Positions 1 through 64,000 of a DNA stretch of 64,000 nucleotides are shown piece by piece. Numbering within the stretch: position 1 is the first letter of the stretch; the number at the start of each line of letters is the position of its first letter. A model generated the notes under the pieces. The model did not search any database, had not been told where the DNA came from, and saw nothing but the letters and a program-made list of their open reading frames with translations. The position numbers and the translations under genes are program-made. This stretch comes from Pirellula staleyi DSM 6068 (GTDB taxonomy: Bacteria > Planctomycetota > Planctomycetia > Pirellulales > Pirellulaceae): assembly GCA_945875845.1 (NCBI GenBank), contig CAMCMB010000025.1:1-64000 (forward strand), written 5' to 3'.

Positions 1-152
1 CAGAATCGAAACCTCAGAAGGGCTATAAATTTCAGAACGTAGCGGTCTAGGCATTTTAGCTCTCCTATTCGTTGCAACCGTTCAACCGACCCCATGCAAC
101 CGTAAGTTTACCGACCTGCCATCTATCAGGCAAGCTACAAAATGCAAAAAAT

Positions 153-201
153 GGGTGGCACCGTTAGAATTTCCCAGTGGGTGGCACCGTTAGAATTTCC
201 C
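153..201. repeat. 26-bp-period direct repeat (gggtggcaccgttagaatttccc x2)
   Basis: Two exact copies of a 23-mer read directly at 153-175 and 179-201. Confidence 0.85.
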
Positions 202-871
202 CGCTTGTTTTGAGTCAGCGTCTCCAATGTCAGGATTACGAACCCTGTCAGGCACCATTGTAAGAGTGCTATCGACCGCCTGCAATCATGGGCAAGTTTC
301 GCGTGGATGCACGATAATGCAATCCACGACTCGACGATTTTATCTAGCCACAAAAGGCACAAAGTTCACAAGAGGGGATTTTATTTTTGTGTTGTTTGTG
401 ATTCTTGGTGGTTAGAAACCGCGTTCTGCAATTGACCGCCTGCGTCTCTAACGACCAAGCTCCAAGTTGGGAAAGTGTTCCGTCCCTGTTTACGCGCTGA
501 CAAGCGGAACGATTGGCATCACCGCAGTCCGACGGGATGATGCGGGATGTAAAAAACAGGATTGCCGAAGACTTCGGTGCATGCCTTTGTTCGTGGCTCT
601 TTTTGCCAGTCCTGGCCAGGGCATTCAGTTCAGCCGAACGCAGGTATTCAGCCCTCTGGGCTGAAGACAACCGTGCTGGGAGTATAGCCGATTCCTGCCT
701 GCCCCTGCACTCTATGAGGCCAGTTATCCCGGTTTGAGTCTTGGCAGTCGCAGTGGATCGGTTTCAGTGATCATGGATTATCTTTGACAAGTCGTGTCTA
801 GCCGATTCATTTTAAAATTGGATTAACGAGGGATGTGCGAGATGAGAATCGACAGGCTCCTCATCCCCCTG

Positions 872-900
872 CCCCTTCTCCTCGAATCGAGGAGAAGGGG
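872..900. repeat. Perfect palindrome (family E), 14-bp arms
   Basis: ccccttctcctcga-a-tcgaggagaagggg; a related palindrome lies at 51260-51289. Confidence 0.8.
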
Positions 901-920
901 AGATAGAGCTCTTGGGACTT

Positions 921-972
921 TGGTGGACGGCACATGGAATGTACCTACTACTTTTACTTTTGTCGTGTTGTC
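921..972 (-). repeat. Partial copy of repeat family D
   Basis: Reverse complement reads aaagtagtaggtacattccatgtgccgtccacc, nearly identical to 44951-44985. Confidence 0.75.
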
Positions 973-1001
973 GCCATCCTTTCCGATCGTTCACCTCACC
1001 T

Positions 1002-1703
1002 TCATTGTGCTGGAAGTTTCGGTCGACCGCGCGGGCGAAGTGTTGATTCGAGAGCCATCTTTTTGGCGGTTCTCACAATCCAAGCGTCGTCGCCGTAAGG
1101 GCAGCCTCTTTGAATCGATCGAATCACTTTAGCACGTATTTCGTCTGGCAATTCCGCGTCGAGCACGCGTGGCCAATCGCTTGGCAATGCCAACGGCGGA
1201 GACGAAACGATGGGGTCTGGGTTTTTAGTATGAGTGGGTTTATCGGTGCTCGCTGCTATGGATCGTCGAGCCGCGCTGGACCATTTCCATTCAAGAACCG
1301 AATTGCACAAGCCGCTTCGCTTGGGATGCGATTCAATGAACCGCATTATTTCGAGAAGCGACGCGTCATCTTGAACGGGGAACGAACGAAAGCGGCGTTC
1401 GTAAAGTCCACCTGTGCTCGCCCGTCTTGGATGCGTGTGCCAACGCGCCGAATGCGTGACAGTCAACCATGCAATCAGTTTTGACAAATCTCCGTCTCGG
1501 CGAGGCGTTAGGACCAAATGCCAATGTTTAGGCAACACGCAGTACGACAGCACACGAGGTTCGAATCGCTCGACTGCCTCAGCCAGAACAGTCACGAACT
1601 CTTCGTAATCCTCGTTTGATCGGAATATCCCTTTGGGCTGGAGTCCGCGACAAACCACATGGTAAACGTATCCGCCCAAACTGATGCGAGGTGGCCTACC
1701 CAT
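1002..1703 (-). CDS. REP-associated tyrosine (Y1/RAYT-type, IS200-like) transposase
   Basis: 233 aa; GYVYHVVCRGLQPKGIF, CVLPKHWHLVLTPRRDGDLSKLIAWLTVTHSARWH (HxH region) and FIESHPKRSGL are typical of Y1_Tnp/RAYT proteins. Confidence 0.88.
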   Translation of the reverse strand: MGRPPRISLGGYVYHVVCRGLQPKGIFRSNEDYEEFVTVLAEAVERFEPRVLSYCVLPKHWHLVLTPRRDGDLSKLIAWLTVTHSARWHTHPRRASTGGLYERRFRSFPVQDDASLLEIMRFIESHPKRSGLCNSVLEWKWSSAARRSIAASTDKPTHTKNPDPIVSSPPLALPSDWPRVLDAELPDEIRAKVIRSIQRGCPYGDDAWIVRTAKKMALESTLRPRGRPKLPAQ

Positions 1704-1706
1704 CTT

Positions 1707-2261
1707 TTAATTCCATTGCGGATCGATTGGAACATCGGGGATTTTCTCGTCTACGGCCAAGATGTTTTGTCCAATCCGTCGGACGAGACTTTCCCATATT
1801 TGCGTATCCTCGCTGAGAACCAGATCTGCATCGATGTCGGTGACCAGCCAACTACCCGTTTCCAGTTCTTGTTCGAGTTGACCTGGCCCCCAACCGGCAA
1901 AGCCATCGAACAGTTTCAACTTGGCGTCCTCGCAACCAAATAGCTTCATCAATTCATTTTGGTCGCTACATATCTTCAGTCCATTGAAGCATTCCTCTCC
2001 GCCGAACTGCAATTGATCGTGCAAAGCCACGAGTGGTCCATCCACGGGGCCGCCGCAATAAAGAGGCCCATCGTGCACACAGTGCAAATCACAAACCATC
2101 GAAACAACTTTATCAAGCCGAAAGTCGGTCGGCCGATTCAGGATAAGACCAAAGGAACCCTCCTCATCATGTCGCACGAGTAAGACGACCGATCGATAAA
2201 AGTCGGGATCGTCCATGAAGGGGGATGCGAGCAAGCAGTTACCTTGAAGTGATCGGCACAT
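1707..2261 (-). CDS. YqgE/AlgH family protein (UPF0301)
   Basis: LLASPFMDDPDFYRSVVLLVRHDEEGSFGLILNRP plus YCGGPV motif. Confidence 0.9.
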   Translation of the reverse strand: MCRSLQGNCLLASPFMDDPDFYRSVVLLVRHDEEGSFGLILNRPTDFRLDKVVSMVCDLHCVHDGPLYCGGPVDGPLVALHDQLQFGGEECFNGLKICSDQNELMKLFGCEDAKLKLFDGFAGWGPGQLEQELETGSWLVTDIDADLVLSEDTQIWESLVRRIGQNILAVDEKIPDVPIDPQWN

Positions 2262-2295
2262 CGTCTAGTCTTTGTGAAAACGAAAAGGGACGGCA

Positions 2296-4254
2296 CTAAG
2301 AGTCGACCCATTGTGGAGCGATCGGGCTCTCAGTCTGTAATCGTACCATTTGTTGATACAAGCCATGTTGTTCCAACAATTCGGAATGTGTTCCGCATTG
2401 AACAATTTGCCCTGCGTCCAACACTAGAATCTGGTCCGCGTGGATGATGGTGCTCAATCGGTGCGCAATGACAAATGCTGTGCGTTGATCCAGCAAAAGG
2501 GCCAAACTGCCTTGAATTAGGCGTTCGCTTTCGCTGTCCAGATTACTGGTGGCTTCGTCGAGGATCAGAATCTTGGGGTCGGCCAACAAGGCACGGGCAA
2601 TCGCAAGTCTTTGGCGTTGTCCGCCGCTTAGTTTGAAGCCGCGTTCCCCGATGAGAGTTTCGTAACCATTCGGGGACTTCGCGATAAACTCATCGGCAGC
2701 CGCCGCTTTGGCTGCTTCGATGACTTCCGCAGTCGTCGCGCCGCGGCGACCATACGCGATGTTCTCCGCGATCGAACCATCAAAAAGAAAAACGTCTTGT
2801 TCTACGACTCCGAGCAGTTGGCGGTAGCTGTGCAACTGGACATCTTTCAAGTCGACGCCATCGATCAAAATACGACCCTGTTCCGGATCAAAGAATCGAG
2901 CGACCAGATTGCAAAGCGTTGTTTTCCCTGCACCGCTTCGACCGACGATGGCGATGGTTTGGCCGGCCAATGCATGAAGATTGATATCCTTGAGAATCCA
3001 CTGTTCGCTTTCTGGGTAGCGGAAAGAGACCGACTCAAATCGAACATCTCCGCGCACTTGTTTGCGTTCCAAGCGAATGGCCCCCTCGCGATCTTGAAGC
3101 TCTTTGGGCGTAGCCAAGATATCCAAAATCCGGTCCAGACCCGCAAGATTGTTCTGGAATCCGACTGCACTTCCCGTTAGTGTCGCGATCGGACCAAGCA
3201 GCATGGTCAGGTAGACCAAGAACATCATCAAGTCACCAAGGGTCAGTTGCGACTGCAAGATCTGCCAGCCACCGTAGACCAATAGGCCCGTCGACGCGAG
3301 GGGTATGATGACTTCCCAAACGATTTCAATGAGCCGTGTCCGCCACCAAACCAATAACTGTTGGCGAACAAGGACATGGTTTCCCTTGATGTAGCGCTGT
3401 GTTTCGTTGCGTTGTCGAGCGAACGTGCGAACCACGCGAATTCCACCAAACGTCTCAGTCGTATTTGCGTCGACGCGTTGTCGCCGTTGTCGGACGTCTC
3501 GATACAAGGGTCGAATCGAATAGATCCATGTGCGATGGCTGAAATAGACCGCTGGCAACAACAAAATCCCCGCCAACAAGAGCCGCCAATCGACCAAAAT
3601 CAAAACGATCAGGCTCCCCGTCAGTTGAACGATGGCTTGCCATGGGTTGTAGATCATGCTGAAGATCAGGTCCGCGATTCCGCCCGCATCTTCGCGCAGT
3701 AGACTCGTCGCGCCGCCCGATTTCAGCTGCTGGATCTTGTGCAAAGGCATGTGCAGCATGTGTTCGAATACGCGTCCCCGAATGGTCATTTGCACTTGGT
3801 TGAGGGCTTGAGTGCACGCCCATCGGCCCCATAAGTGAACGATCGTGCGAACCAAGGTGACTGCGGCCACCATGCCAGCGATCCATACCAAGATCATGAA
3901 CGGGGACGGATTCCCAAGCGTCGCGGCGAGCCAATTAGGGAGTGGCTGGCTCGGAACCGTCAAAGCGCAATCGATTGCTAGCTTGGTACCTAAAGGGGGG
4001 ATCAGCGAAAGCGTTGTCGAGACTGTGAGAGTTGCCAAGGCAAAGGCGATTCGCCCACGAAAGCCTCTCAATTGACCCCAAAACTCGACGAAGAGTCGCC
4101 AAAAGCTTCGATGCGATCGCGACACGAGCGCATCTTTGTCTTTGCCGCTCATGGTGGAGTGGAAAGAGTCGATTTCGGTGGTTTTTTTCTTTTCCTTTCG
4201 GCGTTTTCGAAGCTCTTCAAGGTACTCGCGGTATTCAAATCGGCTCGTGGGCAT
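2296..4254 (-). CDS. ABC transporter, fused permease/ATP-binding protein (MsbA/lipid-exporter-like)
   Basis: TM region plus Walker A GRSGAGKTT, signature LSGGQRQRLAIARAL, Walker B ILILDEATS. Start chosen at MPTSRFEYREYLEEL; the ORF extends to 4416. Confidence 0.92.
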   Translation of the reverse strand: MPTSRFEYREYLEELRKRRKEKKKTTEIDSFHSTMSGKDKDALVSRSHRSFWRLFVEFWGQLRGFRGRIAFALATLTVSTTLSLIPPLGTKLAIDCALTVPSQPLPNWLAATLGNPSPFMILVWIAGMVAAVTLVRTIVHLWGRWACTQALNQVQMTIRGRVFEHMLHMPLHKIQQLKSGGATSLLREDAGGIADLIFSMIYNPWQAIVQLTGSLIVLILVDWRLLLAGILLLPAVYFSHRTWIYSIRPLYRDVRQRRQRVDANTTETFGGIRVVRTFARQRNETQRYIKGNHVLVRQQLLVWWRTRLIEIVWEVIIPLASTGLLVYGGWQILQSQLTLGDLMMFLVYLTMLLGPIATLTGSAVGFQNNLAGLDRILDILATPKELQDREGAIRLERKQVRGDVRFESVSFRYPESEQWILKDINLHALAGQTIAIVGRSGAGKTTLCNLVARFFDPEQGRILIDGVDLKDVQLHSYRQLLGVVEQDVFLFDGSIAENIAYGRRGATTAEVIEAAKAAAADEFIAKSPNGYETLIGERGFKLSGGQRQRLAIARALLADPKILILDEATSNLDSESERLIQGSLALLLDQRTAFVIAHRLSTIIHADQILVLDAGQIVQCGTHSELLEQHGLYQQMVRLQTESPIAPQWVDS

Positions 4255-4580
4255 TAGGGAGAACTTTGGGTAACAGAATTCATTCGAGTCGTGGGTGAAA
4301 ATTTTCGGCAACCGGACTGCCGTATCGGATACGCCGAACCTCAGGGAGATTCTACCGCTTGCAACCACTTTCGCACAGAAGGAAGGTGGGCGGCAGACTT
4401 GGTTGTAACGACTCACCGGAGAGCTTGGTCCGGCTTGCGCCCAATGGCACTCACTTTGGTAGTGGAACTCGCCAGAGTTCCTTGTTTCGCACTTACATCA
4501 AAGGAAGTCTTGGCGACTTCCACTACGAATTGGAACCTTTCGCTAACAAAATGAGTACCACTTGGCTTGCGCCGTTTAGC

Positions 4581-4610
4581 TATTAGACGATCGCGTATTA
4601 GACGATCGCG
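4581..4610. repeat. 15-bp tandem duplication (tattagacgatcgcg x2)
   Basis: Exact adjacent copies. Confidence 0.85.
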
Positions 4611-4665
4611 GCACGGCGAGAGCCGAATGGTGATGACCTCCGCGTGATGTTTCCTCTCTCATCTT

Positions 4666-4695
4666 GGAGCCTATTGGAGCCTATTGGAGCCTATT
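4666..4695. repeat. 10-bp tandem repeat (ggagcctatt x3)
   Basis: Exact triplicate upstream of the fasciclin gene. Confidence 0.9.
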
Positions 4696-4830
4696 GGTTG
4701 AACAATTTCCTCGACTTCTTGACTATTCTGCATCCGACGGGACCTCTATTGCGAATTCTCTGGTGTTGTCAGGACACCTGCGCGGAGTCGGTGTCAAAAC
4801 TGAGTGTCGGAAAACAAGATAGGGATCGCG

Positions 4831-5979
4831 ATGATGAAAGTTTGGAATTGTTGGCTTGCTCTGGTGGCATGCGGATTCGTATCCGCAAGCGTTTCTGCGG
4901 CCGACATTGTGGATACCGCTGTCGGGGCTGGCAAATTTAAGACCCTCGCGGCTGCCTTGGGCGCCGCCAATTTGATCGATACTCTCAAGGGACCTGGGCC
5001 GTTTACCGTTTTCGCCCCGTCCGATGACGCTTTCGCAAAGCTTCCGGCAGAAACGGTTGGGGAACTCCTCAAACCCGAGAACAAAGGCAAACTGGCTGGC
5101 ATATTGACTTATCACGTTGTTCCCGGCAAAGTGCTTGCCAAACAAGTGGTCGGTCTTTCAGGGGCTGTATCGGTCAACGGTCAACGGCTCGACATAACGA
5201 CCAAGGATGGTACTGTGATGGTGGACGGCGCCACAGTCGTCGCGACCGACATCGAATGCGATAATGGTGTGATCCATATCATCGATTCGGTCCTCCTGCC
5301 TGCCGATAAAACGATACCGGAAACAGCTGACAAGGCAGGTGCCTTCAAGACTTTGCTCGCAGCCGTGAAAGCTGCTGGCTTAGCAGATACGCTCAGCGGC
5401 AAAGGTCCTTTTACCGTTTTTGCACCAACCGACGAGGCCTTTGCAAAACTACCCAAGGGAACCGTCGAGTCGCTGCTCAAACCTGAAAACAAGCAGAAGC
5501 TTGTGAACATCTTGAAGTACCACGTTGTGTCGGGCCGAGTTTTCTCCGAGGATGCGGTTAACGCGAAGGGTGCCAAAACACTCGAAGGTTCACCGGTGAC
5601 AATATCCGTACGGGACAGCGTCGCGATGATCAACCAGTCGAAGCTTGTTTCCACCGATTTGGATGCATCCAACGGAGTGATCCACGTAATTGATGCGGTT
5701 TTGATGCCTCCTGTCAAGACAATCAACGCGCGCTTGATGCTTGAAAACGCGGTCGCCGAAGGCTCGCAACTCTTCAACGGAGGCCATCACGATGCTTGTG
5801 CGATGCTCTATCAGAACACGATGAACGAACTGATGTCGTCGACGATTTCACCCTCTCTCAAGTCGCATATGGCCAATGTCTTGAACACCGCTAGCCGTCA
5901 GCACAGCCCGACGGACCGAGCCTGGACTTTACGTCGGGGCATTGATCAAATGGTTCCCCAGTTGCCGTCGTATCGGTAG
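4831..5979 (+). CDS. Secreted protein with two fasciclin (FAS1) domains
   Basis: Two copies of [30 protein letters not shown]...[12 protein letters not shown]-terminal signal peptide [23 protein letters not shown]. Confidence 0.93.
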
Positions 5980-6056
5980 TCTTGCTTCGCAAAAGGTGCG
6001 AGTCTGCCGCGTTTTTTTGCGGAAGTCGGATGTGAAATGATTGGACGGTGCACTTT

Positions 6057-6250
6057 TTGGCGGCAGTCTGACAACTCGACGTGTAAGCGAGGTGCCAACT
6101 GCAATCCCTCGCTCACCGGGCTGTCGATATAGTGAAGTCGTTATTGGGTAAAGGGCGGTATGACGGACTTCCAAGTCCGTCAATGGAGAATGCGACGGAC
6201 TAGGAAGTCCGTCGTACCATTCAATCAACAGCCCGTCACGCGTCGGGTTA
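6057..6250 (+). repeat. Family A nested-palindrome element, copy A1 (core 6157-6218)
   Basis: Core acggacttccaagtccgtc...gacggactaggaagtccgt with flanks matching copy A2 (tttttggcggcag..., cgcgtcggg). Confidence 0.9.
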
Positions 6251-6290
6251 CTATGAGTCGACAACCATGTCTCGCCAGCACTTCTCAACG

Positions 6291-7502
6291 CTATTTCGAG
6301 TTCTGCCAATAAATGACTGCGTTGTGGGTCGCTCGGCCCACGGCGATCAATTCTAGTTTGCCATCGCCGTTCAAATCAGCGCAAACAAGGTCTTCCACGG
6401 CAACTTGACCTGGCGATACCAACGTCCGTTGCCATTTGCCCTGTGAATCTCGATCGTAAACACGCACGCCGCACCGATGAGGTGCTACGTCATCGCGTAC
6501 GCCAATCACCAGTTCGTCCTCGACATCGTTGTCCAGATTGCAGCATGCAACCGCGTGTCCCCAGCGCAATTGGTCATCGAGCATCAACCGAGTCCATGGG
6601 AGTGTTTCGCTCTGCTCGTAGACAACGACTTGATTTCCATGCCATGGCTCAATGGTGGCAATGAACGAACGATTGTCATTGAGTTTGCCAATGCGCACTT
6701 CGCTAGAGCCGCGTGCTGGGGCTTGACCTTGGTGCCCAAGACCTATTTGCGTTCGCTTCGCAGGAGAGGTAGACCGACCTCCAAACGTCAGCGAATGAAC
6801 ACCTTCAAAGCTTGCAACGAGCAAATCGTCGTGTTTGTCGCGGTCCAAATCCACCACTTCGAAGTTGTGCATCACGTGCAAAGACTCGTCCAGATCACGG
6901 ATTGACCACGGTTGATTTACCGGATCCTTTGGAACACTAAAGGCAAGCAACCGCACTGCTTTATCGTCGAAGCCCGGCCCTTGCGAAAGACGTCCTTTGA
7001 GTGGCGCGACAATAAGTTCCGGCTGGCCATCGCGATCAAGGTCCCCCCAATTCATCCGATGGGTCGTCGGTTCATTCTCCACCAAAACGTGCATCTTCCA
7101 AGTGAGCGTTGGGTCCGTTGGGTCCGATGGTGACTCCAGCCATCCGATAGCTCCACCGGACTTGGTGTTGTTGGGCTGCCAGTCGTAACCGATTGCCAAG
7201 TCGATGTCGCCATCTCGATCGATGTCCAACGGAGCCATGCAAACATTATCAGTGCTCGCCAAGGGAGTGCTATAAATGACATGCACCTTCCAGCTCGGAT
7301 TCTCAAGCCATAAAATGCGTTTGCTATCGACAATCACAATGTCGAGCCGATCGTCACGATTCAAGTCCACTGCCCGGACTGCGTAGCCCACGGTCAATTC
7401 AACAGGCAGCACTTCAGGTCGCCAGTCATCGCCGCGAACACTTGCCGGCCACAACGCCGCCATGAACAAAAGGAACTGGAGTTTGCGAATGATGAATTGC
7501 AT
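6291..7502 (-). CDS. VCBS/FG-GAP repeat (beta-propeller) secreted protein
   Basis: Repeated DLNRDDRLDIVIV, DIDRDGDIDLAIG, DLDRDGQPELIV, DLNGDGKLELIAVG; signal peptide after MQFIIRKLQFLLF. Confidence 0.88.
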   Translation of the reverse strand: MQFIIRKLQFLLFMAALWPASVRGDDWRPEVLPVELTVGYAVRAVDLNRDDRLDIVIVDSKRILWLENPSWKVHVIYSTPLASTDNVCMAPLDIDRDGDIDLAIGYDWQPNNTKSGGAIGWLESPSDPTDPTLTWKMHVLVENEPTTHRMNWGDLDRDGQPELIVAPLKGRLSQGPGFDDKAVRLLAFSVPKDPVNQPWSIRDLDESLHVMHNFEVVDLDRDKHDDLLVASFEGVHSLTFGGRSTSPAKRTQIGLGHQGQAPARGSSEVRIGKLNDNRSFIATIEPWHGNQVVVYEQSETLPWTRLMLDDQLRWGHAVACCNLDNDVEDELVIGVRDDVAPHRCGVRVYDRDSQGKWQRTLVSPGQVAVEDLVCADLNGDGKLELIAVGRATHNAVIYWQNSK

Positions 7503-7552
7503 GGAAGTAATCTTTTTGCGAGAGGTCAGAGTACCAGGACTGTTGTGCAAAG

Positions 7553-8962
7553 TTATTTCTTGCGGACCGTTACCAAGCCAGTCGCTGGGCTTTCAGTGAT
7601 GAGCAAATTGCGAAAGTGGTACTCTTGGGGTTTGTCGTTGCTATGCAGTTGTAGACCGAGCGGGCAAGCTTGCAGCATGTCCGATTTGTCTGTGAAGTCG
7701 AATAGTTCGCGGCCGTTGGCTGCCATTCGAATGCGGTCCCCAACCACCAAGATCTCAATTTGATTCCATTCACCCTTTTTTTCGACTTCGTTGCCAGGCC
7801 CGACTGGCACGACTCGATTGCGACGATGCGCGTCCCAGATTCCCCAGTCATGGCAAAACATCAATAACGGACCTCGAAAGCCAAATTGGTTTTCGCCCAC
7901 ATCCGTGAATTGCTCTCCAAGAGCGGCTACGGCAGAGTGCATGGTCGAATGCTTGGGGCTAAGGGTTTGCTTTACTTCGAGCACCATTCGGAAATCTCGG
8001 TATTTCTTTTGGGTGAACAGATAAGTGCTGCTAGCGACACCATCGTCGTTGGCACCACGAATCATTCCCTTCACGGCGGACCAGCGCGATGTATCCCCGT
8101 TCCAACCCGCTAGGTCATTGCCATTGAATGGACGCTGGATCGTCTCGGACTTCGGGATCAACGATTCGATGCTGAGCGGTTCCGAAAAGTCAGTCTCAGG
8201 TGATTCTAGGTCTAGCTCTTTGATCCAAGTGTTTCGGTAACGAACGTCGTGCCCTTCGCATTGCAACTTCAGTCCGCCGGGCGAATCGGTAATCCCGCGA
8301 CCACCGTCGTTGGCGCCATCGATACCTGAGTTTGCACCTCCCCACACTTTATTGATGTCGAAATTGGTACTGGCTTTTTGGCCGTTAAAATACATGGTCA
8401 CGCGGGATTTCTCGACCCGTTTTCCGTCTTGGAATCGAGCGGCCCGAAAGACAATGTCATACGCATTCCAGCTGCCAAGCCCGTTGTAGGCATAGTACGG
8501 AGACTCCCCTTCATTGATGATGGCTCCCATACCATGCGGCGTATTATCGCCGTCCATGACTTGGATTTCGTGGCGGTTTTGAAGGTAAACGCCGCTATTG
8601 CCCCGTCGGTTCATGACAATGAATTCGACATGCAACCGAAAATCTCGGTACTCTTTCTTGGTGACGATATCGGCGGCACCAAATTTGCCTCCCGCAGCGG
8701 CCGGATCGTCAGTCATGACAGCGGTCCCTGAATCGACGGGATCGTCAACGATCTTCCACTTGATCGGCATCGAGGATTTGAAGCCTGGCCCTTGCCAATA
8801 AGTCCATTTTTGGTCCAGCATTTCCCGTGAGCCATCCAACAGCATTTCGGCTCCAGCGATGGGTTTTGCGCCAACTCCGATATCGGCAAGTGCCGTGCGA
8901 TTTAAGCCAACGGACAAAGCGACGAGACTGAGGGCGCAACTTAGTTTCGGAATACGGATCAT
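7553..8962 (-). CDS. Secreted protein with two DUF1080 (3-keto-disaccharide hydrolase-like) domains
   Basis: FRLHVEFIVMNRRGNSGVYLQNRHEIQVMD and RPFNGNDLAGWNGDTSRWSAVKGMIRG; signal peptide. Confidence 0.88.
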   Translation of the reverse strand: MIRIPKLSCALSLVALSVGLNRTALADIGVGAKPIAGAEMLLDGSREMLDQKWTYWQGPGFKSSMPIKWKIVDDPVDSGTAVMTDDPAAAGGKFGAADIVTKKEYRDFRLHVEFIVMNRRGNSGVYLQNRHEIQVMDGDNTPHGMGAIINEGESPYYAYNGLGSWNAYDIVFRAARFQDGKRVEKSRVTMYFNGQKASTNFDINKVWGGANSGIDGANDGGRGITDSPGGLKLQCEGHDVRYRNTWIKELDLESPETDFSEPLSIESLIPKSETIQRPFNGNDLAGWNGDTSRWSAVKGMIRGANDDGVASSTYLFTQKKYRDFRMVLEVKQTLSPKHSTMHSAVAALGEQFTDVGENQFGFRGPLLMFCHDWGIWDAHRRNRVVPVGPGNEVEKKGEWNQIEILVVGDRIRMAANGRELFDFTDKSDMLQACPLGLQLHSNDKPQEYHFRNLLITESPATGLVTVRKK

Positions 8963-9138
8963 GGAGAGGTTCCTGTAGGATGGTTTCGGTGGGGCTCAAC
9001 TCGTTTCAACGCGGAAAGTCGAGCAAAACCGATTATACTTGATTTTGTGTAGCGGGATGGACCAGACGTGTCACATCGAGGGCAGATGATCTAAGTGAAC
9101 ACAAGGGATGGTTCCACCTACGATCCGAGAGAACAGAA

Positions 9139-9459
9139 ATGACGACGCTATCAGCCAAGATCAAGAGCTGCGATTTGCAGAAAAAGCAACCGGTTTCAGA
9201 CGTCAAGAGACGTTTGATTGCACGGGTGATGCAACAATCGGACGACCTGGTCATTGTCATCGAATACGAAGGAAAAGACGGGTCGGTCACGCGGCGCGTT
9301 GTCAGCCCGATTCGCTTTGTTGGCGACGATCGCTTTCTCGCCCTGTGTTTGTCGCGCGAAGAACCGCGACAATTCTATATTGATCGTTGCAGAAGTGTCC
9401 GCGTCGATTTAGCCGGCAACTACATTATGCCCGTCGAAATGATGACCTTGGCATCGTAG
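9139..9459 (+). CDS. Small stand-alone WYL-domain-like protein
   Basis: VIEYEGKDGSVTRRVVSPIRFVGDDRFLALCLSREEPRQFYIDRCRSVRV resembles the WYL fold pattern; no HTH region in 106 aa. Confidence 0.65.
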   Translation: MTTLSAKIKSCDLQKKQPVSDVKRRLIARVMQQSDDLVIVIEYEGKDGSVTRRVVSPIRFVGDDRFLALCLSREEPRQFYIDRCRSVRVDLAGNYIMPVEMMTLAS

Positions 9460-9479
9460 GCTGTGAGTTTTTGAATGGA

Positions 9480-9733
9480 CCGCTTTTTGGCGGCAGTTTG
9501 AAAACCCGTGCCCGTAAGCGAGGAGCCGACGGCAATCCCTCGCTCACCGGCTTGTTGCTTTCATGGTACGACGGACTTCCAAGTCCGTCGAATTCCCCAT
9601 GGACGGACTAGGAAGTCCGTCGTACCGCCCTTACCCAACAACGACTTCTCTAAATCAACAAGTCGTCACGCGTCGGGCAACCATAGCCGATCTGACGGAG
9701 AACGCGTTCTTTCGCGGAGCAAAGGGCAACGAT
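9480..9733 (+). repeat. Family A nested-palindrome element, near full-length copy A2 (core 9565-9626)
   Basis: Ends ccgctttttggcgg... and ...ggagaacgcgttctttcgcggagcaaagggcaacgat both recur, inverted, in copy A5. Confidence 0.9.
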
Positions 9734-9883
9734 AATAAATGTACAGCCCAGTCGTGATTTCAATGTCTAGCCTCGTTTTCGGAGCTTAAACAATTCACTG
9801 AATCAGAGTATTTCAGTTGGGAGCTATTCCCCACGCCCCCTCAGAGGCCGCCTTTTTCCGTTCGGATTTATTTGCAATTTCAA

Positions 9884-10015
9884 CGGGAGGACGAGGCTCC
9901 TGCCGAGCTTACGACGCAATGGTTCGGCAGGAGCCTCACCCTCCCAAGCAATCCATGGATTGGGCAAAGTCGAGGAAAACTTGTTGAGAGGGGTGGCCTC
10001 GCTCTCCCGTTTTCC
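9884..10015. repeat. Family B palindromic element, copy B1
   Basis: gggaggacgaggctcctgccgagcttacgacgcaatggttcggcaggagcctcaccctccc, followed by the outer arm gaggggtggcctcgctctccc. Confidence 0.88.
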
Positions 10016-10061
10016 CCGGTGATTTTTTGGGTAATTTGTCGCGCAGTTCGTTCCGAGAGGA

Positions 10062-10319
10062 CTATCGTCTTGCTTTGGCTTCTTCGCGGGCCGCTTTCAA
10101 AGCTGCCGTTTCATTTGCCAGTTTGTTTTCTGGACCTGATGGGAAGTACTGAACGTCGTCCTTCAAATAGAATGCGCTCGGCAGCGTTTGGCCAGCAATT
10201 TGGACTTGGCATCCAGTATTGGCAACGACGCTCAGGATGCCCGTCGCAATGACTAGGTAGGTACCAAGATTGGGTTTCTTGCAATTCAACATTTCTGAAT
10301 TTCCATTATCCTTGAGCAA
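10062..10319 (-). CDS. Small hypothetical secreted/lipoprotein
   Basis: 85 aa; hydrophobic leader followed by a lipobox-like VVANTGC; charged C-terminus. An alternative start lies at 10292. Confidence 0.6.
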   Translation of the reverse strand: MLKDNGNSEMLNCKKPNLGTYLVIATGILSVVANTGCQVQIAGQTLPSAFYLKDDVQYFPSGPENKLANETAALKAAREEAKARR

Positions 10320-10534
10320 GTGCTGACCTGATTTCGGTCAGTCCGACATAACTCCAAACGCAGTGCGAGCCTAAAACTCTGAGGGTTGTATCGGCCAATC
10401 CCATTCTGTGCTTGAGTAAAACTTTACCGGTTTCAACAATTGAAACGTTGGCGTTCGCACCGGATCGCGCCCATAATGACTTTCGATAGCTTTTTTGTAT
10501 TCCCATTCCCGTAACGCTGGCGAACGACGTTGCA

Positions 10535-13519
10535 ATGATTCCACTCATTCGAAAGATCTTGTGTTTCGCCATCGGCTGGTCGCTTCTTCACGTTGCCTTT
10601 CACAACGGACTGAGAGCTCAGGGACTGCAAACAAGCAGGAATGTGATTGCAAGCAATTTGATTCGTCCCGAGTATTACACGGCGCTGGACTTCATCGCCG
10701 ATGGCCAAACGGCTCAAGCCAGTTCGGTACTTGAGTCCGCATTAGGGCAGTCTAGATTGATGAATGGTCAACGAGGAATCGATAGCATTCCTGCACTTGT
10801 GATGATGGGGGAGTGTTCTTTAGAGCAATGCGATATTGCGATGGCACTCGAAAGGTATGATGCTGCGCTGCAGATTTCGATGATGGGGCAGCGATGGCTT
10901 TCGTATCTCAAGAACCCACCGGGGGTTACCCGCGTGGATAGTCGCATTCGGGAAATCGGCTGGGCCAATAACATTCGCGGCACACAGATGGGTTCCTACA
11001 CGGAAGCTTGGCCGATCGCGTTGGCTTCGCCTGATATGTTGGTGGAGCTCCAAGCCGGTGCAGGAGTTGCCGGCAAATTGGTATCGATCGATGCGTTGGA
11101 AGTCTTGAGGTGCCAGGCAATTGCGCTTCGGCGGCGATTTCAATTACTGGGTCCGCTTGCCAAGCACAGCCCGTTGAATCGTGACCTCGTTGCTTGTTAT
11201 CGTGCCGCGTTGAATGGACAGTCCGAGCCGATCGTATGCGCCATGAACATCTGCCGTGCACTCGCAGAAATGGGTAATGGCGAAAGGGCTGAGCCAACAC
11301 GACTGTTGAAGCAAAACCTTAGTTTGGCCAGCGGTCTCGATCACCCGCTAACAGCTGTGGCTCTTCTGGCGTTGGCCGACATTGCAATCGAGTCCAACGA
11401 GATGCTCGCTGCCGGGGAGCGTTCGAATGAGGCCGCTTTTTCATCTGCCCGGGCGGGGCAAATGGAACATCTCGCGGAATCGATCGAGTATCTTAATTTG
11501 ACGGGTTTTGCAAACGGACACGCCGCGGCGAACGCCAAGCTTTTGGCTCAAATAATCAATTGGTCTTCGACGAAAAGTCGATTGGTTGCCATCCGTGGTC
11601 AAGTTGAATCGACCCGACTTTCCGCATTGGAGGGAGACCTGGAAGGATTCAAGAAGCACTCGGCGACAGGGACATCGATGTTATTGCCACAAGCCGTGGT
11701 ACTACCACGTGCGGAAGCCGTACTGCGGCATGCTCGGGCAATCGTGGATTTCCACGACGGAAAAGTAGGCGATGGAATCATCGCATTGTTAGAGGGTGTT
11801 GGCTTTCTTCGCGGCGCCGAGTCGGGCGTCGGTGCCCCGTCGCTATTTCAACTTAACTTGGCGCAGTCTTTGATCGGGAGCAAGGTTCTAAGCGAGGGCG
11901 TTGGTGAATCGCTGTTGATTGAATTGCTAAACCCGCCTGCGGCGGGCCACTGGCATGTCCATCCGCTTGAGCAATTGGCTTGGCAATTTGCAGATAAATC
12001 CGAAGCAGGAGAAATGTTGGCCGACATTCAAATTCGCAAACGTTCTGATGCAGAAATGGTGACTACTTTTGACAAGGCCGCTTGCCGGCGTTACCGACAA
12101 CAAGGCGAATTGGAATCTCGCGTTTTCGATTTGCAGTTAGCGTTTCACGGAGACAAGCGATTGATGAATGCGTTTCAGGTCAATCAAGTTGCTGGGATTC
12201 GCAAGCAGATTCCTGCACTTGAGCAAAACGCAGCCAAGATCGCGGAACTCATTGTCCCCTTGAGGGTCGACCCGAAATGGGACTTGCGAAAATGGTCCGA
12301 GGAGGACACAAGGCGTTGGGAGAGTTCTTTGCGATTATCGGATTCCCAAGAATCGCAACTCTGGGCGAAGGCCATTGGCCCCTTCGCTGTACCGGAGTTG
12401 TTTCCTCCCCAACATTCGCAAGAGGAACTCAACAAGGTGATTCCACCAAGTGATGCCGTCCTGTTTTTTGCGTTTCAAGGGGAGCAATTGCGAGGCTATC
12501 TCTGCCAAGCGGGGAAGTGGAAATCCTGGACGGTTTCCAACGCCGAATCGCTTCGACAGAACACATTGCAGTTGGCGAACGACTTAACCCTTCTCCGAAG
12601 TCGCGATGGGACGTCCGGTGAATGGAAAAAGAGCTGGCCGGTTGCAAAACGCTTGGAACTTCGAAAGCAATTGTTTCCAGTTGAGGTATGGGCGCAATTG
12701 CGGACCGCCGAGCGGTGGATCGTGATTCCAGATCGATTCTTGTGGTACTTGCCGTTTGAAACACTCCCGCTCTCGGATCAACCCGCTGCCTTGCCATGCA
12801 TATCCGAGCACAGGATCGTCTTCTCTCCAACGCTGGGGCTTGTCCCGCAATTGATGGAAACCAAGAGCTCCATTTCAAAATCACATTGCGTGGATGTACA
12901 CGCGGTTGACTTCCTAACCACGAACACAGCCCGTGCGAAGGAGTTCCGAGAAGAATTGGCTTCGTCAGAAAAACGTGTTATTATCGATCTAGGATCGAAA
13001 GGTACATCCTTTCCGCCGAGTAGCTTTTTCAAGATTGCCTCCGATCAATTGTTTTCGTTCGTCCCATCCACATTGGAAACCGTCGTACCCATTCCCACAG
13101 ACCGTATCGCAAACAAATCGAATATCTCATCTTGGCGTCGCCTCCCTTGGGGGACTCCAGCATCGGTCGTACTACCGGGCGTCAACGCAATGCCACCTCC
13201 GAGTGAGTCCATCGGCGATGAATGGTTGAGAGTTGCTTTGCCCATCATCGCTCAAGGGACCAAACACTTCACCCTTTCGCGGTGGCAAGTGGGTGGTGAA
13301 AGTACTGCAGCGCTGATGCGCTCGTTCACGAACAATCGACAGGACATGACGGTATCGGAAGCATGGCAGCGAAGCGTCTTGAGCCTTTGGGAAGAGAAGT
13401 TCGATCCGAAGTCAGAACCAGTCTTCCAAGGTGCTCCATCCACCAATTCAGAGCAAACAGTCGCCGGCTCTCATCCGCTTCTTTGGTCTGGTTACATCAC
13501 GATTGGAGATGCGAAGTAG
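10535..13519 (+). CDS. Secreted TPR-like/CHAT-domain-like protein, probably catalytically inactive
   Basis: Signal peptide; C-terminus RWIVIPDRFLWYLPFETLPL, HRIVFSPTLGLVPQL, LSRWQVGGESTAALMRSF, HPLLWSGYITIGD matches the CHAT layout. Confidence 0.75.
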   Translation: MIPLIRKILCFAIGWSLLHVAFHNGLRAQGLQTSRNVIASNLIRPEYYTALDFIADGQTAQASSVLESALGQSRLMNGQRGIDSIPALVMMGECSLEQCDIAMALERYDAALQISMMGQRWLSYLKNPPGVTRVDSRIREIGWANNIRGTQMGSYTEAWPIALASPDMLVELQAGAGVAGKLVSIDALEVLRCQAIALRRRFQLLGPLAKHSPLNRDLVACYRAALNGQSEPIVCAMNICRALAEMGNGERAEPTRLLKQNLSLASGLDHPLTAVALLALADIAIESNEMLAAGERSNEAAFSSARAGQMEHLAESIEYLNLTGFANGHAAANAKLLAQIINWSSTKSRLVAIRGQVESTRLSALEGDLEGFKKHSATGTSMLLPQAVVLPRAEAVLRHARAIVDFHDGKVGDGIIALLEGVGFLRGAESGVGAPSLFQLNLAQSLIGSKVLSEGVGESLLIELLNPPAAGHWHVHPLEQLAWQFADKSEAGEMLADIQIRKRSDAEMVTTFDKAACRRYRQQGELESRVFDLQLAFHGDKRLMNAFQVNQVAGIRKQIPALEQNAAKIAELIVPLRVDPKWDLRKWSEEDTRRWESSLRLSDSQESQLWAKAIGPFAVPELFPPQHSQEELNKVIPPSDAVLFFAFQGEQLRGYLCQAGKWKSWTVSNAESLRQNTLQLANDLTLLRSRDGTSGEWKKSWPVAKRLELRKQLFPVEVWAQLRTAERWIVIPDRFLWYLPFETLPLSDQPAALPCISEHRIVFSPTLGLVPQLMETKSSISKSHCVDVHAVDFLTTNTARAKEFREELASSEKRVIIDLGSKGTSFPPSSFFKIASDQLFSFVPSTLETVVPIPTDRIANKSNISSWRRLPWGTPASVVLPGVNAMPPPSESIGDEWLRVALPIIAQGTKHFTLSRWQVGGESTAALMRSFTNNRQDMTVSEAWQRSVLSLWEEKFDPKSEPVFQGAPSTNSEQTVAGSHPLLWSGYITIGDAK

Positions 13520-13560
13520 TGAGCCGTTCCAGCCAGGCCAACTTAACCAATCCACTGTTC

Positions 13561-13684
13561 GGTGGGGTGAGGTCACCGCTGTAAACATGTTTTCCTCGAC
13601 TATTCCCAATCCATTGATTGCTTGGGAGGGTGAGGCTCCTGCCGAACCATTGCGTCGTAAGCTCGGCAGGAGCCTCGCTCTCCC
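13561..13684. repeat. Family B palindromic element, copy B2
   Basis: gggagggtgaggctcctgccgaaccattgcgtcgtaagctcggcaggagcctcgctctccc, preceded by an outer arm with gtaaacatg. Confidence 0.88.
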
Positions 13685-13727
13685 ATTGATTTCCGATGGT
13701 TCGACATGGGAAAGATGTTTAGAGCGG

Positions 13728-13791
13728 TGGGGTGAGGCTCCTGCCGAACCATTGCGAAGCAAAGTGGCTCAGCAGGAGCTTCGCCATCCCT
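13728..13791. repeat. Family B palindrome, diverged copy B3
   Basis: ggtggggtgaggctcctgccgaaccattgcgaagcaaagtggctcagcaggagcttcgccatccc. Confidence 0.8.
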
Positions 13792-13826
13792 GCGCAAAAA
13801 AACCTCATGTGAATGTGTGGTGACCG

Positions 13827-15386
13827 ATGAGAAAGCGAAAAATCGTATCCCAGATTGCCGATGCAAACTGCCACGTGCCGACTCGAAATCAAAAGTCTTG
13901 GATAGGGTTTTTGGGTCCCCGACTTCTGCTCGTTTTTCTTGGGTTCGCTCCGTTCCTCATCCTTGAGATGTCCCTTCGTACGATTTGGCCGAAGCGGACA
14001 GTCATCCTTTCCGATCCCTTTTTGAACTGTGAGCAGTTGACCCCTCTATTCTATTTGGATGGAGAAAACTATCGGATACAACAAGAACACTTGAAGCTCT
14101 TCGCCCCGGCTCAATTTCCTGCGAACAAGAAAGTCAATACAAGCAGGATTTTTTGCATCGGAGGTTCTACGACTCAGGGGGAACCCTACAAACCCCCGAC
14201 GGCGTTTCCCACTTGGCTCCAACTCAATTTAGAGCTTGTCGAACCAAACAAAAATTGGGAGATCATTAATTGCGGCGGGCTCTCCTATGCCAGCTATCGA
14301 ATGCTTCCGATACTCGTTGAGATACTCCAGTATCAGCCGGATCTCGTGATCCTGGAATGTGGGCATAACGAGTTTCTCGAAGAACGCGAGTTGTCGGGCT
14401 GGCAACAGTCTCCCGTTGTAACTCGGGGGGCAACGCTATTTGCGCAATCATCTCGATTGATTCAATTTGCAGCGGACTGTACCCGTCGCATTTCACCGGT
14501 CGAGTCGACGACAACGAAGAGAACGCGATTGGAGCGAGAAGTCGATGCCTTACTTGACGATCAAGGGGGATTGGAAAAATATCGACGCGATGAACTCAAA
14601 CCGAAATCGGTGGTGGCATCCATGCGTTGGAATCTCATTGCGATGGTGCGGGCATGCAAAAAATCGGGGGTTCCCGTTGTTCTCTTGATTCCAACGTCCA
14701 ATGTTCGCGATTGTCCACCGTTCAAGTTTGAATTGAGCCAGCAAACAGATGCCGCTGCCAAGAAGCAGATTGAGTCGCTTTGGGCGCGAGCGACGAGTCA
14801 GGCTAAGAATTCAGATCCAGAGTTACTCAGCGGCGATATCGGCCATGAGTCAAGTCTCCGGGAGAAGCTGGAAGAAATATTGGCGATCGATTCAGGCCAT
14901 CCTGCGGCTCTGTATTGGCTCGGCAAACTTGAGCTTGGAGACGGCCAAATCGAATTGGCGCGTAAGCATCTCGTAGTGGCCCGAGACAATGACGTCTGCC
15001 CGTTGCGGGCGGTTACCTCGATCCAACAGTCGATACGAGATATTTCCACACAAGAGCAAACATGGCATTTCGATGTCGATACTATGTTCGCATCGGTCTC
15101 CCAGCATGGGCTGGTTGGGGACCGTTGGCTAATTGACCACGTCCATCCACGAATCGAAGGTCACCAATTGCTTGGCGAGCAGCTAACCGATCTCTTAATT
15201 GAAAAAAAGTGGGTCAAACCCATAGAACAAAATTGGCGTCTGAATCGATCCGCTGTATATCGCGATCATCTTGGGGGGCTTGGCGAAGACTACTTCATTC
15301 GGGGAAAACAACGGCTGGTCGGACTCATGTTGTGGACGCAAGGTCGTACCCGCAAAGGCGTGAGCCCTTGGGAGATCGCACCTTGA
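13827..15386 (+). CDS. SGNH/GDSL-type hydrolase-like protein (paralogue 1)
   Basis: SGNH blocks: FCIGGSTTQGEPY, INCGGLSYASYR, ECGHNEFLE, IDHVHPR. Confidence 0.82.
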   Translation: MRKRKIVSQIADANCHVPTRNQKSWIGFLGPRLLLVFLGFAPFLILEMSLRTIWPKRTVILSDPFLNCEQLTPLFYLDGENYRIQQEHLKLFAPAQFPANKKVNTSRIFCIGGSTTQGEPYKPPTAFPTWLQLNLELVEPNKNWEIINCGGLSYASYRMLPILVEILQYQPDLVILECGHNEFLEERELSGWQQSPVVTRGATLFAQSSRLIQFAADCTRRISPVESTTTKRTRLEREVDALLDDQGGLEKYRRDELKPKSVVASMRWNLIAMVRACKKSGVPVVLLIPTSNVRDCPPFKFELSQQTDAAAKKQIESLWARATSQAKNSDPELLSGDIGHESSLREKLEEILAIDSGHPAALYWLGKLELGDGQIELARKHLVVARDNDVCPLRAVTSIQQSIRDISTQEQTWHFDVDTMFASVSQHGLVGDRWLIDHVHPRIEGHQLLGEQLTDLLIEKKWVKPIEQNWRLNRSAVYRDHLGGLGEDYFIRGKQRLVGLMLWTQGRTRKGVSPWEIAP

Positions 15387-15433
15387 CAATCGCGCTCCGC
15401 TCACCTCCAGCAGTATCCTTCACCTAGGCGTCG

Positions 15434-15461
15434 TTTTGATAGGACAGTTTTGATAGGACAG
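15434..15461 (+). repeat. 14-bp tandem duplication abutting a start codon (ttttgataggacag x2)
   Basis: Exact copies ending 1 nt before ATG 15463; each carries a purine-rich SD-like aggaca. Confidence 0.85.
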
Positions 15462-15462
15462 T

Positions 15463-17427
15463 ATGGAACCTTTGAATCGCCCCCCAAGAAAACGGAAGCT
15501 GTCACTCCCCAAGAAAATGCTTTTTTCGGTAGTCGCGACGCTCGGATTTTTTTTGAGCCTTGAGACAATACTGGCGGTTGTAGGAGTCCAGAGAGAAGTA
15601 AGTGTTGACGATCCCTTTGTCGGGTTCTCCGACTTGATACCGTTGATGGAACTGTCGCAGAACGACGACGGAGAAAAGAGATTCTCAACGGCGCAGAACA
15701 AACTACGTTGGTTCAACGCCCAATCCTTTCCCAAGATCAAGCAGCCCGGAACCAAACGTATTTTCTGTATGGGTGGTTCGACGACATACGGTCATCCCTA
15801 CCGGGATTCGACATCTTTTCCGGGATGGTTGCGTGAGTTTCTCCCCGTGGTGGACTCGTCGCATCAATGGGAAGTGATCAACGCAGGGGGAATTAGTTAT
15901 GCGAGTTATCGGGTCGCGGCACTTATGGAGGAGCTGGTGCAATACGAGCCAGACCTCTTTGTGGTTTACTCCGTACATAATGAATTCTTGGAACGCCGCA
16001 CCTACAAGGGAATGTTCAAAAAATCGCAACTCACTCTGCGAGCACATGCGTTGCTAGCGAGTACGCGGACTTGGGAACTGACGGATCGGTTTCTCAAGCA
16101 AGCACGCAAATGGACGACACAGTCAAGTGCGACGGGCGCGACACCCGCGAAAGCACCCGCGTCGCACGCAGATGTTTTGGCGCCGGAGGTCGACGAGATT
16201 CTCAATCACACGATTGGGCCGGTCGACTATCATCGCGACGTGGACTGGCGAGCGAATGTCCTGAATCACTACGAAGCAAACCTGAGACGCATGATTGGGA
16301 TCGCAAAACGCTCTGGCGCACAGATTGTCTTTGTAACGCCAAGCGCGAATGAAAAGAACTGCTCGCCATTTAAAAGCGAGCATCGCCCTGGACTCTCCCT
16401 ATTGGACAGCGAGCGATTAGAACTGCTTGCTGGCAATGCAGGGAGCCACTCCGACGCGGCAAACGCGGCAAACGCACTGGACATTCGCGAGGCTTTGGAA
16501 TCCTTGCAAGAAACAATCCAGATCGATCCGAACTATGCCGACTACCATTATCGTTTAGGGAAGGCATATTTCGCTCTCCATCGGTATTCCGATGCGCAGC
16601 AGTCATTTTGTCGCGCCGTCGATGAGGACGTTTGCCCTCTCCGTGCCGTGCCTGAAATCAGGCAAGCGATCGAGCGTGTTTGCCGAGAAATGCGAGTGCC
16701 CATGGTGGACTTTGAACAACGCTTGCGCCTGCTTTGTGAATCCGAACAGGGGCATGCTATCCTCGGCGATGAGTACTTTCTCGACCATGTTCATCCTACG
16801 GTCGACGTGAACCGACGCCTTGCTCTTTGGATCATCGAAGAGTTGCAGTCGCGTAGTCTCATTCTTGGTAGAAGCGTAGTGGATAACTCCCTCTCCAGTT
16901 CGCTCGCTGCAGCGGAGAAAAAAGTTTTCAGTGCAATCGATACAGAACTGCAAGGCTTTTCACTCCGCAATCTGGCCAAGGTCCTTCATTGGGCAGGCAA
17001 ATTCGAGGAAGCTGCGCCACGTGCCAGAGACGCATTGGAACTGCTTCCCAACGACCCTGAAAGCCGATTCGTTTTGGCCGATTGTTTGAACAACATTGGC
17101 CAGGCCGAGGACGCGTTGCTGGAATACGAAAAACTCTTTGCAAACGGCGAGGACTATCCACGTGCCTTCCATCCGTACGGTGAATTGCTCGCCGAAGCGG
17201 GAAAACTGAATCAAGCCAAAGCGTATTTACTATTGGCGATTCTGCAAAACCCAAACAATGCCGGAGCTTTCCATCGGTTGGGCGTCGTCCATCTTCAGTT
17301 GGGTGAATTCGAATTTGCGGTTGAGTCGTTGGAAGAGTCGAATCGACTCTACCCCGGCGATACCGCAACCCTTTTCTATTTGGAAACCGCCAAAACCAAA
17401 CAACGCGAACAGCCCGAACGACGTTAA
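15463..17427 (+). CDS. SGNH/GDSL-type hydrolase-like protein with C-terminal TPRs (paralogue 2)
   Basis: FCMGGSTTYGHPY, INAGGISYASYR, YSVHNEFLERR, LDHVHPT; C-terminal TPR-like LNNIGQAEDALLEYEKLF. Confidence 0.84.
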   Translation: MEPLNRPPRKRKLSLPKKMLFSVVATLGFFLSLETILAVVGVQREVSVDDPFVGFSDLIPLMELSQNDDGEKRFSTAQNKLRWFNAQSFPKIKQPGTKRIFCMGGSTTYGHPYRDSTSFPGWLREFLPVVDSSHQWEVINAGGISYASYRVAALMEELVQYEPDLFVVYSVHNEFLERRTYKGMFKKSQLTLRAHALLASTRTWELTDRFLKQARKWTTQSSATGATPAKAPASHADVLAPEVDEILNHTIGPVDYHRDVDWRANVLNHYEANLRRMIGIAKRSGAQIVFVTPSANEKNCSPFKSEHRPGLSLLDSERLELLAGNAGSHSDAANAANALDIREALESLQETIQIDPNYADYHYRLGKAYFALHRYSDAQQSFCRAVDEDVCPLRAVPEIRQAIERVCREMRVPMVDFEQRLRLLCESEQGHAILGDEYFLDHVHPTVDVNRRLALWIIEELQSRSLILGRSVVDNSLSSSLAAAEKKVFSAIDTELQGFSLRNLAKVLHWAGKFEEAAPRARDALELLPNDPESRFVLADCLNNIGQAEDALLEYEKLFANGEDYPRAFHPYGELLAEAGKLNQAKAYLLLAILQNPNNAGAFHRLGVVHLQLGEFEFAVESLEESNRLYPGDTATLFYLETAKTKQREQPERR

Positions 17428-17590
17428 GGGGCAGTCAACAGCGTGTTACCGTCACCTCGTGTTTTTTGACCGCACCAAATGCCAAGTTGGATCGAGATAG
17501 AAATGCATCGAACGTGATTTTCCATTATAATAGGTCTCCTGCCAATCCGTTTTCCTCGCAGACTACGCCCCCTCCAACTCACCATAAACC

Positions 17591-20164
17591 ATGACAACCA
17601 TTCCTCTCAGACCCCTTGTCATTCTTGCGTTTTTGTTTGGCATACCGGAACAACTAAGCGCCGAGTCACCGGTTCCCGACAAGATCCTGTTCAATCGTGA
17701 TGTCAGACCCATCCTTTCCGACAATTGCTTTTTTTGTCACGGCCCAGACTCAAATCAGCGGCAAGCGGACCTGCGACTCGACGTCCGCGAGGAAGCGTTG
17801 AAGAGCGGCGCATTGGATGCAGTCCAACCGGACGCGATCGGTGTGGTCGCGAGAATTTTTTCCGACAAAGCGGATGTTCAAATGCCGCCGCCAGATTCGC
17901 ACAAGAAACTCTCGGCACGACAAAAAGAGATCTTGAAGCGTTGGATCGAACAGGGCGCTGTGTATCAGCAGCACTGGTCCTACGAGAAACCTCACAAGGC
18001 AGAAATCCCCGCTGGGCAGAATGGCGTTGATGCGATTGTTCACAACCGCTTGTCCGAGGTAGGATTGATGCATGCACCGCAAGCAGATCGGCGAACGCTG
18101 ATCCGCCGTCTTTATTCGGACCTGCTTGGCTTGCCCCCAACTGCCTCCGAAGTCGACACTTTCTTGCGTGAATGCAGCGACGCGAATGGCGAGTTGTCCG
18201 CGATCAAGGCAGACGCAGCCTACCTGGCATTGGTCGATCGCGTTTTGAAGAACCCGCATTTTGGCGAACGCATGGCTATCCACTGGTTGGACGTTGTTCG
18301 ATTTGCGGACACGATTGGTTACCATAGCGATAATTCGAGGAACGTATGGCCTTATCGCGATTGGGTCATCAAGAGCTTCAACGACAATAAGCCCTTCGAT
18401 CGCTTCTCCATCGAACAGATCGCCGGTGACTTGCTGCCTGACAAGTCGCAGGAGACGCTCGTCGGTTCGGCCTTCAATCGATTGTTGCTATCGACAGAAG
18501 AAGGTGGAGCACAACCCAAAGATTATGAAGCCAGAATGCTCACGGACCGTGTGCGCGCCATCGGTGCGGCGTGGATGGGGCAGACGACCGGATGCGCTCA
18601 GTGCCATGATCACAAATTCGATCCAATCAAGGCTCGCGACTTCTATGCGTTGGGTGCATTCTTTGCCGATATCGAAGAGCCTATTATCGGGCGGCGCGAA
18701 GATGGAATGGTCGTGGCTACCGCAGACCAACAAACTCAACTCGCCAAATTGGATACTGCCTTGACCGATGCCAAGACCAAGCGGGATGCGATACTTCCGT
18801 TGATGGATGTTGCTCAGCAGCAATGGGAATCGGATCTCGTTGCCTATCACATTATCTTGCCCGAATTGGCAGCCGATTCAAAAGCATCCGATCCGGACAA
18901 AAAAACGGCAACGCAAGTCGTTGAGATCGCCAAAAAGAAAGTCGCAGATCGCAAACCGAACGAGAAGACCATTGTCCAAAATTACTTTCGCAACAAAGTC
19001 ACGAAACTCTATCAGTCCGAACGCGATGCGTTCGCAGTTGCGGAAAGGGAAAGACAAGCTTACTACGCTCAGTTGCCGAAATGCATTGTTAGCAATAGCA
19101 GTCCCAATAAGCGAACCGTGAGGATTCTGCCTCGCGGGAATTGGATGGATGAGAGCGGCGAAATCGTCAAGCCTGGGTTGCCGAGTTACTTGCCGGGTCC
19201 CAAAGTGGAAGGACGCGAATTGACGCGATTGGATCTCGCCCAGTGGCTCGTCTCGCGAGACAATCCTCTTACAGCACGAACCGTCATGAATCGGTTGTGG
19301 AAACAGTGTTTTGGAATGGGGCTCAGCAAAGTCCTCGACGATCTGGGCGCACAAGGTGAGATGCCTCCTAACTTGGTATTGCTCGATTGGTTGGCGTGCG
19401 AGTTCATGGACTCCGGCTGGGACTTTAAGCATATGGTTCGAACGATCGTCACGAGCGAAACCTATCGTCGAGCGTCAACCGCTAGCGCGGACCAACTGGC
19501 CGCAGACCCATACAATCGCGAGCATGCTAGGCAAAGCGCCTTTCGAATCGATGCGGAATTGGTCAGGGACTATGCGCTCGCCATCTCGGGCTTGCTCGCG
19601 TCCGACATAGGCGGACCTAGCGTCAAGCCTTATCAGCCAGACGGTTATTGGGAGAACCTGAACTTTCCAACGCGTGATTACCCGGCAGACAAGGGCACGA
19701 GCCAATATCGACGCGGACTTTATACTTGGTGGCAGCGCAGCTTCCCGCACCCAAGCCTGCTCGCTTTCGATGCACCGAGTCGAGAGGAAACCTGTTCCGA
19801 ACGCAATCGTTCCAACATCCCTCAGCAAGCCCTAGTCTTATTGAACGATCCAACTTATGTCGAAGCGGCCCGAGTCTTTGCAGCACGCATTTTGAGCGAG
19901 CGGCCCGGCACCTCTGAGGAGAGAATCGAGTGGGCGTGGCAGCAAGCTCTCCAGCGAGCGCCTCGCGATGAGGAATTGAAGACCATGCTTGGGCTGCTGG
20001 ATAAACACTTGGAGGTATACCGAAAGGATGCGAAGTCGGCGGAGGATCTGCTCAAGATCGGCTTTACGCCATCGCCCGAGTCGCTGGACAAAGTAGAACT
20101 GGCTGCTTGGACTCATATCGCTCGCGTCCTCCTCAACCTACACGAATCGATTACGAGAACGTAA
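17591..20164 (+). CDS. PSD1 (planctomycete cytochrome C)/DUF1549/DUF1553 protein
   Basis: NRDVRPILSDNCFFCHGPDSNQRQADLRLD; HWLDVVRFADTIGYHSDN; CAQCHDHKFDPI; ARTVMNRLWKQCFG. Confidence 0.95.
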   Translation: MTTIPLRPLVILAFLFGIPEQLSAESPVPDKILFNRDVRPILSDNCFFCHGPDSNQRQADLRLDVREEALKSGALDAVQPDAIGVVARIFSDKADVQMPPPDSHKKLSARQKEILKRWIEQGAVYQQHWSYEKPHKAEIPAGQNGVDAIVHNRLSEVGLMHAPQADRRTLIRRLYSDLLGLPPTASEVDTFLRECSDANGELSAIKADAAYLALVDRVLKNPHFGERMAIHWLDVVRFADTIGYHSDNSRNVWPYRDWVIKSFNDNKPFDRFSIEQIAGDLLPDKSQETLVGSAFNRLLLSTEEGGAQPKDYEARMLTDRVRAIGAAWMGQTTGCAQCHDHKFDPIKARDFYALGAFFADIEEPIIGRREDGMVVATADQQTQLAKLDTALTDAKTKRDAILPLMDVAQQQWESDLVAYHIILPELAADSKASDPDKKTATQVVEIAKKKVADRKPNEKTIVQNYFRNKVTKLYQSERDAFAVAERERQAYYAQLPKCIVSNSSPNKRTVRILPRGNWMDESGEIVKPGLPSYLPGPKVEGRELTRLDLAQWLVSRDNPLTARTVMNRLWKQCFGMGLSKVLDDLGAQGEMPPNLVLLDWLACEFMDSGWDFKHMVRTIVTSETYRRASTASADQLAADPYNREHARQSAFRIDAELVRDYALAISGLLASDIGGPSVKPYQPDGYWENLNFPTRDYPADKGTSQYRRGLYTWWQRSFPHPSLLAFDAPSREETCSERNRSNIPQQALVLLNDPTYVEAARVFAARILSERPGTSEERIEWAWQQALQRAPRDEELKTMLGLLDKHLEVYRKDAKSAEDLLKIGFTPSPESLDKVELAAWTHIARVLLNLHESITRT

Positions 20165-21606
20165 TGGTCATTTCGTTGAGCGCAACCGTCGAAAACAGGG
20201 ATGAGAATCGTCGCAGGTTCTTGGGGCGAAGCTCACAGGGGCTTGGTGCGCTGGCACTTGCCGCCCTGTTGCAACCGTCGGTGCTGAAGGGTGCGGATGT
20301 TTCTGGACAACAGGCTGAGGGATCGTTACCACAAAAAGCCAAGCGTGTGATTTGGCTCTCGATGGCGGGTGGTCCTTCGCAATTCGAGACCTTTGACTAT
20401 AAGCCAAAGCTTGCGGCGATGAGCGGCCAGCCGATGCCGGAAAGTCTTACCAAAGGGCAACAACTTGCGCAGCTCCAAGGGCAACAGCTCCTATGCCTGG
20501 GTCCTCAGTTTCCATTTTCAAGATTCGGAACGTGCCAAACTGAAATCAGCACTCTGTTTCCTCACATTGGATCCGTGGCCGACGACATTTGCTTGATCCG
20601 ATCGATGACGACCGATGCCATCAATCATGATCCAGCCCACATGTTCATGAATACTGGATCGCAGATCGCAGGCCGGCCCAGCATGGGTTCGTGGGTTACC
20701 TACGGTCTAGGCAGCGTCGCCGAGAATCTTCCCGGATTTGTTGTGCTTGTTTCGACTGGCAAGGGCCGATCACCACAGCCGATCGCGGCCCGCCAATGGA
20801 GCAGCGGATTCTTGCCAAGTCGACATCAAGGCGTGCAGCTTCGAAGTCATGGGGATTCAGTCCTTTATCTCGGCAACCCGAGCGGTATCACTCGCGACCA
20901 ACAAGACCTCGACGTGCGTGCCATTAACGAGCTCAATCGTTTTCAGGACTCGCAAGAGTACGACCCTGAGATTGCAACTCGAATTGCACAGTACGAAATG
21001 GCGTTTCAGATGCAAGCAAGTGTTCCAGAGCTCATGGACATTCGCAACGAATCGAGAGATACGCTGGAACTCTACGGTTGCCAAGCGGGGGATGGTTCGT
21101 TCGCCAGCAATTGTTTGCTCGCTCGACGACTTGCTGAACGCGGAGTTCGATTTATCCAACTCTATCACCGCGATTGGGACCATCATAGCTTGCTGAAACA
21201 AGAACTCCCGTTGCGTGCAGCCGAAGTGGACCGCGCATGCGCAGGGCTGATCCAAGATCTAAAAAACAAGGGGATGTTTGAGGAAACGCTGATCGTTTGG
21301 ACAGGCGAGTTTGGGCGAACACCCATGTCGCAAGGGGACAAAGGCCCCATCGGTCGCGATCACCATAACAAATCCATGTCCATGTGGTTAGCCGGCGCGG
21401 GAGTCCGGGGGGGCCAAGTGTACGGAGCAACGGACGAACTCGGTTATGCAGCCGTCGAGAATGTTTGCACCGTACATGATCTTCATGCGACAATGCTCCA
21501 TCAACTCGGTATTCAACACGATTCGTTTAGTGTGAAGTTTCAAGGCCTTGATGCAAAGCTCACCGGCGTCGAACACGCAAATGTGCTGCATGATATTCTT
21601 GTTTAG
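20164..21606 (+). CDS. DUF1501 family protein (copy 1)
   Basis: TAATG overlap with the upstream PSD1 gene; RRRFLGRSSQGLGALALAALL Tat-like leader; WLSMAGGPSQFETFDYKP; GEFGRTPMSQ.GRDHHN. Confidence 0.93.
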   Translation: MVISLSATVENRDENRRRFLGRSSQGLGALALAALLQPSVLKGADVSGQQAEGSLPQKAKRVIWLSMAGGPSQFETFDYKPKLAAMSGQPMPESLTKGQQLAQLQGQQLLCLGPQFPFSRFGTCQTEISTLFPHIGSVADDICLIRSMTTDAINHDPAHMFMNTGSQIAGRPSMGSWVTYGLGSVAENLPGFVVLVSTGKGRSPQPIAARQWSSGFLPSRHQGVQLRSHGDSVLYLGNPSGITRDQQDLDVRAINELNRFQDSQEYDPEIATRIAQYEMAFQMQASVPELMDIRNESRDTLELYGCQAGDGSFASNCLLARRLAERGVRFIQLYHRDWDHHSLLKQELPLRAAEVDRACAGLIQDLKNKGMFEETLIVWTGEFGRTPMSQGDKGPIGRDHHNKSMSMWLAGAGVRGGQVYGATDELGYAAVENVCTVHDLHATMLHQLGIQHDSFSVKFQGLDAKLTGVEHANVLHDILV

Positions 21607-21630
21607 TCGAACCCCTTTTGGATTTCCAAG

Positions 21631-23049
21631 ATGAATAACGTTCCTTTATCAAATCAAAGTCGCAGATCGTTTCTCGGCCAAACTTCGCAAGGAGTTGGAG
21701 CGGTAGCCCTTGCAACGATGCTGAATTCGGCGAGTGTCCAAGCTGACCCGGTTCGCGGCGTTCTGGCAACTTTGCCATTGCCTCAGCGGGCCAAACGCGT
21801 CATTTGGTTGTCGATGGCAGGTGGGCCATCGCAGTTGGAAACGTTTGATCCAAAGCCCAAGCTTGCCGAGATGCATGGCCAACCTATGCCCGAGAGCTTC
21901 ACGAAAGGGCAACAGCTTGCCCAGCTTCAAGGTCAAAAGCTGAACTGTTTTGGGCCTCAGCATCCGTTTGCCAAGTTTGGTCAGAACCAAGTCGAAATCT
22001 GTTCGTTGTTTCCTCAGATTGGGTCGGTCATCGATGACATTTGCTTGATTCGATCGATGACAACCGAAGCCATCAACCATGACCCAGCCCATATGTTTAT
22101 GAACACCGGTTCTCAGATTGCCGGACGACCGAGTATGGGAGCTTGGGTGACTTATGGGCTAGGGAGCGAATCGACAGACCTGCCGGGTTTCGTTGTCCTT
22201 ACTTCGTTGGGCAAGGGTGGGCAGAACCAACCCATTGCCGCGAGACAATGGAACAGTGGATTTTTGCCGACGCGATATCAAGGTGTCCAACTGCGAGGCA
22301 AAGGGGATTCAGTGCTGTATCTCAACAACCCGCCCGGCATTAGTCGCGATCAGCAGGGAAGCGACGTAGCCGCCATCAATGCGTTGAACGTTCAACAACA
22401 GGCGATGCAGGATGACCCTGAGATAGCGACGAGAATTGCTCAATACGAAATGGCTTTCCGCATGCAAGCGAGCGTCCCGGAACTGATGGACATCCGCGGA
22501 GAGGGCCCTTCGACATTGGAGCTGTACGGATGCCAACCAGGGGACGGTTCATTTGCAGCCAACTGCCTACTGGCTCGCCGTTTAGCCGAACGAGGCGTTC
22601 GCTTTATTCAACTGTATCACAAGGATTGGGACCATCACGGGGGTGTGAAAGAGGGCGTGGCGCTCAAGGCACAAGAAATTGATCGAGCCTGCATGGCGCT
22701 CATCACCGACTTAAAGCAACGCGGCATGTTCCATGACACGCTGATTGTCTGGGCAGGCGAGTTTGGCCGCACTCCAATGTCCCAGGGTGGCAATGGGCGT
22801 GATCATCACAACAAGGCCATGACGGTATGGCTGGCTGGTGCGGGCATTCGCGGTGGCATCGTTCATGGAGCCACGGATGAACTGGGGTATGCGGCCGTCG
22901 AAAACGGTTGCACGGTTCATGACTTGCATGCCACCATGATGCATCAACTAGGGATTGAGCACGATTCGTTCAGTGTCAAATTTCAGGGGCTGGACGCCAA
23001 GCTGACCGGCGTAGAGGGCGCCAACGTGATTCGCGAAATATTGACCTGA
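21631..23049 (+). CDS. DUF1501 family protein (copy 2)
   Basis: RRSFLGQTSQGVGAVALATML; near colinear with copy 1 along its length. Confidence 0.93.
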   Translation: MNNVPLSNQSRRSFLGQTSQGVGAVALATMLNSASVQADPVRGVLATLPLPQRAKRVIWLSMAGGPSQLETFDPKPKLAEMHGQPMPESFTKGQQLAQLQGQKLNCFGPQHPFAKFGQNQVEICSLFPQIGSVIDDICLIRSMTTEAINHDPAHMFMNTGSQIAGRPSMGAWVTYGLGSESTDLPGFVVLTSLGKGGQNQPIAARQWNSGFLPTRYQGVQLRGKGDSVLYLNNPPGISRDQQGSDVAAINALNVQQQAMQDDPEIATRIAQYEMAFRMQASVPELMDIRGEGPSTLELYGCQPGDGSFAANCLLARRLAERGVRFIQLYHKDWDHHGGVKEGVALKAQEIDRACMALITDLKQRGMFHDTLIVWAGEFGRTPMSQGGNGRDHHNKAMTVWLAGAGIRGGIVHGATDELGYAAVENGCTVHDLHATMMHQLGIEHDSFSVKFQGLDAKLTGVEGANVIREILT

Positions 23050-23050
23050 T

Positions 23051-23127
23051 AGCGATTAGCGATTAGCGATTAGCGATTAGCGATTAGCGATTAGCGATTA
23101 GCGATTAGCGATTAGCGATTAGCGATT
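23051..23127. repeat. 7-bp tandem repeat (agcgatt x11)
   Basis: Perfect heptamer array starting just after the DUF1501 stop codon. Confidence 0.95.
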
Positions 23128-23139
23128 TGAAATTTGAAA

Positions 23140-23172
23140 TTTGGTTTGGTTTGGTTTGGTTTGGTTTGGTTT
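23140..23172. repeat. 5-bp tandem repeat (ggttt, ~6 copies)
   Basis: ttggtttggtttggtttggtttggtttggttttt. Confidence 0.9.
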
Positions 23173-23177
23173 TTGCA

Positions 23178-23275
23178 TTTCGCCCCGAATGGGGCAGCAA
23201 CACCTTAGCCCAGGGCAGAGCGAAGCGCCGCCCTGGGTAAATGTCCGCCAACGCAACTTCGCCCTGAAGGGGCAA
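23178..23275. repeat. Compound palindromic repeat (gccccgaatggggc ... cccagggcag...cgccctggg ... cgccctgaaggggc)
   Basis: Three hairpin-capable GC-rich segments read directly. Confidence 0.75.
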
Positions 23276-23489
23276 AACTCGCCGGCGTTACATTTTCTGG
23301 GAATTGAAAATCCATTAGCCATTGCAATGACCTTACAAGGTCCCCCCCACTGGATAAATTCAACAAAAAATATCGGGAAAAATGTCTTGGGGGGTTTTTT
23401 TTCACCTAGGAGACCTGCTAAGTTGGACGTCTGTGCATCCAAAGCACGTAGGATTTGTTCCTTCCATTTTTCCAAGGGTTGGTGTTGCA

Positions 23490-24551
23490 ATGAAAAGAAA
23501 ATTGAAATGCTCGGCGTTTACGCTTGTTGAATTGCTTGTGGTTATTGCCATCATTGGCATCTTAGTCGGACTCCTGCTCCCGGCCGTGCAGGCGGCCCGC
23601 GAGGCGGCTCGTCGAATGCAGTGTGGAAATAACATCCATAACATTGCACTAGCGATCGCGAACTATGAAAGCACATACAAACGATTGCCGGCGGGTGTCA
23701 CTGGCTGGAGACCAACGAACACGGGTGCGGATCGAAGTTCAGGTGGGACCGGCGAAGCAAACGGCCAGTTTTTCAATGGCATGTGGAGTTGGTCAGCCGC
23801 CATACTACCGTTTATGGAGGCAAGCAACATTTACCAACAGATCGACTTTTTGCAGCGACCCTACTGCGCGGAGCGGGCAGATGCATGGTTCATGGACAGA
23901 GGGCCCGACGCAACTGCCTTGTCGAATTTCCCCAGTAACGTATTGGCCTGCAAATCCATGCCTCCATCTTTTGCTTGCCCAAGCACTCCACAGAGCTACG
24001 GTATCGGAATGTACAAAGACTATGCTTTGAATGCTGGGCAAGGGCCCAACGCTGCCGGTGACCCGGTACCCTATAATGGCGGTTCGCGAATTTCGTCGTG
24101 TTGCCCTGAGCGAGCATTAACCGCCAACGGTATTGCGCACAAGCAAAGTTATCTTCGCATGGCTGCCGTCACCGATGGAACGTCGAATACATTTATGATT
24201 CTGGAGCAGGCGTCGGTCATTCCAAAGTTTCCTTTTCCAGTCAACCCATTTATGTGGACGAGTCACCAGTCGCAAGGCTTGGCAATGAGTAATCAAGGAA
24301 CACAACTCTATCCACCGAACATGGATCCCGTTCTGCAAGTGTCGAGAATCGGAAGCACGATTTACCCGATTCAACCAGCTCCTGCTGGTTTCGGGCTGAC
24401 GGGGCGTAATTCGAGAAGCTACCACACGGGTGGAATTCAGACTGCCAATGTGGACTGCAGCGTTCGATTCATTTCGGATTCGATTTCGATGGCGCCGTGG
24501 CGTTATGCGTTCACTCGCGATGGCGGCGAAGTTAACCAAATCGAAAACTGA
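23490..24551 (+). CDS. DUF1559 prepilin-type protein (type II/IV pseudopilin-like N-terminus)
   Basis: KCSAFTLVELLVVIAIIGILVGLLLPAVQAAREAARRMQC; C-terminal HTGGIQTANVDCSVRFISDSI. Confidence 0.95.
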   Translation: MKRKLKCSAFTLVELLVVIAIIGILVGLLLPAVQAAREAARRMQCGNNIHNIALAIANYESTYKRLPAGVTGWRPTNTGADRSSGGTGEANGQFFNGMWSWSAAILPFMEASNIYQQIDFLQRPYCAERADAWFMDRGPDATALSNFPSNVLACKSMPPSFACPSTPQSYGIGMYKDYALNAGQGPNAAGDPVPYNGGSRISSCCPERALTANGIAHKQSYLRMAAVTDGTSNTFMILEQASVIPKFPFPVNPFMWTSHQSQGLAMSNQGTQLYPPNMDPVLQVSRIGSTIYPIQPAPAGFGLTGRNSRSYHTGGIQTANVDCSVRFISDSISMAPWRYAFTRDGGEVNQIEN

Positions 24552-24572
24552 TAGAAATTCGTTCATGGTTTC

Positions 24573-24608
24573 AAGGCGCGTCGAGATATTCGACGCGTCT
24601 CTTTTTTC
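24573..24608 (+). terminator. Rho-independent terminator after the DUF1559 gene
   Basis: gcgtcga-gatat-tcgacgc stem followed by tctctttttt. Confidence 0.85.
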
Positions 24609-24632
24609 ATCCATATCGCTTTGGAAAGACTT

Positions 24633-25031
24633 ATGATCAAACAAGCATTTGTTCCGACGATCGTATTAACGTTGCTTTTGGCAGGTTGCGGCGGAGAAGA
24701 CCTGAAGCAGATTAGGGGTACGGTAACTCACAATGGCAAGCCCGTTGCAAACCTCTATCTCACGTTCATGCCTGCCGATCCGAAAACGCAACCAGCGAGT
24801 TCCAGTTCGACAGACGCAAATGGAAAGTTCGAACTCAAGATAGGTTCCAAAGGTGGTGTCGTGCCTGGTAAATATACAGTGACTGCATCGGATCCCGCTG
24901 CCATGATGGGTGGTAAATCAAGCGATGATCCAGACTACGCGGTCGTCTGCAAAAAGTACGCTCAAGGGACATCGACGTATACGATGGACGTCGAGAAAAG
25001 CATCAGCAACTTGGAACTGAAACTAGACTGA
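24633..25031 (+). CDS. Carboxypeptidase-regulatory-like/transthyretin-like lipoprotein
   Basis: Lipobox LLLAGCGG; IRGTVTHNGKPVANLYLTFMP...TDANGKFELKIG. Confidence 0.8.
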   Translation: MIKQAFVPTIVLTLLLAGCGGEDLKQIRGTVTHNGKPVANLYLTFMPADPKTQPASSSSTDANGKFELKIGSKGGVVPGKYTVTASDPAAMMGGKSSDDPDYAVVCKKYAQGTSTYTMDVEKSISNLELKLD

Positions 25032-25397
25032 GGCAGTAAATTGGCTAGGGACATCTGGGAGCGGGCATGGCAACATTTATTGGCATTGTCTTCGGTGCTT
25101 GGTTTGTTTGGACGAGGAGGCTCGGAACCCTGGTCGTCGCCCACACGACCTACAATTTTCTCCTCAGTCTCGTTTGGTAAAAAGGACACGAGATCTCGAG
25201 TGGACGTATCTATCGGTAACAAAATTGGGGAGGTTTTTGCTAGCCGCCCCTCCATTAGGTCCCTAAATCCGATGAATGATGCTTGATTTGCGAGGTTCAG
25301 CCGAAAAATCTCTAGACAAAACAGGGAATAATGGGCATCATGTGCATCCTTAATTGTCTGGGATTTTAGAAAATCGATTGAGTTCAGGAGTTGTGAA

Positions 25398-25679
25398 GTG
25401 CCAAATATCAAGAGTGCCAAAAAGCGCCATCGTCAGTCCCTCGAGCGCCGAGCACGCAATCGTTCTGCCAAATCGCACCTAAAAACAGCAATCAAGAAGC
25501 TGCGAGAAGCGGTTGAAGGCAAAAATTTCGACGAAGCCAAGACTCAATACGTGGATCTTTGCAAGTTGTTGGACCAGACTGCTTCCAAGAAGATTATCCA
25601 CGTGAATAAGGCATCTCGCGCCAAAAGTCGCTTGAGCAGCTACATCAAAAAAGCCTCCATTGCTGCCACAGCAGCCTAA
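25398..25679 (+). CDS. rpsT: 30S ribosomal protein S20 (GTG start)
   Basis: MPNIKSAKKRHRQSLERRARNRSAKSHLKTAIKKLREA; upstream caggag. Confidence 0.96.
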   Translation: MPNIKSAKKRHRQSLERRARNRSAKSHLKTAIKKLREAVEGKNFDEAKTQYVDLCKLLDQTASKKIIHVNKASRAKSRLSSYIKKASIAATAA

Positions 25680-25709
25680 TGCAAGCCTTTCCAAGTCCAA
25701 TGCGTTGAC

Positions 25710-26180
25710 ATGATCCGCACCGCTCGCTGGGCAAACCTAGGGTTGGGTCATGCCACGAACATCAACGGATTCGCAGATCGAATCCGGGCGTGGCATTACG
25801 GGGAAATAGAAGTCTGTCGAGGGGAGTTGCACGCCATTTATCCACGATGGTGGACCAAGTTTTCGTCGCAGTGGGAAGCGTGGTGGGATTCGTATTTGCG
25901 AAAACCGCCAGAGGACGTTTGTCGTTTTTATTACGCTTTGCCTCGACGTGTACTTGACTATTTGATCGTTGTTTGCGTTCAAGCAGGCCCTAAAACGCAG
26001 TTCAAGACTTTTTTCCGAGGCGTCAGGCTTGTCGATGAGATTGCTGCCATCTGGAGAGTCAAAGCGATCGTTTGTCAGGCTACGAATCCGAGGCTCAACG
26101 AACGTCTGCTAAAGCGACTAGGGTATGTTCGCCACGCTTTTTCGCTTGGCGAAAATCACTACATAAGTCGACTGGCCTGA
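25710..26180 (+). CDS. Hypothetical protein
   Basis: 156 aa ORF directly after rpsT on the same strand; C-terminus (CQATNPRLNERLLKRLGYVRHAF) vaguely GNAT-like. Confidence 0.55.
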   Translation: MIRTARWANLGLGHATNINGFADRIRAWHYGEIEVCRGELHAIYPRWWTKFSSQWEAWWDSYLRKPPEDVCRFYYALPRRVLDYLIVVCVQAGPKTQFKTFFRGVRLVDEIAAIWRVKAIVCQATNPRLNERLLKRLGYVRHAFSLGENHYISRLA

Positions 26181-26282
26181 CTCCCAGCGGCTTAACGCTT
26201 GGTTAAACCGGTCGAGCCATCGGCCTGTTTCGCTGATCAGAACGGGAACCATTTTTTCACTTTCACGGCTGGCCTTAAAACG

Positions 26283-26310
26283 CTTTCATCCCCTGGTGTG
26301 GGGATGAAAG
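26283..26310 (-). terminator. Hairpin downstream of the BBP7 gene (probable terminator)
   Basis: ctttcatccccacaccaggggatgaaag, 11-bp arms, then gcgtttt on the minus strand. Confidence 0.65.
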
Positions 26311-26341
26311 CAGATGATACTTTGTCGACCGAGGGTTCGTT

Positions 26342-27772
26342 TTAGAACCTGAAGGTGACGCCAAGGTCTAAGCCGTGGAGAAAGAAGGTATCGCTTACCA
26401 ATCGAGGAGCAGGTACTGGTGAGGAATTGGTTGGGTCGATCACCGGATCGATTTGGCTGCCTGCCATCGCCACGCTTGGGAATAACAGCATGGTGTATCC
26501 AACGCCAAACTGAGCGCGACCGAGTTGATACTTGATCTTGGCACCGGCTTCGGGCAGGAATGTAAACTGATTGCGAGTGAGTGTGCCGCTATTGCTGTTT
26601 CTTGCAAATAGCCCTTGAGGATCGCTTGTTGGGCTGGCTGTGTTGGCGGTCGAAAACTGACCGCGAATGGAACTGCTTTGACTCATATTACCCAAGGCGA
26701 CCTTGCCCAACGCGGAGAACGTAAATCTGCCTTTGGTCAGTTCCTGGAGCAAACCGATGTGCCCGCCGTGGAACTGATTCTTGGTGCCGAAGGTATCTTG
26801 GGTTGTGGTGATTGTTCCATTTTGAATAAGGTTTCCGGTTAACCCGTCGGTCACCTGAGTTCGAAGTCCAAGCTCGCTGTCCATTCGAACGAACGTGTAG
26901 CCTCCGAGAAGATCGACGCGACTGGTTCCTGTGCGTGCAAGCGCGGTTCGTCCGTAGAGCTCGGTGGCAATAAGATCCAAGTCGTTTTTGACTTGGATCG
27001 TACCGGTGTTGGCACCTTGGCCGGCTTCGGCTTCATTCACGTTGTAAATGGAGGGCGAACTCGAAAACGTATTGAAGAAGGGTACGCCGGTCGAGTTCCC
27101 ACCGTTGGTGTAAGTTTCAGTTGTGCCGTTGGTCAGAATTCCCCAACCGCGCGCACCCACTCCGTAGTCTTGATTGCAATCAAGCCACTTGCCAACATTC
27201 AATCGCATTCCAACCAAAAGATTGGTTCCGAAAGGTTGGTCTGGGCCACCTGCTAGAACGGTAGTTGGAGTTGCATCTGGAGTGCTTCCACCGACAACTA
27301 ACGGTACACCTGGGATGGCCTTTCCCCACCATAACAGTGTTTCGCTCTCGAACCAGCCGTTGGATCGGCCTGTCCCATTGCATCCGTTCGAGCAACCAGC
27401 CCCATATGAAGCACCGCCGTTGGGGTTGCCGTATGACTCGCCGCAACTTCCACCAGCAGTTCCGCCAGCAGTTCCGCCACTCGTCATTCCATACGATGCG
27501 ATTTGCATCGACGGATCGTGGTACTCTCCACTTGATTGACCGGCAGACATGTTATCGCCGTAAGTATCGGATTGGAACGCAGCAGGTCTTGAGTCGACGG
27601 GATTCGCAGCTTGTGGGCTAAGCCCCGGGGCTGCATCACCACCGTCACCGATACGGCCAACGCTCGAGGCAGGAGAGTTCGTAGTGAATTCTTGCCCCAA
27701 CGCGATCGCGGAACTCCCAGTTCCACACAATGAGGCAATGATTAAGGTGAGTTTTTTTCTATTGATTCTCAT
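26342..27772 (-). CDS. BBP7 family outer-membrane beta-barrel protein
   Basis: GWFESETLLWWGKAIPGVPLV, LLVGMRLNVGKWLDCNQDYGVGARGWG, C-terminal HGLDLGVTFRF. Confidence 0.88.
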   Translation of the reverse strand: MRINRKKLTLIIASLCGTGSSAIALGQEFTTNSPASSVGRIGDGGDAAPGLSPQAANPVDSRPAAFQSDTYGDNMSAGQSSGEYHDPSMQIASYGMTSGGTAGGTAGGSCGESYGNPNGGASYGAGCSNGCNGTGRSNGWFESETLLWWGKAIPGVPLVVGGSTPDATPTTVLAGGPDQPFGTNLLVGMRLNVGKWLDCNQDYGVGARGWGILTNGTTETYTNGGNSTGVPFFNTFSSSPSIYNVNEAEAGQGANTGTIQVKNDLDLIATELYGRTALARTGTSRVDLLGGYTFVRMDSELGLRTQVTDGLTGNLIQNGTITTTQDTFGTKNQFHGGHIGLLQELTKGRFTFSALGKVALGNMSQSSSIRGQFSTANTASPTSDPQGLFARNSNSGTLTRNQFTFLPEAGAKIKYQLGRAQFGVGYTMLLFPSVAMAGSQIDPVIDPTNSSPVPAPRLVSDTFFLHGLDLGVTFRF

Positions 27773-28020
27773 AATTTCTTTCTCGCTAAGCTGGGCTTGC
27801 GTACCGTTCGCACAATTGAATCGACCGGATCCGTCAGAAAATATGGACAAAAAGGAACGCGAAGCATATTCTTCGCAAGCTACCCAAACCGCCTTAGCCG
27901 GAGACTCCGCTCAAAATGTCGGTTTTGCTATCGTTGCTCTGTCGGAAATTGCAGACGAATTCCACCCGAACGCCTACAATTGGGAGAGTTCCAGCACTTG
28001 ATTCTTATCCCATCTGATCC

Positions 28021-30045
28021 ATGTCCAGTTTGCTTGACCCATCGTCCGAAAGACCTTCCCCAGTCCACGTCACCGAAAAGGGGGCGGATCGAAAACTTCA
28101 TCTGCCTTATCGACCGCATGTGTCGGCAGGGTGGTCGATTCCAGGAGTTGCACGTTACAAAGTCAGTCAATGGCTTGAGCAAACACGTGCCGTCAATGCG
28201 CTTGAGGATGGTCGTCGCGCGTTGACAGACCCACAATTACGTAAAGAAGCCCTCTCGCTCATCTATCGCGCCAAGAGCGGCGAACCGCTTTCCGATTTGC
28301 TGCCTGAATCGTATTCGCTCATCCGCGAAGCGGGACGCCGATCCTTGAACATGCGGCACTACGACGTTCAAATACTCGGGGGCATCTGTTTGTTTCACGG
28401 AGGCATTGCCGAGATGCAAACCGGGGAAGGCAAGACACTGACTGCAACCTTGCCGCTCGCGCTCCATGCTCTGCTCGGCAAAGGCGCTCATTTGGCGACC
28501 GTGAACGACTATCTTGCGCAACGCGATGCCGAATGGATGAAGCCGTTGTATGACGCTTTAGGAATTCGAACGGGCATCGTGCTCACCGATCACGACCAAG
28601 ACCAGCGACGAAAAGCCTATGCGGCCGATGTTACATATGGCACAGCCAAAGAATTCGGATTCGATTTCTTGCGAGATCGACTGCTCATGCGGGCGCAAGG
28701 CCGAGCCGCCGACGATTTCTTGGGAAGCGGGTCGCAAGAACGTTGGGCTTCGTCTGGAGACCAGCCGGTTCAACGCGGCATGCATTTTTGTCTCGTCGAC
28801 GAAGCGGATAGTATTTTGATTGATGAAGCGAGAACACCGCTCATCATCGGATCCTTAGGTGATGAGTCGCGTGAGATCGTGATCGCAACGTTTAAGTGGG
28901 CTGCCGACCACGCTCCCTCCTTTGTTCTGAAAGAGCACTTCACGATTGAAGAGGACACTCGCAAGATCGAGCTCACCGCTCGCGGACGGCAGTTTGTTCG
29001 ATCGCTTCCGCGCAGTGAATCCATTCGATTGGCCGCTCTCGTCGATTTGTACGAATACATGGAACGCGCGATTAAGGTTCACCGCGACTTTCACCTCGAT
29101 CGACAGTATGTGGTTCGCGATGGAGAAATCGTGATTGTCGATGAATTTACGGGGCGTCTGGCGGAGGGCCGAAAGTGGCGCGATGGGATCCATCAAGCGA
29201 TCGAAGCCAAAGAGAAGATCGAAGTGACTGTTCCAACAGGTCAGGCGGCGCGCATCACCGTTCAAGACTTGTTCCTGCGTTACAAGTATTTGGCTGGCAT
29301 GACGGGTACAGCCGCTACCAGCGCCCGTGAACTGAGACGCATTTACAAAACTCCGGTGGTTCAAGTTCCAACGAATCGACCCCCAAAACGCCAGCGGTTT
29401 GCAGATTCCGTTCATCGCAACATGACGGAAAAATTTCAAGCGATTGTCAAAGAGGTCCAGGCTGTTCACGAAAAAGGCCGCCCCGTATTGATCGGGACGC
29501 GTTCGATCGACAAATCAGCCATTCTGGCCAACATGCTTCGTCAGGCTGGCATGCAAGTCAATGTGCTCAACGCGCACGAGATAGAGCGAGAAGCGGAAAT
29601 AGTATCCAATGCAGGCCGACGTAGCCAAATCACGGTGGCAACCAATATGGCAGGGCGGGGCACCGACATCAAACTTGAGAACGACGTGCGGGAGATAGGC
29701 GGAATGATGGTCATTTGCACCGAACTGCACGACGCGGCACGCATCGATCGACAGTTGATTGGGCGATGCGGTCGGCAGGGTGACCCAGGGACGTATCGTC
29801 AATACTTGTCGATGGACGACGATATTTTGAGGAACGGCTTTGGGACCAAAGCGGCGGATCGATTCAAAGCCATGGGGGCTTCGGGCGGATCGCTGGCAGG
29901 ACAAGCTGGGCAATTCAAGGCTGCACAACGAAAAGTCGAGAAGAAACACTTTCGAGATCGTATGGCGCTGCTGCATCACGAGAAAGAACGAACTAAGATT
30001 CAACGGGAGATGGGACAGGATCCCTACTTGGACACCGCAGAGTAA
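28021..30045 (+). CDS. SecA-like preprotein translocase ATPase, C-terminally shortened
   Basis: AEMQTGEGKTLTATLPL, VNDYLAQRDAEWM, VDEADSILIDEARTPLIIG, GMTGTAATSARELRRIY, ATNMAGRGTDIKL, GRCGRQGDPGTYRQYLSMDDD; 674 aa. Confidence 0.93.
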   Translation: MSSLLDPSSERPSPVHVTEKGADRKLHLPYRPHVSAGWSIPGVARYKVSQWLEQTRAVNALEDGRRALTDPQLRKEALSLIYRAKSGEPLSDLLPESYSLIREAGRRSLNMRHYDVQILGGICLFHGGIAEMQTGEGKTLTATLPLALHALLGKGAHLATVNDYLAQRDAEWMKPLYDALGIRTGIVLTDHDQDQRRKAYAADVTYGTAKEFGFDFLRDRLLMRAQGRAADDFLGSGSQERWASSGDQPVQRGMHFCLVDEADSILIDEARTPLIIGSLGDESREIVIATFKWAADHAPSFVLKEHFTIEEDTRKIELTARGRQFVRSLPRSESIRLAALVDLYEYMERAIKVHRDFHLDRQYVVRDGEIVIVDEFTGRLAEGRKWRDGIHQAIEAKEKIEVTVPTGQAARITVQDLFLRYKYLAGMTGTAATSARELRRIYKTPVVQVPTNRPPKRQRFADSVHRNMTEKFQAIVKEVQAVHEKGRPVLIGTRSIDKSAILANMLRQAGMQVNVLNAHEIEREAEIVSNAGRRSQITVATNMAGRGTDIKLENDVREIGGMMVICTELHDAARIDRQLIGRCGRQGDPGTYRQYLSMDDDILRNGFGTKAADRFKAMGASGGSLAGQAGQFKAAQRKVEKKHFRDRMALLHHEKERTKIQREMGQDPYLDTAE

Positions 30046-30081
30046 CCCATTCTGCATAATGCGAAACCAGCCGAAACTCCG

Positions 30082-31176
30082 ATGAATTTGCTCAGTAGTT
30101 CGATCTCCGTCATTACGCTACAGCAGCCTCGGATGCGCAAAGGTTCCTTCGCGAGCTTGATCGGCGCGATGCCGCTGCTCAATGTGTTTGTCGCAGGGCC
30201 CGAAAATAAATTGGTTATCGACTGCCTTTCGCCTATTGGTATTGAGCAACTCGCTTCAGGATCACCGCTGTTTTTATATGGTCCAAGCGGATCTGGGAAG
30301 ACGGCATTAGCGTTAACCATCGCCGCTCGTTGGATCAACGAGGTTGGCGAAAGAACCATCACACTGACGAGTGGTTCTGATTTTTCGAAAGCGTTTACAC
30401 GCGCGATCGAAGCGGACGACATGGATCGTTTTCGGCAGTTGCATCGCGAATGCGACTGCCTATTGGTCGACAATATCCATGAGTTGGCATCGAAACCCGC
30501 GGCACAAGAAGAGATGGTTTCCACGATCGACCGGCTCAATGGCAACGGAAACTTGATCATCGTCACGGCCCCTGAACTTGCACCATTGACGCCAAATTTG
30601 CGGCTTGCCTTGGCCAGTCGGCTCAATGGTGGGCACAGTGTCCCCGTATCGTTTCCCTCCGCAGCCACTCGCAAAGAAATCCTGCGATTGTTAGCGGTTC
30701 ATTCTCAAATCGATATCGGCGATGCGGATCTGGATGCGATCGGAGCGCAGTTGCAGGATGGTATGTCGCCATTGCAATTGCGGGGCATTCTGATCCGTTG
30801 GTCGCATCACAATCGCATGACGCCCGACCGAACCCAGAAAGAATCGAGACGATTGATTGATAAGCTGGTGGATGCGCAAGCGACCAAAGCTCCCTCGGTT
30901 GCGGATATTGCCAGGGCTGTGGGACGGGAACTTCAGATCGCCATGGATTTATTGAGAGGACCGGGCCGCAAATCCAGCGTGGTACGTGCTCGCGGACTAG
31001 CGATGTTCTTGATGCGACAATGGACACTGGAATCCTATCAGAACATCGGCGAGTATTTTGGTGGACGCGATCACACGACCGTGATGCATGCATGCAAAAA
31101 AACCGAAGAGGATCTGGCCAGCGACCACGAGTTAACGCGGACCGTAGACCGAGTTCGACAGAGACTCAAAATATAG
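30082..31176 (+). CDS. DnaA-like replication initiator (AAA+ plus domain IV; no obvious domain I)
   Basis: YGPSGSGKTALAL Walker A; CLLVDNIHEL; YFGGRDHTTVMHACKKTEEDL DnaA domain IV signature; 364 aa. Confidence 0.88.
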   Translation: MNLLSSSISVITLQQPRMRKGSFASLIGAMPLLNVFVAGPENKLVIDCLSPIGIEQLASGSPLFLYGPSGSGKTALALTIAARWINEVGERTITLTSGSDFSKAFTRAIEADDMDRFRQLHRECDCLLVDNIHELASKPAAQEEMVSTIDRLNGNGNLIIVTAPELAPLTPNLRLALASRLNGGHSVPVSFPSAATRKEILRLLAVHSQIDIGDADLDAIGAQLQDGMSPLQLRGILIRWSHHNRMTPDRTQKESRRLIDKLVDAQATKAPSVADIARAVGRELQIAMDLLRGPGRKSSVVRARGLAMFLMRQWTLESYQNIGEYFGGRDHTTVMHACKKTEEDLASDHELTRTVDRVRQRLKI

Positions 31177-31304
31177 TTGGGTGGCACGCTCTGTGCACGC
31201 ACGCTCTGTGCACTTGCCAAGGGAACGTGGATCACGCCAAGGCCATTGCCAATTTTCGAGCTGCTGAGCTACCGGATTGGTTATCACTGCAGAAATGGTG
31301 ACAC

Positions 31305-32696
31305 TTATTTTAGGTTTTGCTTTTGGGGCTCTCCACGATAAAGCCTTGCGATCGTTTGGTCTGAGAAACCGAGGCGATACGCGATCAAGCACATCTGATT
31401 GAGGATCGTCGTTCTTAGAATGCCTCGCTTGATCCAACGACGAGCAGAAGTTTTGACGGGCTTGCTCGCTAGGCTAATACTGCCGCTCTTGCGCATTCTG
31501 GCGACTAGCTCGTAGTCTTCCATGATTGATATCCGCTTGAATCCGTTCTGTGCGTAGAAGTCGACGGATCGAAAGAACAAAGCTTGATCTCCGTAAGGCA
31601 TCTGCTGTAGTCGCGAGCGGAATGCGACGCCTGATTCGACCATTCGGAGAGCGAGCCCTGGGGCATCAATTTGCAGCGGGAAAGCTCCACAGACGACCGG
31701 TGTGGCGAGAACACGTTCGACTTCCAAATGGTAGTCGGTTGGTAGTCGCGTGTCTGCATGGAGAAACAGCAGATGCGCGCCCGTGGCGATGGCGGCTCCT
31801 GCGTTCATCTGATTCGCCCGTCCCGGATTACCCACGAAGACTTTGCAGCCATGACGGAGGGCAATCTCGACGGTATGGTCGGAGCTTCCCGCGTCGACGA
31901 CGATCACCTCCAAATTGTCGCTGGGCGAGCCCACGGAGTCGAGCGCTAGCTGCAGATTCATTTCTTCGTTGAGCGTTGGGATGATGACGGAGAGCTTTCC
32001 CGCTGCTGTCTGGAATGGAAGCAGATGACAATCCGCGCCTCGCCGTAACGGCAACAAGTCTTCTGGATAATCGACATCCGGCAGCATTCGCAGTTGATGA
32101 ACGCGTAGCCCTAGCTTCCTTGTCTTCTGCAGTGTTTGCTCCAGAACCTGAGATGTGCTCCAGTCGATGTCCGCAAACAGCGGGGCACGTTCAGCATTGA
32201 GGCCAATCAAGTAGTAGCCGCCATCCTGTGCCGGCCCGATGACAATGTCATGTGCTTCGAGTTGCTCGAAAGCGGTTCTCAAATCACTGGAGGTTAGACT
32301 CGGGCAGTCGGTGCCAATCACGACGACTCGTTGTGCTCCAGCTTCAAATGCCGATTTTGTTGCAAGTTGCAGCCGATCGCCCAACGAGTGTCCGACCTGT
32401 TCGCTATACGTCAGATCATCGCCGAATGCGGCTCGAATTTCGCATGCCGATCCACCGGTGTAGCAGACGGTTGCTTGGCAGCCCCGTTCGTTGGCTAGTT
32501 GCCGTGCCTGGCTCAGGGTTCGGTCCACCAACTGACGATACACAAGCGTCGCATTCTGCGCTCCGAGTGCAGGGATCAACCTAGTCTTGTTGGCTCCCGC
32601 CTTCGGCAGTCTGGCAAAGATTAGCAGCTGATTGAGAGCGACAGTTTCTGGCAAGCGGGACCTCAGTAGTTGATGATGGGAAATTTCATTGTCCAT
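31305..32696 (-). CDS. TIGR04282 (DUF2064)-TIGR04283 fused glycosyltransferase
   Basis: N-term LLIFARLPKAGANKTRLIPALG...VVIGTDCPSLTSSDL...GPAQDGGYYLIGL; C-term LSVIIPTLNEEMNLQLALDSV...VVDAGSSDHTVEIALRHG...FLHADTRLP. Confidence 0.9.
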   Translation of the reverse strand: MDNEISHHQLLRSRLPETVALNQLLIFARLPKAGANKTRLIPALGAQNATLVYRQLVDRTLSQARQLANERGCQATVCYTGGSACEIRAAFGDDLTYSEQVGHSLGDRLQLATKSAFEAGAQRVVVIGTDCPSLTSSDLRTAFEQLEAHDIVIGPAQDGGYYLIGLNAERAPLFADIDWSTSQVLEQTLQKTRKLGLRVHQLRMLPDVDYPEDLLPLRRGADCHLLPFQTAAGKLSVIIPTLNEEMNLQLALDSVGSPSDNLEVIVVDAGSSDHTVEIALRHGCKVFVGNPGRANQMNAGAAIATGAHLLFLHADTRLPTDYHLEVERVLATPVVCGAFPLQIDAPGLALRMVESGVAFRSRLQQMPYGDQALFFRSVDFYAQNGFKRISIMEDYELVARMRKSGSISLASKPVKTSARRWIKRGILRTTILNQMCLIAYRLGFSDQTIARLYRGEPQKQNLK

Positions 32697-32760
32697 AGAA
32701 TACTCGAACCACGCTCCAACTGGTCGCCCCCATGATGATCATCAGGTTGCCTAGCTTCGT

Positions 32761-32836
32761 TTAACCGCGTGCGCAACGGGCCGCGTCATTCCTGACGTTT
32801 CGTAACTCGAACGCGGGGCGTTGCCCGCGCGTTTAA
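32761..32836. repeat. Inverted repeat, family H (ttaaccgcgtgcgcaacgggccgcg ... cgcggggcgttgcccgcgcgtttaa)
   Basis: ~25-bp imperfect arms; one arm overlaps the stop codon of the ArsS gene; half-copy at 34101-34123. Confidence 0.82.
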
Positions 32837-33882
32837 ACAAGGCTGCCACCGCAACTTGATCCACAACCTGCCGTGCATCCATAGCAATGGTTGGCGGTTC
32901 GAATGGCGCGATCCGCCAACAGGTCGTCGGTCAATTGAGATATGTGAACTCGTTCTTCACCCTCAGAGACTGCAAGGTCGAGCATTTGATTGAAGTCGCA
33001 ATCGTAGATGAATCCGTTCCAGTCCACCGAGAGCAGAGAACGACACATCAAATTGTCGATCGTGCGAGGATTGAAGCTTTGCATCAGCTTCCCTAGATAC
33101 TCTTCATACTTGCCGCGTCGAAGCAGGTCGTCGAGGAATCGACTAACCGGCATATTGGTAATCGTCAGCAGATTGTTGAATTGAATGCCGAATCGCGAAT
33201 CAAGTTCCGATTTGTAGGAGGCCTCCAGCGTTTCTTGCTCTGGAGGTAGACCGAGGCCCGTTGGATTGTAGACGAGGTCAAGTTGCAAATTGGAATTCGG
33301 CTGCGCGTAGCCAATTGCGTTCAGCCTGCGAATGGCTTCGATCGATTTGACAAACACACCGCTGCCTCGCTGGGCATCGCAGTTTTCTTCCAAGTAGCAT
33401 GGCAGCGACGCAACGACGCTAACTTGATGTTCAGCTAAGTACTCTGGCAAATGCGTAAAGCCATTGGCGAGTAAAATCGTGAGGTTACAACGATCGATGA
33501 CTTGTTTGTCGAGCTTCCTTGCTTCTCGAACCAGCATTTGGAATTGCGGATTCATCTCAGGAGCGCCGCCGGTGATGTCGAGCGTTTTGACTTCTGACCT
33601 GGCCAGAAAGTCAATCACTTGTCGAGCCGTCTCGTAGGTCATGCTCTCGCGACGATCGGGCCCAGCATCGACGTGGCAATGTGTGCACGTCTGGTTGCAT
33701 ACCTTGCCAACATTGATTTGTAGCGTGGTGAGTTGCTTGCGGTACAGTTGCAAAACACCGTGCTCGGCAAGCCTATCGCTGAACGGAGCCAAGTGACTTG
33801 GCCGTCTGTCTTGCAGGATATGCAATTGCTCGATGGGCGAAGCTATCGCATTTCCCGTTTTTTGTAAGGTTTGAAGTTTCAT
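32833..33882 (-). CDS. arsS: Arsenosugar biosynthesis radical SAM protein ArsS (Cys form)
   Basis: NVGKVCNQTCTHCHVDAGPDR (CxxxCxxC), LDITGGAPEMNPQF, C-term NHCYGCTAGCGSSCGGS. Start chosen at MKLQTLQK; the ORF extends to 33927. Confidence 0.9.
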   Translation of the reverse strand: MKLQTLQKTGNAIASPIEQLHILQDRRPSHLAPFSDRLAEHGVLQLYRKQLTTLQINVGKVCNQTCTHCHVDAGPDRRESMTYETARQVIDFLARSEVKTLDITGGAPEMNPQFQMLVREARKLDKQVIDRCNLTILLANGFTHLPEYLAEHQVSVVASLPCYLEENCDAQRGSGVFVKSIEAIRRLNAIGYAQPNSNLQLDLVYNPTGLGLPPEQETLEASYKSELDSRFGIQFNNLLTITNMPVSRFLDDLLRRGKYEEYLGKLMQSFNPRTIDNLMCRSLLSVDWNGFIYDCDFNQMLDLAVSEGEERVHISQLTDDLLADRAIRTANHCYGCTAGCGSSCGGSLV

Positions 33883-34100
33883 GATCGATTTCGTTGGATT
33901 TGAGATATCAACTCTCCATAGCAACAATCCGTGTCTAGGCCACAGTACGGGCCGGCAGAATCGGTCGTCGCTTCGTAATCATACCCTTTGGTTTCACGCG
34001 GGTCACGGATCGCGGCGCGTTTACACGTAAATGAGCCCGACCGCTGGTGAGCAAACGTGTTGTTGGGATGCTTCGTTGAAGCCATGCCTTATCATCGTTG

Positions 34101-34123
34101 AACCGCGTGGGCAACGCCCCGCG
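34101..34123. repeat. Half-copy of repeat family H
   Basis: aaccgcgtgggcaacgccccgcg. Confidence 0.75.
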
Positions 34124-34131
34124 CGGACTGA

Positions 34132-34794
34132 GCAAGCACGCGGCTCGTTGGGCCGGAACAGGATGCGCAACTGCGCAAGACGGATGATCAATGGAAAGTC
34201 ATCGCAGCAATACCCGCCACACTCAAGGACCTCCTGATCTCGCGATTGGATCGGCTTGATATTCGAAGTGATCTCGTCTTGCTGGGGGCCACCATCGGCC
34301 GCGAGTTCACCTACAAAATGATCCAGGCCATCACCGGGATGAGCGATGCGGCACTCAAGCGTGAGCTCGATCGCATGGTCAGTGCCGAGATCGTGTATCG
34401 CGAAGGAGATCCACCTCAGGCACTCTACACTTTCAAACACGCGTTAATCCAAGATGCCGCCTACGATTCGCTGCTCAACGAAAGTCGGCAAGTCAATCAC
34501 TTGAACATCGCAAATATCCTGGAATCGCATTTTCCGGAAACCAAAGAATCGACCCCGGAAGTGCTTGCGCATCACTTCACCAAAGCAGGACAGACAAAAC
34601 AGGGGATTCATTACTGGATGCAAGCTGGCCAACGCGCTCAGGGGAAGTCAGCGAACAACGAAGCGATCAGCCACTTCAGCGATGGCTTAAAACTCGTTTC
34701 GAAGGTTTCGGAGGAACAAGAGCGTGAAAAGCTGGAAATGGAGTTCGGGCTGTGCGTGATAAACGCGAATAAGGCGCAGCAACGGGTGTTCTGA
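34132..34794 (+). pseudogene. Remnant of an adenylate/guanylate-cyclase-associated AAA ATPase (STAND-like) protein
   Basis: In-frame read-through upstream of the ORF gives LRKTDDQWKVIAAIPATLKDLLISRLDRLDIRSDLVLLGATIGREFTYKMIQAIT...YTFKHALIQDAAYDSLL; no N-terminal cyclase or NTPase, truncated at both ends. Confidence 0.72.
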
Positions 34795-34923
34795 TTTTGT
34801 GGACAGATTCGGATAAAAATGGGCCGAGTCCGTGAAGAAACGAGTAGGTAGAATCATCAGAAAGTCACGGATCCAGGCTTTTTGTCAATCCACCGGCTTC
34901 CAATCACCACAGAAAGTAACGCA

Positions 34924-36081
34924 ATGCTATCCATCCTATCAGGAAGAGGGCTGAAATTGGGGATCATCGCAGTGGTTGCGAGTGCAGTCTTCCTGTCTGG
35001 TTGCGATCAGCCCGCCCCAATCTCCAAGGAAACCAGACCAAATCCCGCTTCTGTTTCCGCTTCGGGAAACTCTCTAGAGCAGGAGCATCCCCATGTGTCC
35101 GGGGCGCATGGCGGAATAGTGGTTCCGATCGGCTCGGATAGCTATCATGCCGAAGCAGTCATTGAAAAAGATGGTGTTTTTCGTCTGCTGACTCTCGGGC
35201 CGGATGAAACTCGAATTCAAGAAGTAGATATCCAACTAATCAAGGCGTACGTCAAGGCAGCCGGCGAATCCGATGCGACGCCAATCGACATGAAAGCTGT
35301 GCCACAAGAAGGGGACGCGGATGGAAAGACCTCTCAATTTGTTGGCAAATTGCCAGATACGGCCATAGGGAAAACGATCGATGTCACGATTCCGAATCTG
35401 CGAATCGGCAGTGAACGCTTCCGAGTTGGATTCACAACTGCAGTCGTGTCGCACGATGGTGGCATGCCAGAGGCCGTCACAGGGGCCGAAGAGCAAAAGC
35501 TTTATTTCACACCTGGAGGCAAATACACACAAGCCGACATCGATGCGAACGGCAAATTACCCGCCGCAGCCAAATTCAAAGGATTCATGTCCAAACACGA
35601 TATGGCCCCCAAACCCGGTGACTTTATTTGCCCTGTGACTTTCACCAAAGCGAATCCAAAAATCGAGTGGACCGTCGATGGCAAAAAATATTTGTTTTGC
35701 TGCGCTCCCTGTGTGGACGAATTTGTTCGCATGGCCAAGGAGGAGCCCGACCAAATCAAAGCACCGGACGAGTACATGCAAAGCATGTCCACTGCACTTT
35801 CGGCCCCCGAGCCAGCAAGCGTGAACAAACTGGCAGATCCAAAAATCGCCGCGGCGCTTGCCGCTTTGGACGATGACGATCGTTTAGTGGCTCAATCGCA
35901 AAAGTTTTGTGCAGTCGTGACGAACAGCCCACTTGGCTCCATGGGAACTCCCATCAAAATCGATGTCAATGGCCAGCCGGTCTTTCTGTGCTGCAAGGGC
36001 TGCAAGACCAAAGCCCTTCGCGATCCGGAAGCCACGCTCGCGGCTGTGGCAAAGCTAAAGTCAGCCAATGCTGACAAATAG
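34924..36081 (+). CDS. Lipoprotein with two Cys-rich metal-binding-like (TRASH/YHS-like) motifs
   Basis: Lipobox VFLSGC; CPVTFTKANPKIEWTVDGKKYLFCCAPCVDEF and CAVVTNSPLGSMGTPIKIDVNGQPVFLCCKGCK. Confidence 0.7.
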   Translation: MLSILSGRGLKLGIIAVVASAVFLSGCDQPAPISKETRPNPASVSASGNSLEQEHPHVSGAHGGIVVPIGSDSYHAEAVIEKDGVFRLLTLGPDETRIQEVDIQLIKAYVKAAGESDATPIDMKAVPQEGDADGKTSQFVGKLPDTAIGKTIDVTIPNLRIGSERFRVGFTTAVVSHDGGMPEAVTGAEEQKLYFTPGGKYTQADIDANGKLPAAAKFKGFMSKHDMAPKPGDFICPVTFTKANPKIEWTVDGKKYLFCCAPCVDEFVRMAKEEPDQIKAPDEYMQSMSTALSAPEPASVNKLADPKIAAALAALDDDDRLVAQSQKFCAVVTNSPLGSMGTPIKIDVNGQPVFLCCKGCKTKALRDPEATLAAVAKLKSANADK

Positions 36082-36106
36082 GTCGGCTCAAAGATCGGCT
36101 CAGACG

Positions 36107-38332
36107 ATGCCCAACAATCGATGGTCGCTTCTGTTTTTCGTTTGCAACTCTTTCACGTGGGTCAATGCCCATGAAGGCCATCGGCCGCTTCCGACGCGAG
36201 GAATGGAGGTCAATACGGACAAGGGTAGCATGGTTTTGACCAAGGCGGCTCGCGAAATTCTCGACGTGCAAACGGTTGAAGCAACTCCTCAGTCGATCCA
36301 TCGAAGCGTCACTGCCTATGGTTCCATCGTTGTGCCTTGGAACCAACATGCCGTCATCGCTTCATCGCTGAGTGGTCGCATTGTCGATCTGAAAGTTCGG
36401 CCTGGCGATTCGGTCATGGCGGGCCAAGTTCTCGCAGAATTGGATAGTTCGGAACTGGAGCAACTTCAATTGGAATTGCGTGCAGCTCAAGTAGACGTTT
36501 CGTTCTCTACGCAGCTAGTCGCTTCCACCGATGCCGCCAGTCGCTCCGGCGCGATTCCGGCGACTCGGTTGGCCGACGCTCGATTGAAACTTTTGCAGGA
36601 TCAATCTGCGGTCGAAGTGGCTAGCGCCAAGTGGAAGGCTCTTGGGCTGCCGATGTCCACGCTGAGCGCAATGCTCAACAATCCACAGCAACCCGTCAAG
36701 CAGAACTTGCCGCTATTGAGTCCTATTCAAGGCATCGTAACGCATGCCGATTTATCCATCGGAAAAGTAGTGGACCCAAAGGAGCATCTCTTTGAGATAC
36801 TTGACGACAGAGTGGTATGGCTCAAAATTGGGGTCCTCGAAAAGGATTTAGCGAGCGTTGCTGTGGGCCAATCGGTGAGCTTTCGTGCCACGTCGATTCC
36901 TTTGCATGAGTTCTCAGGCGTGATCGATGTCGTCGACTCCTTTCTGGATCCTGATTCTCATATGGGACTGGTTTGGGCGACGCTTCGCAACGCATCGGAT
37001 AGCAGTTCTCAACTATTGCCGGGTATGTCAGGTTCCGTCCGGATTGCACGGGCTACACCATCCAACCAAAACCAACGGCTCGCGATCCCTATGGCTGCGG
37101 TCATTCGCGACGGAGCGGAGAGATTTGTACTGGTGGAAAAGGAGCAGACCAACGCCGCATCGACGTATCAGAAGCAATCCGTTGCACTTGGGGATCGGGC
37201 CGGAACTGCCATTGAGGTTTTGGGGGGCGACTTGTTCCCCGGTGATCGAGTGGTCACGCGTGGCAGTCATGAGCTTGGAAGTTTCTTCGCGAAAGGAGTG
37301 TTATCGGTTCGTCCCGAAGTGGCTCGCGATATTCACTTAGAGGTGCAACCGGTGTCGATGCAATCGATTGCACGCACGATCAATGTCGATGGGGTCGTCG
37401 ATGTACCACCCATGAATCGCAGCGTCGCATCGTCGCAACTGGGCGGTACGATTCAATCCATATTGGTGGACCGTGGGGCAAAGGTACGTCGGGGCGACAT
37501 TCTGGCGGAAATACGTAGCCAGCCCTTTCAGAATCTGCAACTCGATCTGATCAAGGTGCAACTCGACCTGGGATTGCAGCAAAGTATCCTCGGAAATCTT
37601 AAGGCTGCAGTCGATGCTATTTCTCAGCGTCGTCTTTGGGAGACGGAGAGTCTGGTCAATCAGTTGACGAGTCGCCGCGATACGATCGCTATGCAGCTCA
37701 AAACTGTAGGATTGATGCCGGACCAAATTGACGCAATTGCATCGAGAAGGCAACTGGTGCCCTCCCTACCGGTGCGAGCTCCTATCGACGGTGTGATTGT
37801 CGGATTCGATAAGTTCCTGGGCCACGTTGTTCGACCCGATGAACCGATCCTGGAAATACATGATTTGCGTCATGCATGGGTACAAGGTTTTATTTCGGAA
37901 CGAGATTTCCCAACCATTCACCTTGGACAATCGGTACGAGTTCGCTTGGTGACATCACCCGACGAAGTACTCAAGGGAACCATCGTGAGGAGTGGGAAAT
38001 CCATTTCCGAAGTCGATCGAACACTGTCGGTATGGATTGAATTGGAGGAGTTGCCAAGCTTCCAGGTCCAGCACAACATGCTGGCGAGGATCAGTATCGA
38101 GACCGGGGAGAGCACAAGCGGACTCTCGGTCCCAAGAGATGCAATTGTTCGCGAAGGAATGCGGTCCTATGTGTTTATTGAAGGTCAGAACAAAACGTTC
38201 GAACGACGGTTTGTCGTCCCCGGGGCCAGAAATGACTTACAAGTGATTGTCGATGAAGGACTTGGGGTTGGCGAATCCGTAGCGGTCCGCGGTGCGGCGT
38301 CGCTTCAGTCTGGCTATGCGGCCTTGAAGTGA
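36107..38332 (+). CDS. RND efflux periplasmic adaptor (CusB/HlyD type) with two adaptor modules
   Basis: Two lipoyl-like blocks: GRIVDLKVRPGDSVMAGQVLAELDSSEL and GTIQSILVDRGAKVRRGDILAEIRSQPF; two beta-barrel-like blocks (WLKIGVLEKDLASVAVGQSVSF; WVQGFISERDFPTIHLGQSVRV). Confidence 0.87.
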   Translation: MPNNRWSLLFFVCNSFTWVNAHEGHRPLPTRGMEVNTDKGSMVLTKAAREILDVQTVEATPQSIHRSVTAYGSIVVPWNQHAVIASSLSGRIVDLKVRPGDSVMAGQVLAELDSSELEQLQLELRAAQVDVSFSTQLVASTDAASRSGAIPATRLADARLKLLQDQSAVEVASAKWKALGLPMSTLSAMLNNPQQPVKQNLPLLSPIQGIVTHADLSIGKVVDPKEHLFEILDDRVVWLKIGVLEKDLASVAVGQSVSFRATSIPLHEFSGVIDVVDSFLDPDSHMGLVWATLRNASDSSSQLLPGMSGSVRIARATPSNQNQRLAIPMAAVIRDGAERFVLVEKEQTNAASTYQKQSVALGDRAGTAIEVLGGDLFPGDRVVTRGSHELGSFFAKGVLSVRPEVARDIHLEVQPVSMQSIARTINVDGVVDVPPMNRSVASSQLGGTIQSILVDRGAKVRRGDILAEIRSQPFQNLQLDLIKVQLDLGLQQSILGNLKAAVDAISQRRLWETESLVNQLTSRRDTIAMQLKTVGLMPDQIDAIASRRQLVPSLPVRAPIDGVIVGFDKFLGHVVRPDEPILEIHDLRHAWVQGFISERDFPTIHLGQSVRVRLVTSPDEVLKGTIVRSGKSISEVDRTLSVWIELEELPSFQVQHNMLARISIETGESTSGLSVPRDAIVREGMRSYVFIEGQNKTFERRFVVPGARNDLQVIVDEGLGVGESVAVRGAASLQSGYAALK

Positions 38333-38351
38333 ATGTTGAAATTATTTTGGT

Positions 38352-38475
38352 TGACTCACCGGACGGCTCGCGCCGTTCCGCTACCCAATGTTCGCGGCAG
38401 GGGCGCGAGCCCTCCGGTGATGGCCCAAGCATTTTTTCACAGCCTTGGAGCGAAAGGCGACGATCATAAAATCAC
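38352..38475. repeat. Repeat family C palindrome, copy C1
   Basis: tcaccggacggctcgcgccgttccgctac ... ggcgcgagccctccggtga; tail gagcgaaaggcgacgatcataaa resembles the end of family A copy A2. Confidence 0.78.
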
Positions 38476-38527
38476 AGCCTCTTCCGAAAACGCCCCGTCG
38501 CCTCATTTGGAAAATAAATAAGACCCT

Positions 38528-41500
38528 ATGCTCAATGCCATTATCAAGTTCTCACTTCATAACCGCGGCATCGTGCTTATTGTCGGTTTGCTAATTCTGC
38601 TGTACGGTGGATATCAGCTCAGTCAAATGCCGGTCGATGTCTTTCCGGATTTGAATCGACCCACCGTCACGATCATGACCGAGTCGCCTGGGCTGGCCCC
38701 GGAAGAGGTCGAGGTGCTGGTGACGCGCCCCATTGAATACCAGCTCAATGGCGCAACGGGTGTGAAGCGTGTCCGCTCTGCATCCGGCATCGGTCTATCG
38801 ATCGTATGGGTGGAATTCGAGTGGGGGACCGACATCTATCGAGATCGACAGATCGTCGCCGAAAAAGTGCAAATCGTCCGCGAGCGTTTGCCAAAGGGTA
38901 TCAACCCGGTGATGGCCCCTATCTCCTCCATCATGGGCGAAATCATGCTGCTCGGACTTCGAAGTCAAGAGGAACCGACAGAGGAGGATTCCCTGGAATC
39001 GCAGCGGATGCAGTTGCGAACGCTCGGCGAGTTCACCATCCGAAATCGTCTGCTTGCAGTCGAAGGCGTTTCGCAGGTTACGGTCATGGGTGGGACTCTC
39101 AAGCAATATCAAATCATTACCTCGCCTGACCGGTTGGCGGCACAAAATGTCACCTTGGCACAGCTGACCGCTGCTGCTGAAAAAGCGAATGTGTTGGCCG
39201 GTGGTGGGATCATGGTACGTCCACCCAAAGAATCGCTCATACGTATCAGCGGCCAGTCGCTATCGCTCGAAGAGATCGAGAACTCGCCTATCCTGTGGCG
39301 AGGAAAACGAGCCGTGCTCATCAAAGAAGTGGCGGATGTTCGCTTTGGCGGACCTGTCAAACGTGGCGATGGGAGCGTCCGAGTCAAAACGGCCCAAGGT
39401 GTCGAAGGCGGCTCAGCAGTGATCCTGGCCGTTCAAAAGCAACCGGGAGCTGACACCTTAACGCTCGATCGCGAAATCGACAGCGTTCTCAATGGTTTGC
39501 AAGCCGACTTGCCAAAAGATGTGGTCATTGAGCGTCGCATTTTCAAACAAGCCGACTTCATTCGTTCCGCCATAGAGAACGTCATTGAAGCCGTTCGCGA
39601 TGGGGCACTTTGGGTAGTCATTGTCTTGTTTCTGTTTATGTGGAACTTTCGCACGAGCATCAGTTCGCTCACATCGATGCCCTTGTCGATTTTCTTGACC
39701 TTCCTAATCTTCCACTGGTGCGGCATCACGATCAACACCATGACGCTTGGAGGAATTGCGGTCGCTATTGGTGATTTGGTTGATGATTCCATCGTGGATA
39801 TCGAAAACATCTACCGTCGACTCAAAGAGAATCGCCACTTGCCCGTAGAAGCGCAGCGGCCAGCCATCGATGTGATATACGACGCATCCTGCGAGGTCAG
39901 AAATTCCATTGTTTACGCAACACTGATCGTTTCCCTTGTTGTGCTACCCCTATTCTCGATGGACGGACTCGAGGGGCGGATGTTCGCGCCGCTGGGTTTG
40001 TCGTACATAACTGCGCTGATGGCTTCGCTCGCCGTTTCTCTTACCATTACACCGGTGTTGGCGTTCTATTTGCTACCGGGTGCGAAATTCCTGGACGATC
40101 GCCGTGATCCATTCTTGCTTCGAGTCCTAAAAGGCATCGTTTCACGGGTCTTGCGAGTCACACTGAGAAATGCGAACGCCGTGCTCATCGGGACACTTGT
40201 TTGCGTCACACTTTCTTTGACGACGTTGTACTGGATGGGTGGCGAGTTCTTGCCACCGTTCAACGAAGGGACTTTTACAATCAGCTTTCAGGCCGAGCCA
40301 GGGACAAGTCTTATTGAGAGCCAACGGTTGGCCGAACGCGCGGAGAAAATGCTGCTTGACATTCCGGAGGTAACCGCCGTTTCTCGTCGGACGGGTCGGG
40401 CGGAGTTGGACGAACACGCCGAGGGGGTCAATTCCTCTGAAATCGATGTGCAAGTGGCGCAGCACCGTCAGAATCGTCCAGGGATCCTTTTTGCGTTGAT
40501 TCGATTGGTCCCCATTGCTCATCTTTGGGGTGTTGAGACGCGGGGGCGACCGCATGATGTGGTCATGGCCGAGTTACGGGACAAAGTGACTTTGATTCCC
40601 GGCATCAAAGCGAACATTGGGCAACCGATTTCGCATCGACTGGACCATATCATGTCCGGTGTTCGTGCACAGATTGCGGTCAAAGTATTTGGCAATGATC
40701 TTCGAGAGCTTCGCGATGCCAGTCAAGATGTGTACACAGCCATGAGCAGTGTTCCCGGTGTTGTCGATTTGCAAGTGGAACCGCAGGTCGAGGTGACCCA
40801 AGTGCGGTTGCAAGTGCGTCGCGAGGACGCTGCTCGGTACGGACTTTCGCCAGGTGACGTCGCCGAACTGATGGAAACGGCCTACCAAGGTCGAGTTGTT
40901 TCGCAAGTGCTCGACGAAGATCGCTACTTTGGACTGGTGGTTTGGTACGACGAAGCTTCGCGGAATGACCCTGATGTCATCGCAGAGACGATCATCGAGA
41001 CCCCATCCGGGCGACGCGTTGCGCTCGGCGAAGTGGTCGATGTATTGGATACAACTGGGCCGAACACACTCAATCGAGAGCACGTGCAGCGGCGAATTGT
41101 CGTTTTTTGCAACGTACAAGGTCGCGACTTGACGAGTGTCGTCAACGCAATTCGCGTCGCTACGGAACCGATCGCAAAGCGATTGCGCGGGTTACCGGGC
41201 GACTATCACATCGAGTATGGTGGGCAGTTCGAAGCGCAGCGTGATGCGAACATTCGTCTTTTGATTTTGGGCAGCTTGTCTATCGTCGGCGTTTTTCTAC
41301 TGCTCATTAAATGTCTTGGATCTTGGCGGGCCGCTTTGCAAGTGCTTGTCAATATCCCTCTAGCAGCGATGGGGTCCATTATCACGCTGTTGATTGTGAA
41401 TCAGCCATCCTTCGAAGTACTAGCTGCCGCACCATGGTGGCAATGGCCAAGCGTTTGGATTGGCGCGACGACGCTGTCGGTAGCTCATTGGGTTGGCTTC

Positions 41501-41866
41501 ATCACGTTGATCGGGATCGTCAGTCGGAACGGCATCATGATGATTTCGCATTACATGCACTTGATGGAACACGAGGGTGAAACCTTTAGCGAGTCGATGA
41601 TTATTCGTGGCAGTCTTGAACGCCTGGCTCCCGTGATGATGACGGCAATGACCAGTTTCATCGGATTGCTGCCGCTCGTTCTCGGAGCGGGTCAGACAGG
41701 CAAGGAAATCCTCTACCCACTCGCTTTAGTCGTTTTCGGCGGCATGTTGACATCGACGTTGCTCGATCAGCTCGTCACGCCTGCCTTGTTTTACCGTTTC
41801 GGTGCTCGCAGCGTCGGTGCTCGCAGCGTCGGTGCTCGCAGCGTCGGGCGCGTGCTGACAAAATAG
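38528..41866 (+). CDS. RND heavy-metal efflux permease (CzcA/CusA family)
   Basis: MLNAIIKFSLHNRGIVLIVGLLILLYGGYQLSQMPVDVFPDLNRPTVTIMTE; GGIAVAIGDLVDDSIVDIENIYRR; GIVSRNGIMMISHYMHL. Confidence 0.95.
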   Translation: MLNAIIKFSLHNRGIVLIVGLLILLYGGYQLSQMPVDVFPDLNRPTVTIMTESPGLAPEEVEVLVTRPIEYQLNGATGVKRVRSASGIGLSIVWVEFEWGTDIYRDRQIVAEKVQIVRERLPKGINPVMAPISSIMGEIMLLGLRSQEEPTEEDSLESQRMQLRTLGEFTIRNRLLAVEGVSQVTVMGGTLKQYQIITSPDRLAAQNVTLAQLTAAAEKANVLAGGGIMVRPPKESLIRISGQSLSLEEIENSPILWRGKRAVLIKEVADVRFGGPVKRGDGSVRVKTAQGVEGGSAVILAVQKQPGADTLTLDREIDSVLNGLQADLPKDVVIERRIFKQADFIRSAIENVIEAVRDGALWVVIVLFLFMWNFRTSISSLTSMPLSIFLTFLIFHWCGITINTMTLGGIAVAIGDLVDDSIVDIENIYRRLKENRHLPVEAQRPAIDVIYDASCEVRNSIVYATLIVSLVVLPLFSMDGLEGRMFAPLGLSYITALMASLAVSLTITPVLAFYLLPGAKFLDDRRDPFLLRVLKGIVSRVLRVTLRNANAVLIGTLVCVTLSLTTLYWMGGEFLPPFNEGTFTISFQAEPGTSLIESQRLAERAEKMLLDIPEVTAVSRRTGRAELDEHAEGVNSSEIDVQVAQHRQNRPGILFALIRLVPIAHLWGVETRGRPHDVVMAELRDKVTLIPGIKANIGQPISHRLDHIMSGVRAQIAVKVFGNDLRELRDASQDVYTAMSSVPGVVDLQVEPQVEVTQVRLQVRREDAARYGLSPGDVAELMETAYQGRVVSQVLDEDRYFGLVVWYDEASRNDPDVIAETIIETPSGRRVALGEVVDVLDTTGPNTLNREHVQRRIVVFCNVQGRDLTSVVNAIRVATEPIAKRLRGLPGDYHIEYGGQFEAQRDANIRLLILGSLSIVGVFLLLIKCLGSWRAALQVLVNIPLAAMGSIITLLIVNQPSFEVLAAAPWWQWPSVWIGATTLSVAHWVGFITLIGIVSRNGIMMISHYMHLMEHEGETFSESMIIRGSLERLAPVMMTAMTSFIGLLPLVLGAGQTGKEILYPLALVVFGGMLTSTLLDQLVTPALFYRFGARSVGARSVGARSVGRVLTK
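41801..41845 (+). repeat. In-frame 15-bp tandem repeat (ggtgctcgcagcgtc x3) encoding GARSV
   Basis: Exact triplicate at the 3' end of the RND gene (RFGARSVGARSVGARSVGRVLTK). Confidence 0.95.
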
Positions 41867-41903
41867 GCGAAAGGAGACTGCTGATTTAATCCGCATTAAT
41901 CCC

Positions 41904-42049
41904 AACCCGACGCATTACGGTTTGTTGATTTGATGGTACGACGGACTTCCAAGTCCGTCGAATTCCCCATTGACGGACTTGGAAGTCCGTCCTACCGCCC
42001 TTAACCAATAACGACTTCATTAAATCAACAGCCCGTAGCGCTTCGGGTT
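41904..42049 (+). repeat. Family A nested-palindrome element, copy A3 (core 41935-41996)
   Basis: aacccgacgcattacgg...acggacttccaagtccgtc...gacggacttggaagtccgt...ccgtagcgcttcgggtt. Confidence 0.9.
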
Positions 42050-42330
42050 GTGATCGAGCCTTTGCTTGTAGCAAATCCAATAAATCAGCAGTCTCTAAAA
42101 GGGCGAGGGAAGGAGGACTCCAAAAGCTGTAGAAGGAGTAAAGAATCGTAAAATAGAAAAAATACCCCGGCCAGGTGCAATGAGGCGGACACTGCACACT
42201 GGCCGATGGGGTACTCTGCGGTCGGCGAACCGACGCAAATCCATTTGGACTCATGCTTTTAGATCGAAGCATCGAGAGCGTGGAGCTGTGGGTTTAGTCC
42301 ACAAGCTCCGCCACTCAGTCGACGTTGGGT

Positions 42331-42410
42331 AGAACAGGGATGTGCACAACATTCGGGCACATTCCCACTTAGGAACGTGGAAGCAATGTTTGTGCCAAAA
42401 CCCTGTTTTG
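42331..42410 (+). other. Long imperfect hairpin (candidate structured RNA or repeat) upstream of leuA
   Basis: aacaggg...tgcacaacatt...ccac-ttaggaac-gtgg...aatgtttgtgc...ccctgtt. Confidence 0.4.
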
Positions 42411-42629
42411 CGACAGAAGTGAAGGGATTCCACCCATGACAACTTTTTTCGTTACGCTAAGCTATGCAAAACTCCCCAAGGTTTGGGGCGGAACTCGCAG
42501 GGGCATCCGCTGCGCTATTCCCGACGGATCTCCGCATCTGCTTAAAATAGGGGCAACGCGAACCCTGCAGAACAAGTGATTGTCGTAGGATCGTGCTCGC
42601 AACAACCAATCAAAAAAAATCGAACCATT

Positions 42630-44237
42630 ATGACGAATCCCTCCATTGTCCCTGAATCCCCAAGTGCTTCCAAAGCGAATTCGACACTCCGTACGATCAA
42701 GATTTTCGATACGACGTTGCGGGATGGCGAACAATCGCCCGGTGGAAGCATGAATCTGACCGAAAAACTGAAGGTGGCTCAGGCGCTTTCGGATTTGGGG
42801 ATCGATGTGATGGAGGCCGGTTTTCCCATCGCCTCACCTGGAGATTTCGAGGCCGTGCGCGAGATTTCGGCCACCATTCGCGGTCCGATTATCTGCGGAT
42901 TGGCTCGATGCAACGACGGCGATATCGATCGGGCGTGGGAGGCATTGCAAAAAGCCCAGCAGGCTCGTATTCACGTCTTTCTTGCAACGAGCGCCATTCA
43001 CCGAGAATTCAAGCTGCGAATGTCTCAAGAGGAGATCATTCAACGAGCCGTCAAGGGAGTGCAGCGCGCGGTGTCGCATTGCGATGATGTCGAGTTCTCC
43101 GCAGAAGATGCAGCCAGAACCGAAATCGATTTCTTGTGCCGCGTTGTCGAAGCGGCCATCGATGCAGGCGCAACGACGATCAACGTTCCCGATACCGTGG
43201 GTTACACGACTCCCAATGAAATGTACGAACGCATTCAGTCCTTGCTCAATCGTGTCCCCAATATTGATAAAGCTGTCTTGAGTTGCCACTGCCACGATGA
43301 TCTTGGATTAGCGGTTGCAAATTCACTTGCCGCCGTTCAAGCGGGTGCCGGTCAAATTGAGTGCACCATCAATGGTATCGGGGAACGGGCTGGCAACTGC
43401 TCTCTTGAAGAAGTCGTTATGGCAATGCGAACCCGCCAGGAACTGTTTCACACCCAGACGCGGATCGTCACCGAGCGGCTTGTGCCTGTCAGTCGTTTGC
43501 TTTGTAAGATCACAGGCCTGGACGTTCAACGCAACAAAGCGATCGTGGGTCGAAATGCGTTTGCGCATGAGTCAGGCATCCATCAAGATGGCATGCTCAA
43601 AGATCGTAGCACTTATGAAATCATGCGCCCCGAAGATGTTGGTTTTGCAAAGACGGATCTCGTGCTCGGCAAGCACAGTGGTCGCGCCGCATTAGCGGAC
43701 CGAGCTCGCGAGTTAGGTTATCAACTTACCGGTGAGCAGTTGCAAACCGTGTTCGAGCAATTCAAGACATTAGCAGACAAGAAGAAAGAGCTTTACGATG
43801 GCGATATCGTCGCCTTGATACAGCAACAGATTAGCGGACCGACACAACGCGTTTGGTCTCTGGTTTCGTTCTCCGTTTCGAGCGGTAGCGGCAAAACGCC
43901 AACCGTTGAGTTAACCTTGCAACATGGGGACGAACAGTTCACCGAGCGAGTGGAACAAGGGGACGGTCCGATCGATGCAGCCTTCTGGGCAGTCGAAAAA
44001 ATAACGGGCATCAAGGTCGTATGCAAGGACTTTCGAGTTCGAAGCGCCACGATCGGACGCGATGCCTTGGGAGAGGTTACCGTCGAGGTTGAGCACGAAG
44101 GGCAAATGTACCGCGGAATGGGCACATCCACGGATACGGTGGAGTCAACCATCCAGGCGATGCTCAATGCGGTCAACCGAATTGTTACGGAAAAGACGGT
44201 TCGCTCTCAAGCTCGCGTCACGCCACAAGATGCATGA
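42630..44237 (+). CDS. leuA: 2-isopropylmalate synthase
   Basis: IKIFDTTLRDGEQSPGGSMN; AEDAARTEIDFL; INVPDTVGYTTPNE; HCHDDLGLAVANSLAA; NAFAHESGIHQDGMLKDRSTYEIM; C-terminal regulatory-like domain. Confidence 0.97.
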   Translation: MTNPSIVPESPSASKANSTLRTIKIFDTTLRDGEQSPGGSMNLTEKLKVAQALSDLGIDVMEAGFPIASPGDFEAVREISATIRGPIICGLARCNDGDIDRAWEALQKAQQARIHVFLATSAIHREFKLRMSQEEIIQRAVKGVQRAVSHCDDVEFSAEDAARTEIDFLCRVVEAAIDAGATTINVPDTVGYTTPNEMYERIQSLLNRVPNIDKAVLSCHCHDDLGLAVANSLAAVQAGAGQIECTINGIGERAGNCSLEEVVMAMRTRQELFHTQTRIVTERLVPVSRLLCKITGLDVQRNKAIVGRNAFAHESGIHQDGMLKDRSTYEIMRPEDVGFAKTDLVLGKHSGRAALADRARELGYQLTGEQLQTVFEQFKTLADKKKELYDGDIVALIQQQISGPTQRVWSLVSFSVSSGSGKTPTVELTLQHGDEQFTERVEQGDGPIDAAFWAVEKITGIKVVCKDFRVRSATIGRDALGEVTVEVEHEGQMYRGMGTSTDTVESTIQAMLNAVNRIVTEKTVRSQARVTPQDA

Positions 44238-44260
44238 GGTGTCCTGAGTAAGTCGATGGA

Positions 44261-44310
44261 GTACAGGCTTTAGCCGTTGTTTTTGTAGATCGGTCGGCTA
44301 AAGCCTGTAC
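44261..44310. terminator. Strong hairpin between convergent leuA and pyrE (possible bidirectional terminator or repeat)
   Basis: gtacaggctttagccg / cggctaaagcctgtac, perfect 16-bp arms. Confidence 0.6.
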
Positions 44311-44315
44311 ACCAA

Positions 44316-44879
44316 CTAGTTTTTTGGGAAATCGTCGATCGTTAGCAGCGTTGCGAGCGGAATCCCATGAGCTTCAAAGGCAGCTTGCCCGCCTTCGAGT
44401 CGGTCGATGACCCCCAGGACCCCGATCACATCCAGGCCGAAATCCTTCGCGGCTTGAGCCGCTTTCAGAGCGCTCCCGCCACTGGTAATGACATCTTCCA
44501 CGATCACACATTTCATACCAGGTCGCACGGGCCCTTCGACCAACTTGCCGGTTCCGTGCTGCTTGGCTTCTTTACGGACCATGAATCCGAGCAGCCCTCG
44601 GTCCCTAAGTCCCGAATGTACCACGATCGAGGCGGTAATCGGATCCGCTCCGATCGCTAAACCGCCCACGGCATCGGGAATGGAACCGAAATAGTTTCCC
44701 AAAATAAGATCCAACATTCCCGCTGCAATTTGGTTCGCCCCCTGAGGATGCAAGGTCACAGTCCGACAATCAAGGTAGTACGATGCTTGTTTTCCACTTG
44801 CCAATGTGAATTGACCAAATTGAAGCGCATACTGGCGGACGATGGAAATCAATTTGTCGCGGTCGTAGTTTAAATTCAT
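44316..44879 (-). CDS. pyrE: Orotate phosphoribosyltransferase
   Basis: QFTLASGKQASYYLDCRTVTLHP; CVIVEDVITSGGSALKAAQAAKDFG. Confidence 0.95.
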   Translation of the reverse strand: MNLNYDRDKLISIVRQYALQFGQFTLASGKQASYYLDCRTVTLHPQGANQIAAGMLDLILGNYFGSIPDAVGGLAIGADPITASIVVHSGLRDRGLLGFMVRKEAKQHGTGKLVEGPVRPGMKCVIVEDVITSGGSALKAAQAAKDFGLDVIGVLGVIDRLEGGQAAFEAHGIPLATLLTIDDFPKN

Positions 44880-44934
44880 CAGTAATTCATTGTTGGAATG
44901 GTCTGGCAACATCCGAGAGGCGATCCAGGAGGAC

Positions 44935-45091
44935 ACAGCCGAAACAAGTCAAAGTAGTAGGCACATTCCATGTGCCGTCCACCTGGAATAAAGTAGTAGG
45001 CACATTCCATGTGCCGTCCACCTGGAATCTTGGCAAACGCCCAAGTGCGAACGGCACGGCGGAGCGTGCCTGCTACTTTTGTCGGCTGTGT
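44935..45091. repeat. Family D element: 39-bp direct repeat x2 inside long inverted arms
   Basis: aaagtagtaggcacattccatgtgccgtccacctggaat twice; outer arms cacagccga...aaagtagtaggcac / gtgcctgctacttttgtcggctgtg. Confidence 0.88.
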
Positions 45092-45268
45092 CATAGGAAT
45101 CGTGGAGGAAGAGTTTAACGCGTTCCCCGTGCGGTGCACAGGTCCCCACGATTGCTATCACATTACGTCCCGCCTCGCGCAGTTGTGTGAAAGGTACCAA
45201 TCTGCCTCCCGCTGTAAGTTGTCTTGCTTGAACCATCGCACATAAGCTAATCTCCATTCGGAGGGTTT

Positions 45269-46408
45269 GTGAGCATGCATAGAAACAAAGCAAAAAACAG
45301 TCGTTTTCAGATGGTGCCAGCGCTGTGCGGGCTCGTGTGTTTCTGCTTGGCCGGCTGTAAAATGACAGCCCCGATGCACGTATGGAAAGCTTCGGAAGTC
45401 CCCAAGCATGGCGTTGTGCGCGTGGCAGTGGCTCCTATCGGAGGAAAAACCGATGCAACCGATCGGCTTTTGGTCGCGATGCAAAGAGCTCAACCTCAGC
45501 CTAATCCGATGTTGGCCGCCACGTATCCTGAGGAGCTTGCACAGATTGGTGGTATTCAACTGGTCTCTTACGACAACCAACCCAATGATATGGCCACGCT
45601 GTCGTCGGCCAGACGCGCCGGATTGGACTACATCCTTCAAGGCAACATTATCGACGAAGTGCTGGATATTCCTCCAGACCCAACTCCCAAACGCAAATTT
45701 CGCTTGTTCAAACCCAAGGAAAAACTGGAGTACTTGACCGTTCATTGGAGCGTTGTGGATGTTGCCTCTGGGCAACGCATCAAAGAAGAAACCATCTCCA
45801 TCAATCGAAAGCAAGCCGAGGAAAAATACCCGGAACTCATGATGTTTGCGCAAGGGAACGACGGTCGAGTGCTCATGGCTTCTGCGAAGCAGTCGTGGTC
45901 CATAGTGGCACCGACTACGGAACCGATGCAGGCATCGCTGGACTTGCCTTGGTTCATGCCGGGCTCCTCCAAGGTTCGGCAAGGAAATGGCTATGCGAGA
46001 CAAGGGAATTGGCAAGCGGCTGAAAGAGAATGGCAAGAGGCGGCCGATCAGCACTCTTGGAACACTGCCGCCTGGAAAAATTTAAGCTTGGCAGCCACGG
46101 CCAAAGAGGATTTCCAATTGGCTCGTGACCGACTAAAACATGCAGATACGTTTCTTCCCGGGGATTCCACCTTTCCAACGTTGACCTGGATCGAACAAAG
46201 GCAGCGAGACTACCACAAATCGCTGGATCTAGCTCCTCCCGCAACGGGATGGACTCTACCGGATCCTCCACAATCCGTCCGGCCCGACGACGTCCCTTCG
46301 TCTCCGCCTCGCGATCTCAAAGACATGCCTTGGTGGACGGCCATTCCCTTTGTGCCGCCCCCCGGTTGGACTTGGAAACAGTGGTGGAATCAGCCAATCG
46401 TACTTTAA
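45269..46408 (+). CDS. Hypothetical lipoprotein with TPR-like region
   Basis: Lipobox FCLAGCK; Trp/Pro-rich C-terminus; GTG start at 45269 or ATG at 45275. Confidence 0.75.
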   Translation: MSMHRNKAKNSRFQMVPALCGLVCFCLAGCKMTAPMHVWKASEVPKHGVVRVAVAPIGGKTDATDRLLVAMQRAQPQPNPMLAATYPEELAQIGGIQLVSYDNQPNDMATLSSARRAGLDYILQGNIIDEVLDIPPDPTPKRKFRLFKPKEKLEYLTVHWSVVDVASGQRIKEETISINRKQAEEKYPELMMFAQGNDGRVLMASAKQSWSIVAPTTEPMQASLDLPWFMPGSSKVRQGNGYARQGNWQAAEREWQEAADQHSWNTAAWKNLSLAATAKEDFQLARDRLKHADTFLPGDSTFPTLTWIEQRQRDYHKSLDLAPPATGWTLPDPPQSVRPDDVPSSPPRDLKDMPWWTAIPFVPPPGWTWKQWWNQPIVL

Positions 46409-46458
46409 ATGAAAAGGCTGCTATAATGAGCGAGCATTCGGTCAAGGGCACTCACTCC

Positions 46459-46572
46459 GTAGCGGAACAGCGTTTGTAGCGGAACAGCGTTTGTAGCGGA
46501 ACAGCGCAAGCTGTCCGGTGAGGATTCGCAAATCACTTGGGAATTCACCGGGCGGCTCGCGCCGCTCCGCTA
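46459..46572. repeat. Repeat family C element, copy C2, with tandem tgtagcggaacagcgtt units
   Basis: Left arm tagcggaacagcgcaagctgtccggtga; right arm tcaccgggcggctcgcgccgctccgcta. Confidence 0.85.
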
Positions 46573-46652
46573 TAAGAACAATGGTTCCATCCGAAAGGGA
46601 GTCCCACTCGCTTGCATATCCGACTTTACCAATTCCCTCAAATCTAAGTATT

Positions 46653-47075
46653 ATGCCTATTGCTCCTGGTTGGCAAACCGAGAACCGACCACCTCGCATT
46701 CTTATCGTGGACGATGATTTCGAAGTTGCGGAACCAGTGAAATACGCTTTGGAAGGTCTTGGGTACGCTGTCACACACGTGCCGGACGGCAATCAAGGCG
46801 TGGAATCGATTGAAACCGTTAATCCCGACTTGATGGTGCTCGACATGATGATGCCGGGCCGGAGTGGATTCCTGGTCCTGGAGCATCTTCGTCGAATCAA
46901 GAAGACGATGGTACGCGTCGTCATGGTGACGGGTAACGATGGCGAACGCCATCAAGCCTATGCAAGAATGTTGGGAGCAGATGATTACATTCACAAACCC
47001 TTTGCCATGGATAAATTAGTACAAACCATTCAAAGACTCCTTGATGAGCCGTTCCCAGACGGGAGCGCAGAATGA
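46653..47075 (+). CDS. Stand-alone response regulator receiver domain protein
   Basis: RILIVDDDFEVAEPVKYALEGLGY...PDLMVLDMMMPGRSGF...VVMVTGNDG...GADDYIHKPF; no output domain. Confidence 0.92.
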   Translation: MPIAPGWQTENRPPRILIVDDDFEVAEPVKYALEGLGYAVTHVPDGNQGVESIETVNPDLMVLDMMMPGRSGFLVLEHLRRIKKTMVRVVMVTGNDGERHQAYARMLGADDYIHKPFAMDKLVQTIQRLLDEPFPDGSAE

Positions 47076-48151
47076 GTTCAGTCGAGCAACCCACGCAACG
47101 GGTCTTTTCGGTGCAATGGTCCGGCGATGCCGATGGTTTTCTCGTCTTGCTGGACCAAACGCTGCTGCCTAGGGAACTCAAGTTGCTCTCATTGCACACG
47201 ATCGAAGAGGTTTTTGAAGCAATTGTCATGTTGCGAGTCCGCGGTGCCCCCGCGATCGGGATCGCAGCTGCCTATGGTGTTGTCATTGGACTGCAAAAAT
47301 GTTTGTCGAACGGAAACTCGGTCGAAGTCGCCCGCGACGTTGCCGTAAATGCTTGCGAGTACTTAGCAACGAGTCGCCCGACCGCGGTTAATTTGTTTTG
47401 GGCGCTCGATCGGATGAAAGCGGTGGTCGCTCGAAGTACCAGCATCGCATCGTCATTGGACCTAGCTCGAGCTTTACTGAGAGAAGCGAGATTGATTCAC
47501 GACGAGGATCGCCGAACATGCCATGCCATCGGCGAGCACGGTGCCGAGTTGCTGGCGGACCATTCGGGGGTGCTTACGCATTGCAATACAGGCGGCCTCG
47601 CGACTTCAGAATATGGGACCGCTCTAGCGGCTGTTTTTACTGCCCAAGACCAAGGTAAGAACATTCATGTGTTTGCCGATGAGACACGGCCATTGCTGCA
47701 GGGTTCCAGGTTGACCGCTTGGGAACTGCAGCAGCGTGGCGTACGCTGTACCGTCATCTGCGACTCCATGGCGGCCCAAGTCATGCGCGAAGGCCGCATC
47801 CAGGCGGTCATCGTCGGTGCGGATAGAATCACAGCCCGAGGTGATACGGCCAACAAGATAGGGACGTACGGGGTCGCTGTTTTGGCCAAGTATCATGCTG
47901 TTCCGTTCTATGTCGCAGCACCACGCAGCACGTTTGACCTCTCCATTGTCAGTGGCAACGACATTCCAATCGAGCAACGCAAAGCAGACGAAATCACGCA
48001 CGGTTTTGGCAGACAGACTGCACCTAGCGGGATCGACGTGTACAACCCTGCATTCGATGTGACGCCGGCTGAATTGATCTCCGCTATCATTACCGAGAGA
48101 GGCATCATCTCTCCAGTCTGCGAAGAGAGCGTACGAGCGATGATGGAGTAG
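47072..48151 (+). CDS. mtnA: S-methyl-5-thioribose-1-phosphate isomerase
   Basis: VRGAPAIGIAAAYGV; HCNTGGLATSEYGTALA; DETRPLLQGSRLTAWEL; VGADRITARGDTANKIGTYGVAVLAK; ATGA overlap with the upstream gene. Confidence 0.95.
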   Translation: MSSVEQPTQRVFSVQWSGDADGFLVLLDQTLLPRELKLLSLHTIEEVFEAIVMLRVRGAPAIGIAAAYGVVIGLQKCLSNGNSVEVARDVAVNACEYLATSRPTAVNLFWALDRMKAVVARSTSIASSLDLARALLREARLIHDEDRRTCHAIGEHGAELLADHSGVLTHCNTGGLATSEYGTALAAVFTAQDQGKNIHVFADETRPLLQGSRLTAWELQQRGVRCTVICDSMAAQVMREGRIQAVIVGADRITARGDTANKIGTYGVAVLAKYHAVPFYVAAPRSTFDLSIVSGNDIPIEQRKADEITHGFGRQTAPSGIDVYNPAFDVTPAELISAIITERGIISPVCEESVRAMME

Positions 48152-48165
48152 TCGGCAGCGGAGCG

Positions 48166-48222
48166 TTCGTTGTGCGACGCTCCGCGTCGCAGGAATCACG
48201 ACGCGGAGCGTCGTGCAACGAA
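48166..48222. repeat. 57-bp palindromic element (24-bp arms)
   Basis: ttcgttgtgcgacgctccgcgtcg-caggaatca-cgacgcggagcgtcgtgcaacgaa; about 2 mismatches in the arms. Confidence 0.85.
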
Positions 48223-48250
48223 GGAAGGCAACTTAGAAAGGCGACAATAG

Positions 48251-50650
48251 GTGAATATTCCCTCGGAGCAAAACATGGCAGGTCAAGATTCTCGCAAACA
48301 CGCTTCTCAGGGCCAACGTGTTGCGATCCTACCAACCTTGTTGCTGATTGCAGCTTGGTTGCTACCATCGATCGTTGGGCCAAGAGCCTTTGCCCAAAAT
48401 ACAAAAGTGACGCCTGCGGCCGTTTCCGCATCCATCGCGCAGTGTGTGGCGTTTCTGGAGAAAAGCCAAGAGACGGCTGGCCGTCGAGGTTCTTGGCCGG
48501 GCCATCTCGAATACGGGACGGGACAAACGTGTTTGGTGACATTGGCTTTGCTCAGCGCTGGCCAAAGCGTCAAATCTCCCAAAATTGTCAAGGCTTTGGA
48601 TTACATTCGCAGCCTCAAGTCCGAACGAACCTACACAGCCGCATTAAAAATAATGGTGCTTTGCTTGGCCGAACCGGCCAAGGACATGGCGAGAATCCAG
48701 GAAGAGGTCGACTGGCTTGTGAACGCTCAGGCCGAGAATGGCGGATGGGGTTACTATCAGGGTACGGGTGATTCCGATGAATCGAACAGCCAGTTTGCCG
48801 TTCTAGCACTATGGGAAGCAAGCAAGCTTGGGATCGCAATCCCTGAAAGGCGCTTTTCCAAGAGTCGAGAGTATTGGATCAGTCAGAGACGCGGCGAGGG
48901 CTGGGGTTATCGAAAAGATAGACCTATTGGCAGCATGACTTGTGCCGGGATCGCTTCCATGATCATCTTGCAAGACGCTTCGGAAGGAGCCGATGCGCAA
49001 GTCGTTGGAAACAACATCAAGTGTTGCGGGACCGTCAAAGACAGCGATTTTGACGTGGCCAAACCAATGCAATGGCTCGCTCGTAATTTCTCCGTCAACC
49101 GCAACCCGGATAGTGGATCGTACACCATGTACTACCTCTATGCATTGGAGCGGGTCGGACGCCTGACCGGCCAGCGTTTCATTGGCGATCACGACTGGTA
49201 TCGCGAAGGTGCCGAGTATTTGCTCTCCAACCAAGGCCAAAGCATCGGTGGCAGTTTTCGAGGTGGTCCGACCGAGGGGGACGAAATCTCTGCTTCTGCG
49301 ATGGCTCTCCTGTTCTTGAGCAAAGGCAAACGACAAGTGGTCATCGGTCATTTGCAATACGGGGATCCTAAGGACAACGATTGGAATCAACATCGTCGCT
49401 CCATTCAAAACCTCACAGGGCAGATCGAAAAGGTCTGGAAGCGTGAGCTTGCATGGCAAACCATCCGTTTAGAAAAAGCAACCGTAGAAAACCTCTTGGA
49501 AACGCCCGTGTTGTTCCTCAGTGGCTCCAAGGAATTCAAGCTTACAGACCCGCAACGCAAACTGCTCAAAGACTATACCGAACAAGGCGGATTTATCTTT
49601 GCAGAGGCTTGCAACGGCGACGGTTGCAATGGGGAAGCGTTTGATAAATCGTTTCGTCGCGAGATGGAAACCATCTTCGACAAGCCATTTCAAAAGCTCG
49701 CTCCGTCGCATCCCATCTGGTCGGCGGAAACCAAAGTTGATCCGAATGCCCTACCCAAAGATTTTTGGCTGTATGGATTGGACACATGTTGTCGCACAAG
49801 CGTCGTCTATTCACCCATCAGTCTGTCATGCCGATGGGAACTGGGGCGGCCGTATGGGATCATCCCAAAGCGTGCAGCTTCGGTCGAGTCGGATATCCTG
49901 AACGCAGTCAAACTAGGTGTCAACGCGGTAGCCTACGCCACCGGACGCGAGCTCAAAGACAAACTGGACGCAGCTACCATAATTATCCCCCAGGGGGACC
50001 GGCAAGCGCTTGCTCGTGGGGCGCTGACAATACCCAAGATCCAGCACAGCGGTGGATCGGATGACACTCCCAAAGCGGTCGCCAACTTGATCGAAATGTT
50101 TCGGCGAGAATCGCAATCCCTGGTCGACAGCAAGACTCCCATGGTCTCGCTCGTAAGCCCAGAAGTCGAGAAGTATCCGATCCTCTACATTCACGGGCGA
50201 AACCAGTTTGCCTTGTCTCAAGAGGAACGGCAAGGCTTGAAGAAGCACTTCGAAAACGGCGGCTTCGTCATCGGCGATTCGATCTGTGCTTCCAAAGAAT
50301 TTTCCGATGCAGTCCGCAAAGAGTTCAGCCAAGTACTCCCCGACTCATTCTGGCGAAAAGTAGATCCAAAACATCCGCTCATGCAACGCAATGGACCTGT
50401 GGGATACGATTTGGGTAACGTTGCGTTGATCGATGCATCGGCGGCGGGTTCGGACCTGCGCCAATCCAAACGAGAAGGGCCGGCAGATCTCGATGCGCTG
50501 GAATGGAATGGCAGAATCGTGATGTTGTTCTCGCCCAATGATCTAAGCTGTGCGATGGAGAGCAAACATTCGATGCAATGCCGAGGTTATGTTCGGGAGG
50601 ACGCATTCCGAATCGGAATCAACATGCTACTGTACGCGCTCACGCAATAG
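48251..50650 (+). CDS. Secreted protein: terpene-cyclase/prenyltransferase-like repeats plus two DUF4159 modules
   Basis: WLVNAQAENGGWGYYQGTGDSDESNSQFAVLAL; DYTEQGGFIFAEACNGDGCNGEAFDKSFRREME and HFENGGFVIGDSICASKEFSDAVRKEF; GTG start. Confidence 0.82.
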   Translation: MNIPSEQNMAGQDSRKHASQGQRVAILPTLLLIAAWLLPSIVGPRAFAQNTKVTPAAVSASIAQCVAFLEKSQETAGRRGSWPGHLEYGTGQTCLVTLALLSAGQSVKSPKIVKALDYIRSLKSERTYTAALKIMVLCLAEPAKDMARIQEEVDWLVNAQAENGGWGYYQGTGDSDESNSQFAVLALWEASKLGIAIPERRFSKSREYWISQRRGEGWGYRKDRPIGSMTCAGIASMIILQDASEGADAQVVGNNIKCCGTVKDSDFDVAKPMQWLARNFSVNRNPDSGSYTMYYLYALERVGRLTGQRFIGDHDWYREGAEYLLSNQGQSIGGSFRGGPTEGDEISASAMALLFLSKGKRQVVIGHLQYGDPKDNDWNQHRRSIQNLTGQIEKVWKRELAWQTIRLEKATVENLLETPVLFLSGSKEFKLTDPQRKLLKDYTEQGGFIFAEACNGDGCNGEAFDKSFRREMETIFDKPFQKLAPSHPIWSAETKVDPNALPKDFWLYGLDTCCRTSVVYSPISLSCRWELGRPYGIIPKRAASVESDILNAVKLGVNAVAYATGRELKDKLDAATIIIPQGDRQALARGALTIPKIQHSGGSDDTPKAVANLIEMFRRESQSLVDSKTPMVSLVSPEVEKYPILYIHGRNQFALSQEERQGLKKHFENGGFVIGDSICASKEFSDAVRKEFSQVLPDSFWRKVDPKHPLMQRNGPVGYDLGNVALIDASAAGSDLRQSKREGPADLDALEWNGRIVMLFSPNDLSCAMESKHSMQCRGYVREDAFRIGINMLLYALTQ

Positions 50651-50696
50651 TTCCAAGGCCACCAGCAGTTGCCAAGTCGAAGGATGGAAAATCAAT

Positions 50697-50881
50697 GGGA
50701 GGGCGAGGCCACCCCTCTAAACATCTTTGCAATGGCGAATGCATTGGAAACCATCGGGAGGGCGAGGCTCCTGCCGAGCTTACGACGCAATGGTTCGGCA
50801 GGAGCCTCACCCTCCCAAGCAATGAATTGGTTGGGCAAGGCCTAACAAAACATGTTTACAGGAGTGGCCTCACCCTCTCGC
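50697..50881. repeat. Family B element, full-length copy B4 (double-nested inverted repeat)
   Basis: Outer arms gggagggcgaggccacccctctaaacat / atgtttacaggagtggcctcaccctctc; inner arms cgaggctcctgccga / tcggcaggagcctc. Confidence 0.9.
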
Positions 50882-51259
50882 GTCTAAACCCCCGCTAGCG
50901 AAACAAAGCTGGCCGATGGGTGAACCACCGGCCAGCGCTTGTTTTTTCCTCCGACCGTTCGTCGGCACGACATGGAGCCGCTGCGAGACTGGCGTAGATC
51001 AGGCGTGCTACTGCACTCGCCTTTTGACGATCTAAGCCAACGCAATATGATGGTCCCTCAGCCTGAAAAACGACCAGAGGCAATTGATGCGAACCGTTTC
51101 CGATTCGCACACTTGCACTATACGTAACGGCTTCCGCATTGGAAAGATTGATTCTCCAAAAAAAGGATGAGTTACGCGCTGGGAAAGCTCCGTATCAAGT
51201 TGGCAGGATGGTGCGTTCTAAGTGATTACTGACGTAAGTACTCGCGCAGAGTTCATGCT

Positions 51260-51289
51260 CCCTTCTCCCCGGTACTCAGGGGAGAAGGG
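51260..51289. repeat. Family E palindrome (cccttctcccc-ggtactca-ggggagaaggg)
   Basis: Perfect 11-bp arms; similar to 872-900. Confidence 0.8.
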
Positions 51290-51424
51290 CTGGGGATGAG
51301 GGGCGTGGACTGTAAGAATCGCATCGAGATACAGGGCAACGATTCGCCACCCGCATCTAGCAACGGTACCCAATTTTAAGCGATTGCAATCGAGTGCGAA
51401 GCGCAAGCTGAAGGATGTCTCGCA

Positions 51425-53080
51425 CTATTTTTTGATTTGAAAATCAACTTGGCTCTGGCCCCACTTGTGTGCTTTCATATCCTCAATGGTCAATCGCAAT
51501 TGATAACTGCCAATTGCGATTTGCTGTGGCATGTAGATCTTGTAAACGATGAAGTAGTCTCGTCGATGATTCTGGCATAGTTCCGGTTCCATCGGCAACA
51601 ATTGGTCCGCTACCTTGCTACCTTGACCGTCGAGGATCTCGTAGCTGCCTTGCAATTGCGTTTCAAATCCATTTCGGATTTTTTCTGCCGAAACGTTGTC
51701 TATTTCGCAGTAGAGCAACACTTCTTGATCGGCTTGAAATTGATTCTTGGCAAATTTCGTCACGACTCCATACCGCTCGACTTCGGTACAGAAAGCAAGC
51801 GACCTAACTTCCAAATTGCTTGCTGCCGCGAGGTGATTCGTGGCTTCACGCTGGCTGTTCATGACGAGAGCCCAGTGGCGCGACTTAACCGGCATCGCGT
51901 CCGGATTGGTTGCCTCAAATAGAGCTTGCATCTCATGTGCAATAAATGCGTTTTCGTTGACGCTCAAGTGCTCGATAGGGCGTAGCGCGTCCTCTAGCCG
52001 GCGTTGAACAACGTACAGCATTCGCAGTTTGATTTCTTGGCTCCGCCGCATGCTCTCATCGGTGTAAGTTGTTTCGCGGAGTTGCTTTTCCAATTCTTCG
52101 ATGGCTTGGTTGGCACTTTGCGACAAAGTCAACGAAGGAACTGGCGGACTATTCGCAGGAGTACTAGGTGCACTCTCAGCGCTTGTGGCGGCGGAAGTTG
52201 GTTTCGATGGCGCGACGGCGATTCCCGACGCAGTCATGACGTTGGACTCCAGCGGCATGATGGGCGAAATCGTTGCTGCGGAATGGACACCTTCTTTGGG
52301 AGTAACAGGATTCTCCTGAAGCGGCGATTGTATCGTGTTTGCAACCGACTTAGCGTCCACAGGAACAGCAGAATCCTTGACAGCAGAGTCATTCAGACGG
52401 ATAGAGACGCCTGTCTTTTTCTTTTCGTTCGATTCCGAATCGCTTTGTACGACTACTTTTTCATTCGATTCGGATGGATTCGCACTGGAATCAGAAAGTG
52501 TTCGTTTTTCGTTCGAGGACTTGGCGGTTTGCTCTTCGCTGGTTGAGTCACGACTCGAAGCCATGTTGATAACTTGATTTTGAACCGCCTCAAGTTGTTT
52601 CTTGTACAACTCGCGCTGGCCGGTGGGCAGTGAATCCAAAGCTTTTTCGAAGTCGGTGTCTGGCTGCTGAGTGCTCAACAACGGCCCGTTCTTGCGATCT
52701 TTGTTTGCATCGCCTTGCGCATCTTCCTGTCGCAAAAATTCAGGAAGCTTGTTGGGTTCTGCGGCAGCGTTTCGAGACGCTTTCGTCAGTCCCTTGGTTT
52801 CCGAACTGTTTTCTCGCGAGCGAGCATCTGCGAAGCGTGGACGTGGGACTTTTCCGGCCGATCGGTTCGGATAGGACCAGTCATCTTCCTCCTCGTTGAG
52901 AAAAGCCATGTCGTCATCGCGAGATCGAAACCCTAGCCCTTGGCAACCTGGCATAACAACCAGTGAGGATAGGACAATCGCGAGGCTGAGCTTCTTGCTG
53001 AGCTTCTTGAGGTCGAAACGTGTGGTTTGCAAGCCCATGCGGACGCTTAACGGAAAGCTTTCGAATTGCGGATGCGACAT
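51425..53080 (-). CDS. Hypothetical lipoprotein with long low-complexity N-terminal half
   Basis: Lipobox-like LVVMPGCQG; Ser/Glu/Lys-rich region to ~aa 330; structured C-terminal domain. Confidence 0.8.
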   Translation of the reverse strand: MSHPQFESFPLSVRMGLQTTRFDLKKLSKKLSLAIVLSSLVVMPGCQGLGFRSRDDDMAFLNEEEDDWSYPNRSAGKVPRPRFADARSRENSSETKGLTKASRNAAAEPNKLPEFLRQEDAQGDANKDRKNGPLLSTQQPDTDFEKALDSLPTGQRELYKKQLEAVQNQVINMASSRDSTSEEQTAKSSNEKRTLSDSSANPSESNEKVVVQSDSESNEKKKTGVSIRLNDSAVKDSAVPVDAKSVANTIQSPLQENPVTPKEGVHSAATISPIMPLESNVMTASGIAVAPSKPTSAATSAESAPSTPANSPPVPSLTLSQSANQAIEELEKQLRETTYTDESMRRSQEIKLRMLYVVQRRLEDALRPIEHLSVNENAFIAHEMQALFEATNPDAMPVKSRHWALVMNSQREATNHLAAASNLEVRSLAFCTEVERYGVVTKFAKNQFQADQEVLLYCEIDNVSAEKIRNGFETQLQGSYEILDGQGSKVADQLLPMEPELCQNHRRDYFIVYKIYMPQQIAIGSYQLRLTIEDMKAHKWGQSQVDFQIKK

Positions 53081-53103
53081 GATCGAACTCGTCTCTTAGG
53101 GTT

Positions 53104-53940
53104 TTACTTTGCGGTAGAAAGCGCTTTGAGTAAAGGAGCTGTTGGTCCGTCTCCTGCTAAAACTTCGTAGGCCAAGGAGAGATAGTCTTCCGCTCCGTGA
53201 CTGTTGGGCGCGTAGGCGAAAATCGATTGACCGAAACTCGGGGCTTCCGCCAAGCGAATATTGCGTCGCACTTTGGTTTGAAAGAACTTGGCCTGAGCCC
53301 ATACGGGACTCTGAGCGGTGCTTACTTTCAAGAATTCTTCGACATCGCGACTGACTTCGGCGGCCAAACGCGTCCCGGATTCGTACATGCAAAGCACGAT
53401 GCCTTCGAGTCGTAAGTTCGGATTCAATCGTTTGGCAACGAGCTCAATCGTTCGGAGCAGTTTGCTCAAACCGTGAAGCGCTAAAAAGTGAGGCTGCAAG
53501 GGCAAGAAGACCTCGTCGACTGCCGTCAGTGCATTGAGAGTGAGTACACCAAGGGAGGGAGGGCAATCCAGAATCATGAAATCGAAATCGGAATCGTCCA
53601 TCTCGATTCTGTCTTTTAAAATTACTTCGCGGCCAACTTCACCAGCCAATTCCATCTCGGCAGCCGCTAAATCGAGGCTGGCTGGAACCACGGCAAGATT
53701 GGGCAGTACCCAGCGTCGGACTTGATCGAGCCTCGCATCACCGCACAGCATGTCGTAGACACTGATTTCGTTCTCGTTAAGTGTCAGACCCAAATGCAAC
53801 GATGCGTGGGCTTGTGGATCCAAATCCAGCACGCATACTTTCTTGCCGCATTGTGCAAGTCCGGCTGCGAGATTCACAGCCGTTGTGGTCTTGCCAACGC
53901 CACCTTTTTGGTTGAGGACAGCGATTTTTCGCATCGTCAA
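53104..53940 (-). CDS. ParA/Soj family ATPase
   Basis: IAVLNQKGGVGKTTTAVNLAAGLA; VLDLDPQAHASLHLG; FMILDCPPSLGVLTLNAL. Confidence 0.93.
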   Translation of the reverse strand: MTMRKIAVLNQKGGVGKTTTAVNLAAGLAQCGKKVCVLDLDPQAHASLHLGLTLNENEISVYDMLCGDARLDQVRRWVLPNLAVVPASLDLAAAEMELAGEVGREVILKDRIEMDDSDFDFMILDCPPSLGVLTLNALTAVDEVFLPLQPHFLALHGLSKLLRTIELVAKRLNPNLRLEGIVLCMYESGTRLAAEVSRDVEEFLKVSTAQSPVWAQAKFFQTKVRRNIRLAEAPSFGQSIFAYAPNSHGAEDYLSLAYEVLAGDGPTAPLLKALSTAK

Positions 53941-54171
53941 AATGCCTTTTTTTTCTGGGTGAGTCTCTAACTTGCTGACCAGCCAAACATCGAGATCGGG
54001 ATTTTCTCCATGTTTCGCTCACGATTGGCAGCTTTGGTAGGACGGTAGCAAACAGACCGCATTCAAATCCAGGTCAAACACGATAAGCGGTTGACAATTT
54101 CGACATTTCGAACATCCTTTCGTTCTCCAAAGACTCCACCCCCACACTTATTTCCTGTAAGGTCTCGAACC

Positions 54172-54939
54172 GTGAGAAAGTTCTTTATTGCTGGCAATTG
54201 GAAGATGAATCTTTTGCGGGACTCGTCGGTCGCTTTGGTCCAACAACTAATGGATTCATTGCAAACCATTTCCAGCGTCGATGTTGCCGTTTGTCCCCCA
54301 AGCGTTTACCTCCATGACGTTGGTGCGGCACTACGGGGTAGCCAGATTCAATTAGGGGCACAAAATGTCCATCAAGCGACAGACGGGGCTTACACGGGTG
54401 AGATTAGCTGCGCGATGTTAAACGATCTGGGCTGCCGCTATGTGATCCTTGGTCACAGCGAACGACGCGCGATTTTCGGCGAATCCGATACCGACGTAAA
54501 TGTTAAGCTTCACGCTGTGTTGAAAGCAGGCCTGACCCCGATCGTGTGCATTGGCGAAACCTTGCAGCAACGCGAAGCGGGCGAAACAAATCAAGTGGTT
54601 CGATGGCAATGCACGCATTCCCTAGCAGGCCTGACGAACGAACAAATGGCCAAGACGGTTCTCGCTTACGAGCCAGTCTGGGCCATCGGCACCGGCAAGA
54701 CGGCCACGCCCGCTCAAGCCGAAGAAGTGCATGCCGACATTCGCAAATTGCTTGCGACGACGTTTTCCGCATCCGTGGCAAACGCGGTGGTGATCCAGTA
54801 CGGCGGGAGCGTCAAAGCCGATAACGCCATGGAATTGCTTGGCCAACCCAATATTGACGGCGCGTTAGTGGGTGGCGCTTCCTTGAAATCGGACTCGTTT
54901 TTGGCGATTGTGCAGGCGGCCGCGAAAATCACGAAGTAG
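54172..54939 (+). CDS. tpiA: Triose-phosphate isomerase (GTG start)
   Basis: RKFFIAGNWKMN; YVILGHSERRAIFGE; VLAYEPVWAIGTGKTATPAQAEEVH; IQYGGSVKADNA. Confidence 0.96.
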   Translation: MRKFFIAGNWKMNLLRDSSVALVQQLMDSLQTISSVDVAVCPPSVYLHDVGAALRGSQIQLGAQNVHQATDGAYTGEISCAMLNDLGCRYVILGHSERRAIFGESDTDVNVKLHAVLKAGLTPIVCIGETLQQREAGETNQVVRWQCTHSLAGLTNEQMAKTVLAYEPVWAIGTGKTATPAQAEEVHADIRKLLATTFSASVANAVVIQYGGSVKADNAMELLGQPNIDGALVGGASLKSDSFLAIVQAAAKITK

Positions 54940-54969
54940 CGTCGCCTTGAATGGAGTATGCTAAAATAG

Positions 54970-55075
54970 CGGTGGTGGGTGGTACGACGGACTTCCAAGT
55001 CCGTCGATGGGGAATTCGACGGACTAGGAAGTCCGTCGTACCAATAAACAACAGCCCGCTAGCGCGTTGCGGCTT
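54970..55075 (-). repeat. Family A nested-palindrome element, copy A4 (core 54981-55042)
   Basis: ggtacgacggacttccaagtccgtcgatggggaattcgacggactaggaagtccgtcgtacc. Confidence 0.9.
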
Positions 55076-55116
55076 CAAAGAGAGTGTCATTTGGCCTCTG
55101 AAAATTGGACATCAAA

Positions 55117-56313
55117 ATGAAATTACTGTTTGTCGCGTTTGTTCTTGCTCTGTTGACACTGTCCGTTTCGAAGGCGGATACGTTCGAAATTCTTGGTGGC
55201 GGGACAATCTCCGGTCGTCCGCTTGCCAATGACCCAAAATCCGAGTTTGTCAAGATTCTGACGAGCGATGGCTTTGAAATCGAAATCGCACGCACCAAAT
55301 TGAGCGTCAAAGAAAGCCTTTCGACCGGCGAACCCCAATTGGCATACGCCAAACTCTTTGGCAGCAAAGACGACTCAGCGGAGTCCCACAAAGAACTTGC
55401 TCTTTATTCGAGGTCCAATGTCACGCTTGAGCTTTCCAATGCCCATTATGAACGCATCGTAGAACTGGACCCCAGCGACCGGTTGGCTTGGGCAGCCATT
55501 GGTTATATTCCGGATAAAGACGGAATATGGATTCGTAAAGAAACGCTCAATAAGCGTCGGGGATTAGTCAAAGGGAAAAAACGATTGACGACGATGCACG
55601 CTAAGGCGATCACGGAAGTGGAAGACAAACTTTCGAAAGACATTGCTCTGATGAAGGTTGAGATCGACAGAAACTTATCGAATCTTGGAAAACCCAATGC
55701 GCAAGGTGCGAAAGCGGCGGAATTTTTTCGGACCCTGAACGATCCTCTTGCGATCGACAAAGTTCATGACCTTCTCGCGAAAGAACTGAACGAGGGTCGA
55801 AACGTCGATATGTACATGGAGATTCTAGCCCGTATGCCTGGCGCTTCGGCGAGTTCAACGTTTATTTCACTTGCCATGAACTCCAATAATCAAGACGTTG
55901 TCAACGCTAGCCTTGAATTGCTTTTAAGAACAGAGTATTCCAGCGAGCTCGCGCTAAGTGCTTTTCTCGCGGCGCTCGGAAGCAAAGACATCCAAAAAAT
56001 AGATCGTGCTGGAAGCAATCTTCAGGTTCTTCATGAGGATCGGGCTGTTTTTTCACTCATCGAATCCCTCACCTCAATCATTACCAGAACACAATCCACT
56101 CCGGGTACGAATGCCATCAGCTCGGACGGAGGTATACAACAGACCATGGGGGGAAGCAAAACCACGACCAAACAACCCTATAATCACCAGAGTGTTCTAT
56201 CGGCCTTAAACTCCATCACGGGCGAAAACTTTGGATTCAGCAAACAGGAATGGCGTTTGTGGTATGCCAGAACATATGCGGACACCAACTTGAATTTGCG
56301 TCGTAACGAGTGA
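55117..56313 (+). CDS. Hypothetical secreted protein
   Basis: Signal peptide MKLLFVAFVLALLTLSVSKA; no recognised catalytic motif. Confidence 0.78.
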   Translation: MKLLFVAFVLALLTLSVSKADTFEILGGGTISGRPLANDPKSEFVKILTSDGFEIEIARTKLSVKESLSTGEPQLAYAKLFGSKDDSAESHKELALYSRSNVTLELSNAHYERIVELDPSDRLAWAAIGYIPDKDGIWIRKETLNKRRGLVKGKKRLTTMHAKAITEVEDKLSKDIALMKVEIDRNLSNLGKPNAQGAKAAEFFRTLNDPLAIDKVHDLLAKELNEGRNVDMYMEILARMPGASASSTFISLAMNSNNQDVVNASLELLLRTEYSSELALSAFLAALGSKDIQKIDRAGSNLQVLHEDRAVFSLIESLTSIITRTQSTPGTNAISSDGGIQQTMGGSKTTTKQPYNHQSVLSALNSITGENFGFSKQEWRLWYARTYADTNLNLRRNE

Positions 56314-57413
56314 GGATTGCCGTCCTCGAATTTCTGTGCGGCGGCGGCTTAATCGAGCCTGATGAACCTCCGAAGGACCCGCATACTCCGGCGAACGTTC
56401 TTGTTCCTCTTTTCGGCGAAGGTTTGTCGATGCTGGATGCATTGGCATCCGATTTAATCGAGTGCGGACATTCGGTATGCACTTGTTTGGATCGCTCGGT
56501 CCTCATGAATGCCTTGGTACCCCCATCCTTTTTGAGTTCGGCTTCGATTGCGATGGTCGAATCGACGGATCGTTTTTTAGAAGTTTGGGGCCATGTCGCA
56601 TCCGATTGCGATGTGACCATTGTTATTGCTCCCGAGCTGAACGACGCATTGGCATCGATCGTTCGAACGCTGCGGGCATTAGGAGTCCAGGTTCTCGCGT
56701 CGGACGAGGCGTTCTTGAACGCGGCATCCGACAAATGGTTGATGGCAAAAATGCTGCTTGCAGGCGGGATCGCGCACCCGGCGACTTGGACACTTCGGGA
56801 GTACTATGCATCGCGAGTTGCGGCAGACAAAAGGATCGGCGACTCACCCATCACTGTCAAACGTCGCGATGGTGCTGGTTGCGCGGAAATGAGTTACTTT
56901 GCGAACAGCGCGGCATTCGAGTCGTGGGCCTTATCGACGAGCCTGCTAGCAGAAAACGCGGACGATTGGATCGTTCAGCCTTGGATCGCAGGTCAGCCGG
57001 CTAGTCTCGCGCTCATCGCCCATGGAAGCCGCAAGGTCTTGGGTGCCTTTGAACAACGAATCGATGTCAGTCCAATAGCGATCGCAAACCCTAGCGAATG
57101 CGTGCAATACCGAGGTGGATCAGGTCCGCTGGCCCAAGTTTCCTTCGCGGAGCTGGACGATTTTGCCAACGTAGTGCTCAATGCGGTTCCACCAGGGGCA
57201 GCGGGCTGGATTGGAATTGATTTTCTGATTCCAATCGACGCTGCTGCAGCGAGCGATTGGATAGTCATCGAAATCAACCCAAGGTTGACGACGAGTTATG
57301 CTGGGTATCGAAAATGGTATGGCCACGACTTAGCGAACATGCTCCTTGGACTTCGCTCCATTCCAAATGCAATCGGCTTTCCAACTTGGGAGCGAGTCGA
57401 ATTTGAGGCATGA
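56310..57413 (+). CDS. ATP-grasp domain protein (possibly MfnD-like amino acid ligase)
   Basis: DKWLMAKMLLAGGIAHP; WIGIDFLIP; VIEINPRLTTSYAGYRKWYG; GTGA overlap with the preceding gene. Confidence 0.8.
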   Translation: MRIAVLEFLCGGGLIEPDEPPKDPHTPANVLVPLFGEGLSMLDALASDLIECGHSVCTCLDRSVLMNALVPPSFLSSASIAMVESTDRFLEVWGHVASDCDVTIVIAPELNDALASIVRTLRALGVQVLASDEAFLNAASDKWLMAKMLLAGGIAHPATWTLREYYASRVAADKRIGDSPITVKRRDGAGCAEMSYFANSAAFESWALSTSLLAENADDWIVQPWIAGQPASLALIAHGSRKVLGAFEQRIDVSPIAIANPSECVQYRGGSGPLAQVSFAELDDFANVVLNAVPPGAAGWIGIDFLIPIDAAAASDWIVIEINPRLTTSYAGYRKWYGHDLANMLLGLRSIPNAIGFPTWERVEFEA

Positions 57414-57417
57414 GGCA

Positions 57418-57645
57418 TCATGGCGGATCGTAGCCACCTTTGTGAAACGGATGGCACCTACCGATTCGCTTGATCCCTTTCCAAACACCACGCAATGCGC
57501 CGTATTTTTCGATGGCTTCAATCATGTACTGCGAACAAGTTGGGGAGAAACGGCAATTGCTGCCTAGAAGCGGGCTGACTGCGCGTTGATAAAAACGGAC
57601 CATGGCTATGAGCAAGTAGCGAAGGCATTGATGCAACTGATTCAT
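57418..57645 (-). CDS. yidD: Membrane protein insertion efficiency factor YidD
   Basis: [62 protein letters not shown]. Confidence 0.95.
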
Positions 57646-57658
57646 CACACACAGTTGG

Positions 57659-59872
57659 CTATTGATTGATGCGATAGATGGGGGGCAAGCGTAATTTTTT
57701 TCCAGACTTGGGTGGGAATGGCAAGGGAGCAAATTCAGCACTTGTCGCGACCCGAGTCTCCCTCTGTCCCAGTATAGCGACTCCTTGTTCGTCAAGTTGA
57801 GTCGATGCCGTGACGAGGTTCTGATGAGAAATGGTCGATGCAGGTATCCTCTTGTCATTACTGCGCCAGCTCAATGGCAAGTCCAACAGTCCTGCCAAGG
57901 CAGGCTGCGTAGACAACTCTCTCAAATGGTCGACAAGAATGCGGCGAACTTCCAAAATGGCTCGGGCCGTTCGATGAATGTCTTGATGTTTCGACTCCAC
58001 CAGGATTTCGCTAGCGACGTCGTCCATATGTGCACTCTCGATTCCGACAACGCCGTCACTGGGTTCCGACTCTCCCCTGAACCAATGAGATTTTTGAACG
58101 ACTCCAATGATATTGTGATAGGTAACCCACGGAGCGCGTCGAGCTCGTAACATGGTCGGGAAAATAGGAGAATCGGGACTAAGAGAATCGATGCTCGTCG
58201 TTGTGGTCAGCAACTCGGTGTTGCGGAACATGTTCGGGTTCTGACGAATGAGAGAATTGCCGACATCGGTAATGCTGCTAGGCAACCAGATCAGCTTTCG
58301 GCCAATCCAACGGGTGTAGTCGTTTGCATAGTCGCTCCCGCGGTGGGGTGTCCCAATGGTTACGACTCGCTTGACCGCACTATTGGGGTGAAAGAAAAGA
58401 GCTGCTGCCAAGCGTTGACGTTCGGTATCCTCGCCTTTGACTTTTTCGTAGGGTTGATCGCTCAAAATATGCCAAAACTCTTCGCCGCTCTCGAGGGTTT
58501 GCATACGTGAAACGAGTCCCCCCATGCTATGCCCAACCAATACCATTTGGTCGAGAACCGGATGAGTGGCTTGAGGGTCCAACGTTTTTCTCAATTCGAA
58601 CAAGTCGCTGCGCATTTGGGTGGCGCTGACCCAGAATGGCTGTCCAGTGGGATACTGATAAAACCAAAACTGGTAGTTTTTTCGGAGTTCCTGAAACGAG
58701 CGGAGGTCGTTGAACATGGGCATCCACGTGAGTGGGCTCGAAAATAGTCCATGAACCATCACAACAGGAATGCGATTGGGATCATAAGGTTCAAGCATGT
58801 AAACACCGCGCAGTTTATCTGCTTTGTGCTGTTCAAACGGGTTTAAATTGCTATTGGTTTGCTCGCGAAATTTAGGATTATCCAAGAAGTATGCGAGGGG
58901 TGTGCTCAGATCGGATTGGAGTGGTACCACACGCGAATTCAGCTCGATATCGGTCGAGTCCAATGGATCGTGCAGTTCAAGTACACATGGATGCCGATGC
59001 TGAGAATTGGGAGACGCGTGAATCGATGGCGATGTGACTCGCAGCAGTGCAGTCACCGGAAATGCCAATCCTTCTGGATAATATTTTTCCGCTGGACTAG
59101 CGCCATGATGTTCCTGCCGCACGGCGATCATCGGTACCCCGACTCCATAATTGACGTTGGCTGAGTCGAGTCCCTTCACTTGAAACTCACTGCAAAACTT
59201 AAGCGACTCGAAGTCGGCATCGTGCCACGAACCACGCGATACGACTTGGATGTCATAATTTTTTTTGGACGTGGTAATACGATAACTGTTGCCGGGCTTC
59301 AAGTTTCCTTGTTTGCTCACCAAACGCAAGGTAGCTTCTAACGCTGTGTTGTATAGATCGCACGCCCCGCGAAACTGGGGATCATATGGGTTGCGAGACA
59401 CATCCAAATCCGTGCAGAACAGGTACAAATAGGCATTGCTAACCGACACCGTGTACATGTCCAAAGCGAGTCCCTCCTGGCGGGCTTTCTCGGCTTTGCT
59501 GCCGATGGTGAAGGCGAGTTCTGAGATCGCGTAAATTTTCTCAGCACCCTTTTCGTCCATTACAAGTTCTTGCAACTGAACCAAGCAGTCTTCGGGGTTG
59601 CGCTTGTAGGCATCCAGCAATGCATAATGCCGGAGAAGCGTAGTGGTTCGCGGCGTGATTTGAGCCCCGCTACGCGACATCAAGCTCAGGCTTTCCGTCA
59701 GCGGATTCACCGGGTTGTTACGAACTTGGACGAACTTCTGCGATGCGCAGCCGGCCGACAGCAACAACAGGAAAACCGACAAACAGAATAGACATACGCG
59801 TCTGAGCTCGGTAAGGAAATGCCCTCCCGACACACATGCTTTTCTGCTATTTTGTTGAACCCAAACTGACAT
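57659..59872 (-). CDS. Alpha/beta-hydrolase (lipase/esterase-like) lipoprotein
   Basis: [11 protein letters not shown] lipobox; [41 protein letters not shown]. Confidence 0.88.
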
Positions 59873-60001
59873 TTACGATTTCCAAAGGAATTGGCCACAA
59901 CGCCTAGAATTTCTAAATAGCAGCCTGACCCTCTTCCGGGCAATGCCAATGAACGTTGCTTGTTAAGATAGGTAGCCCCGAGTGTCCCCCGGTCGCTCCG
60001 C

Positions 60002-60255
60002 ATCGTCGCCTTTTGCTCCCGAGAAAGAACGCGTTCTCCGTCGGATAGGCTGTGGTAACCCGTGCCCGTGAGCGCGGGATCGCAGTCTGCCCTCGCCTAC
60101 GCGGCTTGTTGCTTTAGTGAAGTCGTGATTGGGTGAGGGCGGTAGGACGGACTTCCAAGTCCGTCAATGGGGAATTCGACGGACTTGGAAGTCCGTCGTA
60201 CCATTGAATCAACAAGCCGTACGGGCACGGGTTATCAAATTGCCGCCAAAATCAA
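60002..60255 (-). repeat. Family A nested-palindrome element, near full-length copy A5 (core 60141-60202)
   Basis: Same ends as A2 in inverted orientation: agaacgcgttctccgtc... and ...acgggcacgggttatcaaattgccgcc. Confidence 0.9.
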
Positions 60256-61696
60256 ACCAAACCAATTCCGAGGCAATCCCATTAGCCAATCCAACAATCA
60301 GACACCAACGAATCGTCTCGCAAAAAAGCCATCGATCGGGTTCTTCACGCTCGTCTGCCTGATCGTGGGCAACATGATTGGTGTCGGCGTCTATGTCGGC
60401 AGTTACTACTCACTGCTGTCGCTCCAAGATGCTAGGCTTGTCTTGCTGGTCTGGTTCATCGGAGGAATTCATGCCATTTGCGGGGCCATCGCTTACGGAG
60501 CGGTGGCTAGTCGATTGCCCGTCTCAGGGGGTGAGTATTCCTACCTCTCTAGATGTGTCCATCCCGCCATCGGCTTCATTGCTGGTTGGATCTCAATCAT
60601 TGCCGGCTTTACTGCCCCCATTGCTGCATCTGCATTGCTATTGGGTAAATACCTAGTGGGAGCGGATCCCGCCGGTGCCAGTGCAAGCGATTCCATCTCG
60701 CGAGTCCGAATCATTGCAACCGCGTCTATCCTTGTCGCCGCAGCGTTGCATGCATTCCATTTGAAGGTGGGCACCGCGTTCAACAATATCGTGATCGTGA
60801 TCAAGCTAGCGTGCTTCTCCTTCTTTCTGGTCGTCGGTATTCCCTTTGTCTTGAAGGCAAACAACACGGGAATACTGACGGGTCCAACGAGCGGGTCAGT
60901 AGACACCGCATCCATAGTCGCGAGACTTCAGCAACCGGAGATACTCATGTCCATGATCGTATCTCTCTTCTATGTTTCACTCGCTTACACCGGCTTCAAT
61001 GCAAGCATTTATTTGGCGGGCGAGGTCGAGAAGGAAACCGACATCCGCCATCGGCGGAATTTCGTCAGCCGCTCGATGTGGGTGGCCTGTGTACTGGTGA
61101 TGCTCCTTTACCTGTTGCTTAATTTCGTATTTTTATATGGCCTAAGTCCCGAGAGAATTGCTGAGTCTGGAGAAGGCTATGTGGCTGATGTGGCAGAGAA
61201 TATAGGTGGCAATGGACTTTCGCGAGTGATACGCTTTGCCATCATTTTGTCCGCTGCAACCAGCATTCTCGCCATGATGGCGACTGGCCCCAGGGTGTAC
61301 GCACAAATGGCCGAGGATGGCCGCTTGCCAAAATTCTTTCAGATCAGCCACCATGTTCCCCGAATCGCCATTTTTGTTCAGGCGTCGCTCAGTTGCCTTG
61401 TCGTATGGATATCGGATATCGAAGGGATTATCAAGTTTTTAGGACTGACATTGACCGCATGCGGTGCGCTTGCGGTCTCAAGTATTTGGTTTGCGAAGAA
61501 AAATTTTATCACGGAGATACCGGTTCGTTGGTACGAGCATGTCGCGACGAGTCTCTATGTCGCTGGCGCAGTTCTGTTCTTGGGAGTTGCTTCGCAACGC
61601 GAACCAAATCAGTTCTGGTTGTGCCTCGGAGCGTTTGCAACCGGTGCGTTGGTTTACGGGGCAGCGACAGTGCGTCGACGAAGGAACGAGAAATAA
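60167..61696 (+). CDS. APC family amino acid permease
   Basis: FFTLVCLIVGNMIGVGVYVGSYY; SGGEYSYLSRCVHPAIGFIAGW; SLFYVSLAYTGFNASIYLAGEV; multiple TM segments. The N-terminus lies in repeat A5, so the start is uncertain. Confidence 0.88.
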   Translation: MGNSTDLEVRRTIESTSRTGTGYQIAAKIKPNQFRGNPISQSNNQTPTNRLAKKPSIGFFTLVCLIVGNMIGVGVYVGSYYSLLSLQDARLVLLVWFIGGIHAICGAIAYGAVASRLPVSGGEYSYLSRCVHPAIGFIAGWISIIAGFTAPIAASALLLGKYLVGADPAGASASDSISRVRIIATASILVAAALHAFHLKVGTAFNNIVIVIKLACFSFFLVVGIPFVLKANNTGILTGPTSGSVDTASIVARLQQPEILMSMIVSLFYVSLAYTGFNASIYLAGEVEKETDIRHRRNFVSRSMWVACVLVMLLYLLLNFVFLYGLSPERIAESGEGYVADVAENIGGNGLSRVIRFAIILSAATSILAMMATGPRVYAQMAEDGRLPKFFQISHHVPRIAIFVQASLSCLVVWISDIEGIIKFLGLTLTACGALAVSSIWFAKKNFITEIPVRWYEHVATSLYVAGAVLFLGVASQREPNQFWLCLGAFATGALVYGAATVRRRRNEK

Positions 61697-61698
61697 AA

Positions 61699-61726
61699 AA
61701 AGCCCCGCGGGTCGACGCGGGGCTTT
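61699..61726 (-). terminator. Rho-independent terminator (best on the minus strand)
   Basis: agccccgcg-tcgacc-cgcggggct then tttttttattt on the minus strand, downstream of the metalloprotease gene. Confidence 0.88.
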
Positions 61727-61788
61727 CGATTGAGCGGCGGTTCGCATTCGTTTTCGATGCCGAACCTTAACGAGCGAAATCAGGCTGT

Positions 61789-64000
61789 CTAAGGCAGTTC
61801 CTGCTCAGTTTGAGCTGGCTGACTCGGAGCCGGTTGCCCCTCTTGGCCAAAGAGGAAGGATTGGATTCCTGCCCCGCCAAAGCTGGACGGCATGTTATAG
61901 ACGTAGATCGCGTCGATCGCTTTAGAAACCCGTTGCTGCGATTCCGCAAGGTGAGCTAGCGAATACGGATCGAGGGCATTGCGGCCTTCGAGCGTTGCAT
62001 CAATCTTTCGCTTTAAATCCCTAAGCTGCATCAACGCCAGCGAAGTTACCGGTTTCGTCGCTGCGTTCGAATCGTTCGGCATTGCCAAATCGACCAGACG
62101 CTCTAGGTGCTCGCGTTGCAAGTTTCTGCGCCATGAACTGATGCGTGGTTTGCGCGAAGAAACTTCACCTTCCGGTTTAGCGCTCAACTCCGACCAAACT
62201 TCATTGAAGACTTTGTCCATCAGTTCAGGGAGCGTCATTGCATCTTGATCCTGAGGGACCAATTGCTCGTTATCAAACACACGACGCAATGTTGTTGGAT
62301 TCATCAGCATAGTTAATGCAGAGGCTTGGTAGCCCAAAATTCGATCGTGGATTGGGAACGTGGATTCACTCATCGAACGGACACCCTCGTCCGCCCATTT
62401 GTCATTGGTCAAACGCTCCAAAATCTGAGGTGTAATTCCAAAGGCGTCATCTCGGAACGCAGTCTTGAACACGAAGTCCAAGGCCTTGCGTTGACGATCT
62501 GCTGCGACCGGCACGAGCGATTGGCGATTGCCCGGATCACCCTTCTTGTCGCGATTGACAAATGCACCGCCTACCCAATTGGCCATCATGCTAACAGCCT
62601 TCATCTGCTCGCCGAGCGTTAATTCATAACCACGGCGGGCCTTGCCCCAACTATCGCCATCCTTGACAAATTTATCCAGTAAACGGGATCGATACAGTTT
62701 GACCAGCCTCATTTGATTTTCAGCGTAGTCAAGCGGTTCCTTGGTGTAGTCATAGCGCCTCGCAAACGGATCTGGACCACCGGTGTCTTCATCCGTCGCG
62801 TATTGCAACTCAGGTTCACTGACTCGCTTGAGAATTTCAGGCAACTTGGCTTCTTCCGGTGTGTAGCCGTATTCGATAGCCCAATAATCGTAAGGGCCGA
62901 TACCTGTCATCGTGTAATCGCCCTTAACCGCGCCCTCGAGCTCGTATGGCATATTGATTGGGATGTAATCCATCACCGAGGAAGCGAGTTGCTTCTTGCC
63001 CTTCATGTCTGCCGAGTTCATTTCCTTGAGGGAGTACACACTCGAAGCCTTGAAGTTGTGACGAAGTCCAAGCGTGTGACCGACCTCATGTGCGACGAGT
63101 TCCGCCAAGAGAGGGCCGATGAACGACTCGGGCATCCCGTCAAGGAAATCTTCCTTTGGCTTCTTCACCTCAGGTTTCTTGTCTTCCGGCTTAGGCTCCT
63201 CTTTTTTAGGTTCGTCTTTCTTAGGCTCCTCCTTTTTAGGCTCCTCCTTTTTAGGCTCGTCTTTCTTAGGCTCGTCTTTCTTGGGCTCGTCCAACAAAGG
63301 CAGATTGCCTTCTTCGTCGAACAAACTGAGAGCCAAACGGGCCATTCCCATGTCCATCTGTTTTCCAACAGCAGCGCTGCAATAACCGTTGACCTGGCTT
63401 GTTCTACCAAACAAGCCATCCAAAGGCTGGTCGCCTATCAGTTTCGAATCTACTTTCGTAAACGGGTCGCCAGCGAAAGGACTCTTGGATTGGTTGGCAT
63501 AAACACCCTTTAGGTACTCGCGGTTCGAACTGGGTGCCAGTCGTAGGCGTGGGTCCCAGTTAGGGTGGGATCCAAGCCACGAAAGGGTTTCAGCGCTCAT
63601 TCCTTCCATGGCCAATTCAGGCATCATGTCGTGATACTGAAAGTTGAAGTGACGAATCCAGCCATCGGTAAGAACGATATCTGCGTCTAGAATTTCACCC
63701 GTGAGCGGATGAACGCGGCTTGGCCCGATAGCTGTTCCAACGTCGTTGTTGAGCCAGCGGACGAAGTTGTATTGCACATCTTCTGGATCGAGATCCATAA
63801 AGTCGCCCGTTTTGGCGTCTTGATAGTAGACTTGAATCGCGTCCGAAAAACCGATACTCTCGAAGGCCTTGTTCCAATATTCAAGCCCTTGCTTTACGAA
63901 GCGGCGATAGCGAACGGGAGTGGTGTGTTCGATGTAGAAGCGGATTGGCGTAACCGGAGGACTTAGCTTGAGGCTAGGGTCTCTCTTTTCCAGACGCCAA
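61789..64000 (-). CDS. Zinc-dependent metzincin-like metalloprotease (DUF5117/DUF4953-type), runs off the window edge
   Basis: ELVAHEVGHTLGLRHNF (HExxHxxGxxH), SSVMDYIPIN Met-turn; open reading continues upstream of the listed start (...FYIEHTTPVRYRRFVKQGLEYWNKAFESIGF...). Confidence 0.9.
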   Translation of the reverse strand, partial: WRLEKRDPSLKLSPPVTPIRFYIEHTTPVRYRRFVKQGLEYWNKAFESIGFSDAIQVYYQDAKTGDFMDLDPEDVQYNFVRWLNNDVGTAIGPSRVHPLTGEILDADIVLTDGWIRHFNFQYHDMMPELAMEGMSAETLSWLGSHPNWDPRLRLAPSSNREYLKGVYANQSKSPFAGDPFTKVDSKLIGDQPLDGLFGRTSQVNGYCSAAVGKQMDMGMARLALSLFDEEGNLPLLDEPKKDEPKKDEPKKEEPKKEEPKKDEPKKEEPKPEDKKPEVKKPKEDFLDGMPESFIGPLLAELVAHEVGHTLGLRHNFKASSVYSLKEMNSADMKGKKQLASSVMDYIPINMPYELEGAVKGDYTMTGIGPYDYWAIEYGYTPEEAKLPEILKRVSEPELQYATDEDTGGPDPFARRYDYTKEPLDYAENQMRLVKLYRSRLLDKFVKDGDSWGKARRGYELTLGEQMKAVSMMANWVGGAFVNRDKKGDPGNRQSLVPVAADRQRKALDFVFKTAFRDDAFGITPQILERLTNDKWADEGVRSMSESTFPIHDRILGYQASALTMLMNPTTLRRVFDNEQLVPQDQDAMTLPELMDKVFNEVWSELSAKPEGEVSSRKPRISSWRRNLQREHLERLVDLAMPNDSNAATKPVTSLALMQLRDLKRKIDATLEGRNALDPYSLAHLAESQQRVSKAIDAIYVYNMPSSFGGAGIQSFLFGQEGQPAPSQPAQTEQELP
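63174..63293 (-). repeat. In-frame 15-bp-type tandem repeat encoding (E/D)EPKK units
   Basis: DEPKKDEPKKDEPKKEEPKKEEPKKDEPKKEEPKPEDKKPEVKKPK inside the metalloprotease. Confidence 0.92.

Follow-up and report, generated by a model that had tools for sequence, protein, structure and literature searches.

What is the nested palindrome of about 250 bp at positions 9480–9733, and why is it met again elsewhere in the same DNA? The window analysed here (the whole stretch, 64,000 nucleotides) comes from contig C25; the source genome comprises 7.0 Mb in 149 contigs. The initial annotation described a single nested element with five copies, A1 to A5. These copies are real: the palindrome motif was matched 11 times in the window against 0.05 matches expected from shuffles, ten of the 11 matches form five pairs, and A2 and A5 match from end to end in opposite orientation. 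What had been taken for one element of ~250 bp is instead a unit of 118 bp lodged in older palindromic repeats, and the outer hairpins that had been counted among its parts belong to surrounding repeats which differ between copies and encase only some of them. The nested look arises because a mobile element was inserted into the middle of older hairpin-forming repeats. With a probability of roughly 0.88, we read the unit as a 118-bp MITE that prefers short palindromic targets inside other palindromic repeats and duplicates 4 bp of the target. The features in the window are given below.

9548..9665, + strand: A2, intact 118-bp element (inverted repeat, palindrome pair, asymmetric arm, inverted repeat)
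9544..9547, no strand: left 4-bp target duplication of A2, TCAC
9666..9669, no strand: right 4-bp target duplication of A2, TCAC
9570..9621, + strand: palindrome pair of A2, two 20-bp palindromes with a 12-nt spacer
9471..9543, no strand: older host repeat of A2, left half, TTTTTGGCGGCAGTTTG... with the GTAAGCGAGG...CCTCGCTCAC hairpin; outside the mobile unit
9670..9740, no strand: host repeat of A2, right half, ...GCGTCGGG...AGAACGCGTTCT...
60102..60219, − strand: A5, intact element of 118 bp, flanked by the direct repeat TACG (60098–60101 and 60220–60223)
6117..6235, − strand: A1, 119-bp element; direct repeat TCAC at 6113–6116 and 6236–6239
41918..42035, + strand: A3, element without an exact target duplication
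41873–42096: host of A3, another repeat, with ends GGAGACTGCTGATTTA
about 54970..55060, − strand: A4, decayed copy that retains the palindrome pair and the left inverted repeat but not the right arm

Only the inner ~118 bp is common to the window copies. Outside it, one repeat surrounds A1, A2 and A5, a second contains A3, and A4 has half of a third. The reading of A1 as an internally flipped version was dropped, as A occupies the host repeat in either orientation. The ends of the A3 host share an inner TGATTTA box with the A ends. In the whole genome the exact palindrome GACGGACTTNNAAGTCCGTC was found 350 times (reversed-pattern control, 0). Palindrome pairs numbered 75 in 1.66 Mb of own-genome sequence, and extrapolation from these would put the genome-wide copy number at about 300.

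With the copies aligned on the palindrome pair, the unit reads CGGCTTGTTGATTTAATGGTAC, palindrome 1, GAATTCCCCATT, palindrome 2 and NTACCGCCCTTACCCAATAACGACTTCACTAAATCAACAAGCCG. Its ends are CGGSYTGTTGATTTA and TAAATCAACARSCCG, the end of A-type elements being written as the pattern [CG]GGSYTGTTGATTTA, and it is bounded by a 15-bp terminal inverted repeat, CGGCTTGTTGATTTA, with 15 paired columns and 88% of cells paired across 60 copies. The right arm is asymmetric. Length is exactly 118 bp in 63 of the 75 own-genome elements, and the 32-nt spacing of the palindromes (12-nt spacer) is exact in 41 of 42 first pairs. The 5′ tag of the hairpin is GGTAC in 68/75 copies and GGTAG in one. The A2 pair can alternatively be folded as one 25-bp stem with GGTAC/GTACC flanks; REP1/REP2 variants, examined as support for one long stem, showed no consistent pairing. 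The motifs ccgctttttggcgg, acccgtgcccgt and agaacgcgttct fall outside the unit and belong to other repeats around only some copies. At 118 bp, non-coding and in about 300 copies, the unit has the short multicopy form of a MITE.

Exact 4-bp direct repeats flank 42 of the 75 own elements (shuffled mean 8.5, maximum 19) and 37 of the 67 A copies (shuffled mean 7.5, maximum 16); about 45% of copies carry no exact duplication. The duplicated words are chiefly CTAG, TTAC/GTAA and TCAC/GTGA. In four independent loci (L059 = L078, L095, L098, L103) excision of A together with one 4-bp copy brings back, with no gap, a sister element of subfamily A′, which has the ends and length of A and a different interior (116–118 of 118 positions aligned, 113–117 identical).

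The sequence around the duplicated 4 bp is symmetric over about 3 bp: flanking bases 1, 2 and 3 are complementary in 36, 35 and 25 of the 42 sites, respectively, and the fourth in only two. The preferred target is a short palindrome, XYZ-NNNN-Z′Y′X′, of which the central 4 bp are duplicated, mostly in the form CGC-N4-GCG and also as GCG-CTAG-CGC and GGG-CKMG-CCC. As hosts of the 67 A copies, we found the 'E' hairpin (AACCCGACGC-GTAA-GCGAGG...CCTCGC-TTAC-GCGTCGGGTT) in 33 cases, the 'B' repeat (...ACG-CTAG-CGC...) in 30 and other sequence in four. Empty host copies are few (six E, about four B-like), and the notion of 'B' repeats as a large free-standing family is weakened by there being only about four B-like copies without A. 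Since E or B sequence is present at most targets, the palindromy of a target is to some extent confounded with its sequence; several targets other than E and B are also symmetric, and unrelated targets in relatives (e.g. GGG-CGAG-CCC) are similarly so. A symmetric target with a duplicated centre is the outcome expected if a transposase dimer cuts with a 4-bp stagger; a preference for extruded hairpins would look the same. Insertion occurs in either orientation and is intergenic: the element centre falls in an ORF of ≥200 aa (a crude stand-in for gene calls) in 2 of 75 cases, though such ORFs cover 77% of the DNA.

Filled and empty orthologous sites could be compared at A1, A2, A4 and A5, with A3 excluded by a synteny break. 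Two of the four, A2 and A5, are empty in both of the closest relatives, G016 and G014 (flank identity 86–91%), so inheritance has not been uniformly vertical; at A5 the whole nested block of ~265 bp is absent. In the same two relatives the A4 site holds a different palindrome and the A1 site is occupied by an A copy that is oppositely oriented and lacks the outer shell. Some A copies of G016 are missing here: L284 of G016 has an A element where L237 of this genome, in the same spacer, has a GTAG-type palindrome. Intergenic spacers may be hot spots for different palindromic elements. Only six sites are shared with G014/G016 orthologues (about 96% identity), too few to assess post-insertion constraint. 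The exact palindrome, with its 350 occurrences here, was found 22, 17 and three times in three congeners, twice in one family member and zero times in the remaining relatives searched. Copy number is patchy, and the 118-bp element is lineage-specific. The nearest sampled relatives match, among the matches listed, public MAGs labelled Pirellula. A 31-mer scan of named genomes gave no match, and a 20-mer scan gave, among the matches listed, mostly planctomycete MAGs or genomes and two MAGs labelled Kuenenia.

Terminal inverted repeats, target duplication, a non-coding multicopy unit and both filled and empty sites are thus all present, as in a MITE. The combination of a 4-bp duplication with inverted repeats points to a DDE enzyme, from what is established for insertion sequences. 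A putative DDE-type transposase encoded elsewhere would recognise the inverted repeats, cut the target with a 4-bp stagger and move the element in trans. Target palindromes of the preferred kind occur in the stems and centres of other palindromic repeats, sister elements included, so that repeated rounds of insertion build concentric palindromes. Matches to PF01609 and PF13751 were few, and the flanks inspected around them did not contain the element's ends; PF13701 was also rarely matched, and none of the three families yielded an autonomous partner. A long element with the same ends was not found in the sampled DNA. These absences are weak evidence, as the sample covered about a quarter of the genome. 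Y1_Tnp was rejected as the mobiliser, since none of its 19 matches in the genome was linked to the 118-bp element (about 1.5 kb searched on each side).

The same ends also enclose other interiors. In the congener G020 the palindrome is absent, and elements with these ends carry AACCCGAAGCG-type or CAGTCAGCC-type hairpins; they are mostly 118 bp long, are flanked by 4-bp duplications such as CTCG and CGAG, and an element of this kind folds better than shuffles (z = −11.9). The length exceptions among same-ended elements are 113–119 or 127 bp. Apparently unrelated interiors, at least three in number, occupy one frame: the palindrome pair and the hairpins of AACCCGAAGCG and CAGTCAGCC type. Automatic sorting of interiors mixes A′ with similar E-type interiors, and the per-type counts are unusable. 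We put forward tentatively, as somewhat short of an even chance, that one transposition system in the genus moves a size-locked frame of ~118 bp with exchangeable hairpin 'cargo' and lands preferentially in the hairpins of fellow elements, giving concentric palindromes. Such a frame would consist of inverted repeats GGSYTGTTGATTTAAT, a large hairpin beside one end and an arm of ~28 nt beside the other, and new interiors may be acquired from targets. Several interiors are related to E, so common descent may account for part of the shared length.

Among the alternatives to a MITE, a structured RNA or terminator family with a fold maintained by the host is unlikely. The unit does fold far better than shuffles (z = −8.5), as the initial annotation had anticipated, its palindromes are 97–98% conserved among copies versus 85% for the right arm, and convergent gene pairs exceed divergent pairs, about 20 to 13. 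A strong fold is, however, expected of a palindrome, and the conservation gradient is confounded: subfamily sites account for part of it, as does seeding the search with the palindrome, and the rest could reflect host constraint or a correction of one palindrome arm by the other. At the position that follows palindrome 2 the base is close to random (commonest base 39%). The suggestion that compensatory change keeps an RNA family intact found no backing: pairs changed on both sides numbered 5 against a shuffled mean of 5.5, and none lay within the local palindromes, a comparison that is not informative in itself because the helices hardly vary. A scan of the window gave no Rfam match, and the unit is absent from most congeners and from the sites orthologous to A2 and A5 in relatives.

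Stem-loop replacement as proposed for IS1272, in which an existing palindrome is replaced without target duplication, is quite improbable. Some flanks are inverted rather than direct (e.g. GTAA...TTAC at L214:17071), and the different palindrome of the relatives at A4 would suit an exchange of this kind, but non-palindromic inverted flanks are not enriched (two observed versus 4.2 expected from shuffles), direct repeats lie above every shuffle and the target is restored whole in the four excision loci. The pattern is not that of IS1272-type inverted-repeat replacement.

The weakest reading treats the two palindromes as a REP doublet moved by a RAYT (TnpA-REP), with outer arms that are merely target palindrome. 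It can draw on the inverted doublet of 20-bp palindromes with its constant 12-nt spacer, on the 19 Y1_Tnp matches and on REP dimers known inside palindromes of other organisms (PMC3733652), but is hardly credible given the GGTAC tag, a palindrome near the gene at 0 of the 19 Y1 loci (two ~3.2-kb loci carry it at the far edge, about as expected from its genome-wide density) and 4-bp duplications that lie outside the arms, so that the arms move together with the pair. Of the hallmarks of a REPIN, the inverted REP pair is present, and a GTAG-type tag, a REP-flanked RAYT and the lack of a target duplication are missing. The HUH mechanism of REPINs leaves no target duplication. The initial proposal of a dispersed, non-coding, non-autonomous MITE-like element holds, and REPIN membership falls on the 4-bp duplications, the lack of a matching RAYT and a tag that is GTAC, not GTAG.

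Other repeats were recorded in the course of this work. A Y1_Tnp (RAYT-like) gene at window positions 1002–1703 adjoins a GTAG-type palindrome (GTAG-GCACATTCCATGTGCC) at 922–965, which recurs at 44951–45028 as a perfect 39-bp tandem; the two are likely to form an ordinary REP/RAYT system separate from the 118-bp element. Another abundant palindromic repeat, GGCTGTGAA..TCACCGGACGGCTCGCGCC..GGCGCGAGCCGTCCGGTGA..TTCACAGCC, is found at 38350–38490 and 46540–46580 and at L251 (contig C41), where one copy encloses a gene for a DDE-type transposase, with imperfect ends AATGRTACTCA. A third repeat, about 130 nt long and likewise dispersed, contains GGGAGGACGAGGCTCCTGCCGAGC and has three window copies, at 9880–10009, 13560–13698 and 50742–50880 (86–88% alike). 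An array of the 7-bp unit TAGCGAT occupies 23036–23147, and two tandem paralogous genes (start to start about 1452 bp, about 75% DNA likeness) occupy 20338–23039.

No published description of the 118-bp element was found in the literature searched, which lacks most subscription journals. Self-nesting, together with a constant frame of ~118 bp in which the interior varies between subfamilies and species, is unusual. Serial MITE insertion can explain a puzzling class of nested palindromes in planctomycete genomes, and the order of the insertions can be read from them. That 118 bp stays constant across interiors hints that transposition may demand a certain physical size or fold.

Prokaryotic MITEs have been reviewed (Correia/NEMIS, RUP, Nezha, Chunjie and ERIC; PMC10969869). 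The present element resembles them in being shorter than 500 bp, non-coding, intergenic and hairpin-forming, with terminal inverted repeats and a target duplication; unlike them, it is mostly nested in other palindromes, its 4-bp duplication has symmetric flanks, its constant ~118-bp frame holds varied hairpin interiors and its parent IS was not found in the sampled DNA. Correia and RUP elements duplicate TA. With REPIN/RAYT (TnpA-REP) systems the element shares an inverted doublet of short palindromes and a high copy number, and it departs from them in its 4-bp duplications, in the lack of a RAYT linked to it at the 19 Y1 loci and of a GTAG tag. REP dimers within palindromes that are never found alone have been described in Anabaena (GTAG-15) and Halothiobacillus (CGTC-1) and read as target-palindrome insertions (PMC3733652). 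An inverted palindrome pair inside a longer palindrome, not found alone, is common to both cases, whereas the outer arms here are element ends with target duplications and the tag is GTAC; the outer arms of those published dimers may also be element ends. IS1272 (IS1182 family) transposes by replacing palindromes or stem-loops (PMC5678879); the preference for palindromic targets is alike, but here the target is duplicated (4 bp), not replaced. In Coxiella, QMITE2 is a target of IS1111 (PMC10969869), so that mobile DNA likewise enters a palindrome belonging to another mobile repeat; the invader in that case is an IS and its target a MITE, whereas here MITEs enter MITEs repeatedly.
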